Shown here: positions 1 to 64,000 of the stretch, piece after piece
Position numbering within the stretch: position 1 is the stretch's first letter
Layout of the letters: each line of letters begins with the position of its first letter
Assembly (NCBI RefSeq): GCF_949628265.1
Contig: NC_088788.1
Location: forward strand, 16,182,001-16,246,000
Direction of reading: 5' to 3'
Length of the DNA stretch: 64,000 nt
From: Cloeon dipterum
Lineage: Eukaryota; Arthropoda; Insecta; Ephemeroptera; Baetidae
Position numbers and translations under genes: made by a program
Notes under the pieces: model-generated
Database searches by the model: none
The model's input: only the letters and a program-made list of their open reading frames with translations
What the model was told of the DNA's origin: nothing

Positions 1-9
1 AAAACAAAC

Positions 10-3000
10 CTCAATTCCATCACTGGTAGAGTCGAGCAAATTGGCAAAGACATTGACAAACTCGCTGGTCATGAGCTTGGGCCGCAAGTGTTTCACTTCG
101 GCCACGTTGCCTAACAGGCCCATCATGTTCCTAAGCAGCTCTTCTTTTTCATGAAAGGTCTGTAAAAACAAATTGTGCTAAATCACACATTTAAAGTTCA
201 AGACAATGAATTACATTGAGGCATCTGAGGAAGAGATCCATGCCTCCGCCTTCGAGGAATCGCTGACAGTTGACAGCGGTCTCGTCAGTTACGTTCCACA
301 TGGTGGACCACGCCACTTCTAGCACGTCATCGCAATGCCGTCGCTGAAGCCTGTCCTCGATGATCCGCAGCATTTTCTGCAAGAGAAAAACACACAAATT
401 TAACAAACTTAAATAAACTCAATATATCATGTGTTAAGCTCAAGAAATATGAAGAAAAACTGGGAAAATGATATAATTTGAAGATTTTTTTAACAAATAG
501 AATAAAATTTTCAACATAAAAAATTTGCTCCCTGTTAAAAATTAAAACTAATTAAAAAAGAACTTAACGTTTTCGACGTTTGTATCAAATCTGTTTAAAA
601 TATTTACAAAAAATCCCTTGCTCTCATCAATTTTGTTAGTTTTGTGATTAGGAGCAGATAGCTAGACGCCAATTTCGACCAATTAATCTTGTTCGACTGC
701 AAAAACGATTTATATATAAAAAAAGTAGGACAGAATGCGATTAAAACCATTTGAATGTGAATGTTTTTAAAATCTGATAGCCCTCAAAGTTTTTCAGCCC
801 TTGAAAAAGGATAAACACGTCTCCATTATACATGGAAAAATGAGAAAGTTAAAAACAGTAATAAACCGTTTGTATTGGTTTCAAAAACCTTGTCTTTTTC
901 AAAATAAAATTTCCAGCCCTGGGATTATTTAGACTCACATCCATCGCGCCCATGTCACCCAAAAGCTGCTTCTGTGTGCCATCTACTTGGCAGGCCAAGC
1001 TGTTCAGAAGGTAAATCCCGATTCGCTGCACAAAGCCTTCTTGTTCCATGTCCGACACAATGTGGAGAAGAATCTCAACAAGCCGTTGATATTCGAAGAG
1101 CTGCAGGGCAATATAAAATATAATTAATCAGAAACAGACACAAAGTGACTTAAGTAAGGCACAGGCAATAATTGGTCCCAGCTATTCACCCCATAAAGCA
1201 TTATCAAACTTCATTATTTTAAAAATTTGTCTGCCGCGCCAGCTACCAACTAAAACTACGCAGCTGAGGCCTCTAAGTTTTTATTTTTCTTTTGTAGTGT
1301 AAGGAACGACATTTAATATGCAAATTATGGCACCAGTTGGAGCCAAAACATGTTGTCGAAACCAATGGAATTTCAACTATTAATTTTTTTTAATTTTACG
1401 CCCTGTTATCTTACATTTGCTTTGCCTTGCAGAACAAGTCCACACAATATTTGTATCTGTTGTATTCTTTTATCTACGTTACTCTGGTTTCCAACTCAAG
1501 TACAAAATATATCTCATCTTAAAATCTAAATTCTTTGCTATCTCAGTCATTTGTGTGAGACTTACCACGTCCTGAGGTATTTTGAATTGGCAAAGGGTGA
1601 GACAGCCGTTGCGCATCATGGTGTCATCGTCTTTGTGAGCGCTCATCGCGTTCAGCAATGTGCTGACGATTCTCTTCTTGATATGCGGCACAAACACCTG
1701 CTTCTCCTTGCCTTTCACGATGTAAAATAACGTAGCACTGAAAGCAGCACGTCAGAATTCCGAAAATATAACCACGCAATTGCCAACGCACCTTCCTGAG
1801 ATCTGAATGTGCTTTTCCGTTCTGTGTCTATCCATAGCTCCGAGGACTAGAGTTAAGGCCATGTTCAAGTCTTGACACGATTCGAATCGGAACAGGTGGT
1901 ACAAGTCGTTCAAAACTTTCTGCAGAATTTCCGGCCTGTCCAGGTAAGCGGCTGCTGCTGTTAAAATCTGCTGCTCGTTTGCATCTCCAGATATCTGTAG
2001 AATTTTTTTAATACATGCCTAGATGAAAAAATCTTGATTATTACCCTTTTTGCTGGGATGTCGTGCCGGTGGCAAGCTCCGTGCATTGTTCCATACAGGC
2101 CGAGAAACTCCAATGGCCTGAAGGCTCTGGATTTCAGTCCAGGAATGTCTGACACACCTGAATCACTGTTCACGGGCCCTTCGTGCATCACGGCAGCACC
2201 TGAAAAAATTCAAATTGCCAGAAAATTGTACAATTGATGTTTGAAAAAAATGAAAAAAATGCAGTTAGTTACTTTAGGTGTGAATTTAATCACAATCTTC
2301 TTCAAGGTAACTTAATTAAAAGGATATTTTTCAACAAGAGATTTGAATTGTCTGGTGAGTAAGGCAGAAACTTTTTACATGAAAGATGTTTGTAAAGACT
2401 TTGGATTGGAGCCTCTGGAAAAATCAATTCAACCTTAAGTACCACACATAAGCTTCGTATATGCTCATTTTTAAAATTATGTACACAAACAATATAATTT
2501 TTTACTTACCGGTTCCAGCCAAGTTTGTGCCAGAGATGTCAAGAGATTCCAAGTTGGGAAGATTTTGTATTAGCAGAAGAAGCGCCTGGTTCTCGTCAAG
2601 AAACTTTCCGTGTTTCTCATTGGCTTGAGAAATGTCCAAATGCCTGAAAATCAAACATTTGGTATTTTTGTTACGAGATTTAACTCTTAAACTACGCACC
2701 TGAGCGATTTGATTGAACAGATGGCTGGAATCATGGACTGGACGCCCTGCACGTTATATAGAACGAGCGACATCAGACACTGCATCTCGTCCAGGTAGTC
2801 TAGACACCCGAGGCCGCCACAACACGATAAGTCCAAGTGAGTCAGGCTTCTCAGCGGCCGCAACAGCGTTAGAAAATATTTCCTTTCACACTGAAAACAA
2901 CAAATACAGCCAATGAATGTTAATAATGATCCCATTTTCAAAAACTAAACACAGCCTCAGAGAACTCGTCGTTTAGGGCATCGTTTTTTCCCATTTCTCC

Positions 3001-6000
3001 CATTCTCTTCGTTCTAGAACAATAGCTAGCATTGCGTTCCATATAATTCTGCGTTGGATAGGCTCATTCGCCGTCCTCCAAGCACGCACAAGCGTAAAAC
3101 CCGTAAAAATTTGAATTCGTCTATGACCCGGAATTGACTTCGGGGTTTTCAAAAATTTCCTGGAAAAAGCCATTTATTTTACATTGAAACATGGGAAGGG
3201 CTTGTTTCGAAGGCATCCCAAATGATTTTGAGAACCCTAACCCTACTCGCCCTCGTTCCCCAACGCCAAACGCCCAAACTTTTTGGTCGAAGAAAAACAC
3301 ATCAGTATCATGGTGCGCGAATAAAAAATCTGGTTATACATAGAAAACTACAAAATAATTTATTTGGCTTTTACTCTGTCATAGAAGCTATCATCATTCA
3401 TCCAGTTCCATATCTCTCCTAGAGAATTGAATCGATGAACTTTGACCCTTCGTTCGGTTCAAAATAAATTTTCTACATTTTTAGAGGGGGAAATCAAATC
3501 AATTGCTATGATAAATATTTGATAAAACGTTGAAATCCTTGAACTTTGGACAAAATATCTCAATAGAAAAATTTCTAAGAGACGCTAGAAACAATGAATG
3601 AAGAAATAATTGTCTAGACTCAATCTTGTTTCACCCCCCCCCCCCCCTTCAGCTTTTAAGATTTCTGTGTTTATTATTTACATTAAAATGCTCATAACGA
3701 GATACCCAACCAATGATGAACACAAATTGAACCAGTATCAGTTATGAGATCTTGAATTTTTGTGGCTCACAATACTTCGAAAAGTTTTGTTGAGTTTGTA
3801 GAATTTGCAAAATAAACAATCATTAATTTAAAATTGTAACTAACATTTAAAAAATATAGTTTTGTCAATTAATTTTCGCTTGGTTTCAATATTTCTCGTC
3901 ACGACCTTTCCAACAATTTGCGAATCATGAGGTTAATTTCCCTCTTGGCGAACCAAATTATGATTTTCAATAAGGAGACAGTGCTCACCGCCTAATTAGC
4001 ATACATTTGTGGAGCTGATATTCTCAGAAATTTACAAGTAAACATGGTAAAATTTAAGCTCTTGCCAAATTTTCATATAATATTATTTCAGGTTAAAGTA
4101 AAAAAATTTGTATAGTCTCTATCCATTGAGCAAACAAATGCAGTGAATAGCAGAGCTTTACTAAATAAATTGTTATGGAGAAATAAACAGAATTGAATTG
4201 AATAAAAAATGCTTGACTTACCTGCATCCTGAGGCTGAGTCTTTTCAATTTGGGCGCCCTGAGCATGAAGCCTCTGGCTTCGTAAGCGCTGGTCATCCTG
4301 GCGTCTGAGCCTGAGTGCAGAGTTTTTGGGAAAATGCCGGTGTCGTCGCCAATGGAGAGCGACAGCAACTGGTCGCTGGTGGCGTTGAGGGTCTCAAAGC
4401 ACTGGTCGGTAAGGCGGCTGCACCTCTGCAGGTCCACCTCGGTGAGCCGGTGCGCCCCCAACAGCCGCTTCAGGGCCTCGTTGCCCAGTGTAGAGTTGCG
4501 CAGCTTCAGTCTCTTCAAGGGCATGCACCGCGAGTCGCTGAAGAGATTCGCAAAGCCATCGTCCACGGAATTTCCCTCTTGCTGGAATACCTTTTAAAAA
4601 ATATTTAAAATCAAATTAGATTTGTTCTTGATGTTTAATCACAAGACATGAGTTTCATAAAAGAAACAACGGTAATGTAACGGGTCTATAGTATAGATAA
4701 ATCAGCTTGGGCATAGTTATGAACGGGCAGTAATGGTTGTTGAGACATGTAAACATCGAAATGTCGGATCAAAAAAGATGCTAATTGAAATATGGTTTTA
4801 AATTTGATATGATTCACAAAATGTGAATGGAAATAATGAAATTTGAAATTGTTCGGGGTTCGCAATGTTATCCTTCTGTATTAATAAAAACTACCAAATA
4901 ATGCAGATCAAAAGCTCATAAGGAAAGTCAGCTTCCATACTTTTTTTGGGAAAACAATGTATACTTACCGAATTTGAGTACTTCTCAAAGAAGTAAACTA
5001 AGATTACCAGGTGAACATTTTTGATCCGGCCATTGAGGCGAGTTGTGGAGATTAAAAATCATCATGGAATGTATCATAAAGATGGTTTCAAAATCGAATT
5101 TTGAAGCCAAACTTCATCCGATCATGATGATTTTTGTTGGCGTTCTCCATTTGACAAGACCAATTGATCGGTTGTTCGTCATATTTCAATTACTGGTAAT
5201 TATTTTTTCCCTTTCGATTCAATTTTTGGTTGTCCAACTGGATCCAGGTAACTCTTTAATGGATTGCGATAATCAATTCAAAATTTCAAAGCATATTTAG
5301 AGAAGCACGAGAAGCACAAAGCTAAAAAATTTCTACTTCTGTAACTGATTAAAATTAAAACAGGCTACTCGAATTGAATCCAATGAGTTTGTTACTTATC
5401 AAAAAAGTACCTAAGTAAAATTTTCTTGTAAGAGGGGAGCAAATAAATCTCTTTTAAATTAACTTCAGAGTCAAATTTTGGATATTAGATATATTTTGAG
5501 CTGGAAGGCTCTGGGGGGAAAATAAAAAATCTGAGAACAATAAGTCCTCAACGTTTTGATTTAAAAAAATTAAACCCCGAAAAATCGACTTGTATATAAT
5601 ATTTAGGATACATTTATTTTGTTTTTGGATTTTCATGTAGAACACAGGATGCTTAATTGGAAGGGTAACGTTTTCCAATAATTTTTGACGAAGGAAAATT
5701 TTCAGCTCTACAAATTTGAAACGTCTAAAACAATGATTAAAGAAAAGAGAAGTTATTGAAAAATGCATCATCTTTTTTCATATTTCCGCCTTTCTGTCAA
5801 ACTGTTAAGTTCTTTTTTTCTGCAGTTTTTAAGCAGTTAATTTTCATTTCCTTCAGGCAAATTTAGAAAGATAATTTACTATGCAGGTTAGTTGGCCAAG
5901 ACATCCACTTAACAGAAAATTTAAGGCAGAGATAGAATTTTGCAAATTTTGGCTGTGCAAAGGAGAATAATTGTTCACCTGTGAGAGCAATTTTTTAAAA

Positions 6001-6293
6001 TAATTATTTTTGATATGAAAAAAAATATTTCCAACATTTTTTTGGCAAGATTGGTGTAAAAACCAGAGTGAAAAAAGGGAGGAATTTCTGTTTCCAGTCG
6101 GTCATTGGTTTACCTGTAGCAGCCTTTCACAAATTTCATTTGGCAAGATCACCCCTGGGAGAAGGTGGTGCATCCAGGGATTGACTGGATCGCGGTAACT
6201 AATGCTGTCCAGGCAGGTGCAGATGTATTTGAGGCAGATGTAGGAGAGCGCCTCTGGGGTCTCCTCGTTAATCAGAATCGGGCAGGCCAGCAT
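10..6293 (-). CDS. ZER1: ZER1 (zyg-11 family), CUL2 ubiquitin-ligase substrate receptor, 3' end missing
   Basis: Ten coding exons read on the minus strand: 6114-6293, 4222-4590, 2700-2890, 2510-2643, 2045-2199, 1792-1994, 1566-1737, 939-1100, 215-376 and 10-159. They give 626 codons with every phase closing. Human ZER1 has 766 residues, so about 140 C-terminal residues lie off the left edge. The N-terminus carries a BC-box-like LSYIC (residues 16-20) and a CUL2-box-like LPNEICERLL (50-59), the elements by which zyg-11 proteins bind elongin C and CUL2. Leucine-rich repeats follow (for example HLDISQ, LESLDISGTNLAG), then armadillo-like repeats with blocks very close to vertebrate ZER1 such as LRNMMGLLGNVAEV. 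In vertebrates ZER1 and ZYG11B recruit proteins with exposed N-terminal glycine for degradation through these armadillo repeats; the same role is inferred here. The start is the first ATG of exon 1. The exon-2 acceptor is ambiguous: 4590 or 4581, in frame, a three-residue difference. ZER1 fits better than ZYG11B. Confidence 0.93.
377..938 (-). other. ZER1 short intron (with 1101-1565)
   Basis: AT-rich introns between well-supported ZER1 exons, at 377-938 and 1101-1565. Donors are GTGAGT at 938 and GTAAGT at 1565. I see no coding sequence or repeat in them. Confidence 0.8.
2891..6113 (-). other. ZER1 introns 1 and 2 (flanking the exon at 4222-4590)
   Basis: Intron 1 covers 4591-6113 and intron 2 covers 2891-4221. 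Both are AT-rich with no supported exon. Intron 2 contains a run of 14 C at 3634-3647, a likely slippage-prone homopolymer. Small open frames here have no family resemblance and are not called. Confidence 0.75.
3634..3647. repeat. Poly-C tract
   Basis: Fourteen consecutive C residues inside ZER1 intron 2, in otherwise AT-rich sequence. Confidence 0.9.
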
Positions 6294-7090
6294 TTTTGTT
6301 TCTCACGGAGCTCAATCTGGAAATTAGAGTCCCAATTGTAGAGAATAAATTGACGTGTGCACGGTTTATTTATTTCTTTTATTGTGAAATTACAGGAGAA
6401 TGTGGGAGAAAAGGGATAGCATAACGTGTTGCAATTGTGACAACGCCAAGAAAAGTGTCAATTAAAACTAGAGCAACGCACAAATGGCTAGCCAAGAATT
6501 TCGCAAAATCAGTGCATAGGATGAAAAGTATGTATGCGAAATGAATGAGCGGAGGAAGCTGTCACAGCACTCGAGGCGACAGCAGCGTCCGAGACTGCCG
6601 CGTGTCCCACTCGGACGGCGACACGCGGCCAAGGTCACTCGAGCCCAATCAGGCAGCCACAGCAGCCCCGAAAGGGGGCCAGGGGCGCGTTTAGTGGGCC
6701 AACACGCTCGAGTTTGCTGTCACTCACCCACTTTAATGTGCCATTTACGGCCGTGTTCGCGTCCCGCGGACGCCGTCTGCCTGCCGAGGATGTCCGAAGG
6801 TTGTCCGCGACGCTCGCGTCCGAGGGGTGTGCTCCGATCGCAGCCTCGAGCACCAGAAAAGCGACCGAATCGTGTTATTTTCACCCCGAATGTTTAGACA
6901 TCACAGATGATGAGGTCCCTTCTCCTCCTGCGCTGGGCGAATACCGCCCTCCCCTCTGCTCTCCACTCCCACCTCCCCAGCTGCGCGTTAAAAAGGAGAC
7001 GACCATGACGTCATGAGAGCATCTATGCAACTGGCGCCACGTTCGCGTATTGCAGGTTGCAGCACCGGAATCGCACCGTACAATCAATGC
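6294..7090 (-). promoter_or_regulatory. ZER1 5' flank: GC-rich CpG-dense promoter region
   Basis: The ZER1 start codon is at 6291-6293. Upstream, 6540-7080 becomes strikingly GC- and CpG-rich compared with the AT-rich surroundings, which suits a TATA-less promoter and 5' untranslated exon. The open frames crossing this patch on both strands have no recognisable protein signature and look like by-products of GC richness. The exact transcription start cannot be fixed from sequence, and a 5'-UTR intron is possible. Confidence 0.5.
7006..7013. promoter_or_regulatory. CRE palindrome TGACGTCA
   Basis: A perfect 8-bp ATF/CREB-type cAMP-response element, TGACGTCA, at the distal side of the GC-rich patch upstream of ZER1. 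Its placement in a promoter-like island makes it a plausible functional site; occupancy is inference. Confidence 0.5.
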
Positions 7091-8447
7091 AGCTGGTCAG
7101 AATACAGCGTTTAATTTTAATACATTTTTGCACATTAAAACTACGTTAATTTAAAATATTTATCGGGCTGGGAATGTTTGACAGCAGTTTTTTCGCAGCT
7201 TCTGACCGTCATGAACCGATATCTTCGTGGTAAAAATTCAGTAAAGTTTACCTACTTTTTAAATAATAAACACAGACCTAGGTTCACCATCTTTTTATAA
7301 ACCTTTTTTTTGGTTTGTGCATTCGGTGCTAATTAATCCCTGGAAAAATGACATTTTTATTGAAATTTCATCAAATACGTCAGTTTATTCGGAAATACAC
7401 AATTCAAATCGAATTACGTATAAATTTAACAAGAATTAGTTGCCAAATCATTTAAATAGTCTTGTGACTGTTAGAAGCTTTAAAAATGCAAATCATCTAA
7501 AAGTAATTCGAATAATTTTTAATTTTCGCCCTGTTTTAATCCACTATGAATTATGATTAAGTGTAAAATATTTGTAAATGAAAAACATTTTTCCTTTGCG
7601 TAGAGATTCTTTATTGGTAACAAAATTGGTATTGCTATTAAATGGAGGTGTAACGGTGTAAAAATAATAAAAAAAATCATTCCGCTTTGTGAAATGCAAA
7701 AAAGCGATTTAAATACAATGTAGAAATGGTTTTCACACCGTTACACAGTAGGTACACAAAACTTAACTCTCACGTGGCGTGATTCCATTTTCGTATTTGA
7801 CTTGAGACGATCTTCCTATTTATACCCTCTTTTGCACACGCAGCTTGAGAACTATTAACGGAACCTGGCTTCTAACAAAGTATGCGACTTCACATTGTAA
7901 CATTTCCTTCGATTTGAAAAAATATATTTATTTTATTTATTCTCTGTGTGTGTGTGAAATTATTTTGTCTCTTACAAAGAGAAACCGTTGGCCATTTAGG
8001 AGGAGACGCCCATAATATGCACGCAGATCAGTGTATATAATCAGCATACACTCCTGACATAATTAGTTAAAATGTCCTCCTGACACGATTTTGATATTCC
8101 AACAAATAGCACATGATACATGTAGGGCTGAATTTTTGGTTCTGGTGCCGTCCGTAGAAGAGATTTCACATAAATCACAGCGAAGACAACTGTCCTAAAG
8201 AGAAATATGTGCTTCTTTTGAATATTAAGCTTTTGTGCGTGCTTTGTTCCGGCAATCGGGAAAAATCATCGTTTCAATCAAATGGTTATTCTGACGATAG
8301 GAAAATACTTTCTTCTTTTCATCAGTTTGTAACAATTAAATATCTCATTATTAATATTTTCAATGGCAACTTGCTTTGGATTCTGTTTTGCGGCACAAAC
8401 GCGCGCGCTCAATTTCACTTTTCAGTTTTTTCTTGTTGGCAGAATAT
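7091..8447. other. Intergenic AT-rich DNA, probable 3' UTR of the four-pass gene
   Basis: Lies between the ZER1 promoter and the stop codon of the four-pass membrane gene at 8448. The part just below 8448 is probably that gene's 3' UTR. Overlapping minus-strand AATAAA candidates occur around 7925-7942. A small inverted-repeat element sits at 7648-7746. No coding sequence is recognised. Confidence 0.5.
7648..7746. mobile_element. Small MITE-like element with 16-17-bp terminal inverted repeats
   Basis: The left end reads GTGTAACGGTGTAAAA (7648-7663) and the right end reads TTTTCACACCGTTACAC (7730-7746). The right end is the inverse of the left apart from one extra C. About 65 bp of AT-rich DNA lies between. 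The size and termini fit a short non-autonomous DNA transposon or a cruciform-forming repeat. No clear target-site duplication is visible. Confidence 0.55.
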
Positions 8448-11400
8448 TCAAGCAGGAGAGTCCTTCACTTGATACCCGTCTACTGAATAGGAGGGCAAAG
8501 TTTTTTTCAGCGCATCCCGCATCGAGCTGGCTCTGATTGACATCTGTCTTTGAACCTTCCTTTCAATTTGCTGCAACAGAGAATGGAAGTAAATATAAGC
8601 AATCAATTCAATTCAAATGCCATATCACGAAAAAATGTTTGAAAATGGATTTCTTAGGAACCTACGTTTTCTTTTCTGGTGAGAATTTTGTCAATTCGAG
8701 CGCTTTCAATGATGTAAGAATACCCAGATTTTGTATATATACGATCGACACTAGCAAATTATGGAGCTACAAAGGAACCAGATCATTTAAAAGTATATAT
8801 GACATATTAGATATGCTTATATGACATTTTCGTTCGTTTTAGCTCGTCCAAAAATAAAAATAAATAAATGATCGATCGATGTATAATTTAAAATAAATCA
8901 CCAAAAATAAAAACATAGAATCCGTACAGTTTTCTGGCGAAAGGAAATTGCAAAAGCGTTAAATATTAATTTGCAAAATATGCAAGATGAAAATGTAAGG
9001 TTATAGTTAATGAAAAGGGAAAATATTAGTAATTACCCCAAAACCTGCATAAACTCTAAACAATTGCAGTTAATTGTTAGTAAGATTATTAGTGTCTTCT
9101 AAAGTTGATGTGTGGATTGATTTTAAATATTTAGAAAATTAAATTTAATTCACTTGAATGAAAATGAGGTGAAAAGTTCAGCCAGGTTATAATGTAAAAT
9201 TGCCCCATAACATACTTCATACCTGCTGAAAATCGTAATTTATTTCGCTAAATGGATAATTTTCTCTCAAAATGAAGATAAAATTTGAAATCAGGTACAA
9301 AAATATCGTTGTTTTAATTTCTCGAGAAAATCGGATAAAACTAAAATATTTTGCCTCTTGCCCTAATATGATAATACCTCATTGCAGAAAAATATTATAG
9401 TTATAAACAAACAACAAGCATATTTTCTAAATCCTGCAACGCACTGTGAAATTCAATGACAAGCAGGACTGTGAAGTTTTGTAGCTTATATCTTCTTATA
9501 TAATTTTGTTTTCAAGTTCTTACAGGATACATCTTAAGCTGATAAATTTCACTCATGCCGAAATTTCTCATTCAATCTAGAGATTTATTTTCCTATTTAA
9601 CAACTTTTGTTTCCTAAATTGCCTTGCGGGTAAAATTTGAATTTGACTTGATTTCAACAACGACAATGTTTGCAGCACATACAAGAGTTCATTTGTATAT
9701 ATGTGCAGGTTTTAAATTTAGCTGAAAACATCACAGCTCTGTAAGAGTCATATTCGTTTCACCAATCAAATAAAATCCAATTAGTACCAAAGTTTGTTAG
9801 TTGAGCTGGAAGTTGCTGAGCAGCTGAAAAAGTCCAGGTTTTAGTTGAGTTATAAATAGGACCAGAGAAAAGTTTAGCACATGCAAAACAAAGACTCCAC
9901 AAATAGAGAAAAAGAAAAGCAGTCCTCTTCACCAAGAGAAAAATTCTTTGTGTGTGTTTACCCTCTGCTCCGCCTTCTGCCTGCAATGACGGGCGAGCAA
10001 CTCGAGTTCGGACAGACAGGCCAGACTCTCGGTCTGCAGCAGCGCGTTCTCCAAGTCGTGGCCGATGCCTGACGAGGTCCTTGAGTTGTTGGTGCCGGTG
10101 CCCCACGTGCCGATCTTGAAGAAATCGCTTACAGGGTCTGGATTCAGGTCCACCGTGGACACGGCTTTGCTCTCAGCGCTGTCAGAACTGTTCACCGTGA
10201 TGACCGTGCTGTTGTCGTCCCGCCGCTGGATGCTGCAACTGGAGGAGCCAACCGCCCCCGGGAGCGGCGGGGGCGGCGGGGGGAACAGGTGGGACAAGCT
10301 GCCTGTCAGGGTCGGGGAACTGTAGCCTGACGACGACGCCCGGCTGCTGCGACCCTCGTGCACCACTGCAAGCTTCTTCATTTCCACGGCTGCGTGCATT
10401 CCACAATTAATTGCCGTTTTAGGCGTGCAAAATTTAAAATTTTTGTTAGAAGGGAGTTTTGCTAAAATAATTATAGTAATAGTTAGTAGAGTGTCATTTA
10501 AATTATCAATTTTCAGTGACCAAATTAATTGCAAAAGAAATCACACGGAGAACACCCCTATTTATTAATCCAAAAAATGATTTTTTTAAAGTTATGATAT
10601 TAATTTAAATATTAAATTAGAGGAGTATTTTCCATAGCAAAATTTCGGTTATTCGCAGGTTTCAAGTTATGGATGTTGCAATCTCGAATTTTGGAGACTT
10701 TCTATGGAAGCGAGAGCTGATGAAATTTATGACTTTCAACATATTGTCTGGAAAATTTTTCCTCTGCCCAACTTTCCGGGAAAGCCTGACTCTTATATTA
10801 ACACAAAAGCAGGTGCCAAAGTTTAATCGATTACGTTTCCTTTAGACAAATAAAAATTAGTCAATAAATTGTAGATTTAATTAAGTAGAAAATTGAAGAG
10901 AATATTATTTGCAACTCAGAAAAAATATTTCTAAAGCTTTTTTACGCAAATGAGTAAAATTCATCCATATATTGGCTTTAAAACCATTTTAAGAGAGCCC
11001 CAAACCCATAAAATTTAAAAAAAACTAATTTGAAAAAAATAAATGATGAACTCTGTTATAACAAAGGGACAAAATACGTATAATGCACACGATTGATTTG
11101 CATTAATATGAGGAATGAGCGAATTTATAACAATGATATTTTTACATTTACAAAAAAACATGAAATTCAAACCTGGTGGGGGCATTGTGGTGATGGACCT
11201 GCTCGGTTCGGATGGCGTTTCGATCGTGTTTGGCGAGCCGAGGTCCTGCAGCATCTGCAACGCTGCCTCCAGCTCCTTGGAGAACTCGGTGTCGCTGTTG
11301 TCCTTGAGCGTGGAGGGGTCGGTGGAGCCGCTGCCGACCGGGCTGCCCTCCTCGTCGTCATCCTTCTTGTTCTGGATCGCCTGCTCCAGCTCCATCATCA

Positions 11401-14400
11401 ACGACGCGTACTGGTACTTGCCCGAAGGAGTGGCCGCCGTGCTGCTCGCCACCGTCGGAGGGTGGAAACTGCTCACGCTGCAAATTTTAAGAAACGTTGG
11501 ATGTGTGAAACTGGTTATTATCTTTATCGCAATCTTAATTCAAATTTGCATGATTCTGGGTTTTTGTCAGGGCTGTGAATTTAAGACGATTATATTTTCA
11601 AAAAGTCGACATTATGTGTATTTGGACACATTTGGGGTAAAATAGTAAGTTATATTTTACACTGTTTTCCGGGTGGCCGTTAGCGACTCAATTCACGAGC
11701 ATTTGGCACTTATTTAATCTTTCCGGAAAAATTTGTTCGGTGAACATCAAATATACTTAACCCTCAAATTTAATTATTTTGCGCGATAAAAAAGGAAGAA
11801 AATCCTTAAACGGAACAAATGCAATATCTCTTCCGAATCAATGTCCTTAAAATACTTTGGAAAGTATCTTTCATGATTTATAAAATTTCAAATCGTTTAA
11901 TTTTTTGACTGTGTCAAAAAATACATTCTTGGAAGTTAGTGTAAATCAGTCCATCGTTAAATATCACAGACCTTTGCTGTGTTCAAATAAAAAATGGAGC
12001 TGCGGAAATATTAAAAATTGTCTTTGAGATTTTTCTTTTTGATTAAAGCAGTAGGACCTCAAGAATGTTAATCTGGTAAAATAAACACAAGTCCTCCTGA
12101 AAAATTGATTCGAGTTTTCGATACTTACTTTTTAAATTCACCTTCAAATATTATATATAAATTTCTTATACAAATCATGATCGTTTCCAACAGTTTTTTT
12201 AAGTCGTGTTTTCTCAACAAACACGTGGTACAAATGTAGCAAAAATACACAATTCCTAGTTATTGGACCATTAAAAATAATAATAAAGGAAAATACTAAC
12301 TTGAAAATACTTTTGAAAGCTGTACAAAAACAACCCATGGCTCTCACTAGTGAATATTTTAGAGGAAATTAAAAGTAGGCTGCAACGCGAGATAATCTTA
12401 ATCTTCACTCCTCTGTCGGCGGGGGTAGACTGTCAACTGACATGCGTCCTTACAACCTGGCCACCTGGTTTTCACTTACTTACATGCGCGCGCAACCTGG
12501 CGGCAGCTTCCCTATACTTCCCTAACCTATTTCAAATGTTTTCCTCGTTTATCCCACGTGAGCTACTTAGGACGCTTATTAGGGATTTTTTCTAAAGTTA
12601 TTCAGAGTTCGCGATATATTTATTTAGTTTTTTCTTTATTTTAACTTTTTTCATTTAAATAAAGCTAAAATTCCGGTTTTGCGTGGACTGTAATTCAAAG
12701 AGGACTAGCAGTAAATGATAGTTATTATAGGAAAGTAAACATTGCATTTTTACTAAACCAATATGGTAGACAAATACTTTATTATTTTGCAGATTTTGTA
12801 TTGCTAGATGATGAGTCTGAAAATTTCTGTTTTTCATTTTAGCACCCCACAATTAATTTTTGTTTTTCAAGCAACTATTTCAATCTGTGGATTAATCATT
12901 AAAAAATACTAAAAATCATGCCAAAAATATTCGATTTAATTCAAATTTTTACCAAATTTGACAAAAGCCCAGACCAATTTTAATTCTGAAATTCATCTTA
13001 AAAATAATTTAAGCGAGTGTGAAGTAACCTGTGCGGTCGTGTGTCGCAGCTCTCACTGCGTCTGTGGGTGCGCGCCGTGTCTGTGGACGAGCCAGGCCGG
13101 TGGTGCTTCGCGTAAGCGTAGTCTGCAGTGTAGAGTCTGGCGCGCGGAGACACAGTGGCTGTCCGTTTGTCCACGCTCTCGTAGATTGGGTGACTCAGAC
13201 TGCACGTCGGCGACGGCGTCCGCGAAAAACTGCGCATGAAGTTGAGGCTCGTGCGGTCCTCGTAAGCCGGCACCTCCAACTTAACCACCACCTTGTTCGA
13301 CTGAAATAGAATGAAATGAATTAAAAATATTAAATAAAATATTTATCTGTCAGAAAAACTAATACGATTTGTTGTAACAATGAATGCTCCAAAATTAAAT
13401 TTTTAGAAATAAAATGTTTTTGGGATGGCTAAAAATTAATTGCATTGGATTTGTCTTCAATGACTCACATTATTTATTGATTCTTAATATTTCAAAGAGT
13501 AATTTTTAAACTTTAGGGGTAGGAAATAAATACAGACAGTTTTTGGACGCTACAAAGACAACTTCTATGTGTGAAGACAGTTTTACTCATTTTCTAGCAT
13601 ATAATCCCATTTCCAGGGGGGTTTACATTTCTTTTTAGTTTTATACTGTTTTCAGGTAAAATCTAAAAGGGTTTCACTTAAAAATATAATTTTTTTATTG
13701 GGAATTTTTCTTGGTCTAAGACATTTTTACCAAACTCTTTCTGAAATCATCCTGGATAGCATTGTAATAGCTGGTTACAGCATAATTTTTTTCTCAATTG
13801 CAGCTCAATCATAAGATTTTAATAAAAGATTTACTGAAAAGTTCTTATTTAAGATATAATCTTAAACACACTCCGATTACTGATGAAGAATGTAACACAT
13901 ATCAGATCTTTCATTTAAATAAATCAGTTTGAATTTTAATTTAAAATAATTTTTTACGCATAAGACGCAAAAAAAGGAAAAAATCCAGCTACATTTTTGG
14001 TCAGTTTTACTCACTTGTTGAGGCGTCCGGCTGAGCAGGTACGTGTTTGGCCGGTTGCAGGCACTTAGGGGCTCATCTGTGCTCAGACGGGTTTTAACCT
14101 CAGTGGCGCAGCCGCCGATGGGTCCGGTGTCGAAGACCCACGCCTGTGCCGAATTCGGGTTGCTGGTAAGGTGGTGCTGCTCTTCATCGTCGTCATCGTC
14201 TAGGTTGGTCGGACGCTGTTGGAGAGAAAAATAAAAAAATCACACAACGTCCGGTTTAAAAATAAAAAAAAATCTCTGATTATTTACAGTTATAATCCAG
14301 ATTATATTATCAACATTCTAGTTTCGCAGAAATAATCCATTTTCAAAATGCGTCAAGGGGATTAAAATATTTATTTGTATTGTCATGTTATTATTTTTTA

Positions 14401-17400
14401 ATGTTAATACAAATGGAACACAGCAATATCAAAAAAGAAAATCGGTTTAGAATAATCTGGCCAGACTTTGGTAATTTGGCCGTTTGTTGAGTTTTTAAGC
14501 TAAATATTTAAATTGGTAGAGTTACGATTCAATTTTTTTAAATAGCCAATTAATTGTAAAATAATTAGGTTTTCCTCATATTTTAAAACGAAAAAACACT
14601 TCTTTTTTCAATTGTCCGCCCTTTTTAGCCAACCCTGCATCATCATCACACACACGATCTTGAAACGAGCCCCTCAGCCGCATCATCAGCACCGAGGGGC
14701 ATGTCTCGAGCGAATCTCTGATTTGAAACAAAAGCCAGCCACGTCCGAAGTGGAGGGCACTCACCCTCGGCAAAATGTACTCCATGTCGTTGAGGATGGG
14801 GTCTGGCGCTGCGTTATTTGTTTCGGCCCTTCTCTTGCTCGTCTTACGGTTGTGCAGAACACAAAATGATATGTGGGTATCCAGCAGGGCTATGATTACA
14901 ATTAGGAAGCTACTCACGCTGGTCGAGAGCCGAGCTGCAACACACACAAACAAACAGAATGCATAATTATTTATTTCACGACGAGGGTGCTCCGCTGTGA
15001 CGACGCGAGTGCGATCAAACTTGAAGCCAGACTTTGCGACAAAGTGATACGGAGGATATACATCGTTGTTTATTCCCACATTTGTTGAAATACAATAATT
15101 TTATGGCATGATAATTAAGTGGTATGTGTCCTTTTTTATGGATTTTTTCGTTAAGATATGCTAGTAGAGGTTGAGAAAGTGAATTGAATCGTAAAAATAT
15201 GTACTTGGTATAGGAGGATATTTTTTTCTTCAACAATTTTATATTTTAAATTTGAAATTTCTTCTAACAAGGAGAACAAAAAGTTTTTTCTAATTACTGC
15301 CAACCCACACAGTTTTAAACTATAGGTGAAATTTGTAAAACAAAATTCTTCCGTTTTTCTACAAATTTAAAAAAAATTACTACTAAGCATGCCTCCTCAG
15401 GGCTAAAAATGTTTTAAAGACTTCAAAACTCACTTATGACAATAATTTTTAAATAATAACTCCTATTAAAAAATTCATCTCAATCAAATTATAATAAAAA
15501 AATTGAAATAGAAAATTTTTCTTTCTGGTGGAAAGCCATTTATTTTAATAAGGAATTATTTCTGCAGAGTATCAGAAAATTCTAGATAACGCGGGCTTAT
15601 CCAAAATCAATTGAGCTCTATATTCAGTCTTTCCTTAGCTCCATCAGGCTTTGACGTCGCAAGTATCAATATCAGCTTCACCTCTTTTATAGAGGCTGAC
15701 GTTTATTTTCTTTCCGCTTGCTCGATTTCAAAACACGAGACATTTGTAGAAAGAATAAAAATAAATCAGGATCACGTCTGGAAATACACTCTGGATGAAA
15801 GGAATCGGCGTGCCACACGTATGCAGGTTCGGGGTAAAATGCGACTTTGAACCGAGGCCCGAGACCAGCAATAAAAAATTCCGAAATCGATTTTCTCTAT
15901 TTGTACGTGTTGCCGGCCGCATCGGCATAGGCGGCGGAATTTCATTTGCGCCGCACGCACTTTAGCAGCGCCTTGCTAAAATTTCATTCTGCACGGTGCC
16001 GGGCGAAAGCACTTCTTCCTCGTGAGGAGCAATTTGCAGCGATCTCGGGGCAGACGCGCAATTTTTCTCGAGGGCTTCCTCTTCTCACAGCACACAGGAA
16101 TCGTACACCATTTCTCGGCGCAAGGTTTTAGACGCGCGCGAGAGCCGCATAAATTTGACTTTATGAAGGGCCTCTCTGCAGGCCAATTCCGCCTAGGCCG
16201 ACGACGAGCCCTTCATGCGAATAATCCATCCTAAAGTGACTTAATCTCGGAGACGAAAAAATTGCACAAATCAAAACTTTCTCTGCAGTGTGAACAGCGT
16301 CATCCGTTTAAAATGCAAATCAAATACGTTGCTTGATGAAAAAGGACGACTAAAATTTAGATGTTTTCCCCATTTTTTCATGGCCAAATACATTTTTTCT
16401 CTTTTGATCGCGTTTAAATCAGTGATTTTTTTTATTTTTGCTTTGATATAAACTATTTATAAAGAAAACTTTCGGGTTTATCCTCTTAGAAACGGCCACC
16501 TGGGAAATTTTCAGCATTTTCCCAAAACTGAATTTATAAAAAATCATGATGATAAATCGCACTTTCCCACGCAATGCAAACTAATGTGGGAAATTTTTAA
16601 GATTGTGTGGCATTCCCATGTAAGTGCGAGTAAATTCAGATTTAATTATATTTTTCAAAACTTATTGATAAATTGGTTGTCACGTGTCCGCATTTATCTC
16701 AGCAACAATGTGTTTGATTTCCGCGTAGTAAAACATTGGAATACGATATACCTCCAAAGCATGCTCTGCAGCACTGTTTCCATCCCTTTCGCGAGTTTTT
16801 AATGTGTTTGTGACATCAAGTTTTGGCCCATTTCGACTTGGCTCTCCAGAGAGCAAGATTTTATCTAGTTGTTTGCCAGAATGATGTTTGTCTTTTCTCG
16901 CTGTTTTTTACATTTACGATGTAACAAGATTTTAAGTGAGAATAAACAAATACAAGAATGAAAGTACGTAATAAAGTTTCAAACTGTGTATCGTAAAGAA
17001 TTTTCAGCACAGACGTTCAACAGGGGGCGCAACTGCCACTGTTAATTTTAGCGCACCCCTTGATGGAGTCACATCGCTGCTGATAGCGAGAGCACCTTCA
17101 AATTTTGCGAGACGACGAACAGGGGCGACGATTGCTCGCTCGCAGAGGTAAAGGCGCGTATACATTAAATAGGTGCATGGCTTCAAGCAAATTTTCTCCA
17201 GGGGTAGGACGCGGGGTGCGCGGGTGGGTCGATTTAATTGCTTTCTCTTACCGTAGCACACGAGCTTCTCCATGCTGCGCTGCTTGATGATGTCCTGGTC
17301 TGCTTTGGTCACCAGGAACGGCCACTCGTACAGCTCGAGGATGGCCAGGTTGACCGCGTCGACGGCCAGCACGGAAATGCTGATGCACAGCAGCGCGTTG

Positions 17401-20400
17401 AGCCGGCCCGCGTTCAGCTCCGTCGCCAGGCCTGCGATCAGCGCGCACGTGATTCCCGCCAGCAGGTTCTGAAACACGCGACATGCAGCCAAAAGGAGAA
17501 TTAATACGAGTATGCGATTGTGTTTCTGGCATTTGTGTGATTGACGGGTACAGATTACTTTTTCCCGATCGCTATTCCATAGAAATAATATTATGTTCTT
17601 CTTGGTTTAACAAATAATAGAGCAGTGCAGAAGGCATTTGATATGACGTGTGTGTTCACAAAGAAGATTGCTACCATAGGGACAGAGGCATTTCTGATAA
17701 AAATAAATCGACGAACGCAGATTTTTGTGTTCAATATTGTCAATATGCTTAAAATGGATTACAATATATATTCTCTTGAATTGTTATAACTTTTGTGGCC
17801 ATGATATTCGCACTAAATTATCTTCCTCTTGCACTGAAAAAAAAATGAAAATTTCATTCTAATGGAGTAGCTTTTTAAAATGTCCCGAGGAGATCATGAC
17901 TTTTTATCAACCCTCCAGTGGTTGACCATAACTTTAAATTTCAAATGCAAAAACAAACAACCGTGAACAAAAATTCATAATTTTTCACTTATGAAAATTT
18001 TAGTTGATTTCTATAGTGAGTTGCTTTTGAAAATATCGCTACTAGAGTTTATTCAATTATATTTAAAAGATCAACGAATTTTGAGTGCCTTTATTTTTTT
18101 TAGATTTTAGATACTTCTCGTCAGTGTAACGAATACTTAAATTGCTTATACTGAAGGAGGTCGTTTGAGTGTTGTAAACAGCTTCGAAGCAAATTTGGAG
18201 GCAAAATATATAACAGTTTTCAAGTTTGAAAATGCAATGCAATTTTTAAGCATTTTTCTTCGGCTGTTTACTACAATTTTTAGCTGAAGGTTGGAAATAA
18301 GGACTAGGGATGTGATTTTTAGACGTTAGATTTTTTTTTAGTAAAAAACTAATCCACGTTGATAAAGTACCAAGGTAAGAAAATATAAGTCAGTGGGGAG
18401 CCAACATTTTCAGTTACTCTGTCAAAGCTGAAGGGAAAGGGTGGCATTATTGATTTGCACGACAAGCTGGATTCCAACACAATAAAGGGGGATTGGGAAC
18501 GTGTGAGAGACGAGCACGCCCGCAGGAAAAAGGAAAGAGACCCCCGGGGAAAGGGGGTGCTCTAATTCTCCCCAACACACCCTTCTCGCCACCCACCACT
18601 GGAGGGAAGAGAGAAAAAAAGAGTAGGAGCTTCGTCGTTTGTCCTCATTGTTTACTCGCGGATTTTTCTCCATTCTCCCACAGCCCCGTTTTTATCGCCT
18701 CATCTCTCTCTTCGCATTTGTTGTCTGCCCTGCGGTGCGACCATGCACGAAAACCATTATTAGGGGATGCGGGGGATGCGTACTTTGCCCGAATAGACTT
18801 TTGTCATAGAAATAAGCTATTTTTTGAATTTAAACTGATTGAAATAATTTTGAAAATTATTGAATTGTTTATTCTTGCAGTAATTACCGGTAATTACATT
18901 AAAAGAAAATAATGCAGGAAATGGCAAATATAGCGAACGTTTTTTATAAATCGTTTTAAATATTTTACCTGCGTGATCTACTATAATCTCTTGAAACTTG
19001 GTTGCAATCAACTTTAAATTTCTTAAATTTTTGGAATATGCTCATTTACAGAAATCCTAAATGATGTGTCGTTTTTATATTTTTGGCAGCGTTCGGGATT
19101 GTTCCAAAAATTTCCAACAGATTTTTGATTTTTGCTTAGTTAGTTGCTTTTCATAAAATCAAGTTTTATTTTGGCTATATCAAATATTTTATTCCATGTA
19201 CAAGTTTCTCAATTAAAACATCGGGACAGTTTTAGTTAGCACAAAATCCTTTTTCGCTCACAATCAGGCGACCCTAATTAGTCCATCCGAATCCGCTAGT
19301 TAGGCGACGGTTTGGCCAGGCGCCAGTCGGCCTTGAGGCGTCCATCTTCGCGGAACGATTACGGCCGTTAATAAATTATTATGACGAGTCTCGTGATGTG
19401 GTGCCGCGTCGAGCCGGTTGCCTACGCGTCGTGTCTGCGGATGAATGGGCCGCACAGTCCGAGTGAAACGCACCGTGTAGATTAGATTCGTGTCGGAATA
19501 AATAAATTGCGGCTTGTTTACCTCCGGGAGCCGGAATTAATTCGACCTTTTCCCAGTCAGGCTATGGCTTTGGCAGGAGGGGTGCATGCTCGCTTGAAAT
19601 TTGCTTAATAGATCGGAAGGGTGCGTTTCCATTTCAAAGAGATTTTTCATCTCCAAGGCCTGACGCGTCCGTGATGAAAATGCCAGAAATTCGGGGTGAA
19701 TATATAAAAGCGGGAAATTTTGTTTACCTTTTACTTAACACAATTTGTGCAAACCAAATACAAAATTTATCATTTGGATTGCCGAAGGAATTTCTGAAAA
19801 AATAGCTTTCAAATTTGTCTTGTTTTTATGTGGCATACCTACCCAAAATTATGGAGCAAAATTGACATTCTCTTGAGGCTTTTGTTGATATTTCTCAAGG
19901 GAAAGGTCTATGCAAACTATCAATGGGTTTTTGGCCCCATTTTTAAACTTTCCAATTAATGCATAACTTTTTTTAAAAAGATTAAAAATTAAAAAAGATT
20001 TAATTGAATTAGAATTTACTAGTTTATTAAGGGGTTTCAATTTCATGCTTCTTCAAATCACATGATGATTTTTTTGTAGTTTGCGCTGTGCTTCGTATTT
20101 TTCGAGTATGCATGCGTTAAAATTAGAAAACACCGCTGTGAATACACGCACGGAAGTGCCCGGAATGGCTCCGCTCGTCTTTTTACGCTGCACACTTGAG
20201 ATTTACACGCACGGCCAGCCGGGTAGGAAAACACCCTTTTGCTCTCACACGTTTATTCCGCCAGCTTTTTGCTTTATTTCCGCGAGAGTGGACTGATGGA
20301 TGAGATAGGGCAACTACTGGCCCGCACTTGAATTTTAATGCGAAGACACTCGAGCCGCGCGTCCTTATTCCTTTTCATTGCTTGCTATGCGCTGGTGTTG

Positions 20401-23400
20401 AATTCGAGTGTAGCATGTTGTGCTGCTTGCGGGCAGAGGACGGATTTTTTTGCAACTTATTGCCACTCAATTCGCAAAAGAGTCAGTATTCCAGTAAAGT
20501 TCCGTCAGAACGGGTTAATTTTAATTTTAAATTCTTGCCTAATTTGAAACTCCCAAATAATGTGATTTTTGCTGTTTTAATAGCATTTAATTTTGCTACA
20601 AATATTTTGACAAACATCTCATAATTTAATTATTTACAATTCTTTTCTTAATGCGTTTCCCTTGGTATGGTGTAATAATACTTTTTTATCAGACCAGAAA
20701 CCGCTAAAGTGATGATTTTTACGTTTCCGCCGATTTTCCCCAACATAGTGACGCATTGTCGACTGCAGCGAGTGATTCGGCTTCCTAACCTAATTTGACC
20801 ATCAAGAATCGATTGGTACTGTCAAAAATGAACAACCAATGTTACATTAATACCACATTGACACAGTTTTGCTAAGTAATGGTTCTGTCCCACAAATTTG
20901 TAAATTCATCACTTCATTTTTTTAACTTTGTAAAAGAATTTGAAAAATCTGCTTCAATTTAAAGAAGTCAGCCAGCTGAGCACGTCATTCTTTGACACAC
21001 ACACATCAAAACAACTTTTTTAATGCACACACTCTCTACCAACAACACAACACGCGCTGCTCTCTATTTATCAGTCTGACGTGCGAGGTAATGGACTCGG
21101 AACGGTCAGCTTCAAATGAAATAGTAAACAGATGGCCTCTGCCATTCCCACAACAAGCTGGTCCAAATTCACAGCAGCCGCACGCCGGGGTTTGAGCACA
21201 CACTCGCTTTGACTTTGCTCATTCTGAGTTTGCAGAAATGCTGCTTAACGAGGGGAGTTTGCGTCTCAATATTTAAATCCGACGTCGAATATGGTGTACA
21301 TTATGCATGCGCACACAAAGCCGGCGGGTCCCAAGTGCAAGTCTCAGCTTGAGTGTGTGCATAGTTGCGGCACATACACGTGACACTTTTCAACTTTGTT
21401 CGCTTTGAGGAAGGGAAGAGAGAAAAACTGCTGGAGTAATGTCTGTTTGAAGCTAGAAGATGCCGAGCAAGTTTCCAACAACAACTGTTGAATGAAAAAA
21501 GGGTGCCCAAACCAACGACAAAAGTTTTAAAGGGTCAAACGGTTGAGGTTTGGATGGGAATTTTCTTTTTAATGACTACTGTTTCATGGTATTTTTAAAT
21601 GGGTGATCAATTCTTAAATTAGCCATAGAATATTATTTTTGACTGTGCCAATCGATTTCTGAGGGTTGAATTAGGTTAAGTTAACGAATCACCCGGTTAA
21701 AATTCAACTCTATGTACAAAAAATTGGTTGAAACGTATAAAAACGGAATTTTAACTGGCGGTTTTTCTTGTCTGAACCAAGCAAAAAGTGTCACAAGAAC
21801 GCCGGCGACCAATCAAAGAAGCGAGCTACTGTTATCCCTGATTCGCTCTTTGACGCAGCTTTTGCCTAAAAGTGCTCGCTGCTAAATTACCATGCCACCT
21901 TTGAAGCTAATTTACTCAGAAATTGTAACGGTCTCAACCAGGAAAATGGAGCTTCCTCCCAAATTTTAGAGAATATTCAAAGTACAGGAAATAATTTTCA
22001 GAATTTTGCAGTTCATATGTACATTTTTAAATTGACATTGCTCTCATTTCAGTGAACGTAATTGAGATGTTTTTATTGCAATAAATTCCCTTTATGATTA
22101 ATTATCAGACATGTTGAAAATTTTTTCCGCGTTGTGAAATGATGGATTGATTGATGGATTGCAACGAGGAAAAGTCTGCAACTAATAAAAATAAAAGTGA
22201 AACAATGTGTGCTCTTCTCTGGGTAAATTATTTCTGCATCTCTCAGACAGACATGACATGAAATTTAATTAATAATAATGACTCTACACTTGCATTAAAA
22301 TTTAAACCTAATTTTTCTGAGAAATTAGTCTCCCAGGCAGGAAGAAAAAATTAACAGAAACTGTGTTTTTCACTGTCCTGCTCTGACCGATGACCCGGCG
22401 GCCTTATTGTTGTGTAGTTTGTGTGAGTGTGCCGCAATCAAGCCGCAGTCGAGTGTTGTATGTGTGCGTGGCGCGCGCCCGTCTGCGTCTACTTTTCCTT
22501 TTTCACCCTGCGCTTCGATTGCGCCGGCAGCAGTTTTGCTATTCAAACCGCCATCGTTCGCACCACCAAAAGGCCAGGCGATTATTTTTTTCCTGACGTG
22601 CGAAAACAAATCCGCGGAAACAAATTGCGGTGTCCGCGCTCGCACAAATCATTTCCATCATGCTCGACGGGGGAGAAAAACATCAGTGCTCCTTTATCTT
22701 CCATCCGGCGCCAGATGAGGGATGAAAAATTGGCGGCATTAGGACGTGTTGTTACCTCTGCACACGAATTCATAAATAATTCTAGCCTTTCTTCGCTCCC
22801 TGCCTTTATGGCAGGTGTAAAGCAAGCGATTTGTTTAAATAAAAAATATCCTTTTGTGCTCGCTGGGATTTGATTAATGGCAGCTCTCTACTTTTTAAGA
22901 AAAAGGAGACTTTTTCATGCAGAAATTAAATCCATTTGTAATGCAGCCGTCGAGATATTTTTATTTTCTCTCTGAGAAATTAATCTTCCCTGCTTTCACT
23001 CGTACTGTTTGTGCAAATGTTAAAAAAACAGGTCATATCAAATTTCAATTATTTTCATGATTCAATTGACGAAATATAACGAGTTGGAGGACAAAATTAG
23101 CACAAGGTCGAGCAAATTCAACAAATTTATACAGAAATCATTTTCTACTAGTAGATAGCGTCTTAAATAATTTCTGACGAAATTTTCATTTTCACGAGTT
23201 TATTATTACCGGACATTTATTTGAAAACTTTGACATCTCAGTATCTCATCTCCCTGTGTTACAATTTTAAAAATGAAATGTGCATAGGATTTTTCTCACT
23301 GAGTCCAATCGAATCAACATCAAATTAGATGTCCTAGGTTAGGGTTAGGGTCAAAGGTCACTGCTGTTAATTTTGGTTTCTAATCAAAATTTTGGAATTG

Positions 23401-26400
23401 AACTCAGAATTTTGTAAGTTTTCCTATGACATGTGTGAACTTGTGTGAAAACTTCAGAATGGTTTTCTGTTCAGTTTTCAAGAAAATCCTCATTAATAAG
23501 CACAAAAAATTCGAATTTTTTATGTTTTGCAAATATTGCAAACTTAGAATTGCAAAAGCTGAAAACCATTAGATTCGTCTTGACCTCCTTTGACTAGCTG
23601 AAGGGTTTAGAGCTACATTTTAGTGCTATATATTTGAACCCCTTTGAAAAAGATAAATATATTGAAACTTTTTTCTTTAGCATTTTATTTCGATATAAAC
23701 CGTTTTGATTTGGTTGGTAATTTAGAATGAGTTTAGGATCAGTTAAATTATTTTGAAGCTCACAGGAAGCGTGCTTATAAGAGTAGTAGATTTTTGCAAT
23801 AGAGGTAGTAGCAGGGGGTTGAAAAGGAGGGGTTTAGCCCAAGCACTCTCTAAACCCTTCAGCTGGTCGGGGAGGTCAAGAAGAGTAAAACGTTATGCAG
23901 TTTTTGCAATCCTGATGGTAAAATCTTGGAGTAGACAATATTTGCAAAACACAAAAAATTGAAAGTCATCGTGTTTTTAGTTTCAACTTTTAACTTCTCG
24001 AAAGCTAAAAATAGCACCCGTGCTACTCAAAGAACTTTATTCCATAAAAAACTGTCGATAAAAACTGGATAAAACTTTTACATAATATTCCCTGGCTTTC
24101 AAGTTTGCTATTTTCGGCCTCCAATTTAGCAATTTCATGCTCTTTAAGCACAGCAAGAGCATTTTCTGAGAAGCCGTCGTTTATAATAAGACCCTTTTAT
24201 CCCGATATCCGATCAATTTTCTGGCCGCATACAACAGGCGATTTGCCCCCGCAATTTATTGGCAGCGGCGGGGAAAAAATTGGGTGTGATGCGTGAAAAG
24301 GCGGTACATATTGCTGTAAAACTTTTTCATACGCGTGTGAAGTGCGAGCCGCGGCGTTTGATTTTACGGGCAGCAGCAGCGCTTTCCAGTTTGACGGACC
24401 GCACTCGAGTGAACTGCTGACCCAGAAAAGCGAGGGAGCTTTTGTTCGCCCACTCGCCCACCCGTCCTTGCCTGCAGAAAAGGGTACGATATATAACAAA
24501 TATATTTCGCCTCTCGAGCAGCGTAATTAATTTTGCGGAATTTGTTCGGGTCGAGCAGGCGCCCGTGTAATTCCATATACTTTATTTTGGATGGGAATTT
24601 CCTGCTGGTTCGCTTTCTTTTTTGGTTATCATGCTTCGTAATTTCCATGAATTAAATGCAAAAGCTACGAACGGTAATTTTCAATGGGAGTTATACCTAC
24701 CCCTAATAATTTTATTTAATTTTTTCCATATAAAATTTCATAAAGGCTAAACGGCTCTAATGCCATACATTATTTTTTTCTATATTTTCTCATCATAAAA
24801 CGCAATTTAAATACAGTGGTACGCATAGCCAAGTAAAAATTAAAAAAATCTCATGTAATAAAACATTACAGGAGGAAAATTTTTGCCTATTATTAATTTT
24901 CCTCCATGTGTGTGTTATTTTAATATTTGTTTGTCAAATTAAAACCAGGAATCAAGTTTACCATTTTATTTTTACCATACAGAGCTCATTTTATAGTTGA
25001 TGTTATCATTAAACTAACAATGGAGACTAGATAGAGCGACTGCGATTTTTCATACTTGTTCTGAATGAGTTGGCGAATGGCACACAACAGTGGCAGGCGC
25101 GCGTATAATGAAATTTTCGCCGCAACACTAACTTGACCCTCACGAGCAGCCAAAGAGTCTGTTAAGAGAGGTTTATGGCACAATAACTGGGCGATAGCAC
25201 CAGCCATAAATAGTGTCACTTAGCGTAATTGCGATCAATATTTCACCGCTGCTGCATGCCGCCGAATTGATATTATATTTGCTTTTCTGCCGTCATGACA
25301 CTGTCTTTTTTAGGTATGACAATGTGTTTGTTTGTTGTGTTCTGGTAGTTGGTAAACAGAGGAAATATACGGCAATAAAATTGCGACAATAATGTCTTCT
25401 TGGATTTCAATCAGTGCGCCGTTCTTATTTCAAACATATGAATAATTTCTTTAATTTCCGATGATGTGACATAACTATTTCATTTTATAGTTACCATCAT
25501 TTTAAATTTTATTTTTAAATTCATAAATTTTTGTTCATTTTAAGCCACACGAAAAAGGAACTCAAACGAATATACAACAAATGATTTTTCATTTATATCA
25601 TATTTTGCAGTTGTAAAATTAAAAAAATACTAACAAATTTTGTTAGTTAATTGTTTTCAAATGACATATAAAATTTAAATTAAATAATTAAATTAACTTG
25701 TTTTTCTGAAATAATTCAACAGCCAGAAATTGACAGGAAAAATTGTGCTGACAAACATTTCCTGCTGCTGTCTGAGATGTTCTAACCGAATTTCAGCAGA
25801 GCACGTACGGGAACAATAAGCACCTCAGGGCGCAAGTGAGCCTATCTAAACGCAAAGCAAGCAAATAAGCGGAAAAACGGAGCACTTTGAGCGCTTATTT
25901 GTTCAAACACGCGGCTTGAATCGTATGCCCATAAATGCGTGTGCGTTTGCGAGGCGATAATAATGACTGACAAAGAACATCGACAACGTGTACGTACGTA
26001 AACGTGGTGTTTGCGCTCTCTCTGTCGCACTGCCGTGGATTTAAACAACGAGCGAACAGCCCGGCGTTTATTTCGCGCGCCGCCGACAGACAAACAACAT
26101 ACACGTGCGAAAATGAGCAGGGTGCGAATTTGGTGCGGTTGTTTGGTGGCACCTTGTGGCACAATGTTTGTCATAAATGTGAAATTTAAACGACAACCAA
26201 GTTGGACCAAATATTCTAGAAAGAATCAGGTTTAATGTTGTGAATTCAATTTCAAACGATTTACTGTTTTTTCTTACAATTAACTACCAATCTATGTGGA
26301 ACGATCAAATAAGCACTAATTAATGCAATTAAATGCCATTTAAACAACACTTAAAATCGTCAAAACTGAAAAAACGTTTAAATGGATTAAATGTTCGAGA

Positions 26401-27256
26401 AAAATGGAAGTAATATTTTCGCACGATTTAATTTTTGAAAGGGTGTTTTTTTAGGAAAAAACCCGACCATTTTTCGTTCACTGCCCACCTTATTGCCAAT
26501 AAACCTTGGAATTTGGATATTTATTGAGTTTTAATTTTTTGTTTGATTGAAATATGCACATTTTTATTTTTAAACCAATATAAGAATTGGAAAAATTTCC
26601 AAACAATTATTTCTATGTTGATTTTTTTAATTTTCGAATTATTATTCTTGTTTCGCTCCAGTGGAGTTCTGAGGTTCTCATCTTTATTTCAGTGCAGCCT
26701 CTCGGGCCGTGTGCGAACGCGGGAGAACGGGATCGATATACGCTGGCTTCACTAACACCACACACACGAACGAGAGCGATAGAGGCGCGCATCAACCCCG
26801 AAAGACACGCTTCATCAGACTGCTGACTGACTGCACGCCACAAAGCAGTGAAACTACCCTGGAGAGTGAGCCCAACTGTCCTTCGTAAAAATGACACAGT
26901 AGAAACGTGAATAGGGTTGCCAAAAGGAGATGGCTCCATTGACAAGCGTCTCGCATTTAATTTTCTTCTAGCTAGTGCTGCCGGGAAAGTCACTGCAGGG
27001 TGGAGTCACGTGTGCTTATAATTCCATTAAAAAGCTTTTACACGGTGGAATAGGAGATCGAAATAATTAAATAGCTCGACAAACTCACCCATGATCCGGA
27101 AACGATGTTGGTTCCGAGTCCGAGCACCGGCAGCCATTTGAGGGCAAAGAGGCCCGCGACCAGCTGGACAGCCCCCGCCGCTACGTAGCACAGCCCCCAC
27201 AGCACGTGGCACAGCCCACCGCAGGGCATCGACGACGAACCGCGCTGCCCAGACAT
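8448..27256 (-). CDS. Four-pass (CD20/MS4A-like topology) membrane protein with long cytoplasmic tail, family unassigned
   Basis: Eight coding exons: 27089-27256, 17252-17468, 14765-14934, 14015-14215, 13029-13300, 11173-11477, 9962-10389 and 8448-8570. All phases match and the total is 627 residues plus stop. Four hydrophobic segments are visible: about residues 15-39, 51-71, 80-102 and 133-155. Loops 1 and 2 are short and loop 3 is about 30 residues. A tail of about 470 residues follows, with an acidic run (DDDDDEE, about 191-197), Ser/Thr-rich stretches, Glu/Ala-rich helix-prone segments (ELEQAIQ, ELEAALQMLQ) and a polyproline run PPPPPPLP near 480. Short loops with a long tail recall MS4A/CD20-like and ENTREP (FAM189) proteins, but I see no diagnostic motif and do not name it. 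The ATG chosen lies three bases inside its exon, so upstream exons are expected. The exon-7 acceptor could instead be 10365 (8 residues shorter, in frame). Confidence 0.8.
8571..17251 (-). other. Introns of the four-pass gene, 3' half
   Basis: Introns at 8571-9961, 10390-11172, 11478-13028, 13301-14014, 14216-14764 and 14935-17251. Donors include GTAAAC, GTTTGA, GTTACT, GTGAGT and GTGAGT. They are AT-rich and I see no extra exon or clear repeat. The interval 15.9-16.25 kb is GC- and CpG-rich without coding signature and may be regulatory. Confidence 0.7.
20695..20835 (-). repeat. Dispersed repeat family A, copy 1
   Basis: Read on the minus strand this starts ACCAATCGATTCTTGATGG and ends in a GGCGGAAACG...CGGTTTC arrangement. 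The same order of motifs occurs at 21646-21790 and 45440-45600 on the plus strand, allowing for scattered mismatches. The distal part can form a small hairpin through GAAAC/GTTTC. It is probably a short non-autonomous element; the class is unknown. Confidence 0.55.
21646..21790 (+). repeat. Dispersed repeat family A, copy 2
   Basis: Contains GCCAATCGATTTCTGAGGG, then AATTAGGTTA, AATCACCCGG, TTGAAACGTATAAAAAC and GGCGGTTTTTCTTGTCTGA in the same order as copies 1 and 3. It is more diverged than the other two, judged by eye. Confidence 0.45.
23510..23962. repeat. Decayed foldback (inverted repeat)
   Basis: The left arm, about 23510-23625, includes TTTTGCAAATATTG, CTTGACCTCC and AGCTGAAGGGTTTAGAG. 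The right arm, about 23820-23962, carries the same blocks as reverse complement in mirrored order, for example CTCTAAACCCTTCAGCT and GGAGGTCAAG. The arms have diverged and contain indels. A GGGTCAAAGGTCA motif lies just outside at 23348-23360 and may belong to a longer original element. Confidence 0.6.
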
Positions 27257-28056
27257 CACCTGCAGGCAAAGGAAAAAATATATAAAATCGCCATATTCAG
27301 CACCAAGGAGTACAAAATTTCATTGATCAACTTCAAAATATAAATATATATATTTATTTTTTTGAGACGATATTTGGACAAAAAATGACCCTTTATAGCT
27401 GATTTTTATCACAGTTTAGACGGTTTTATGCTTTATTGATTCATATGTGGCCAGTGATAAGGTAATTGGCTTTACAAAAAAATAATGTTAAGGGTTAAAG
27501 TTACATGCAATCTACAATTTTATTTATTTATAAAGCTACAAATTATTGATTAGAGTATCGATCAGACATGGTTTGTTGGTAGTCTTTTAATTAATGAGTG
27601 AGAGAGAGAGCAACATCAGGCAGTTTCGTATTACACCGGGATCAATCGCTCCCTGAAGAGTAATTAGTAATTTCGGCAGCGCTCTCTCACACACGATGCA
27701 GGCGTGCGAGCATCACTTATGCATGGCCTGGCGCTGGCGGAACGTAATCCAATATAGGAACTGCCTGGCCGACTGGATTATTTGGCCTCGCTAATCCCGC
27801 TCAGCACTGGCAATATCCAAATCACGTCAAAGCTCACGCGACGACGCGACGTCCGTCCGACAGTCGCGAAAATTAATGAAAAAGCCATTTTTTCCCTCAG
27901 CATGCAGAGAAGTCGTGGAAAAGCGCAGGCTTAATTCTCTCTCTGGCGCTATGAGTCGTTTCGCGTGCGCCTAAGTGATATTCGAGTCTTTTCTCCTCTC
28001 TATATCTTTCTGTGTGTTGCGAAATATATATCTACTAGCATTTTCCAGCAGGCTCA

Positions 28057-28076
28057 AGTGAGTGAGTGAGTGAGTG
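28057..28076. repeat. (AGTG)5 microsatellite
   Basis: Five consecutive AGTG units, followed by AGAG, within the large intron. Confidence 0.85.
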
Positions 28077-31000
28077 AGAGAGGCTGCGTCGGCTTTCATT
28101 TAAGTGAATGGATGATATGGGCGAAGAAAAGCTGCTGCTCTGGCGAGGCGAGTTGAGGCGAAGGCAGCACGCACAAAAACGCCAAACCAACATGTATATA
28201 TTATAGGTATATGCGTATACCAGTTTAACCCTTTTGTGTGTTGTGTTTGCTCAGCGGGACTGCTTTTCTCCGTCCCGCAGGTTCCTGTAAGCCCTCTAAA
28301 TAATAATAAGCGCATAAGGGTTGACTCGCAGAAAAGGTATAGCAGAGTTTTGGATATTTGCAAGCAAAATGTCATTAAAATCTCCTTGCGTCATTGCTGG
28401 TCCGCTTTCGTTGCATATTTTGGACCTTTAGAATATTTATAGGGTCGAACATTTAAGAAGGTCGGCTCTATTTTCATGGGAGTCTGATTTTCGTTCAAAC
28501 ACCAAACTATTTTTTAGCAAAAAAAAAAACATCTGAATTTCACTACCGCAATTAAAATTATTCATTCTCACAATCGACCCGCGCCATATATATATGTGAA
28601 ATGAATACCAACTCGAAAGTCAGTGCCATGAAGGAACTCGTTAAAAAGTGACGCCTTTGGAACAGGCTGAGCGCATTCTCGTTTTGCGACACGACACTGC
28701 TGCAGAACGCAGGCGACACACGGAGAAATTGATTTTCCGCGAGTGCACCTGGCTCGAGCAATTAACGCCAACGACGAGGAGAGCACTTTTCGCCGTAATT
28801 CCACTCTGCTAGCTCGCGTTATTAATCGTGGCTCGGATTAAGAGATCATAACCCATACCATAGAAAACCAGACTGCATAATATTGCATTTCACTGGCTGC
28901 AGAACGAAGCGATCCTTTAAGTTGGTATTCTTTCACTCCTTTTTGTTTACAATTATCAAATGTTCGTGAAAGGTATTATCTGAACAAAAATTTTCAGTTA
29001 AAAAAGTGAAGCTAGCCAAGATCTTTTAATATATAGAATATAACAACATAATTCTTAACGTATTATACAGTTTGAAATTTTGAAATAGTGCAGAAATTTA
29101 TCTTTTCATTAATTTAATGTGTAATTTTCAGCGCTTTTCCCTGAAGGAGACAGCGTTTGCTGTTGTTTAAATATTAGAGCTGTACTTTTAAATAAAAATT
29201 TCCGATTTTCTAAGTCCTAATTAAATATCCAGTATTTTTTGTGCTTGGCAAAAATTCCTATATGAAGCAGATTTTTTGAGGAGGGATAAAAACTGTAATT
29301 ATTTATTGAGAACAATGCAGAATGATTTAAATAAAAATTTTCATTTAAAAATGTGGCAAAAAAGGTTACTTTGTAAATTAATAAATAATTTGAACCTTAA
29401 TTGTGAACCAGTTTTTTTTTATTTCGGTTGCTAATAATTTTATTGAACAAATTCAAATATAAATAGAAATCTTCGTGAATGATTTCAGTAAAGATCTACT
29501 TTAAGTAAATAATAAGGCGAAGTGCGTGTGGTTTTTGCGGTGTTCCTGCCGTCACTCACTCGAGCAGCTCGTGTGTCGCAGTGCGCGGGTGACTGATTAT
29601 CTAAATACGTCGCCGCGCTGACGTGAATTGATATCCGCGCCTGTGCTCTGGCTGCTGGAAGTGGTCAGCGCTCTTAACTCATCGTCCAGAAAAGAGATCG
29701 ATGCGAAAAAACGCGAGCTGTGTGTATGTCAATAGGCGAACGGAAACGAGCGTCACCTTTTTCCTCTTCCGTCTACCCGAGCAGCAATTTATTTATGCCA
29801 GCCGACGCCTGACGAGCAGTTTTATCTTTTAAACATGTGAAATCGGGTTTTACTCAAGATTCCCTTTGGAATTTTCGAGGTTGTTTTGCTTCCAGATGCG
29901 TGTTTTATCGGCGTTAATTTCGCGGAAAGGCCGGCTCTGGCGTTTTTCCAACGACGCTCGCTTTTAATTGCGCACCCGTTGAACTTTATGAAGTGTAATT
30001 AAAAAGGAAATGGAAAAGGCTGCGAAAAGGCCTAGGCTTCATTATCAACCACATTTAATTAATTATCAAAGTTCATCGTTTTAATAAGGTTCCCTTTTGA
30101 GGGCTTAAGTATACTTTAATCATTTTTAAGAAGAGAAGAAGTGTATCACGGGCAACAATACAACTTCTCTTGTCTATATGGGCAGAGATATTGTAGTATT
30201 TGAAAAACTTTATGGAATATCTTTGAGACTTTGGTTTTTTTATATGATCAACTATTTTTTTTCCTGAGCTTTCAATCATGGGACGATCAAACGAGCCGGT
30301 TTTAAGCCATTTAAACTACTCGTAAAACCGTCTGCAACTAAAATAACCGTCTTGATAGGCGTCTAAAAATAGACTAAAATCTTTTAAATTAGTCCGAGGC
30401 AAAGTGGAAAATTATTTTTTCTTTGGAGATGACATTCAGCAAAGAAAATGTTGCTACTCCCAAACGTTTTAAATAAATCCACACAAAAAAGATCATGCCT
30501 TGTCCGTTCCGATGGCATGCACGAAGTATTTGAATAAGCCAAATAAAAGTGAAGAAATTTTTAACATACTTTTAATTACGGATAAAAAGCTCTCAATTCA
30601 TATAAAAAATAACATTAGCATTTTGCAGGTTAGGAACGAATCAACTTGAATATCTGATTATGTAAATATAACACTTCTTATGCAATTTGAAATGATGTAA
30701 GTATATATACATATGTGCACCGTACTATTTTCTTAAAACAAATAAACACGAGATAAAAAAAATATTTTAGAATAGAACTAAACGTGAACTCAATTCATGC
30801 AATCGGAAGCTGGATATAATAAGAAATAACGCCTTGTGATTTACTGCCTCATTTTTCCTGGAAAAAGAGTTTGATGGTCCAACTAGCAAAAATCTCGAAT
30901 CTCTTGCGATTCTTTTTCGAAGCAAATAATATAAATTTCTTTAACAAATTAAACCTTGTGATTAAAATTTTCTACAACCCTTGGTCAACTTTTATAATTT

Positions 31001-32187
31001 ATAATATAAATAATTTATAATATTTAATTATAAATTATTATACCTCTCTCTGTAGCTTTTACCCAAGTTACAAAATCAACGGTCTCAACAAATTGAGGAC
31101 AAATAGTATTTTGTAAACAAACGATTGACGCCGTCGTTAAAGTGTTCCCAATGACGGCATCAAAACACGAAAGTAAACAACATATGAAAGCATTTTAGTG
31201 TTTTTGTTTTCAATTCCAAAAAGTTTTAATTAGGATTGAGTGCACCCTCGCGAGAAGGACGAATCTTGTTTATCCATCCAATTAGACTACTGTCTCCCGT
31301 CCCTTTTTTTTAATAAACCAGCTAGCCGACCCCCGTAAACCCGAAAAGGGTTGAAAGATAAATGAGGCGTGATAAAGAGCATGCCGTCGGTTTCACCTTC
31401 TGCAATGAAGTATCGTAAAACACGACGCAGGCCAGGTGGGGCGCCTCGCAGCACGCAACGCGCTCACATTACGCTCATCGGTGCGCATTATGCAAACACA
31501 GAGACAGAGAAGCAACAAGCAGCGTTTTTTTTTTAACCAAAAATGAATAATTACCCCTTCTCGCTCCACTAGCGGTGGACACACAATCGAAGTTCCCGAC
31601 CAATAATTTATTTTTGGCCCGCGCTCCGTCACACGACACGCCGCCTCAACGTCTACTCTTCAAATGAAACGCACGCAGCGGCTACACACAACATAAACTT
31701 GTTGCGTTTTCCTTAATCAATTTCTCCGACAACACAGCTGAGAGAGTGTGAGGAACATAATATACATTATCGACTAAAATAGTCATATATTACATAGACT
31801 AAAATTTTGTACAAATGACGGTAGCTAATTATTTCCTAGTTAACAAACGTTTTTTAATATTTTTAAAGCAATAATATTTACAACGTATTGCCATTTCCAC
31901 AGCGGCTAAAAGGTCTTGATAATAACACTTAACTGCCTCGTCTTTCATGGCATTTCTGCACATAACAGTTTTATTCCGTGGAGGTATAATTTTCATTTGC
32001 GGGAAGTTCATTTTTTTATATATTCGTCTTTTTTGAAACCAGAGTATACAGAGAGAAGATACATATATTTTTTATTGACATAAACAAGCTGAAACTTAAA
32101 TTCAATTCAATTCAACGGAGGACAAATTAATCTTGCATGATTTTTTACCAAAATAGAAAATCGGTTTCAGCCTGAACAGTATTATAT

Positions 32188-32213
32188 TTGCTCTGCTGAT
32201 CCGCAATAAAATC
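32188..32213 (+). repeat. Dispersed repeat family B, partial copy
   Basis: Contains GCTCTGCTGATCCGCAATAAAATC (24 bases: GCTCTGCTGATC followed by CGCAATAAAATC). The same stretch occurs at 54485-54508, and an inverted near-copy lies near 43010-43035. Confidence 0.6.
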
Positions 32214-35200
32214 CTGAAATTTTTCCGTAAAACCTAGCTGAAAACCCCAAAATTTCTCCTCCTTCGAATATTTTTATTCTTTCAAAAGAAAACTGAAATT
32301 TTTGAAACGTCCATTGAAGACATGGGTGTATTTGAACGTGTGTGGCGTTTCATTCGCAGGCAGTTTTCGAGGGCAGAGGTTAATCAGACGCTCTTGATAG
32401 CAATTCAAGGAGCCGCGAGCTCCGACTGACTCATCCAAAATATTCTCTGACGAAATCCTGCTTGCACATTGAGGAAAGATGGACCCAACGACGCAATATT
32501 GTTTGTTTTGGCTGGAATGACGTGCTATCCGCATGCTGCGAAAACTCAACATGACAGTATGCTAAATTAAGAATTTAATTGGAAAATTGCAGAAATAGAT
32601 TGATTGCATTTAGTGTGTTTAGTTATGAGCAAAATTCAAGGTGCATTGAATTCACATACGAACGCCATTTTTTTAATACTAATTGCATGCCATGGAAACG
32701 GACAAAAAGCATTAGTTTATTCCATGTTGGAAAGATATGTGAATTATTTAAATTGTTCAATATAGTAGCAACATTTGCTTTGTTGGTATTTTACACCAAA
32801 TAAATAAAAACCGAGAACCGAGAGCAAAAATGCCTAAATAAACAGCAACAAAACCACTTTTGCATGCAAAAAACTAATTAAACTAACAACATAACTAAAA
32901 ATAAAATTGAGAGAACAAATTTTCTAGCACGAAACATAGGAAGGATTTTTTCAAAAATTTACTGTCAATCATACTTAAACCCATGTGAGACCGCTCAAAA
33001 CAACAAAATCATATATATACAATTTCACACCAATATTCCGTTTAATTAATCCGCCAGCTGCAAATCAAGCCTTTTCCCTCGGGATTAATGTTTTTAATTA
33101 GTGGCACAGTTTGCATTTCACTTCCCACTCAACACTGTTAATCATAAATATAGCTTTTTGCTTGAAACAACTGCGCGGAAGCAAAACGTCGGGCATCTGG
33201 CTCTCTTTCTCTCTGCTGGTACTTGAAGCGCATGCCGCACCGTTGTTGAATTTTCGAATTAAACTCTGAATAGCGCGTCAAGAGCTGTGTGTAATAGGTG
33301 CAATAATGCTATTTTAACGGCAGCGCGTCCAGCGTGGTCAATGTCGGCAGGGCGGATTCGGGTCAAGTGTTTCATGAATGGCGCGGCGAGTATTATTTTT
33401 AACCCTTTCCCCTCTCGATCAAGTCTGGCGTTCATACACTTGCCTCAATTAATGAAAAGCAGTGTTTGCCCGGCGCATTTTGATCGCATCCCTCGCGACG
33501 AAAGAGGAAATTTTGCTTCGCCGGGCAGGAAATGGAGGAATCAGCTATCGCAGGCGCCAAAATTATCGTCCTACATGCACTCGGTGCGCGAAAGGGGTTC
33601 CCACCATCGTGCGCTCTGTCAATTTGCGCTCTCACGACACGCCGCGGGCTTTTGAAGCAGTGAGCTTGATCGAAACGCGTTTTCCTCTGCTTTTCCTGCT
33701 ACAGTAACCTGAATAAAATATCTCAATTTTGACAGATATCAAATTGTAGTAACGGAAAAATGATATCTACGTATGTGTGATATACTAATCAACTTATGGT
33801 GAAAAACAAGTTAAGGAAATAATGTACGTTGTACATACACTTTTAAAAATATTTATCTTTCGAATAATAAAAATATGAAACTATATCTAGGCCAATCGAA
33901 TTTTCTTAAATAATAATAAATAGATATATAGATGGCTGTATAAGGTCTTGACTATCAAGGTTACTCTTAGCGTTTCTATACGTATTTTTTATGTTTTTGT
34001 GTAGTTAGAACTCATGTAGCTCAGCGGTTTTTAGCTTTCGGAGGAATTTATTGTTTTGAGAAAAATTTTAATATTGATAAAGGCTTATAGCATTTTTTCT
34101 AAAATTTAATTTGAGAGCAACATATTCCACTTATTCAAAAAATTAAGCAGATTTTTTTGTTTTTATCAACAGTTCCGAAAAATTAGCGGTTGGAAAAATT
34201 AGAAAATTGGACTGAATCTCATTTTAGAGGATTTTTTATATATAAATGAAAAAATAGCATTGTATACAGCGGCTTTTTCGGCCCGGCAGGCCTCATCAGC
34301 AGTACTTTACCTCCAAAACAAAATTTAGAAACATGCAAAGAATTTTGCATCAGCGACCGTTGAAAATGCCTGCCTATGCTCGCATCTCTGAGCACAAACG
34401 AAAAGAGGATATTCAATATTATGTAGTTAACTTGTTATATTTGTCTCGTCAAATTAAGTCATTTAAAAACTTGAAGTGTATGGTGCGCCACCTTGTTATT
34501 CTGCACTTTTTATGCTTCAACTTTAATAAATCCGAGACAAATATATTTTTATTATGTAAAATCTAATCTAATTTCCTGAGGTGTAGGCGCTTGGTTAGTT
34601 GATACCAGATACGTGATCAGAAAACCAAACCAACCTACTGAGGTTTTAGTTTTAATTTTGCAATGCTATGTACTTTTCATGCTTTCCTACAGATTAACTT
34701 AGCTAAATTATAATTAAAAACTTATGACTTTTTCCAATAGTTATTCCAGAAGCGTGTAGTGTATATTAATAATACGCATGATTCAATTTGGCTGCATAAA
34801 CATACTCTAATAAAACGAAAAGAATTTGAATCAGTGGCACGCAAGAGTATTAAATTTGAACACGAGCGGCTCATTCAGCGCAGCACACTGCTAATTCCAA
34901 ATGCTCGCTTAGGCTGAGCAGAGCACGCGACCCTGACATTAGAGGAGGACAATGTCGGTCTCGCCTGCACTGTTGCTGCCGCTCATGTGTATGTGTGTGT
35001 GTGTTTAAATGGCAAAAGAAGTGCTTAAAATGCGGCTCGCACACACGGCCAGCCAGACCTTGGTGCTCCTTTTCAGCATTTCAGCGCTGATTCGCATTCG
35101 CCGCACCATATCTGCACTCATTCTCAGTCAGCCTTCCCGCTTTGCTATATTCTCGCACAATTTATCGCTGCAATATTTGGAGACTGCAGATGGGGGAAGT

Positions 35201-35402
35201 TTTTATTTGGACGGCGAATAAGGTATTAAAGCAGTTATTAAATATTAAGACGGCATAAATTTATCAAAAATTGAGAGGAAAATAAATTTTTATATGGAGT
35301 GAGAAATCACCCGAGATTTAGGGGTTTGGGAAAAGAGTAGATAATTGACTGAAAGACTGCTCAGCAATTTTCAAGAAATTGAATGTTAAATAGAAAACCC
35401 CA

Positions 35403-37358
35403 GAGCAGTTATTCGCGAAATTGGAGGTCAATTGGACGCGATTTTTCAGCGTAGAAATTTTTAGGTGGCAGTTATATTTGCTTAAAGTACTTGTTAATAG
35501 ATGGTGAAATTCCAAATTTGAAGCTCGGGAATGGGGGCGTTCCCTATTTTTTCGGTATCTAAAAAATACCCAAAAAACGAATTGTGTTAATGAATTCTAA
35601 ACTGCAACTCTTGACTGCGTTGAGGTATCACCTTGAAATTTTCACTGCCCAACCTAGTTTTCGATTCTGAACAACTTTTGCATTTACAAAAAATTCGCAG
35701 GTCGAAGGTCAAGGTCACCTTTTGCGACCTTTTTTTGAAAATTCAAAATTAAGGGATGATAGCCCCCTACGATTTTTTCAGGGTTCAGGACTAAAATGTA
35801 GCCCGTAAAATTCTGCACAAGTTCACCAAGTTTCATAGGTGCAATCGCGATAGTTTTGCTGCAATTCGAATTTGAAGTTTGAAAACCTGCTCGAGGCCGC
35901 TTGACCGCGCATGCACTCAGAGCGGCGAGTTCGCCTCTCGTTCTTCAAGTTGATTTTTTTCGCATTTCACTTGCTTAGGAACACCAAGAGGGCATAGGGT
36001 AGACCAAGGAAGGTCGAAATCGACCTTCAGGGTCTGTCCCTGACGTGACCCTGAGATACAAAATTTTGAAAATTTCCAATTTCATCGAACTTGGTGTCTT
36101 TTTATAGGTTTTCACCACCGTACAGCTCAAATATACAGCCAAAAATGCCGAATGACAATCCTTAAACCAGTTCTTGAAGTAATTGTGGTAGCCATTCATC
36201 CAGACGTGATGAGCAAAATGGTCAAAATTTTTAAATTTTTAATTTATGGAAAGATTCCTCTGTTTTGTATACACGAAATTTATATCTTGAGTTTTAAAAA
36301 AACCGATCATTTTTTTACAAAGTAAACAAATTTATTTAGAGCAATAACAAATAAATTAAATGTTAAAAATTTTTACTTAAAAAAGTTAGGAAACAAATTT
36401 TTTTAGTTTTTTAAAGTAGAATTATTTGTTATTGCATTTAATAACATTTTTTCATAGTACTAAACAAAAGATCCTTTATTATCAGCACATATTATACTTC
36501 GTATGTGCAAATAAGAAATATCTTTCCATAAATTAAAAATTTAAAAATTTTGACCATTCTGGATTAATGGCTACCACAATTACTTCAAGAACCGGTTTCA
36601 GGATTGTAATTCGGCAGTTTTGGCTGTATATTTGAGCTGTACATCGGTGAAAACCTATGAAAAGACACCAAGTTCGATGAAATTGGAAATTTTCGATATT
36701 TCGGATCTCAGGGTCACGTCAGGTACAGACCCTGAAGGTCCTTTTTACCTTACTTGGTCTACCCTAGGCCCCATTGGTGTTTCTAAGCAAGTGAAATGCG
36801 AACAAAATCAACTTGAAGAACGAGAGGCGAACTCGCCGCTCTGAGTGCATGCGCGGTCAAGCGGCCTCGAGCAGGTTTTCAAACTTCAAATTCGAATTGC
36901 AGCAAAACTATCGCGATTGCACCTATGAAACTTGGTGTGTTTGTGCAGAATTTTACGGGCTACATTTCAGCCCTGAACCCCAAAAAAATCGTAGGGGGCT
37001 ATCATCCCTTAATTTTGAATTTTCAAAAAAAGGTCGCAAAAGGTGACCTTGACCTTCGACCTGCGATTTTTTTGTAAATGCAAAAGTTGTTCAGGGTCAA
37101 AAACTAGGTTGGGCAGTGAAAATTTCAAGGTGATACCTCAATGCAGTCAAGAGTTGCAGTTTAGAATTCATTCACACAATTCGTTTTTCGGGTATTTTTT
37201 AGATACCGAAAAAATAGGGAACGCCCCCATTCCCGAGCTTCAAATTTGGAATTTCACCATCTATTAACAAGTACTTAAAGCAAATATAACTGCCACCTAA
37301 AAATTTCTACGCTGAAAAATCGCGTCCAATTGACCTCCAATCTCGCGAATAACTGCTC
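35403..37358. mobile_element. Large foldback element (inverted-repeat arms of about 850 bp)
   Basis: The left arm (about 35403-36254) is the reverse complement of the right arm (about 36518-37358), with roughly nine in ten positions matching by eye and a few small indels, such as 13-14 extra bases near 36210 in the left arm. A spacer of about 265 bp lies between. The outer end reads GAGCAGTTATTCGCGA in both orientations. CCCA stands immediately outside each end and may be a 4-bp target-site duplication, though flanking C runs make this weak. No transposase is present. The open frames at 35975-36199 (minus) and 36620-36844 (plus) are the same repeat sequence read from each arm. The element is classed as a foldback or MITE-like non-autonomous transposon. 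Confidence 0.85.
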
Positions 37359-40300
37359 CCCATGATTTTACAGTTACAACTGGCAATAAAAAGAAAAGTA
37401 TTCTTCAAAAAATGTTAGTGAAACGTTAACCTTTTTCCAATTTAAATTAGGCCCTTCATGAGGAGCCTGAAAAGTTTAAGACAAAATTATCAAAAACTGC
37501 CCCTCAATATTTTAAATGATTTTTTTTTATTTTGTAGCTCAAACGTTGAGAAAAGTGTTCTCACAATCAGACTTGAAATTGTTTTCCAGAGTATTCCATT
37601 TCAATATTTTTTATTCATGCATATTTTAAGAGTTAAAGCAAAAATTTTAAATTATTTTAGAAAAATTGACTTGAAAATTAACCTTAACAAATTTTTAATT
37701 AATTTGGCTTGATCAAGTAAATTTCTTGTCCAGAACTGAAAAATATATTGATTTTAGCAAAAACCAAATATTTGCCATCTTTAACATAGTCTATTTTTTG
37801 TTTTCGGAAAAAAATAACCGTGACAGAGATAATTATTTTAAATTAATAATTATAATGCTAAACTTATTTGACTGATTTTGCCAATACCAAGCCTAATATA
37901 GTTCTTGGGAAATTTGAAATGGCCGTTAGCGTGCACGCTAATGAATTAATTCATTTGTTGAGAGACCATAATAAAGTACTCGAGCAAATTAAGTGCTCGC
38001 TCGTCTGGGTTATTGTCTTAGACTCTCGCGGTGGTTGCGGTCGATTGCATTATGATGGCCGAGTGCGCATGCATAATTGATTCGGATAGGATGCGTGCAG
38101 AGACGCTGATTTACGAAGGGCGCGTTTTTTGCTACGCGGCGGGTAATGAGGCCACGGCAGGACACTATACATGACGTAATACTATTTTTTTCTAAAACAG
38201 CTAATTGGAGTCTAAATTGATTTAATCTATTGAAGGCGAGCATCAATGAATATTTTAGCATTCATTTGAACAAATATAGGTCGGCCGGCACGAGTGGAAA
38301 ACACCAATGGCAGGCTAATTAGCATTACCTTTGATAATCAAAGAAAACATTTTACACCTGATTGATCTAAAGAAAAAACATCATTCTTGCGAGAATTCAT
38401 CCCCTTTTGGAAGTTTGTGCAATTCTATGATGGTTAGAATCCGAGATCGTGGTTTTATTTAGAGATTTGAAGAGGAGAATTGCTTGACAATTACAAAGAA
38501 TGCCAATATGATATTTTCACACAAGTTAACACATGTCTTTGGACAACTTTTGAGTACATTTTTTTAAGTCACAAAGTCCTGAGCAAATCCGGAGTATACA
38601 TTATGCTTTTAAAATTTCACCAAAGAGATACCGAGTTCTCAAAGATTTGGAAAATTGCCCCGTAAAATTTTTTATGACGCAATCTAAGACTGATTTCCGG
38701 TGGAAATTTTGTTGAGTTTGCTAGACGTCATGCCATTTTTGTCCTGATCCAACCCATGACGAAATAAAGTTAAATAGCTGCAATAGATAAGCCTTGATTT
38801 CCCCACTATTGTTGTTACAACACGTTTGTATCTTGGAGACGCACAATCTCTCTGTTTTTCAGCACGCTTCTTTCGCGAAAAAGATGTTTAGCGCGTGCTT
38901 TTTTTCTTTTTCGTGGTGGTGTGAGTAACTTTTTGTTGTTTTCGCCAGCTGGAAAAAAAGCAAATCCGTAAATGCTATCTGTGCGTGCGTTTTCTGCGTT
39001 TGCAAAAATGAATCCTCTTCCGTTCTTGTGCGGAAAAGATACGCTCTGGTGGCAGCCGAGCAAAACAATAAACAGCCAGACGAGTGCTTCGCAATTTTAT
39101 CCCTCATTGCAAAATGAAAAACAATTTCCGAGCCTTTTACCTTGGTGCGTATGGATCCGCGTGGGGGCAGAAAGTCGTAAAGTTTGTTTATTTCCATCGG
39201 GTGTATCTGTCAGAGAGCCGAATGAAAAATCGCGTTCCGCACCCTGCGGATCTCGTGCCCGGGGAATATATTAATATGCCTTTTGCTTATTGCAGCTTTT
39301 CTACACTTCTAGTTTGAGAAGGAAGACAAGTGATCGATAAAATTGATCGATGCCTCTGCAAGAAGAAGCGTGAGATGTGCTCGGAATACGCTTTTCTGCT
39401 CACTTTGTCACCAAATTTTTTGCCTGGAAACTTTGCTAATCAAGAAAATCACGCTTCTCTCCAATCAATCATCCATAATTTGATGAGTTTTTCTTGTAAA
39501 CAAAGTGGTGTAATCAGCTGCTTGAATTTTATGTGATATCCTGGTTCAAAAATTGATGGGGCTTGAAGACCTTTAGTTATGATAATTATTAATTAAGATT
39601 CTGGACAACTAGAAGTCAAATGTCGAAACCCAAAATGTATTTTACCTAAAACAGCTCGAAAAATTGGTTAACTTAATACATATCGTGTTGACAAAGTCTA
39701 ACCTAATTTGAGAGCTGAGTGATAAACAAAAAATTTCAGTTCATCGATCTAAAAACAGTTAAAAAGGATTGAAGCGCAATCATGTCTAGTTTAGATGATA
39801 AACCATAACAATTCTAACACAGGTAGGAACGCGTTAATAAAGCAGTTTGCTCATAGAAGCCCATTTTTCCTCATAAGCCTATACCTTTCAAGCACAAGAA
39901 GTGCTGCTTTCGCTCTCACTCAGATCGTTTTTCCTCTTGTCCCTTTACAACATTAAAGGCGCACATCAAAGGATGGCAAATTGCCGCCGCCGCCACCGCT
40001 GCAGACAATTCAGACTAAACGCCACCGCTGCAGACACGAAATAATGAAATAAAAGCTGGTGCACGAGTCGTTCGGAAAGCACACGGGACGGAAAAGAGAT
40101 GTTGTTGACTTTCATCGGCTGATGGCTGGACGCACACACACACCAACCAGGCCCTCTGTCAATGTCAAAATCGATTTTGGCTTTAACTCTGTACTCATTC
40201 ATTCTGTCGGACCGCCGAACAGCTTAAACACACTCACTGAACATAAATTAATTGTGCGTCGAGCTGTTTTTGCTTGGACATCACCAATTTGCTACGGACC

Positions 40301-42404
40301 TAATGGTTGGATGGAGCTTTTGCATTAAAAAGAGCAGAAAATCTAAAAAAAAAAACAGTTAAAATGGCTATATGTGCTGCAAATTTCTGAAAAATAATTT
40401 TTACTTTCGCCTTAAAAATTCTCTGAAAAGTGGGTAAAAGTTAAAATTTTCCTAGATCAGCACTGGCTCCTCATTGAAAATCAGGTTTTATTTCACCAGA
40501 AATCATTTGCAATAAGCAGTTTAATTTTTCGAGTAATTCGGCAAAATCTCGTAATTAATTGTTAATTGGTACTGATTGGAGTATTATTGCACACAATAGA
40601 GAAAACATAAAAAATTAAAAATTATAGTCCTGGTTTTTACTCCACCTTAGTAATATTTTCGAGAAGGTTTCCAGTAGCATTTTGAAATATTTTACAGCTA
40701 ATTATATCATCAATAATAAATTCCTTTCAAACTTAACGCTAGAGAAGCGCAATAATTACCCGTCAAGTGCGAAAAACTTTCATTTTGTCTAATTTGACTC
40801 ACATCCGCATGGTCTGCGCGGCGGCATTCACATAACGACGGCTGCTAGGGCGTAACACGCAATGAAAATTATTCAATCGCGACTTCGGCTCACTTGGAAA
40901 TAACTGCGATCGTGATTATTTGCACATAACACGAACTAAAATAATATTGACGAGCGCAAGTTTAGAGGTGCTGCTTTTGTCTCGTCTTTCGTCAGTCGAA
41001 ACGCTTCATCAAATTTATATTACGTTTCGCGTGCAAACGGAGAATGTGGATTCCATTTTTAGCTCTCCTTCTCGCTTGTGAAAGTGAGCTCATTTGTTAT
41101 GGGTGCAAAATAATGTATTGTGTATTGCATTACGCACTTCGAGTCATGTGAATTAAACGATAAACACGCGCCAAAAGGTTATCTGCAGCTGTTTGATCTT
41201 GTGGAGTTGCGGCAAACCAGCAATGAGAGAGGCAAAGAGCGAGAGAATTTCTCTTTCGCCACGCTCGTATGCAGTGTCATTGACGAGAATTCGGGCGGGT
41301 TGCGGATGATTGCCTGCCTTTTTATCTCACATCTCAATAAAAGAAAACGTAATCAACCTTTATTCCTCTCGCGATCAAGGACTATCGAATGGTGTCAAAA
41401 TTAATTTGCTAAAAGCTTTTTGTTTAGATTTTTTAACCGGACGAATTGAAGATGTTTAATTGGAAAATAAGGAATGAAATTGCATTGGTAATATAATTTA
41501 AAAAAACCTATTCAACAGGGAGAATTCCAAACGTTTAATGCAATAACATATTTTGAATTATTTCAAAATGCATTACAGTCGTGTGAAAATTTTAACCTTC
41601 GTTCAGAAATTGATTTTCTGTATTCCTACACGAGTAATATTAAAATTTAATTTTGACAAGCGTTGTGTTGGATTAATTAATGATGCATAAACTACAATAT
41701 CTAAATCGCTTTCATTAAAAAAAATCAATTAATTAATTCTGGCCATAATTTTCAGTCAGTTAACTAATGGAAGAAATATAATTGGATTGAAAACAGCATG
41801 AAAACACTTGTCTCTAATGTTCACACTTTCTAATATTTACCAAAATCTTCCTCTTCGAAATCATGGTAAATAATGGACCTTCATCGTCACGATTTTTCAA
41901 GAATGACCCTATATAATTTACGAATAAACCGTGAAAGAGTTTGACACAAATGTGAAGGATATGAGATAGTTATCAAAATAAGCAACAGGAAAATTACTTC
42001 GTTTTTAAAAGGCAAGTAGTGTTGGAAGTCTCTATTCGAATAATATTCGAACGATCGATATTTAAAATTTTCAAAAGACGAGAAATATTATGAAATATTT
42101 ATAATTTTGAAAATAAAAACGTTTGAAATGAGCTATAGTCATCAGCCGTGACAAAATGAATTAATTTCTCTCTCGAAATCACTCAGCTCTTATCTCCTCT
42201 CGCAACTGAAACAAACAGTGCATTCATTGTTCTGCCAGGAAAAAATTCCTGCAGCCAGCACGAACGGATGCCCAGAATTCCAGGCTGAAATTCCCTGACA
42301 GAGAGAGGCAAACGCCCCGCAGCTGGGGGTGTCGAGAGCGGGAGAGAAAAATAGCAAAATAGTCTAAAGAGGTCATCCTCTCTAACCCTCATTATCGTAC
42401 TGAC

Positions 42405-42760
42405 CTGGGAGCTCAGCAGCAGGGGCGGCAGGGTGGCTCGGTGGCGGCTGATACGATCCTCGGCGTGGTGCACATTGCTCGGTGCGCAGTGCGTGCTGTT
42501 CAGACGGTGTTGCCTCGGCGCCGCCGCCACTCGTACTGATAGATACCTATCTCTCTTTCTCCGAGGCGCAGCTCGCCCGACCCACCGACCGACGGACTGG
42601 CTCACTCGGCGTGCAGATCGATGCGGCCGCCAGCAAAAACACACGCTGCCTGCCTACCGCTGCCGCCGCCGCCGCTCCAACCCCCGGCTCCCCAAGCGAG
42701 CAACCCCCGACACGCGCGCATGTTTTCGTTTGGGCTCTGCATGACCGACCGGTGTCGCCT
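42405..42760 (-). promoter_or_regulatory. GC-rich candidate promoter and first exon of the four-pass gene
   Basis: A sharply GC- and CpG-rich block in AT-rich surroundings, ending on its low-coordinate side in CTCCCAG|GTCAGTACG, a good minus-strand donor. The next good acceptor feeding a coding exon in this transcription direction is at 27260. I therefore infer a 5' exon here, probably untranslated. An open frame from an ATG at 42644 also reaches this donor in phase 0 and could extend the protein by about 80 basic, low-complexity residues; I think this less likely. Confidence 0.45.
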
Positions 42761-42965
42761 CCAGCCTTTCTCGAAATTACCTATTCATGCCGGGGATGCT
42801 TTTGAATGGCACATGTTTCTTGCATATTCAAGATCTTGAGAAAACAGGCACCGACAGAAAATTGCAGGTGTTTTTTTAGACAGAGCTTTTAGGTCTAGAA
42901 CCCAAATTATACACTGACAAGGGGAACGCATCTTTAAATCCTAAAATTGTTGTGTTTTTGCTACC

Positions 42966-43115
42966 ATTCAATAGCGTTTGATGCATGACAATATTTATAT
43001 TCAAATTTTGGTTTATTACGGATCAGCAGGGCAACTGTGCTCCATACATCCACATCCAGAACACAACAAAAATATAACAAAGTATTCAATAGCGTTTGAT
43101 GCATGACAATATTTA
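42966..43115. repeat. 32-bp direct duplication
   Basis: The identical 32-bp string starting ATTCAATAGCGTTTGATGC occurs at 42966-42997 and again at 43084-43115. The 86 bp between them contain a copy of repeat B. The pattern may be a long target-site duplication or a local copy event. Confidence 0.85.
43009..43072 (-). repeat. Dispersed repeat family B, inverted copy
   Basis: On the minus strand this reads TTGTTGTGTTCTGGATGTGG, then GTATGGAGC, then CCTGCTGATCCGTAATAAA. The same order occurs at 54441-54508. Only part of this block is present at 32188-32213. Confidence 0.65.
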
Positions 43116-44333
43116 CAAACTCAGGAAAAGTTTCCATTTATAATGGTACTATAGAGACCCACGTCTTTCATAGTTTAAAAGTAAAACTTTAACATAATTC
43201 AAACTGTCAATAATATTTGGAAAAATGGGCGAAATTCAATAAACTTTATAATTTTTAATCTGCTCAGCGAGACCAATCGAATGGTGGGCGATTTTCATGT
43301 TTTTAAAAACGTTCGTTTTCAAAACAGAAAAGTGTTCTGGGAAAATCAGATGCAAAAAAGTATTGGGTTTTAATTGTTTCGAAGGTACTTTTCATAAAAT
43401 CAATCTACTTCTAATTTTGATGGGTTGCGTAACTTGCTGGGAAATACGAGTCAAATTTTTAAACGGCTTCTCGGAGAAATTATTTCCAAAACATGTCAAA
43501 TATTGCAAATTTCATCAGCTTTCCGAATATGCCAAGAATGTTGCTGCATCACTTATAGCCATTGAATTATAAAGCAAAATATTATATGTAGACGCATGGT
43601 TAGAAAATCAAATTAGAAATTTTTTTCGCTCGTTCAGATTAGAATTATATAGATTTCAACAGCCGTAGAGGGTCTCCAAAATTCTAGAATTGAAACTTTT
43701 TAGGATATAGTGTATAGTTACGAAAAAAATCATTTTTTTTGTTAATAATACTCTGTGTAAGGTTTCAATAAGAATTAATTTTGTTTGCGTTATAGTTGCT
43801 TTAATTTCTTTTCCTGCAATAACAGGATAATTTTGTTTAAAAATTTGACAGCAGAAACGGTAAAAAAGAACAACATACAAAAACTGGTAAATTCATTAAA
43901 CAGCTATAAGGTTGTTAAAAATTATTTTTTTCAGGGCCAAATGCGAAACACAAAATATAGATTGAATTTTAAAATCTTCAATTTCCCGACGTTCTTTTTT
44001 CCCTGGATGTAAATCAGTTTTAATTATAACAAAATATGGGCTGTAAATTTTAGATGACTATATTAACTTTGAATTTTTCTGAGCTTCCAGTCGATATGAG
44101 ACCATCAAATGAGCACCAATAACTCAATTTGAAGCGAAATGTTTTTCTAACCCGTCGAAAAATAATTTTAATCGTACAATTAAAAATTCTTGAAAATTGA
44201 TCGTTTTTGTGATGATATTTATTAATTAATTTTTAAACTTTCAGGATGGATTTGCCCTTAAAAGCAGTCCAACAGTCACCCAAGAATACTATCTAAAGTT
44301 TACAGCCCTGATTATTACAATTGAATAAAGGAA

Positions 44334-47300
44334 TTAATTAAAATATTTCCCCTTGGTTGCTGATATGATCTTAGCTTTGAGCCAATTGATGTTGACCTCC
44401 TTATTCTTTTTTGCTGACGAGCCGTCTTCTCCATTCGTCTCCATTATAAAATCGTCCTCAGGCGGGATGACAGCGTATTGGTACCACATGGCTTGGATAG
44501 AGAAGACAATCATGCAGAGAAACATGATTCCGGCGTAAATCAAAATTTCCCATACCTGCATTCAAAGCAAATTGAAATGAGAAAATCACAAATATTTTAG
44601 CTTACCGCGTCTTTGCAGATTTGTGCTCCAGAAATGGCAATGACGATTACGTTGCCGAATGCGACTGATGTTAGCAAACCAGACATTATCATAGTTTTCA
44701 TGCTCCTGGGAGACTATGCACATATCAACAGGCATTATCATTAAGGCTGACTTTTATTAAAAAAAATGAATTACCTGAGAAAATGCGAATCCTAGACCAG
44801 TAATTGCGTATAAAATCTCGCTACAGGCCATTAAAAAATATTGTGGAATTAGCCAGAGCACGCTGACATAGTTTTCAGGCGTGATTGTTGTAACGGCAAA
44901 CTAAAATAAATCCATAAAACCAAACAAGATTTTCAAAAATGAAATCCGTACACTCCTCTTTTCTTCGTTCAAAACCATGGTGTAAACTCCGCCCGTGCCA
45001 AAAACCACTGAACCTAATTGTGTATTATTTACAACAGCTATTTGAACATCATACCTAAAAATTAATAATAAGTGTCATTTGAAGAAAACATATTTTGCAC
45101 TGCTTATATACTCATCATTCTCAAGTTCTTTGATATCTGAGGCGGATATTTCTCCCGTGAAAAAGAAAGAATATTTAGAGCCACTTCGTTTTCCCGATAG
45201 ATTTACAATAACTGGTACGTTACGTAATTTGGCATTCATCACAAGCCTATGTCAAAATTTTAGAACTAAAATATTAAATGAATAAATTACAATACTACCT
45301 AACTTTGGAATAACCTTTCTGAGATTTACGAGGGCTGTCAATGATCCTATCTGACATCTCCAACGTATTTTCTCCAGCGAAAACATAGCTTTGGGCCTTG
45401 AATGGAGTTTTTAATTATTGAAAATCGTAAAAATAGAAATTCGAATCTGATTTGGTAAAACCAATCGATTTCTTGAGAGTCAAATTAGATTAGACCGCCC
45501 AATCACTCGATCAATTTGACACAACGTGCCGAAAAACGGCGAAACTAAAAAAAATTACTTTTTGGTTTCGCCAAGGTGCCAGGTCGAGACGGTATAGCGA
45601 CACAGCTATTGATGCCTCCTGTCTCGATATTCTCTCCATGATTAATCGTCGACGATCTTGTTACACTATTTGCAAGGTGCAGACAAAAGCCTTATAAGGT
45701 ATTGGTTTTTACGTTTTTAGTGTTTCTGAAGATTTTCAGCGCGCCATGTCAAATTTTCGACCGAGACTAACTATTTTGACCTTCGGGCATCGATTGGCAT
45801 TCAAAATGAAATTCCAGAGCTTCTTATTTGAAAATTCACCTGCTCCTCAGAAATTTTAATGTTAAATTCACTTCCTCTCAGTCCTTCTGCGCATTGCTCG
45901 CCAGGTCTAACTTTCAAATTGACAGTCTTGAAATTTTTAACTGGTAGATGCAAATTCTGCCAGGCGAGGTAAGGGTCAATATCGATTTCTCCTGTTAGGA
46001 TATTCGACGTCAGATTGGAAGAAACCGAAATGGGACAGTCCAGCGCGTTGAACAGCCGGAGCTGAGCCTCTCTCCTGTAAGGAATGATTGGATCCGTCGG
46101 ATTGATGGCCAACTCGACGCCCGCCGAAACAAGGAACGCCACGCCGGCCAGAGTTCCACCTAAGACCATTTTCTTCAGCGGTGTCTGCAAAATATCCAGC
46201 TTTTTGAACAGGGGAAAGAGAAGCAGTTCGAAAACTGGAATCATCGTAATCAAGAGCAGGGGGCTCAGCAGCTGGATTTGGTCGGGAAAGACTTTCCGTC
46301 CGTCAAAATCGCAGTCCATTCTGGAAGCTTGGAACGTCCATCGAGAACCCTTTTTTAAGGAACATATAATTAACAGACAAAGAGGGAATTTTAAAATTAA
46401 CCTTTTGATCGTAAAGGGCCCAGAAAAAGGGAACAGTCAGAAACATTTTCCACACTGCAAATCCAAGTTTTATATCAGAAATGAATTTCCCGTCAAACTT
46501 TTTCCGTGCAAAGTCAAGCCAGTGCTGTTTCTTTGCCATATTCTTTCTGTTTTTAATTTTTTTCCTGATGGCATACTAACAGAAATAAACTATAATTAAT
46601 TCCGTATGCCAATAATTTTTACACGCAGAATTCTTACCACGACGCACTTGGTAACCTGCACAAGGACATTACCCTCCGGGCCTTTAATGATGTAAAATGA
46701 CTTTCCAGCGACGAAAATTCCTATGGGATAACAAATTAATTGTAATTTACAAATTATTATAATGATGAAAATCATAACATTGAAATTTTATCTGTATTTT
46801 TCAGTATTAATTCAAATTTAATTAAATGCAGTCATTCCTCGCAGATACAAACCTATTGCAAGCATGATGAAAATAGTGGAAATGCCGAAAGAGAGCGGGT
46901 AGCAAGTGTCCATGCCGAGACAGTCTCTCGCTCTTAATATCGGCGAGAAAAATGACGCAATCGCACTGGCCAGACTCATCAAGACGTAATAGACGGGGAA
47001 AAACTTTTGCTGGCGATCTCTGCGATCAGGGCAATCGAACTGATCTCCACCGAACACAGCCACGCACGGCGCCAATACGCCATTGCCACAGCCAGCCAAG
47101 AGGAGGCCGATAAACGTCAAAACCCTGTAAATAAAATGTCTCCTTCACCCGAAATTTTGAGGGCTAATTAATTACGCGGGACCAAGGATATCGGGGATGG
47201 AGCTGATAAACATCATTACTATTCCCATTCCGTAAACTAGCGACCCAACCAATAAAGTTCTGAAATATGGTTTGGATTATTAGCGAACGATGAATCTAAT

Positions 47301-47677
47301 TTATGCTAACTTGAATCTGCCAAGCCAGTTATCGGCAATAATTCCACCGAAAATGGGAGTGGCGAAGAGAATGACGTTGAACGAGTGGTAAATCAAGGTG
47401 GAAAAATCCTCAGGAAAGCCAAGCTGCTGCACTAGGTAGAGAAGTAAAATTGCTGAAATTTTTGAATAGGTTATAATATATCTTAGCTTTTTCCCCCCTG
47501 TTATTTCCATGTCTTACTCCGCATCCAAAACAGACACAGTCGCTGAAGCAACTCAAATCCAGCGATGAAAAATATCGCGAATGGATATTTGGATTTTTTC
47601 TGAAAAATAAAATGTAAAAAACTCATATGGAGGATATTATTGATGCTTACAGGTTTTGCATCAGTTGACTCCTCCAT
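44334..47677 (-). CDS. SLC15/PTR2-family oligopeptide transporter, paralog 1 (721 aa)
   Basis: Fourteen exons: 47651-47677, 47518-47599, 47311-47452, 47176-47259, 46853-47124, 46638-46720, 46402-46575, 45840-46349, 45299-45396, 45112-45246, 44952-45054, 44775-44900, 44606-44713 and 44334-44555. They give 2,166 nt. Family marks are GGIIADNWLGRFK (residues 72-84), FGGDQF (136-141), HWLD before TM7, WALYDQKGSRWTFQ, the large ectodomain between TM9 and TM10, and the TM10 block IPQYFLMACSEILYAITGL. The first-helix proton-coupling motif ExxER is instead ELLQR (25-29), and the Lys preceding PCV...FGGDQF in mammalian PepT1 is Ala130. The TM2 histidine (His59, PepT1 His57) and TM10 glutamate remain. 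It is a plasma-membrane di/tripeptide-type carrier by family; substrate and coupling are uncertain. Exon 8/9 is split by an intron that the other two paralogs lack. Start: ATG MEESTDAKP in exon 1; an in-frame upstream start is possible. Confidence 0.92.
45397..45839 (-). other. Intron unique to SLC15 paralog 1, containing repeat A copy 3
   Basis: It separates residues ...EEQ and AQSY... of the ectodomain. Paralogs 2 and 3 read straight through the same point (EKQ|AQSY) in exons 49107-49711 and 53282-53883. The segment 45440-45600 is a plus-strand copy of repeat family A: ACCAATCGATTTCTTGAG, TCAAATTAGATTAG, CAATCACTCG, CGGCGAAAC and GGTTTCGCC in order. The splice sites are GTGAAT (donor) and TTCAAG (acceptor). 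Confidence 0.8.
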
Positions 47678-48229
47678 CTTTCTACGATCAATGAGGGGCA
47701 CTGGCGATGCATTAAGTTTATTCTTTCTTTCCAGCAGTCTGTCGAGATAAAGTATTTGTTCAAATAAGAAGCGACGCACACACAGAGATCACAGAGATCA
47801 ATAGTTGAGCTCTTTCCTTGTCGGTATAGTAACCACCTGTCCATTTATCAATATTGCACCATCGCCCTGAAGATAAAAGGTCTTAAAATCCAGATGCGCT
47901 CCCCGTGTCAATAATATGAAGTTGACTGCAAAAAACGTGTGTATGCCACCCGCACTGAAAAGCTGCGTTGCGGCACAGTTTCCATCTAAGCGCAAGGCGC
48001 ACTGACGTTGATTTTTTGCTATACGAGACTAGAATTTTAATTTTCATTGCAATTATTTTTCTAAGAGATAAATAAGTTGATCCCGCGGCAACTAAATTTT
48101 ATAAAAATAAAATTTCAGCATGTTTTCATGTGAAACATTATTTGTATTTTTTTGCTTTTTTTACAAATACATACATATATCTTCTACAAAAAGGCTTTCT
48201 GGAACTACACCAAATGCTTTATAGATAGT
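47678..48229 (-). other. Promoter and 5' flank of SLC15 paralog 1, 3' flank of paralog 2
   Basis: About 550 bp between the paralog-2 stop and the paralog-1 start. An open frame at 47798-47995 is read in the same direction but has no start-to-exon connection. It contains LFSAGGIHTFF, faintly like the GGGGVYTLV block of the ectodomain. No other feature is seen. Confidence 0.5.
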
Positions 48230-51200
48230 TTACTTCTTTTTTTCAACAGATTCAGCAGCAGTTTCCTTTTCATTTTTTTCACTTTCCTCATCGTCTTCGA
48301 TTTCCAAATAAGTATACCTGGCGGCTTGCACGGCGAAGATGGCCATGCTAAAAAACATGAGCCCAGCGAATAGCACGTATTCCCATAGCTAAATCGAATA
48401 TTATGATTGCTATTTTCTATTAAAATATTCAAATGTTTTTTACCATTTTCCTGAATATTTGAGCGCCGGCAAATCCGATGACAACAATGTTTCCGACCGC
48501 CACTGCGATCATCCAGCCAGACATGATCACAGTTTTCATGCTTTTTGGGGCCTAGCAGACAATTAATTTTTCAGTATGAATAATTTATATAATTTACCTG
48601 TGAGAATGCAAATCCAAGGCCAGTGATAGAGAACAACATCTCGCCAATCGCCATCATGAAGTATTGAGGAACCTGCCAGAACACGTTCACCGTGTTTTCA
48701 GGTGTCATCGTTTGAACAAAGAACTGAATAAAAATAATTCAATCGAAATGGTTGCTTTTAAAATAAATTTCCGTGTGAGAACCTTGCCGACTTCTTGATT
48801 TATAACTAGTGTGTAAACGCCACCTCCTCCAAAGAATGTTTGACCGATTTGAACCTGATTTATTTCCACCTGGTACCTGAGGTAATTATTAGCAACAAAA
48901 TGAAGTTTTAAAGACAGTCATGAATTACACACCCATCAGGATCGATTTCGATAAATTCAGATTCAGCAACGTCACCCAAAAATATGACGCTGTGAACGTG
49001 CTTTCCTCTTAAAGTCACGGTGACACTTGAATCCTCATTGGCGTTCATCACGATTCTGGCAAACATTTTAAGATTTATACTTAAATATTAATATATTTTA
49101 ACTTACCTAACTCTTGATGAGCCAATCCGTGATTTTTCAGAGCTGTCCAAAAACCTGTCAGATAATTTCAGTGCTTTTTTGGGACCGATACCGTCGTGAA
49201 AAGCGTAACTTTGGGCCTGCTTCTCAAACAAGGAAATCTCAAAATCGGTTTTGCTCGCTCCAATGCCGCACTCACTCGAAGGCGTTGCATTTAAAGTGAA
49301 GGTCCTCTCATTTTGCACCGAGATATACAGATTCTGCCAAGACTGCATGGGAGGAATATCAAAATCTCCGGTAAGATTTGAGGAAATGTTAATATTGCAG
49401 TCCAAAGTGCTGAGTAGTCGGAGTTGCGCCTCTCCTGGATTCGGAATTACAGCGTCCGTCGGATAAATCGCAACTTCCACTCCTGCCGACAGTAAAAAAG
49501 CTACTCCTGCCAAAATTCCTCCAACAACCATTTTCTTCAGAGGCGTTGGCCGAGCTCCTAATTTTTTCAGAATCGGAAAAATGGCCACTTCGAATAAAGG
49601 AGTCATGGTCATAATTAGCAGCGGACTCATAATCTGCATTTGCTCAGGCTGAACTCGCCAGCTACCAAAGTCGCACTGCATTCTCGTCGCTTGAAATGTC
49701 CAGCGGGAAAACTGCGAAATATAATATGTTACTTTTTCGAAATATTTAAATGAGAAGTGAACCTTTTGGTCAAACAGGGCCCAGAAAATTGGAACAGTTA
49801 GGAACATTTTCAAGACTTTCAAACCGAGTTTCGTGTCGGCGATCAATTTCGGATGAAATTTATCAGCAGCGTGGTCCAGCCAATGTTCCTTCGGTTCCTT
49901 CTTCTCTGTGTTTCTGTTCTTGATCCTCATTTTCACTCCATGCTAATTTGTTATTTTAATATAAGTAAAAAATCAGAATAATAAAGGAAAGCTCAGCCCA
50001 AAATCGGATTACCTCACCGCAATACATTTCGAAACTTGAACAACGACGTCGCCTTTTGGTGCATCACACTTATAAAACGATTTTCCGCCAATGAAAATCA
50101 CTGCGGAAAAGTAGAAACAAATTTTGATTATTTTTCTGACAGTCAAATTAGAGTTAGATCATTTATTTGTAGTTATTTTCCTTTTATTAAATCTTAAATA
50201 TTAAGAAATATTTAATTATTCTCAATGGGCAGCAGATTTACTTAGCAAATTTAATTAGGCAGCCGTAAAAAGAGCCCTCAGAAAAGTACATATGGCATTT
50301 CTATTTTACCTTTCGTGATAATAAAAGCGGAATTTCACTCATTTCATTATAAAAAAGTTGAAAGAGGAGGTTTTATTGAAGACATGGCAAAATTATTACT
50401 TTGTCAACTTATTCCCTTTGAGTTTAATCCATTTCTTTTAAGAGTACGCCGATTGAAAAATAATTTTTATGAAAAAAATAAACTCTTGGCAGTACCAAAC
50501 GAGAGCAGTATGAAAATAGAAGAGATGCCGAAGGACAAAGGATAGCAGCTGTCATTGCCCAGACAGTCTGTCGTCCTCAAAATTGGCGAAATGATGATGG
50601 CGATGAAGCTGGCCACGTTCACCGCAACGTACATGACGGAGAAAAACTTCTGCGGCTCGTCTCTCTGCTCTGGGAGCACGAATTGATCTCCGCCAAAAAC
50701 GTTAATGCACGGCGCCACGATTCCCTTGCCCGTGGCGGTCAAGAAGAGGCCGAGAAAGGTCAATATTCTAAAAATTTAATTAAATTTCAACGAGAAAATG
50801 CACTTAAAAATTCATATAAATATTTACGATGTGATTATAATGTCCGGAATAGAGCTCACGAGAACGGCACCAATGCCCAAACTGTAGAAGATGGACCCAA
50901 ATAAAATCGTTCTGAAATTAATTTTAATTTTTAGATCGTCATCTCATGACAATTTTTATGAACTTGTAATTTCCGAGCCAATTGTCAGCAATGATTCCAC
51001 CTAAAACTGGCGAGATGTATTGAATAACGGTGAATAAGTGGAACACCATGGTGGCGATGTATTCTTCGAGTCCGAGCCAATGCACCAGGTAAATAGAGAG
51101 TACAGCTTTTAAAATCAAAATCAATTAGAATATTATAATTATTAAAATTTTACTTCTCATTGTGTAGAAACTGAACCGTTGGGTTAATTCGAAGCCAGCA

Positions 51201-51307
51201 ATGAAAAAAATCGCTCGCGGGTACTTTGTTTTCTGCAAGTGCAAATTAATTTGGTACTTCGACTGAATTTTAAATATAACTTTTCCTCACACGGCTGCTT
51301 CTTCCAT
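48230..51307 (-). CDS. SLC15/PTR2-family oligopeptide transporter, paralog 2 (689 aa)
   Basis: Thirteen exons: 51293-51307, 51154-51232, 50964-51105, 50828-50911, 50496-50767, 50018-50100, 49763-49942, 49107-49711, 48933-49055, 48783-48876, 48598-48723, 48444-48551 and 48230-48388. They give 2,070 nt. Exon sizes match paralog 3 almost exactly. It has GGIIADNWLGNYK, FGGDQFVLPEQ, HWLDHAADKF, WTFQATRM, FGGGGVYTLV and PQYFMMAIGEMLFSITGLG. The first helix reads ELTQR (residues 20-24) with YTMRT in place of the usual YYGMR, and the expected Lys before PC.NVFGGDQF is Ala. The TM2 histidine and TM10 glutamate are kept. The very short exon 1 (MEEAA) uses a GTGTGA donor, the weakest part of the model; phase requires it. 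The C-terminal tail is highly charged (EDDEESEKNEKE). Expected to be a plasma-membrane peptide carrier with 12 helices. Confidence 0.92.
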
Positions 51308-52179
51308 TTTCCTCGGCAGATCCAGACAATGGGGTTTTTATTGTGAAATGTCCAGCTCGAATTCCATCAATATCGATTTGTGCAACCAGACTAATTATAG
51401 CTTGTCTGGTCTTGGGATTATCGAAATCTTTTATGCTGGTTCATTATCAACAGATTTATCAGAAACTTTAAGATAACCAAAGAAGTCAGCTGTGCAGCCT
51501 TTGATAAAGGTAGTAAAATGATTATAAAGTTCGAAGAAATTATTGAGAATACAACGGGAAAATTTTCATGTATCCCAAATCTCCACAATGGAAGTGACCT
51601 GATTGCTGCTTTCTTAAAATTAATTAACTGTTACATTTAAAGTGTAAATTTGTAAGTTTATAGTTTTTATATAGCCTTTGCGTTTCAAGCTTAATTTCTT
51701 GAGTGTAAAAACGATTTTGATGAAATCTTAATGGTGAAATAAAACTTTGGTGGCGAATTTAAAAAGGCATAAAATTTATTGAATGCGTATGAAAAAATAC
51801 ATTATAATCATTATACATCAGTATCAAATGAAATTCTTTTATTTTTCAACATTTAGTAAATTCAACGACATCATGTTTGTGTTTAAATAATTAATTAAAT
51901 TTAAACACTTTGTCGTTTACCCATACTCTGAAAATACTTCATTTAACAGCAGAGATCCAAACACATTTAAGTTTGAGGGGTGGTAATATCACATGCACCC
52001 TGGAGTTGTTGTAAATATCGTAAATATCAATGACGCTCAGCTACAAATTAATTTTTTAATGAACTTCAGTCCTGAATTTTAATTTAAATGGTATAAGTTT
52101 CCAGAAACGGTAAAATATTTAGCTTTTCAATTTTTCTTTTTTGATCAAAAATCAAATTTCAAAGTTTGCCTGATCGTGA
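51308..52179 (-). other. Intergenic DNA between SLC15 paralogs 2 and 3
   Basis: AT-rich. It holds the paralog-2 promoter and paralog-3 3' UTR by position. No motif, repeat or open frame worth calling is seen. Confidence 0.6.
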
Positions 52180-55100
52180 TTAATTCTTTTCTGGTAAAGA
52201 TTCGGGGGTAACGCTATCTTCTTCGTCCTTCTTTTCGTTTTCTTCATCCTCAGACGGAATTTCAACGTATGTATACCTCACAGCCTGTACAGCGAAGACA
52301 ACCATGCTCAAAAACATGAGCCCGGCGAAAAGCACGTATTCCCAAAGCTAAAACCAAAAATTAAAATGGTTAATTTTTTATTGAAATACACCAATTTTAC
52401 CATTTTTCTGAAGATTTGAGCGCCAGCAAATCCAATGACAACAATGTTTCCGACCGCAACCGCAATAAGCCAGCCAGACATGATCAACGTTTTCATACTT
52501 TTCGGGGCCTGAAATTTTTTAGCAATATTTCACTTTTTAGAAAGGCCGGTGGCTTGCTAATTGTTTTACCTGCGTGAATGCAAATCCAAGGCCAGTAATG
52601 GAGAACAACATTTCACCAATAGCCATCGTGAAGTATTGAGGCACTTGCCAAAACACGTTCACCATATTTGCTGGCGTAATCGTGATCACATTAAACTAAA
52701 AAAAAAGAATTAGTAGAGAGAATAAATAAAATTCCAGCTAGCAACCTTGCTAATTTTTCGATTTATTTGCAGAGTGTAAACTCCACCTCCGCCGAAGGAG
52801 GCTTTACCGATTGGAATTTGGTCCACTTCAATCTGGTATCTGTGGAAATTTTGATGAGACAAAATTTTTTAGTCTAGTTTTGTCACGTAAGTTGTTATCT
52901 TGAACGAGGCTTTTAAACTCTAAATCTTTTTATCTAATCTTTCGAATTGCATAATAATTTCAATTTGAAAATTTTGCTTAAAATATTTGAAAGGGTGCAC
53001 TTACTCAGCAGAGTCCATTTCGATAAAACCAGAGTCAGATATTTCGCCCACAAATATGATGCTGTGAACTTTTTTCCCTCTTAAAGTCACAGGGACGCCT
53101 GTAGTCACGTTGGAATTCAACACGATTCTTGTATTTGCCAAACAAAAGAATACGTTAAAACCGGTTAAAACAAATAAAACAATATGTACACATTCAGGAA
53201 AATTCATGGTATTACGAAATGACTATATTAATTTTATGTTTTTACAAGAAAATTTTCTTAATTTAATCATTTTCATATTACCTCACTCTCGATGAGCCAA
53301 TCCGCGATTTTTCAGTGCTGTCCGAATTTCTATTGGACAATTTAAGTGTTGTAGGAGCGATGCCATCGTGAAAAGTATAGCTTTGGGCCTGCTTCTCAAA
53401 CAAGGAAATTTCAAATTCAGTTTCGCTCGTTCCAATGCCGCACTCGTTTGCAGCCGTTGCTTTTAAATTGAATCTCCTCTCAGTTTGCACAGGTATATAC
53501 AAATTTTGCCACGACTGCAGGGGAGGAATTTGGAAATCCCCGGTCACATCAGAGGAAATGCCAATGTTGCAGTCCAGAGAGTTGAGCAGCCGCAGTTGCG
53601 CCTCTCCTTTGAACGGAGTCACAGCGTCCGTTGAATCAATGGCTAGTTCTACTCCGGCAGAGAGCAAAAATGCGACGCCGGCCAAAACTCCTCCCAGGAC
53701 CATTTTCTTCAGCGGCGTTTGCAGGATCTTCAGCTTTTTCAGCACTGGAAAAATGGCCACTTCAAACACGGGGGCCATGATCATGATCAGCAGAGGACTC
53801 AAGATCTGCATTTGGTCCGGCTGCACTTTCCAGCTGCCGAAGTCGCAAAGCATTCTCGTCGCTTGGAACGTCCATCGCGAACCCTGAAAGATTTAATGGA
53901 TTGGATATTTGGTGCATGAATTAATAATATTTGCTGGACCTTTTGATCGTAGAGGGCCCAGAAAAAGGGTACGGTGAGGAACATTTTCAACACTTTCAAA
54001 CCCAGTTTTGTGTCAGCAATCAATTTCGGATCGAATTTGTCCGCGGCGTGGTCCAGCCAATGCTCCTTCTTCTCACCCTTCCTGTTTTTGACCCTCATTT
54101 TAACCCCGTGCTAAAAATCTTTGAATTTGAAATAGCTAAAAAGAATAAATTTGAATTTTCTCACCGCAACACATTTTGAAACCTGGACAAAAATATCTCC
54201 ATGTGGTGCTTTAATCTTGTAAAACGGTTTTCCAGAGATGAAAATTACTGAAAATAAAAAAAAGAATCAGATAAAACGTTTATTTCAAAGAAATAAATGT
54301 TAATTAATTAATGAATAAACAGAGGTGTAAACTCTAGTGCATTCAAACAAAAAGTGAGGCAAATTTTTCTTGCCAAATACTAAACTTACTGACCGATTTT
54401 CTTTATTTCCCTCTGTTATAAAAAAAAATGTTTTGTATTTTTATCTGTTGTGTTCTGAATATGGGGAGGTATGGAGCTTAATTGCTCTGCTGATCCGCAA
54501 TAAAATCACTCTGAATCTAAATCTGTCAATGCCATCTGAATAAATAAAAAAATTCCCGCTCCAAAGAATGTAATAGCAGCTTCAGGAACGATTTAGATTG
54601 TTCTTAACGATTTTTTCAGGAGTCAAAGTCTAAAAATTGCGTAACTTCTGATTGTTTGGCGTTCAAAAGAAAATCAGATATGACGTTTAGAAAAAAGCCA
54701 ACCATTTAAAATTCAAACTCGTCTTTCTTTTAAAATAATCTGTTTTTTACCAAACGAAAGAAGAATGAAAACGGATGAGATGCCGAAAGACAGGGGGTAG
54801 CAGCTGTCGCTTCCAAGACATTCTGTCGTCCTCAAAATCGGCGAGATGATGGTAGCGACGAAGCTGGCGACGCACACGGCAACGTAGGTGACGGAGAAGA
54901 AGGTCTGCTGCTGATCTTTCTGTTCCGGAAACACGAATTGGTCTCCGCCAAAAACGTTGACGCACGGCGCCACAATGCCGTGGCCCAAGGCGGTCATGAA
55001 GAGGCCGAGGTACGTCAAAACCCTACAAAATAATTATTTATATCAATAGTATTCTAAATTAAATAGTACATTATTTATGAAAATTATTACGCTGTGATGA

Positions 55101-55598
55101 TGATATCCGGAATGGAGCTTATAAGAATTGTTATAATTCCCAAACTGTAGAACACTGAGCCGAATATAATTGTTCTGGAATTAAATTTTTTAATCAATCT
55201 ATTTTTAATAAATTAAAAATTCACACACTTATAATTTCCAAGCCAGTTGTCTGCAATTATTCCGCCTAAAATCGGAGTAATGTACTGCACAACGTTGAAC
55301 AAGTGGTAGACAACAGTGGCGACGTACTCCTGCAGATCGAGCCAATACACCAGGTAAATAGACAGAACAGCTATTTTGAAAAAAATTAGACGTTGAACTG
55401 AAAATTATATAATACATTACTTCTCATCGTGTAGAGACAGAATCGCTGACTCAACTCAAATCCTGCTATGAAAAACACCGCACGTGGGTATTTTGTTTTC
55501 TGCAAATTAACATTATATATTAAATAGCTAAAACAAAAGAAAAGTATTAAACATTGTCTTACTTGTTTTTCAGTTTTTTCTTCATTTGGTCCGTCCAT
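52180..55598 (-). CDS. SLC15/PTR2-family oligopeptide transporter, paralog 3 (695 aa)
   Basis: Thirteen exons: 55563-55598, 55421-55499, 55229-55370, 55091-55174, 54751-55022, 54165-54247, 53940-54110, 53282-53883, 53005-53127, 52746-52839, 52570-52695, 52401-52508 and 52180-52347. They give 2,088 nt. The start is MDGPNEEKTEKQ in exon 1. Family marks are GGIIADNWLGNYK, FGGDQFVFPEQ, EHWLDHAADKF, WALYDQKGSRWTFQ and PQYFTMAIGEMLFSITGLG. The first helix has ELSQR and YTMRT in place of ExxER and YYG, and the conserved Lys before PCVNVFGGDQF is Ala, as in the other two copies. Introns occur at the same positions and phases as in paralog 2, so the two probably arose by tandem duplication. The acidic tail ends SLPEKN. 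Function is assigned by family only; transport mechanism may differ from canonical PepT1. Confidence 0.92.
54441..54508 (+). repeat. Dispersed repeat family B, full-length copy
   Basis: Located in the long intron of SLC15 paralog 3 (54248-54750). It reads ATCTGTTGTGTTCTGAATAT, then GTATGGAGC, then CTCTGCTGATCCGCAATAAA. An inverted copy lies at 43.0 kb and a partial copy at 32.2 kb. Confidence 0.65.
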
Positions 55599-57001
55599 AT
55601 TTTCCTATTAAGTTGTTTGAATGTGCTCAACGCCAATCTTAATGTTGCTGTGAGAAAAATCACGCGCCAGGTGCGTTAATTAAACTAGTAACTTTGCAAA
55701 CAAGGCCACTAATTTTCCTTTCACGTGGCAAACGCGTGATTTTAATTTTAATAAAAGATCAATGAGTTGGGTTACTTAATTTGTAGTTTTTACCTTCAAC
55801 CTTTTGAATTTGCGCAATTGTCTTCGAGGCAATTCTTCTCGAATATTTTGTATCTGATATGTCCAATAGAAATTGCTGATAAAATTAATATCTTATGCAA
55901 ATAGAACAAAACAAGCAGACCTGCTTGAGACAACTCTATAATGATATTTTTACAAAACAAACAATAGGGAAGAATGGTTATAAATAACAATTAATATTTT
56001 AACTCTAAAAATGGATAAAGAAAAAAAGAAAGAATTACATACTTGTGTCAAATTAGTAGAGCCTGAGAATTATCCAAATCGAACGCCGCAACAATATAAT
56101 GGCTTGTTTGCCACAACTCCTGAATTTTGTCTGATGTCTGCTGAAGATCCAAACCATGCAGATTACAAGCGAAACGAGATATCGGCTTGTCTGAAAAATT
56201 GAACTCCTTTTATGCAGGTTTCTTTATCAACACGTATGCGAGAAACAAGATTGTGATGCACACTTAGAAAACGCGGACTTTGACAAAGGTAAATAGGACT
56301 CGGAATTTTTCAATCCAGGAAATAATCATGACTGTCCAGAGTTCACGAAAAATGTCAGCATGTTTTTTGGACGAGAAACGAAGCATTAATATATCTAGAA
56401 AAAAAAACTAATTTTAAAAAGCCACTGAAAATTTTGTAGATTTTTCTCAATTATCTTGAACGGATTTTGGTATTAATTATGAATTCGTGGCGCTACCGGC
56501 ACCTGCCCACCAAACGGATTTTTATTTGTTTGAATTTGAGAGTATCATAAATTTTTAAAGTAAAAGGTACGTGATTTAAGTCTTCTAAAGGCCATGCAGC
56601 AAGTACCGAATATATATAACAAAAAGAAATCGATAAAATGCGTATAATGGGATATCTCTGTGCTAGACGCTCTGCTAATATTGTTTATCAGTGATCAGCG
56701 AAGAGATAACAGAACTATTAACTACCGCAGCTAAAATATACGAAACCTATTCAAGACATCTCATTAATGTACAGAAGAACAATGATCCGAAAGTTATGTC
56801 ACAGGATGCTTTTAAGATCTAATTTATTGTTAAGGTCCGTTTTATTTTGAAAAAAGAAAACAGCATCAATTAAATGTCCGTTTGTAAATCAAGCTCATGA
56901 CATTTTCTTCTTTTAAAATAATGTTACAGTAATGGGAAATAAAAAAATTTGTTAGTGGTTTAAAGTTTAAAAAGCAACCAATTTTTGCTACGGTGTAGTA
57001 C
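55599..57001. other. Upstream flank of SLC15 paralog 3
   Basis: AT-rich and contains the paralog-3 promoter by position; no TATA box can be assigned. A 63-codon plus-strand frame at 56011-56202 is followed by further short frames and looks like chance or a decayed gene. The sequence CGGTGTAGTAC at 56991-57001 borders the composite transposon. Confidence 0.5.
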
Positions 57002-57010
57002 TAGTGCTTT

Positions 57011-57130
57011 GCGCGGGTCGCGGGTTTGAGGGTTGAACCCGCAAAACCCGCACCAAACCCGCGGGTGCGGGTCCAGATTTTGCAAATCCAATATGGCGGA
57101 TTGCGGGTGCGGGTTGGTGTTGTGCGGTTT
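57011..57130 (+). repeat. GC-rich terminal block, left copy
   Basis: Built of gcgggt-type units in both orientations and containing AAATCCAATATGGCGGATTG. It is nearly identical to 58613-58735. Confidence 0.85.
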
Positions 57131-57174
57131 GGTGCGGGTGCGGGTTGACTCGGCAAACCCGCAACTTTTATGTA

Positions 57175-57607
57175 ATTGACCAGTTGCATAAACCTTTAGT
57201 TATTGAACCCGCCAACAGATGGCGCAACCACAGACTTTTTTTAAAAAATTTTGTTTTAAGCGATTTTAAGACATTTTTGCTGCGATTTCAGACACAATCT
57301 AGCTATTTTGCTTTTTTAAATTATTTGCTTTTTTTTGACGTGCTGAAAACCAAAATCGGTTCAGCCATTCGCCGTAGAAACGTTGAAACATATTTTTTTA
57401 TTTCAAATAATAGTTTTTCACGATTCTACGGCGATTGGCTGAACCGATTTTGGTTTTCAGCACGTCAAAAAAAAGCAAATTAATTGAAGAATGCACGGTA
57501 GCTAGATTGAGTCTGAAATCGCAGTGGAAGTGCCTTAAAATCGAAAGTCTACGGTGGCGCCATCTATTAGTGGCTTCAAACACTTAGGGTTTATGCAACT
57601 GGTGAAT
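57175..57607. repeat. Nested hairpin repeat (arms of about 200 bp)
   Basis: The left arm starts ATTGACCAGTTGCATAAACC and includes ATGGCGC, GCGATTTCAGAC, AATCTAGCTA and GACGTGCTGAAAACCAAAAT. The right arm is the inverse, ending GGTTTATGCAACTGGTGAAT. A short loop near 57390 separates them. It is more AT-rich than the flanking gcgggt blocks, so it is probably a separate insertion. Confidence 0.75.
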
Positions 57608-57701
57608 TGAGCCAAATCTCTGAACTCAACAAATTGTTGTCCAGGGGTCGATGGATTTTGATGAATTTTTTTGCTTTAAATTTGCCCTAATTGAACTAAA
57701 A

Positions 57702-58609
57702 ATCAGTTGAGAAAACCCCGACTTTCCAATTTTTGCGGGTTTTGCGAGCGTTCAAAGATCAAAATCTGGGAATTTTGAGTATTTCATAACTTTGCTCATG
57801 GTGGTCCTAGAACAAAAATTAAAAACCCCGTAAACTCGTCTTAACAAGACAAACAACTTTTATCGTGACCTCAAAGTGGTAGGTCAAAGGTCAAGGTAAA
57901 AAAATTAATTTTTAGATTTTAAACTCAAATTTGAAAATGAATATATTGAAATTTTTTATGGTACGTATTTTTTGTAAATAGGACCACCACAATCCGAGAT
58001 TCGGGTGTACAAAGTTTTTTTTATTGAGACGGGTGCAATAAAATGCTTGATGAGCACCAAATCTCGAATTCTGCACTAAAAATCTTGTCGCAATTATAAA
58101 ACAAAATATAAAATCGAATTATACCCCTTTAGTGCACTTAGGGATGTCGAGAGGAGTCTAACGGTATGTGGTTTTTGAAATTCGGATGATTTGAAGTCTA
58201 CATTTTTTGGTCAATCACCGTTTTACCTACCTCGACAAACAAGGGTTTTAGAATTTTTCATTTTTAATTAAAAAAAATTAGGAACAACACCATTCCAAAT
58301 TTTAACGTTTTTAACTTAATTTATGTGTTCTACAAAACGGTTTTGAAAAAAATAAAAAATTTCAATATATTTATTTTCAAATTTAAGTTTTAATTCCAAA
58401 AATTAATTTTTGTGACCTTGGGCTTTGACCTACCACCTTGAGGTCAGTATAAAAGTTGTTTGCCTCGTTGAGACGAGTTTACGGGTTTTTTAATTTTTGT
58501 TCTAGGACCACCCTGAGCAAAGTTATAAAGTACTCAAAATTCCCAGATTTTGACCTTTAAACGCCCGCAAAACCCGCAAAAATTGGAAAGTCGGGGTTTT
58601 CTCAACTGT
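57702..58609. repeat. Nested foldback repeat (arms of about 280 bp)
   Basis: The left arm begins CAGTTGAGAAAACCCCGAC (57702). The right arm ends GTCGGGGTTTTCTCAACTG (58609). Mirrored blocks include GCTCATGGTGGTCCTAGAAC against GTTCTAGGACCACCCTGAGC, and a GGTCAAAGGTCAAGG block against its diverged inverse. The central part of about 350 bp is non-coding. Confidence 0.75.
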
Positions 58610-58612
58610 TTT

Positions 58613-58735
58613 GCGCGGGTCGCGGGTTTGAGGGTTGAACCCGCAAAACCCGCACCAAACCCGCGGGTGCGGGTCCAGATTTTGCAAATCCAATATGGCG
58701 GATTGCGGGTGCGGGTTGGCGTAGTGCGGTTTGGT
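58613..58735 (+). repeat. GC-rich terminal block, right copy
   Basis: Same orientation as the block at 57011-57130 and nearly identical to it. It is followed by more gcgggt-type units up to the right end at 58847, so 58613-58847 could itself be a complete short element of about 240 bp. Confidence 0.8.
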
Positions 58736-58847
58736 GCGGGTGCGGGTTCAAATTTTGAAAAAGATATGGGTGCGGTTTGGGTGCGGTACGAAATAAGCGG
58801 GTTTGGTGCGGGTTTGGGTTGAAAATTTGTACCCGCGCAAAGCACTA

Positions 58848-59409
58848 CGGTGTACTATTTGCATCTGAATCAGGTACAAATCTGGTGCAAATAGGGGCTG
58901 CAGGTCAACAGCAAACACTTAAAATTTAGCAATTTCTTAAAAGAATGCAATACATATGAATGAAAAATAGTGGGGGTTTCCTATTGCTAATTTCCGTTAC
59001 AACGCGGGAGTCCTATGATCAATTTTCCCACCTTTTTTTTTAACGTTCATCTGTGCTGAAAAATTGCTGAATGCCATCATTATCCCTGCTTTAAAAATTG
59101 GGAACAAGCTTAATATTTTTCACGTTACCGGTTTAATTTCTGAGACTGAGAGCATACAAAGTTTTCATGTGGATCAAGCGACGAGTGATGTTTCCTTATC
59201 GAAAATTAAGATTAAGGAGACAAATTTAGCTCGTAATTCGCACATCGAGGAATCAATAATTTAAATTATCGAATATTTTGCAAGATCTGAAATTTTCCAA
59301 CTAACTGTCGTCAGCAGTTAAAATTAAATTACATATTGCTGCCCTGTATCAATGGCTGAAAAAACATTTTCATACGTATAAAATATACGATTTGGAATGC
59401 TTTTGAGGT
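58848..59409. other. Intergenic DNA before the histone cluster
   Basis: AT-rich. Nothing is recognised apart from the 8-bp element flank at 58848-58855. The plus-strand frame 59064-59264 has no family signature. Confidence 0.6.
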
Positions 59410-59418
59410 TCTTACTTG
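59410..59418 (-). promoter_or_regulatory. Histone downstream element of H3 (CAAGTAAGA)
   Basis: On the minus strand CAAGTAAGA lies about 12 nt past the H3 stem-loop, the position and composition expected for the U7 snRNP binding element. Confidence 0.6.
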
Positions 59419-59430
59419 TAGCAAGTTTGT

Positions 59431-59446
59431 GGCCCTGAAAAGGGCC
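59431..59446 (-). terminator. H3 mRNA 3' histone stem-loop
   Basis: GGCCCTTTTCAGGGCC: a 6-bp stem with a 4-nt loop, bound by SLBP and directing 3' cleavage without polyadenylation. It lies just downstream of the H3 stop. Confidence 0.95.
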
Positions 59447-59471
59447 GATTTTTCACGAGCCTGCGAGTGTC

Positions 59472-60591
<1,120 letters not shown>

Positions 60592-60619
60592 GCTATATCA
60601 CCACGGCTTGGCAAAAATC

Positions 60620-60635
60620 GGCCCTTTTCAGGGCC
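60620..60635 (+). terminator. H4 mRNA 3' histone stem-loop
   Basis: GGCCCTTTTCAGGGCC, identical to the other three stem-loops, 28 nt after the H4 stop codon. Confidence 0.95.
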
Positions 60636-62814
60636 ACCCAAATATTTCACGTTCAAACTGATGAAGCAATCATTATTGATCCAATATAAATTGATTTTTG
60701 AGTATAGAGCTGGCACATTCACAATTCACATATTTATGTAACACGTAATTAAGTGACAGAATTAACTCTATGGATTTATGAACTACATGGTTATAGTTAG
60801 GTATATTTATTACTGAAAAATTACACGAACAATTACATTTTTGTTTCATGCCTTCAGATCGATTAGGTGTGTTGGTTGGTAGTTGGTACATCAAGGTTTT
60901 TTGAAGCACTGATCATTTTTTCCAAAATTAATACCCCTATTTCATGTTCATGGAAATATCTAAACTTATATCGCATAGCATTTATTTATAATTATTGAAA
61001 AACTCCATTTTAGGACAGATGTTGATGGCCAGAATTTTTAAGGGAATAAAGGCAACATGAATTTCATCTTCCGCGTGCTTCAAGGCCAAAGCAATTTTAC
61101 CCGCTAAACAACAGAATTTGACCCAATCAAAATGAAATTCAGCCTCTGAACCGCTCTGAACGAAATTCCCCGTGAAATTTAGTTTGCAGTGGTCACGTTG
61201 AATGCTCCATTTCGGTCGAATTGTTCGAGAAAAAGCTCCGAAAAAAGGTTCGGCTCGTTGAATTTCAGTGCACGACAGCTGCAATGCAAGCGGCCATCTT
61301 GGCGTTGGCTACTCGCTATCGCTAACAGCCGAGCAAAGCAGCGCTTTCACTTTCCCTATGCGGTGGCTTGGCTCGGCCGTTTTTGTCCGTTACGCTCACG
61401 CCAGTCGCCGCTGCCGTGCCGTGTTCGTTTCTATGCGGGAGAGGTGTGCCTCGCAGCCGCGCCCCCTTGTTAGAATTCATTTCGGTTGTTGAAATGAAAT
61501 TACAGCAATAGCATTGTATATCATCCAAAGGATTATTTCAATATATCAATTACAGGGCGAGACTTAGGACTTAAATTGGGGGCGAATGAATATCGAGGTT
61601 AATGATGATTTTATAAGTTATCTCGGCGTTCTTTAAGTGGATCAGTACTGCAAAATTCTGAAAAAATATATAATAATAATTATGCCTTTTTTATTGGGAA
61701 AGAGCTCAATTATTTTCAGGAAATGGGCTTCAAAGTTTACATGATTATCAAGTGGCGAGCACTGTTGCTTGTCTCCTGTTTTCGAAAATAATTATTTATT
61801 TCGCCAGAAAATAAGTTGAATAATAATATATGTAGCGTTGTTCAATTGAGGATATTTATTTTTATACGAGTGAATATTATGTAAGTCATGAGGAGAAAAA
61901 TGACTTGCAGTATTTAATATTTGTCACGTTTTAGTTATTTGTGTGCTCAGATGTAGGAGTTGAGGAATAAAAAAATCATTTGAGCATAATTTGATTAAGG
62001 GCGAGCGAGACCGAATTCTTTGCCCAATTTAACTATTTAAGGGTGAAATCAGCTGCAAGAGGGCTTAATAAATTCCTTCAAAACCACCCTTACAGCACAA
62101 AATATTATAGTCGAATCTAGTTCAACCATTATTTGTTTCCGATTTATAAACAAAATTGAAAAGACACGATGAAAGAAAAATATTTTGATATCAAGAGCCT
62201 TCATTTTTATGACGATTGCAGTTAAAACTAAAAATGGAATTCTTGATGAAAAAATTCCTTACCCATTTCTAGAACCATTAACAATTTTTTAAATGATTTA
62301 AATATCATCTGCGATATCGATATATAATAATATGAATAACTGTTTAGTAAAAGCTTAAATTTAGAAATTTAGTTCACCTAAGAACGCGTTTAATTTGTTA
62401 AACCAAACTTGACTAGCAATTTAGACGGTATTTAGCGGCACAAACGGTTTATATTATGTGGCATGACGAGACTAACAGACTAATTAATGCTCATTTGAAG
62501 TCCTTTTTGTAATATCAGAAGTAGAAGTAGGATACGAAAGTCTTAATTGACTATTATTAAACACACCGTTTGGTTGTTTTTGACCCTCTTCCTTTTACAA
62601 CAGCTATGGCAAGCTGAAAGCGTTTAAGTAAGTCTAGAAATTTCAAGAATTGTTCCAAAACGATTCACGAACCCAACACTGACTAACATCATGACAATGT
62701 ACACATTTTGGAAATTTGTATGTATTTCCCAATGAATTTCATAACCAAGCATTTTGTTCTCTAGAATAAAATTTAGTTATTGCTTTCGTTCTCTTAAGGC
62801 TGAGAGATATGGGT
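60636..62814. other. Spacer between H4 and H2A, with a CpG-rich island
   Basis: About 2.2 kb, mostly AT-rich. The interval about 61.2-61.48 kb is GC- and CpG-rich and contains GCGGCCATCTTGG, like a promoter island, but no recognisable gene starts there. There is no histone H1, which often sits in such a spacer in other animals. Confidence 0.6.
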
Positions 62815-62830
62815 GGCCCTGAAAAGGGCC
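62815..62830 (-). terminator. H2A mRNA 3' histone stem-loop
   Basis: GGCCCTTTTCAGGGCC on the minus strand just after the H2A stop. A purine-rich AAGAGAACGAAAG follows about 20 nt downstream as a possible U7 site. Confidence 0.95.
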
Positions 62831-62855
62831 GATTTAATTGGGCTTCTGGATCGAC

Positions 62856-63480
<625 letters not shown>

Positions 63481-63855
63481 ATGCCACCTAAAACCTCTGG
63501 AAAGGCTGCGAAGAAGTCCGGCAAGGCGCAGAAGAACATCAGCAAGTCTGACAAGAAGGGAAAGAGGAAGCGCAGGAAGGAATCCTACGCCATCTACATC
63601 TACAAAGTGTTGAAGCAGGTCCACCCTGACACCGGCGTCTCTAGCAAGGCGATGAGCATCATGAATTCGTTCGTGAATGACATCTTTGAACGCATCGCCG
63701 CCGAGGCCAGCCGCCTTGCGCACTACAACAAGCGCTCCACCATCACTTCCCGGGAAATCCAGACTGCTGTTCGTCTTCTCCTGCCTGGAGAGTTGGCCAA
63801 GCACGCTGTGTCTGAGGGAACCAAGGCTGTCACCAAGTACACGAGCTCAAAGTAA
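63481..63855 (+). CDS. H2B: Histone H2B
   Basis: Intronless, 124 residues. It begins [20 protein letters not shown], has the family block [20 protein letters not shown], and ends AVTKYTSSK with the C-terminal ubiquitylation lysine. The ATG nine bases upstream (63472) would add MIN and is rejected on family length. A Lys-rich tail precedes the histone fold. Confidence 0.99.
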
Positions 63856-63878
63856 ATCAAGAGCTGTCGACATTAATC

Positions 63879-63894
63879 GGCCCTTTTCAGGGCC
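63879..63894 (+). terminator. H2B mRNA 3' histone stem-loop
   Basis: GGCCCTTTTCAGGGCC, 23 nt after the H2B stop, followed by ACCCAAATAT as after H4. Confidence 0.95.
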
Positions 63895-64000
63895 ACCCAA
63901 ATATATTCTTAGAAGCACATAGCAATACATTCAATAATATTTACATAGTTTCGCTAACTGCAAATTATTCCATTGTAGTCACGATTCACGTCCCTGTAAA

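Follow-up and report, generated by a model that had tools for sequence, protein, structure and literature searches.

Loss of the second ExxER glutamate and the TM4 lysine in a tandem trio of PepT-type SLC15 genes of Cloeon dipterum

A stretch of 64,000 nucleotides of the Cloeon dipterum genome (contig NC_088788.1), referred to as the window, carries three neighboring SLC15 genes in which two charged residues characteristic of peptide transporters are replaced. The locus raises the question of whether their products still work as ordinary proton-driven peptide transporters. A preliminary description of the locus had assigned roles in proton coupling and salt-bridge switching to the two positions, Glu26 of the ExxER motif and Lys140 of TM4 (PepT1 numbering), and work on PepT1 and PepT2 describes both as coupling or substrate-end residues (PMC8565842, PMC11464717). 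In PepT2, a salt-bridge swap between Arg57 and Glu56 is described, and Arg57 and Lys161 form a carboxylate pocket (PMC11464717). A proton path has been proposed via His87, Asp342, Glu53/Glu56, and Glu622 (PMC11265797). In PepT1, N171, N329, and E595 are reported to hold the peptide N terminus, with R27 and K140 optionally holding the C terminus (PMC8565842).

Gene models were built for all three genes, which lie on the minus strand in the tandem order A, B, C and are intact, multi-exon genes of the SLC15A1/2 type (Table 1). The span of 44334..55598 given previously proved correct, as the start codon of gene A lies at 55598 and the stop codon of gene C ends at 44334. The full-length frames described before were likewise recovered, with the sole stop codon in terminal position in each and introns of the GT-AG type. 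The mutual identity of the three proteins is 53.5-76.8%. An Rfam search of the 64-kb window gave no match.

Table 1. Exon models of the three genes and codons of the altered and retained residues (positions in the window)
Feature	Position	Strand	Exons	Basis
Gene A (ELSQR), 695 aa, 13 exons	52180..55598	-	55598-55563, 55499-55421, 55370-55229, 55174-55091, 55022-54751, 54247-54165, 54110-53940, 53883-53282, 53127-53005, 52839-52746, 52695-52570, 52508-52401, 52347-52180	exon model, GT-AG introns, single open frame; top solved match human PepT1
Gene B (ELTQR), 689 aa, 13 exons	48230..51307	-	51307-51293, 51232-51154, 51105-50964, 50911-50828, 50767-50496, 50100-50018, 49942-49763, 49711-49107, 49055-48933, 48876-48783, 48723-48598, 48551-48444, 48388-48230	spliced alignment to gene A; terminal exons and frame set, checked
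Gene C (ELLQR), 721 aa, 14 exons	44334..47677	-	47677-47651, 47599-47518, 47452-47311, 47259-47176, 47124-46853, 46720-46638, 46575-46402, 46349-45840, 45396-45299, 45246-45112, 45054-44952, 44900-44775, 44713-44606, 44555-44334	spliced alignment to gene A; terminal exons and frame set, checked
Gene A Gln30 (CAG), Glu26 column of ExxER	55446..55448	-		paralog/human alignment
Gene B Gln23 (CAA), Glu26 column	51179..51181	-		paralog/human alignment
Gene C Gln28 (CAG), Glu26 column	47543..47545	-		paralog/human alignment
Gene A Ala132 (GCG), Lys140 column, TM4	54968..54970	-		paralog/human alignment
Gene B Ala125 (GCG), Lys140 column, TM4	50713..50715	-		paralog/human alignment
Gene C Ala130 (GCG), Lys140 column, TM4	47070..47072	-		paralog/human alignment
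Gene A Ser318 (AGT), Asn329 column, peptide N-terminus pocket	53797..53799	-		paralog/human alignment
Gene B Ser314 (AGT), Asn329 column	49625..49627	-		paralog/human alignment
Gene C Ser317 (AGC), Asn329 column	46263..46265	-		paralog/human alignment
His57 column kept (gene A His61)	A 55303..55305; B 51038..51040; C 47385..47387	-		paralog/human alignment
Glu595 column kept (gene A Glu590)	A 52612..52614; B 48640..48642; C 44817..44819	-		paralog/human alignment

Several comparisons bear on the family assignment. Human PepT1 was the best solved match of gene A (E 4.2e-128, residues 15-685 of A), and the best exon scores against PTR2 (Pfam PF00854) were 80.7, 109.7, and 95.7 bits for A, B, and C, all above the 27-bit cut-off. 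With NCBIfam TIGR00926 the three proteins scored 573.5, 582.1, and 540.1 bits, below the cut-off of 821.6, as did three canonical PepT-type paralogs in the same genome (733.4, 744.2, and 720.8). The genome also encodes a gene of the SLC15A3/4 (PHT) type, whose best solved match is SLC15A4 (E 1.2e-39). This type is far more distant, and in the gene found here the motif is altered in the opposite half from the trio: its first residue is Leu, and it retains Glu and Arg at the end of the motif as well as Lys in TM4. With SLC15A1 and SLC15A2 the trio shares homology over almost the full length, together with His57, Arg27, Glu595, and the gate residues.

The residues of interest were located in an alignment of the six PepT-type paralogs of the genome with human PepT1 and PepT2. 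Where human PepT1 has E23xxE26R27, the three genes have Gln in place of the second Glu, and the Lys140 column holds Ala in all of them, in agreement with the preliminary description. All three canonical paralogs have ExxER (EFCER) and the TM4 Lys, whereas all three trio members have ExxQR. The Gln and Ala blocks are gapless, and the two columns aligned identically when MAFFT was run at another setting on a larger set of rows; misalignment was rejected. Chance and sequencing error are excluded, since the changes recur in three genes of 53.5-76.8% identity, with Gln encoded by CAG, CAA, and CAG. One helical turn before the missing Lys, gene B has a Lys and gene A a His, which might compensate for the loss.

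A third common change, absent from the preliminary description, replaces Asn329 of the peptide N-terminus pocket by Ser. The Asn171 column holds Cys in A, Asn in B, and Ser in C, so that in the triad Asn171/Asn329/Glu595 only Glu595 is retained by all three genes, Asn329 by none, and Asn171 by B. Gene C alone also carries Tyr31Phe, Tyr64Phe, and Trp622Leu. The TM2 His (His57) and the TM10 Glu (Glu595), previously described as kept, are present in every copy, and the columns of Glu23, Arg27, Tyr40, Tyr167, Arg185, Trp294, Asp298, Ser302, and Asn630 are kept as well. The extracellular-gate set of His57, Ser302, Asp298, and Arg185 with Asp323 is complete in the three proteins, save that Asp323 is Glu in gene B.

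In the phylogenetic tree, the Gln/Ala pair defines one clade with support of 100/100; the alignment used for the tree included the trait columns. The stem of this clade measures 0.74 changes per column, and a single change of state is seen on the tree. As A, B, and C form one clade, three independent substitutions were rejected in favor of one ancestral event. The earlier argument that a joint change in three paralogs speaks against a single mutation needs correction, since the tree shows one change and not three lines of evidence. One branch (100/100) separates the six PepT-type genes of the genome from mammalian PepT1 and PepT2. Within the six, placement of the trio with canonical paralog E, D, or F was not rejected (p-AU 0.30, 0.34, and 0.36), and neither was a grouping of D, E, and F together (p-AU 0.116). 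When DtpA was added to the tree, whether the SLC15A4-like gene was included or not, the outgroup branches were too long for rooting.

The dN/dS ratio was 0.138 for A and B at a dS of 0.97 and 0.185 for A and C at a dS of 1.74. The three copies have thus been retained for a long time under purifying selection. Across the three canonical paralogs, human PepT1 and PepT2, PepTSo, and DtpA, 48 columns are invariant. Six of these differ in all three trio members, and E26Q, K140A, and N329S make up half of the six. For a set of 19 functional residues named by us, however, no enrichment was found either among columns changed in all three genes (4/19 versus 37/173 conserved columns, P = 0.61) or among columns changed in any (9/19 versus 66/173, P = 0.26). 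The lack of enrichment indicates that the trio diverged broadly, beyond the coupling site, and general divergence accounts for the pattern of change as well as targeted change does.

Given the changes at proton- and peptide-end sites, the three proteins probably differ in their working from ordinary proton-driven peptide transporters. Our preferred reading, to which we assign a probability of about 0.48, is that they are working carriers whose inner proton switch is locked in a state resembling the protonated one, with proton coupling weakened or lost and the substrate altered. The switch would have been lost in a single duplicate of a canonical PepT gene, and the trio would have arisen from that duplicate afterwards. 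From the PepT2 work we infer that protonation of the second ExxER Glu normally frees the motif Arg, which can then clamp the carboxylate of the substrate. Gln would act as a neutral mimic of the protonated Glu, so that the Arg would be released, or held by Glu23 only, at any pH. With the TM4 Lys of the carboxylate pocket also lost, one acid and one base would be gone and the net charge of the cavity unchanged. Since His57, Ser302, Asp298, Arg185 with Asp/Glu323, and Glu595 are kept, alternating access should persist. The predicted outcome is facilitated transport or a smaller number of coupled protons, with recognition of the substrate amino end altered or narrowed; the alteration is predicted to be greatest in gene C and least in gene B. 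Against this reading, Glu23, His57, and Glu595 could still serve as proton carriers.

A rather doubtful alternative is that the trio are still ordinary proton-driven peptide transporters, in which His57, Asp/Glu323, Glu23, and Glu595 couple protons and the Gln/Ala pair is tolerated with a shift in kinetics or selectivity only. All four of these residues are present. Furthermore, an E1XXQ2Y variant of E. coli DtpC is reported to retain high transport rates (PMC9309889), and proton coupling independent of ExxER is described for some plant NPF7 members (PMC12780319). In the conventional motif, however, Gln at either Glu is reported to abolish uptake (PMC9309889), and the trio, unlike DtpC, keeps the motif Arg while the TM4 Lys and Asn329 are also gone. 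Still less probable are non-transporting proteins with the SLC15 fold and gating, whose role would be to sense substrate, to serve as a scaffold, or to partner the canonical paralogs. All three proteins have lost peptide-end contacts, and C lacks Tyr31, Tyr64, and Trp622 as well. These losses would suit such a role, as would the selection still acting on the genes, but the gate residues and the TM10 Glu, kept in all three, would hardly be needed by a protein that does not move. That the trio are decaying duplicates was rejected as highly improbable: despite the long clade stem and the changes that all three share at 37 of 173 columns conserved elsewhere, the frames of 689-721 aa are intact, the introns GT-AG, and the A-B dN/dS low.

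For carriers with a changed switch of the kind preferred here, NPF clades of plants and DtpC of E. coli provide precedents by analogy. In the plant NPF2a (NAXT) and NPF7 clades, which belong to the same superfamily, the TM1 motif is likewise lost clade-wide (PMC6288477, PMC12780319), NPF2a genes are often clustered (PMC6288477), and NPF7 is described as being without the TM4-TM10 salt bridge (PMC12780319). In contrast to the trio, the motif charges are mostly all gone in these plant proteins, and 84 of 94 NPF2a members retain the TM4-TM10 salt bridge (PMC6288477, PMC12780319). The trio is of the animal PepT type, keeps Glu23 and Arg27, and lacks the TM4 Lys; by the published description of NPF2a, in which the chargeable residues of the TM1 motif are lost (PMC6288477), it differs in losing only Glu26. 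DtpC, an atypical POT, is similar as a natural ExxER variant with altered substrate contacts, but its Q1XXE2Y motif has lost the first Glu and the Arg and kept the second Glu, the reverse of the trio (PMC9309889). Neither the loss of the first Glu nor the change of Arg to Tyr by which DtpC is defined in that report occurs in any of the three genes (PMC9309889).

A literature search, thin on subscription journals, found nothing recognizable as an ExxQR clade of animal SLC15 among the papers listed. A scan of bacterial contigs with the six PepT-type proteins of the genome as queries found no relative. With DtpA and two canonical paralogs as queries, the best 80 of 532 relatives were by title all from Enterobacterales or enterobacterial MAGs; these 80 are uninformative on the rate of loss of the second Glu because the peptide search pattern itself demands ExxER.

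In its most far-reaching form, the preferred reading would make the trio a subfamily of animal SLC15 proteins with a built-in switch. The natural replacement of Glu by Gln in ExxER would hold this switch permanently in the protonated state, and the missing TM4 Lys would balance the charge. A proton-driven peptide symporter would thereby have become a facilitative, or one-proton, carrier of a different small solute, which was then kept and amplified in tandem. We regard this extension as unlikely. The substitution that is reported to abolish uptake in conventional transporters (PMC9309889) is nevertheless retained in three intact genes. If the trio transports anything, it would be an animal counterpart of those NPF clades of plants in which the motif is lost and other substrates are carried, and ordinary chimeras between the trio and its canonical paralogs would offer a ready test of which residues of the PepT family couple protons to peptides.

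The three SLC15A1/2-type genes A, B and C (together, the trio) are arranged in tandem with GT-AG introns, and none of the three proteins contains an internal stop, in agreement with the intact full-length frames and the interval 44334 to 55598 (end of C, start of A) claimed in the preliminary description. For gene A, the best solved match was human PepT1 (E 4.2e-128). A histone-like open frame was also found in the window; a Pfam scan of nine other long ORFs in the window gave no match.

Features of the window, in window positions
Feature	Position	Strand	Description
Gene A	55598-52180	minus	complete SLC15A1/2-type, 13 exons, 695 aa
Gene B	51307-48230	minus	complete SLC15A1/2-type, 13 exons, 689 aa
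Gene C	47677-44334	minus	complete SLC15A1/2-type, 14 exons, 721 aa
Lys of gene B at the Thr136 column	50725-50727	minus	alignment
Intron of gene C	45397-45839	minus	absent from A and B
Histone-like open frame	59472-59978	minus	PF00125 core histone domain, 1.5e-48

The genome (190 Mb, 10 contigs) was searched with the Pfam model and with protein A, and three further PepT-type genes were obtained as spliced models among the best candidates (L009, L010 and L011, here D, E and F). Among the best candidates scored, the Pfam-model search also gave one distant relative, L012, with SLC15A4 as its best solved match (E 1.2e-39). L012 (G000:C5:4897500-4907000, about 3149 onward, + strand) reads LFLER at the site of SLC15A4 ELLER; Leu replaces the first Glu, with no change at the second Glu, the motif Arg or the TM4 Lys. 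NCBIfam TIGR00926 scores were 573.5, 582.1 and 540.1 for A, B and C and 733.4, 744.2 and 720.8 for D, E and F. All six fall short of the cut-off of 821.6, which therefore does not split the trio from D, E and F.

In gap-free alignment blocks, numbered by human PepT1, the Glu26 column of the TM1 motif ExxER holds Gln in all three trio genes (codons CAG, CAA and CAG in A, B and C) and Glu in D, E and F. The Lys140 column of TM4 holds Ala in all three (GCG throughout) and Lys in D, E and F. The absence of both residues, as well as the retention of the TM2 His57 and TM10 Glu595, had been described correctly. Unchanged in all three are Glu23, Arg27, Tyr40, Tyr167, Arg185, Trp294, Asp298, Ser302 and Asn630; the Asp323 column holds Asp in A and C and Glu in B. 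The Thr136 column, which precedes the missing TM4 Lys by one helical turn, holds Lys in B, His in A and Asn in C. In human PepT1, the peptide N-terminus is bound by Asn171, Asn329 and Glu595, and C-terminus contact by Arg27 and Lys140 is reported as optional (PMC8565842). The Asn329 column is Ser throughout the trio; at the Asn171 column B retains Asn, with Cys in A and Ser in C. Gene C carries the additional changes Tyr31Phe, Tyr64Phe and Trp622Leu.

The proposed tree check grouped the Gln/Ala genes as a single clade (support 100/100, stem 0.74 changes per column), and one change suffices for the Gln state. Genes A to F together separate from mammalian PepT1/PepT2 (100/100). A and B are sisters (99/99), in agreement with the absence from both of the gene C intron, whose position is shared by D, E and F; in A and B one uninterrupted exon spans the site. 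dN/dS was 0.138 for A-B (dS 0.97) and 0.185 for A-C (dS 1.74), the other 13 of 15 gene pairs being at or near saturation; these values indicate purifying selection. A single old event, retained through later duplications, is the best reading of the shared changes. Three independent hits are disfavoured by the single clade and the single change of Gln state.

The trio all differ at 36 of 171 columns identical across D, E, F and human PepT1 and PepT2 (37 of 173 with another alignment setting and more rows); conversely, of the 131 columns on which A, B, C, PepT1 and PepT2 agree, 1 is altered in each of D, E and F. With PepTSo and DtpA in the canonical set, invariant columns fall to 48, six of them altered in all three trio genes (E26, G32, I132, K140, G173, N329). 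The 19 author-named functional residues were not enriched among changes in all three genes (4/19 versus 37/173, P = 0.61) or in any of them (9/19 versus 66/173, P = 0.26), which speaks against a targeted change at functional residues. The divergence is therefore broad, with these residues changed along with the rest.

In PepT2, structures and simulations with antibiotics describe protonation of the second ExxER Glu as freeing the neighbouring Arg, which clamps the substrate carboxylate in a pocket common to the Arg and the TM4 Lys; subsequent deprotonation draws the Arg back (PMC11464717). Simulation suggests a proton path from the TM2 His and outer-gate Asp to the ExxER glutamates and TM10 Glu (PMC11265797). 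For the trio we observe the residue states, the clade and the selection, and we infer Arg release, loss of coupling and substrate change. Gln is neutral, as protonated Glu is, and the Arg would be freed, or paired with Glu23 alone, whatever the pH; one inner proton site would thereby be lost. With Ala for Lys, one base disappears together with one acid. Because the outer-gate residues and Glu595 are retained, the carrier can probably still cycle. Transport is predicted to be facilitated or partly coupled, with altered recognition of the substrate amino end, the alteration being largest in C and smallest in B.

Ordinary proton coupling through other residues is a real rival, because DtpC is reported to retain high transport rates with ExxQY (PMC9309889) and motif-independent proton coupling occurs in some NPF7 proteins (PMC12780319); in conventional ExxER, however, Gln at either Glu is reported to abolish uptake (PMC9309889). 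A role of the trio as sensor or scaffold is possible. Decay of these genes, which are under purifying selection, is unlikely.

Motif loss is already known in this superfamily from plants: NPF2a genes are motif-less and often clustered, with passive transport of nitrate or chloride reported for at least four in Arabidopsis, and the NPF7 clade has neither the motif nor the TM4-TM10 salt bridge (PMC6288477). NPF2a and the trio share clustering and an altered TM1 motif, but the former is a plant group and the latter animal PepT-type. In the literature searched, with partial coverage, no ExxQR animal SLC15 clade was found. What is new in the trio is the motif variant within an animal PepT-type lineage.
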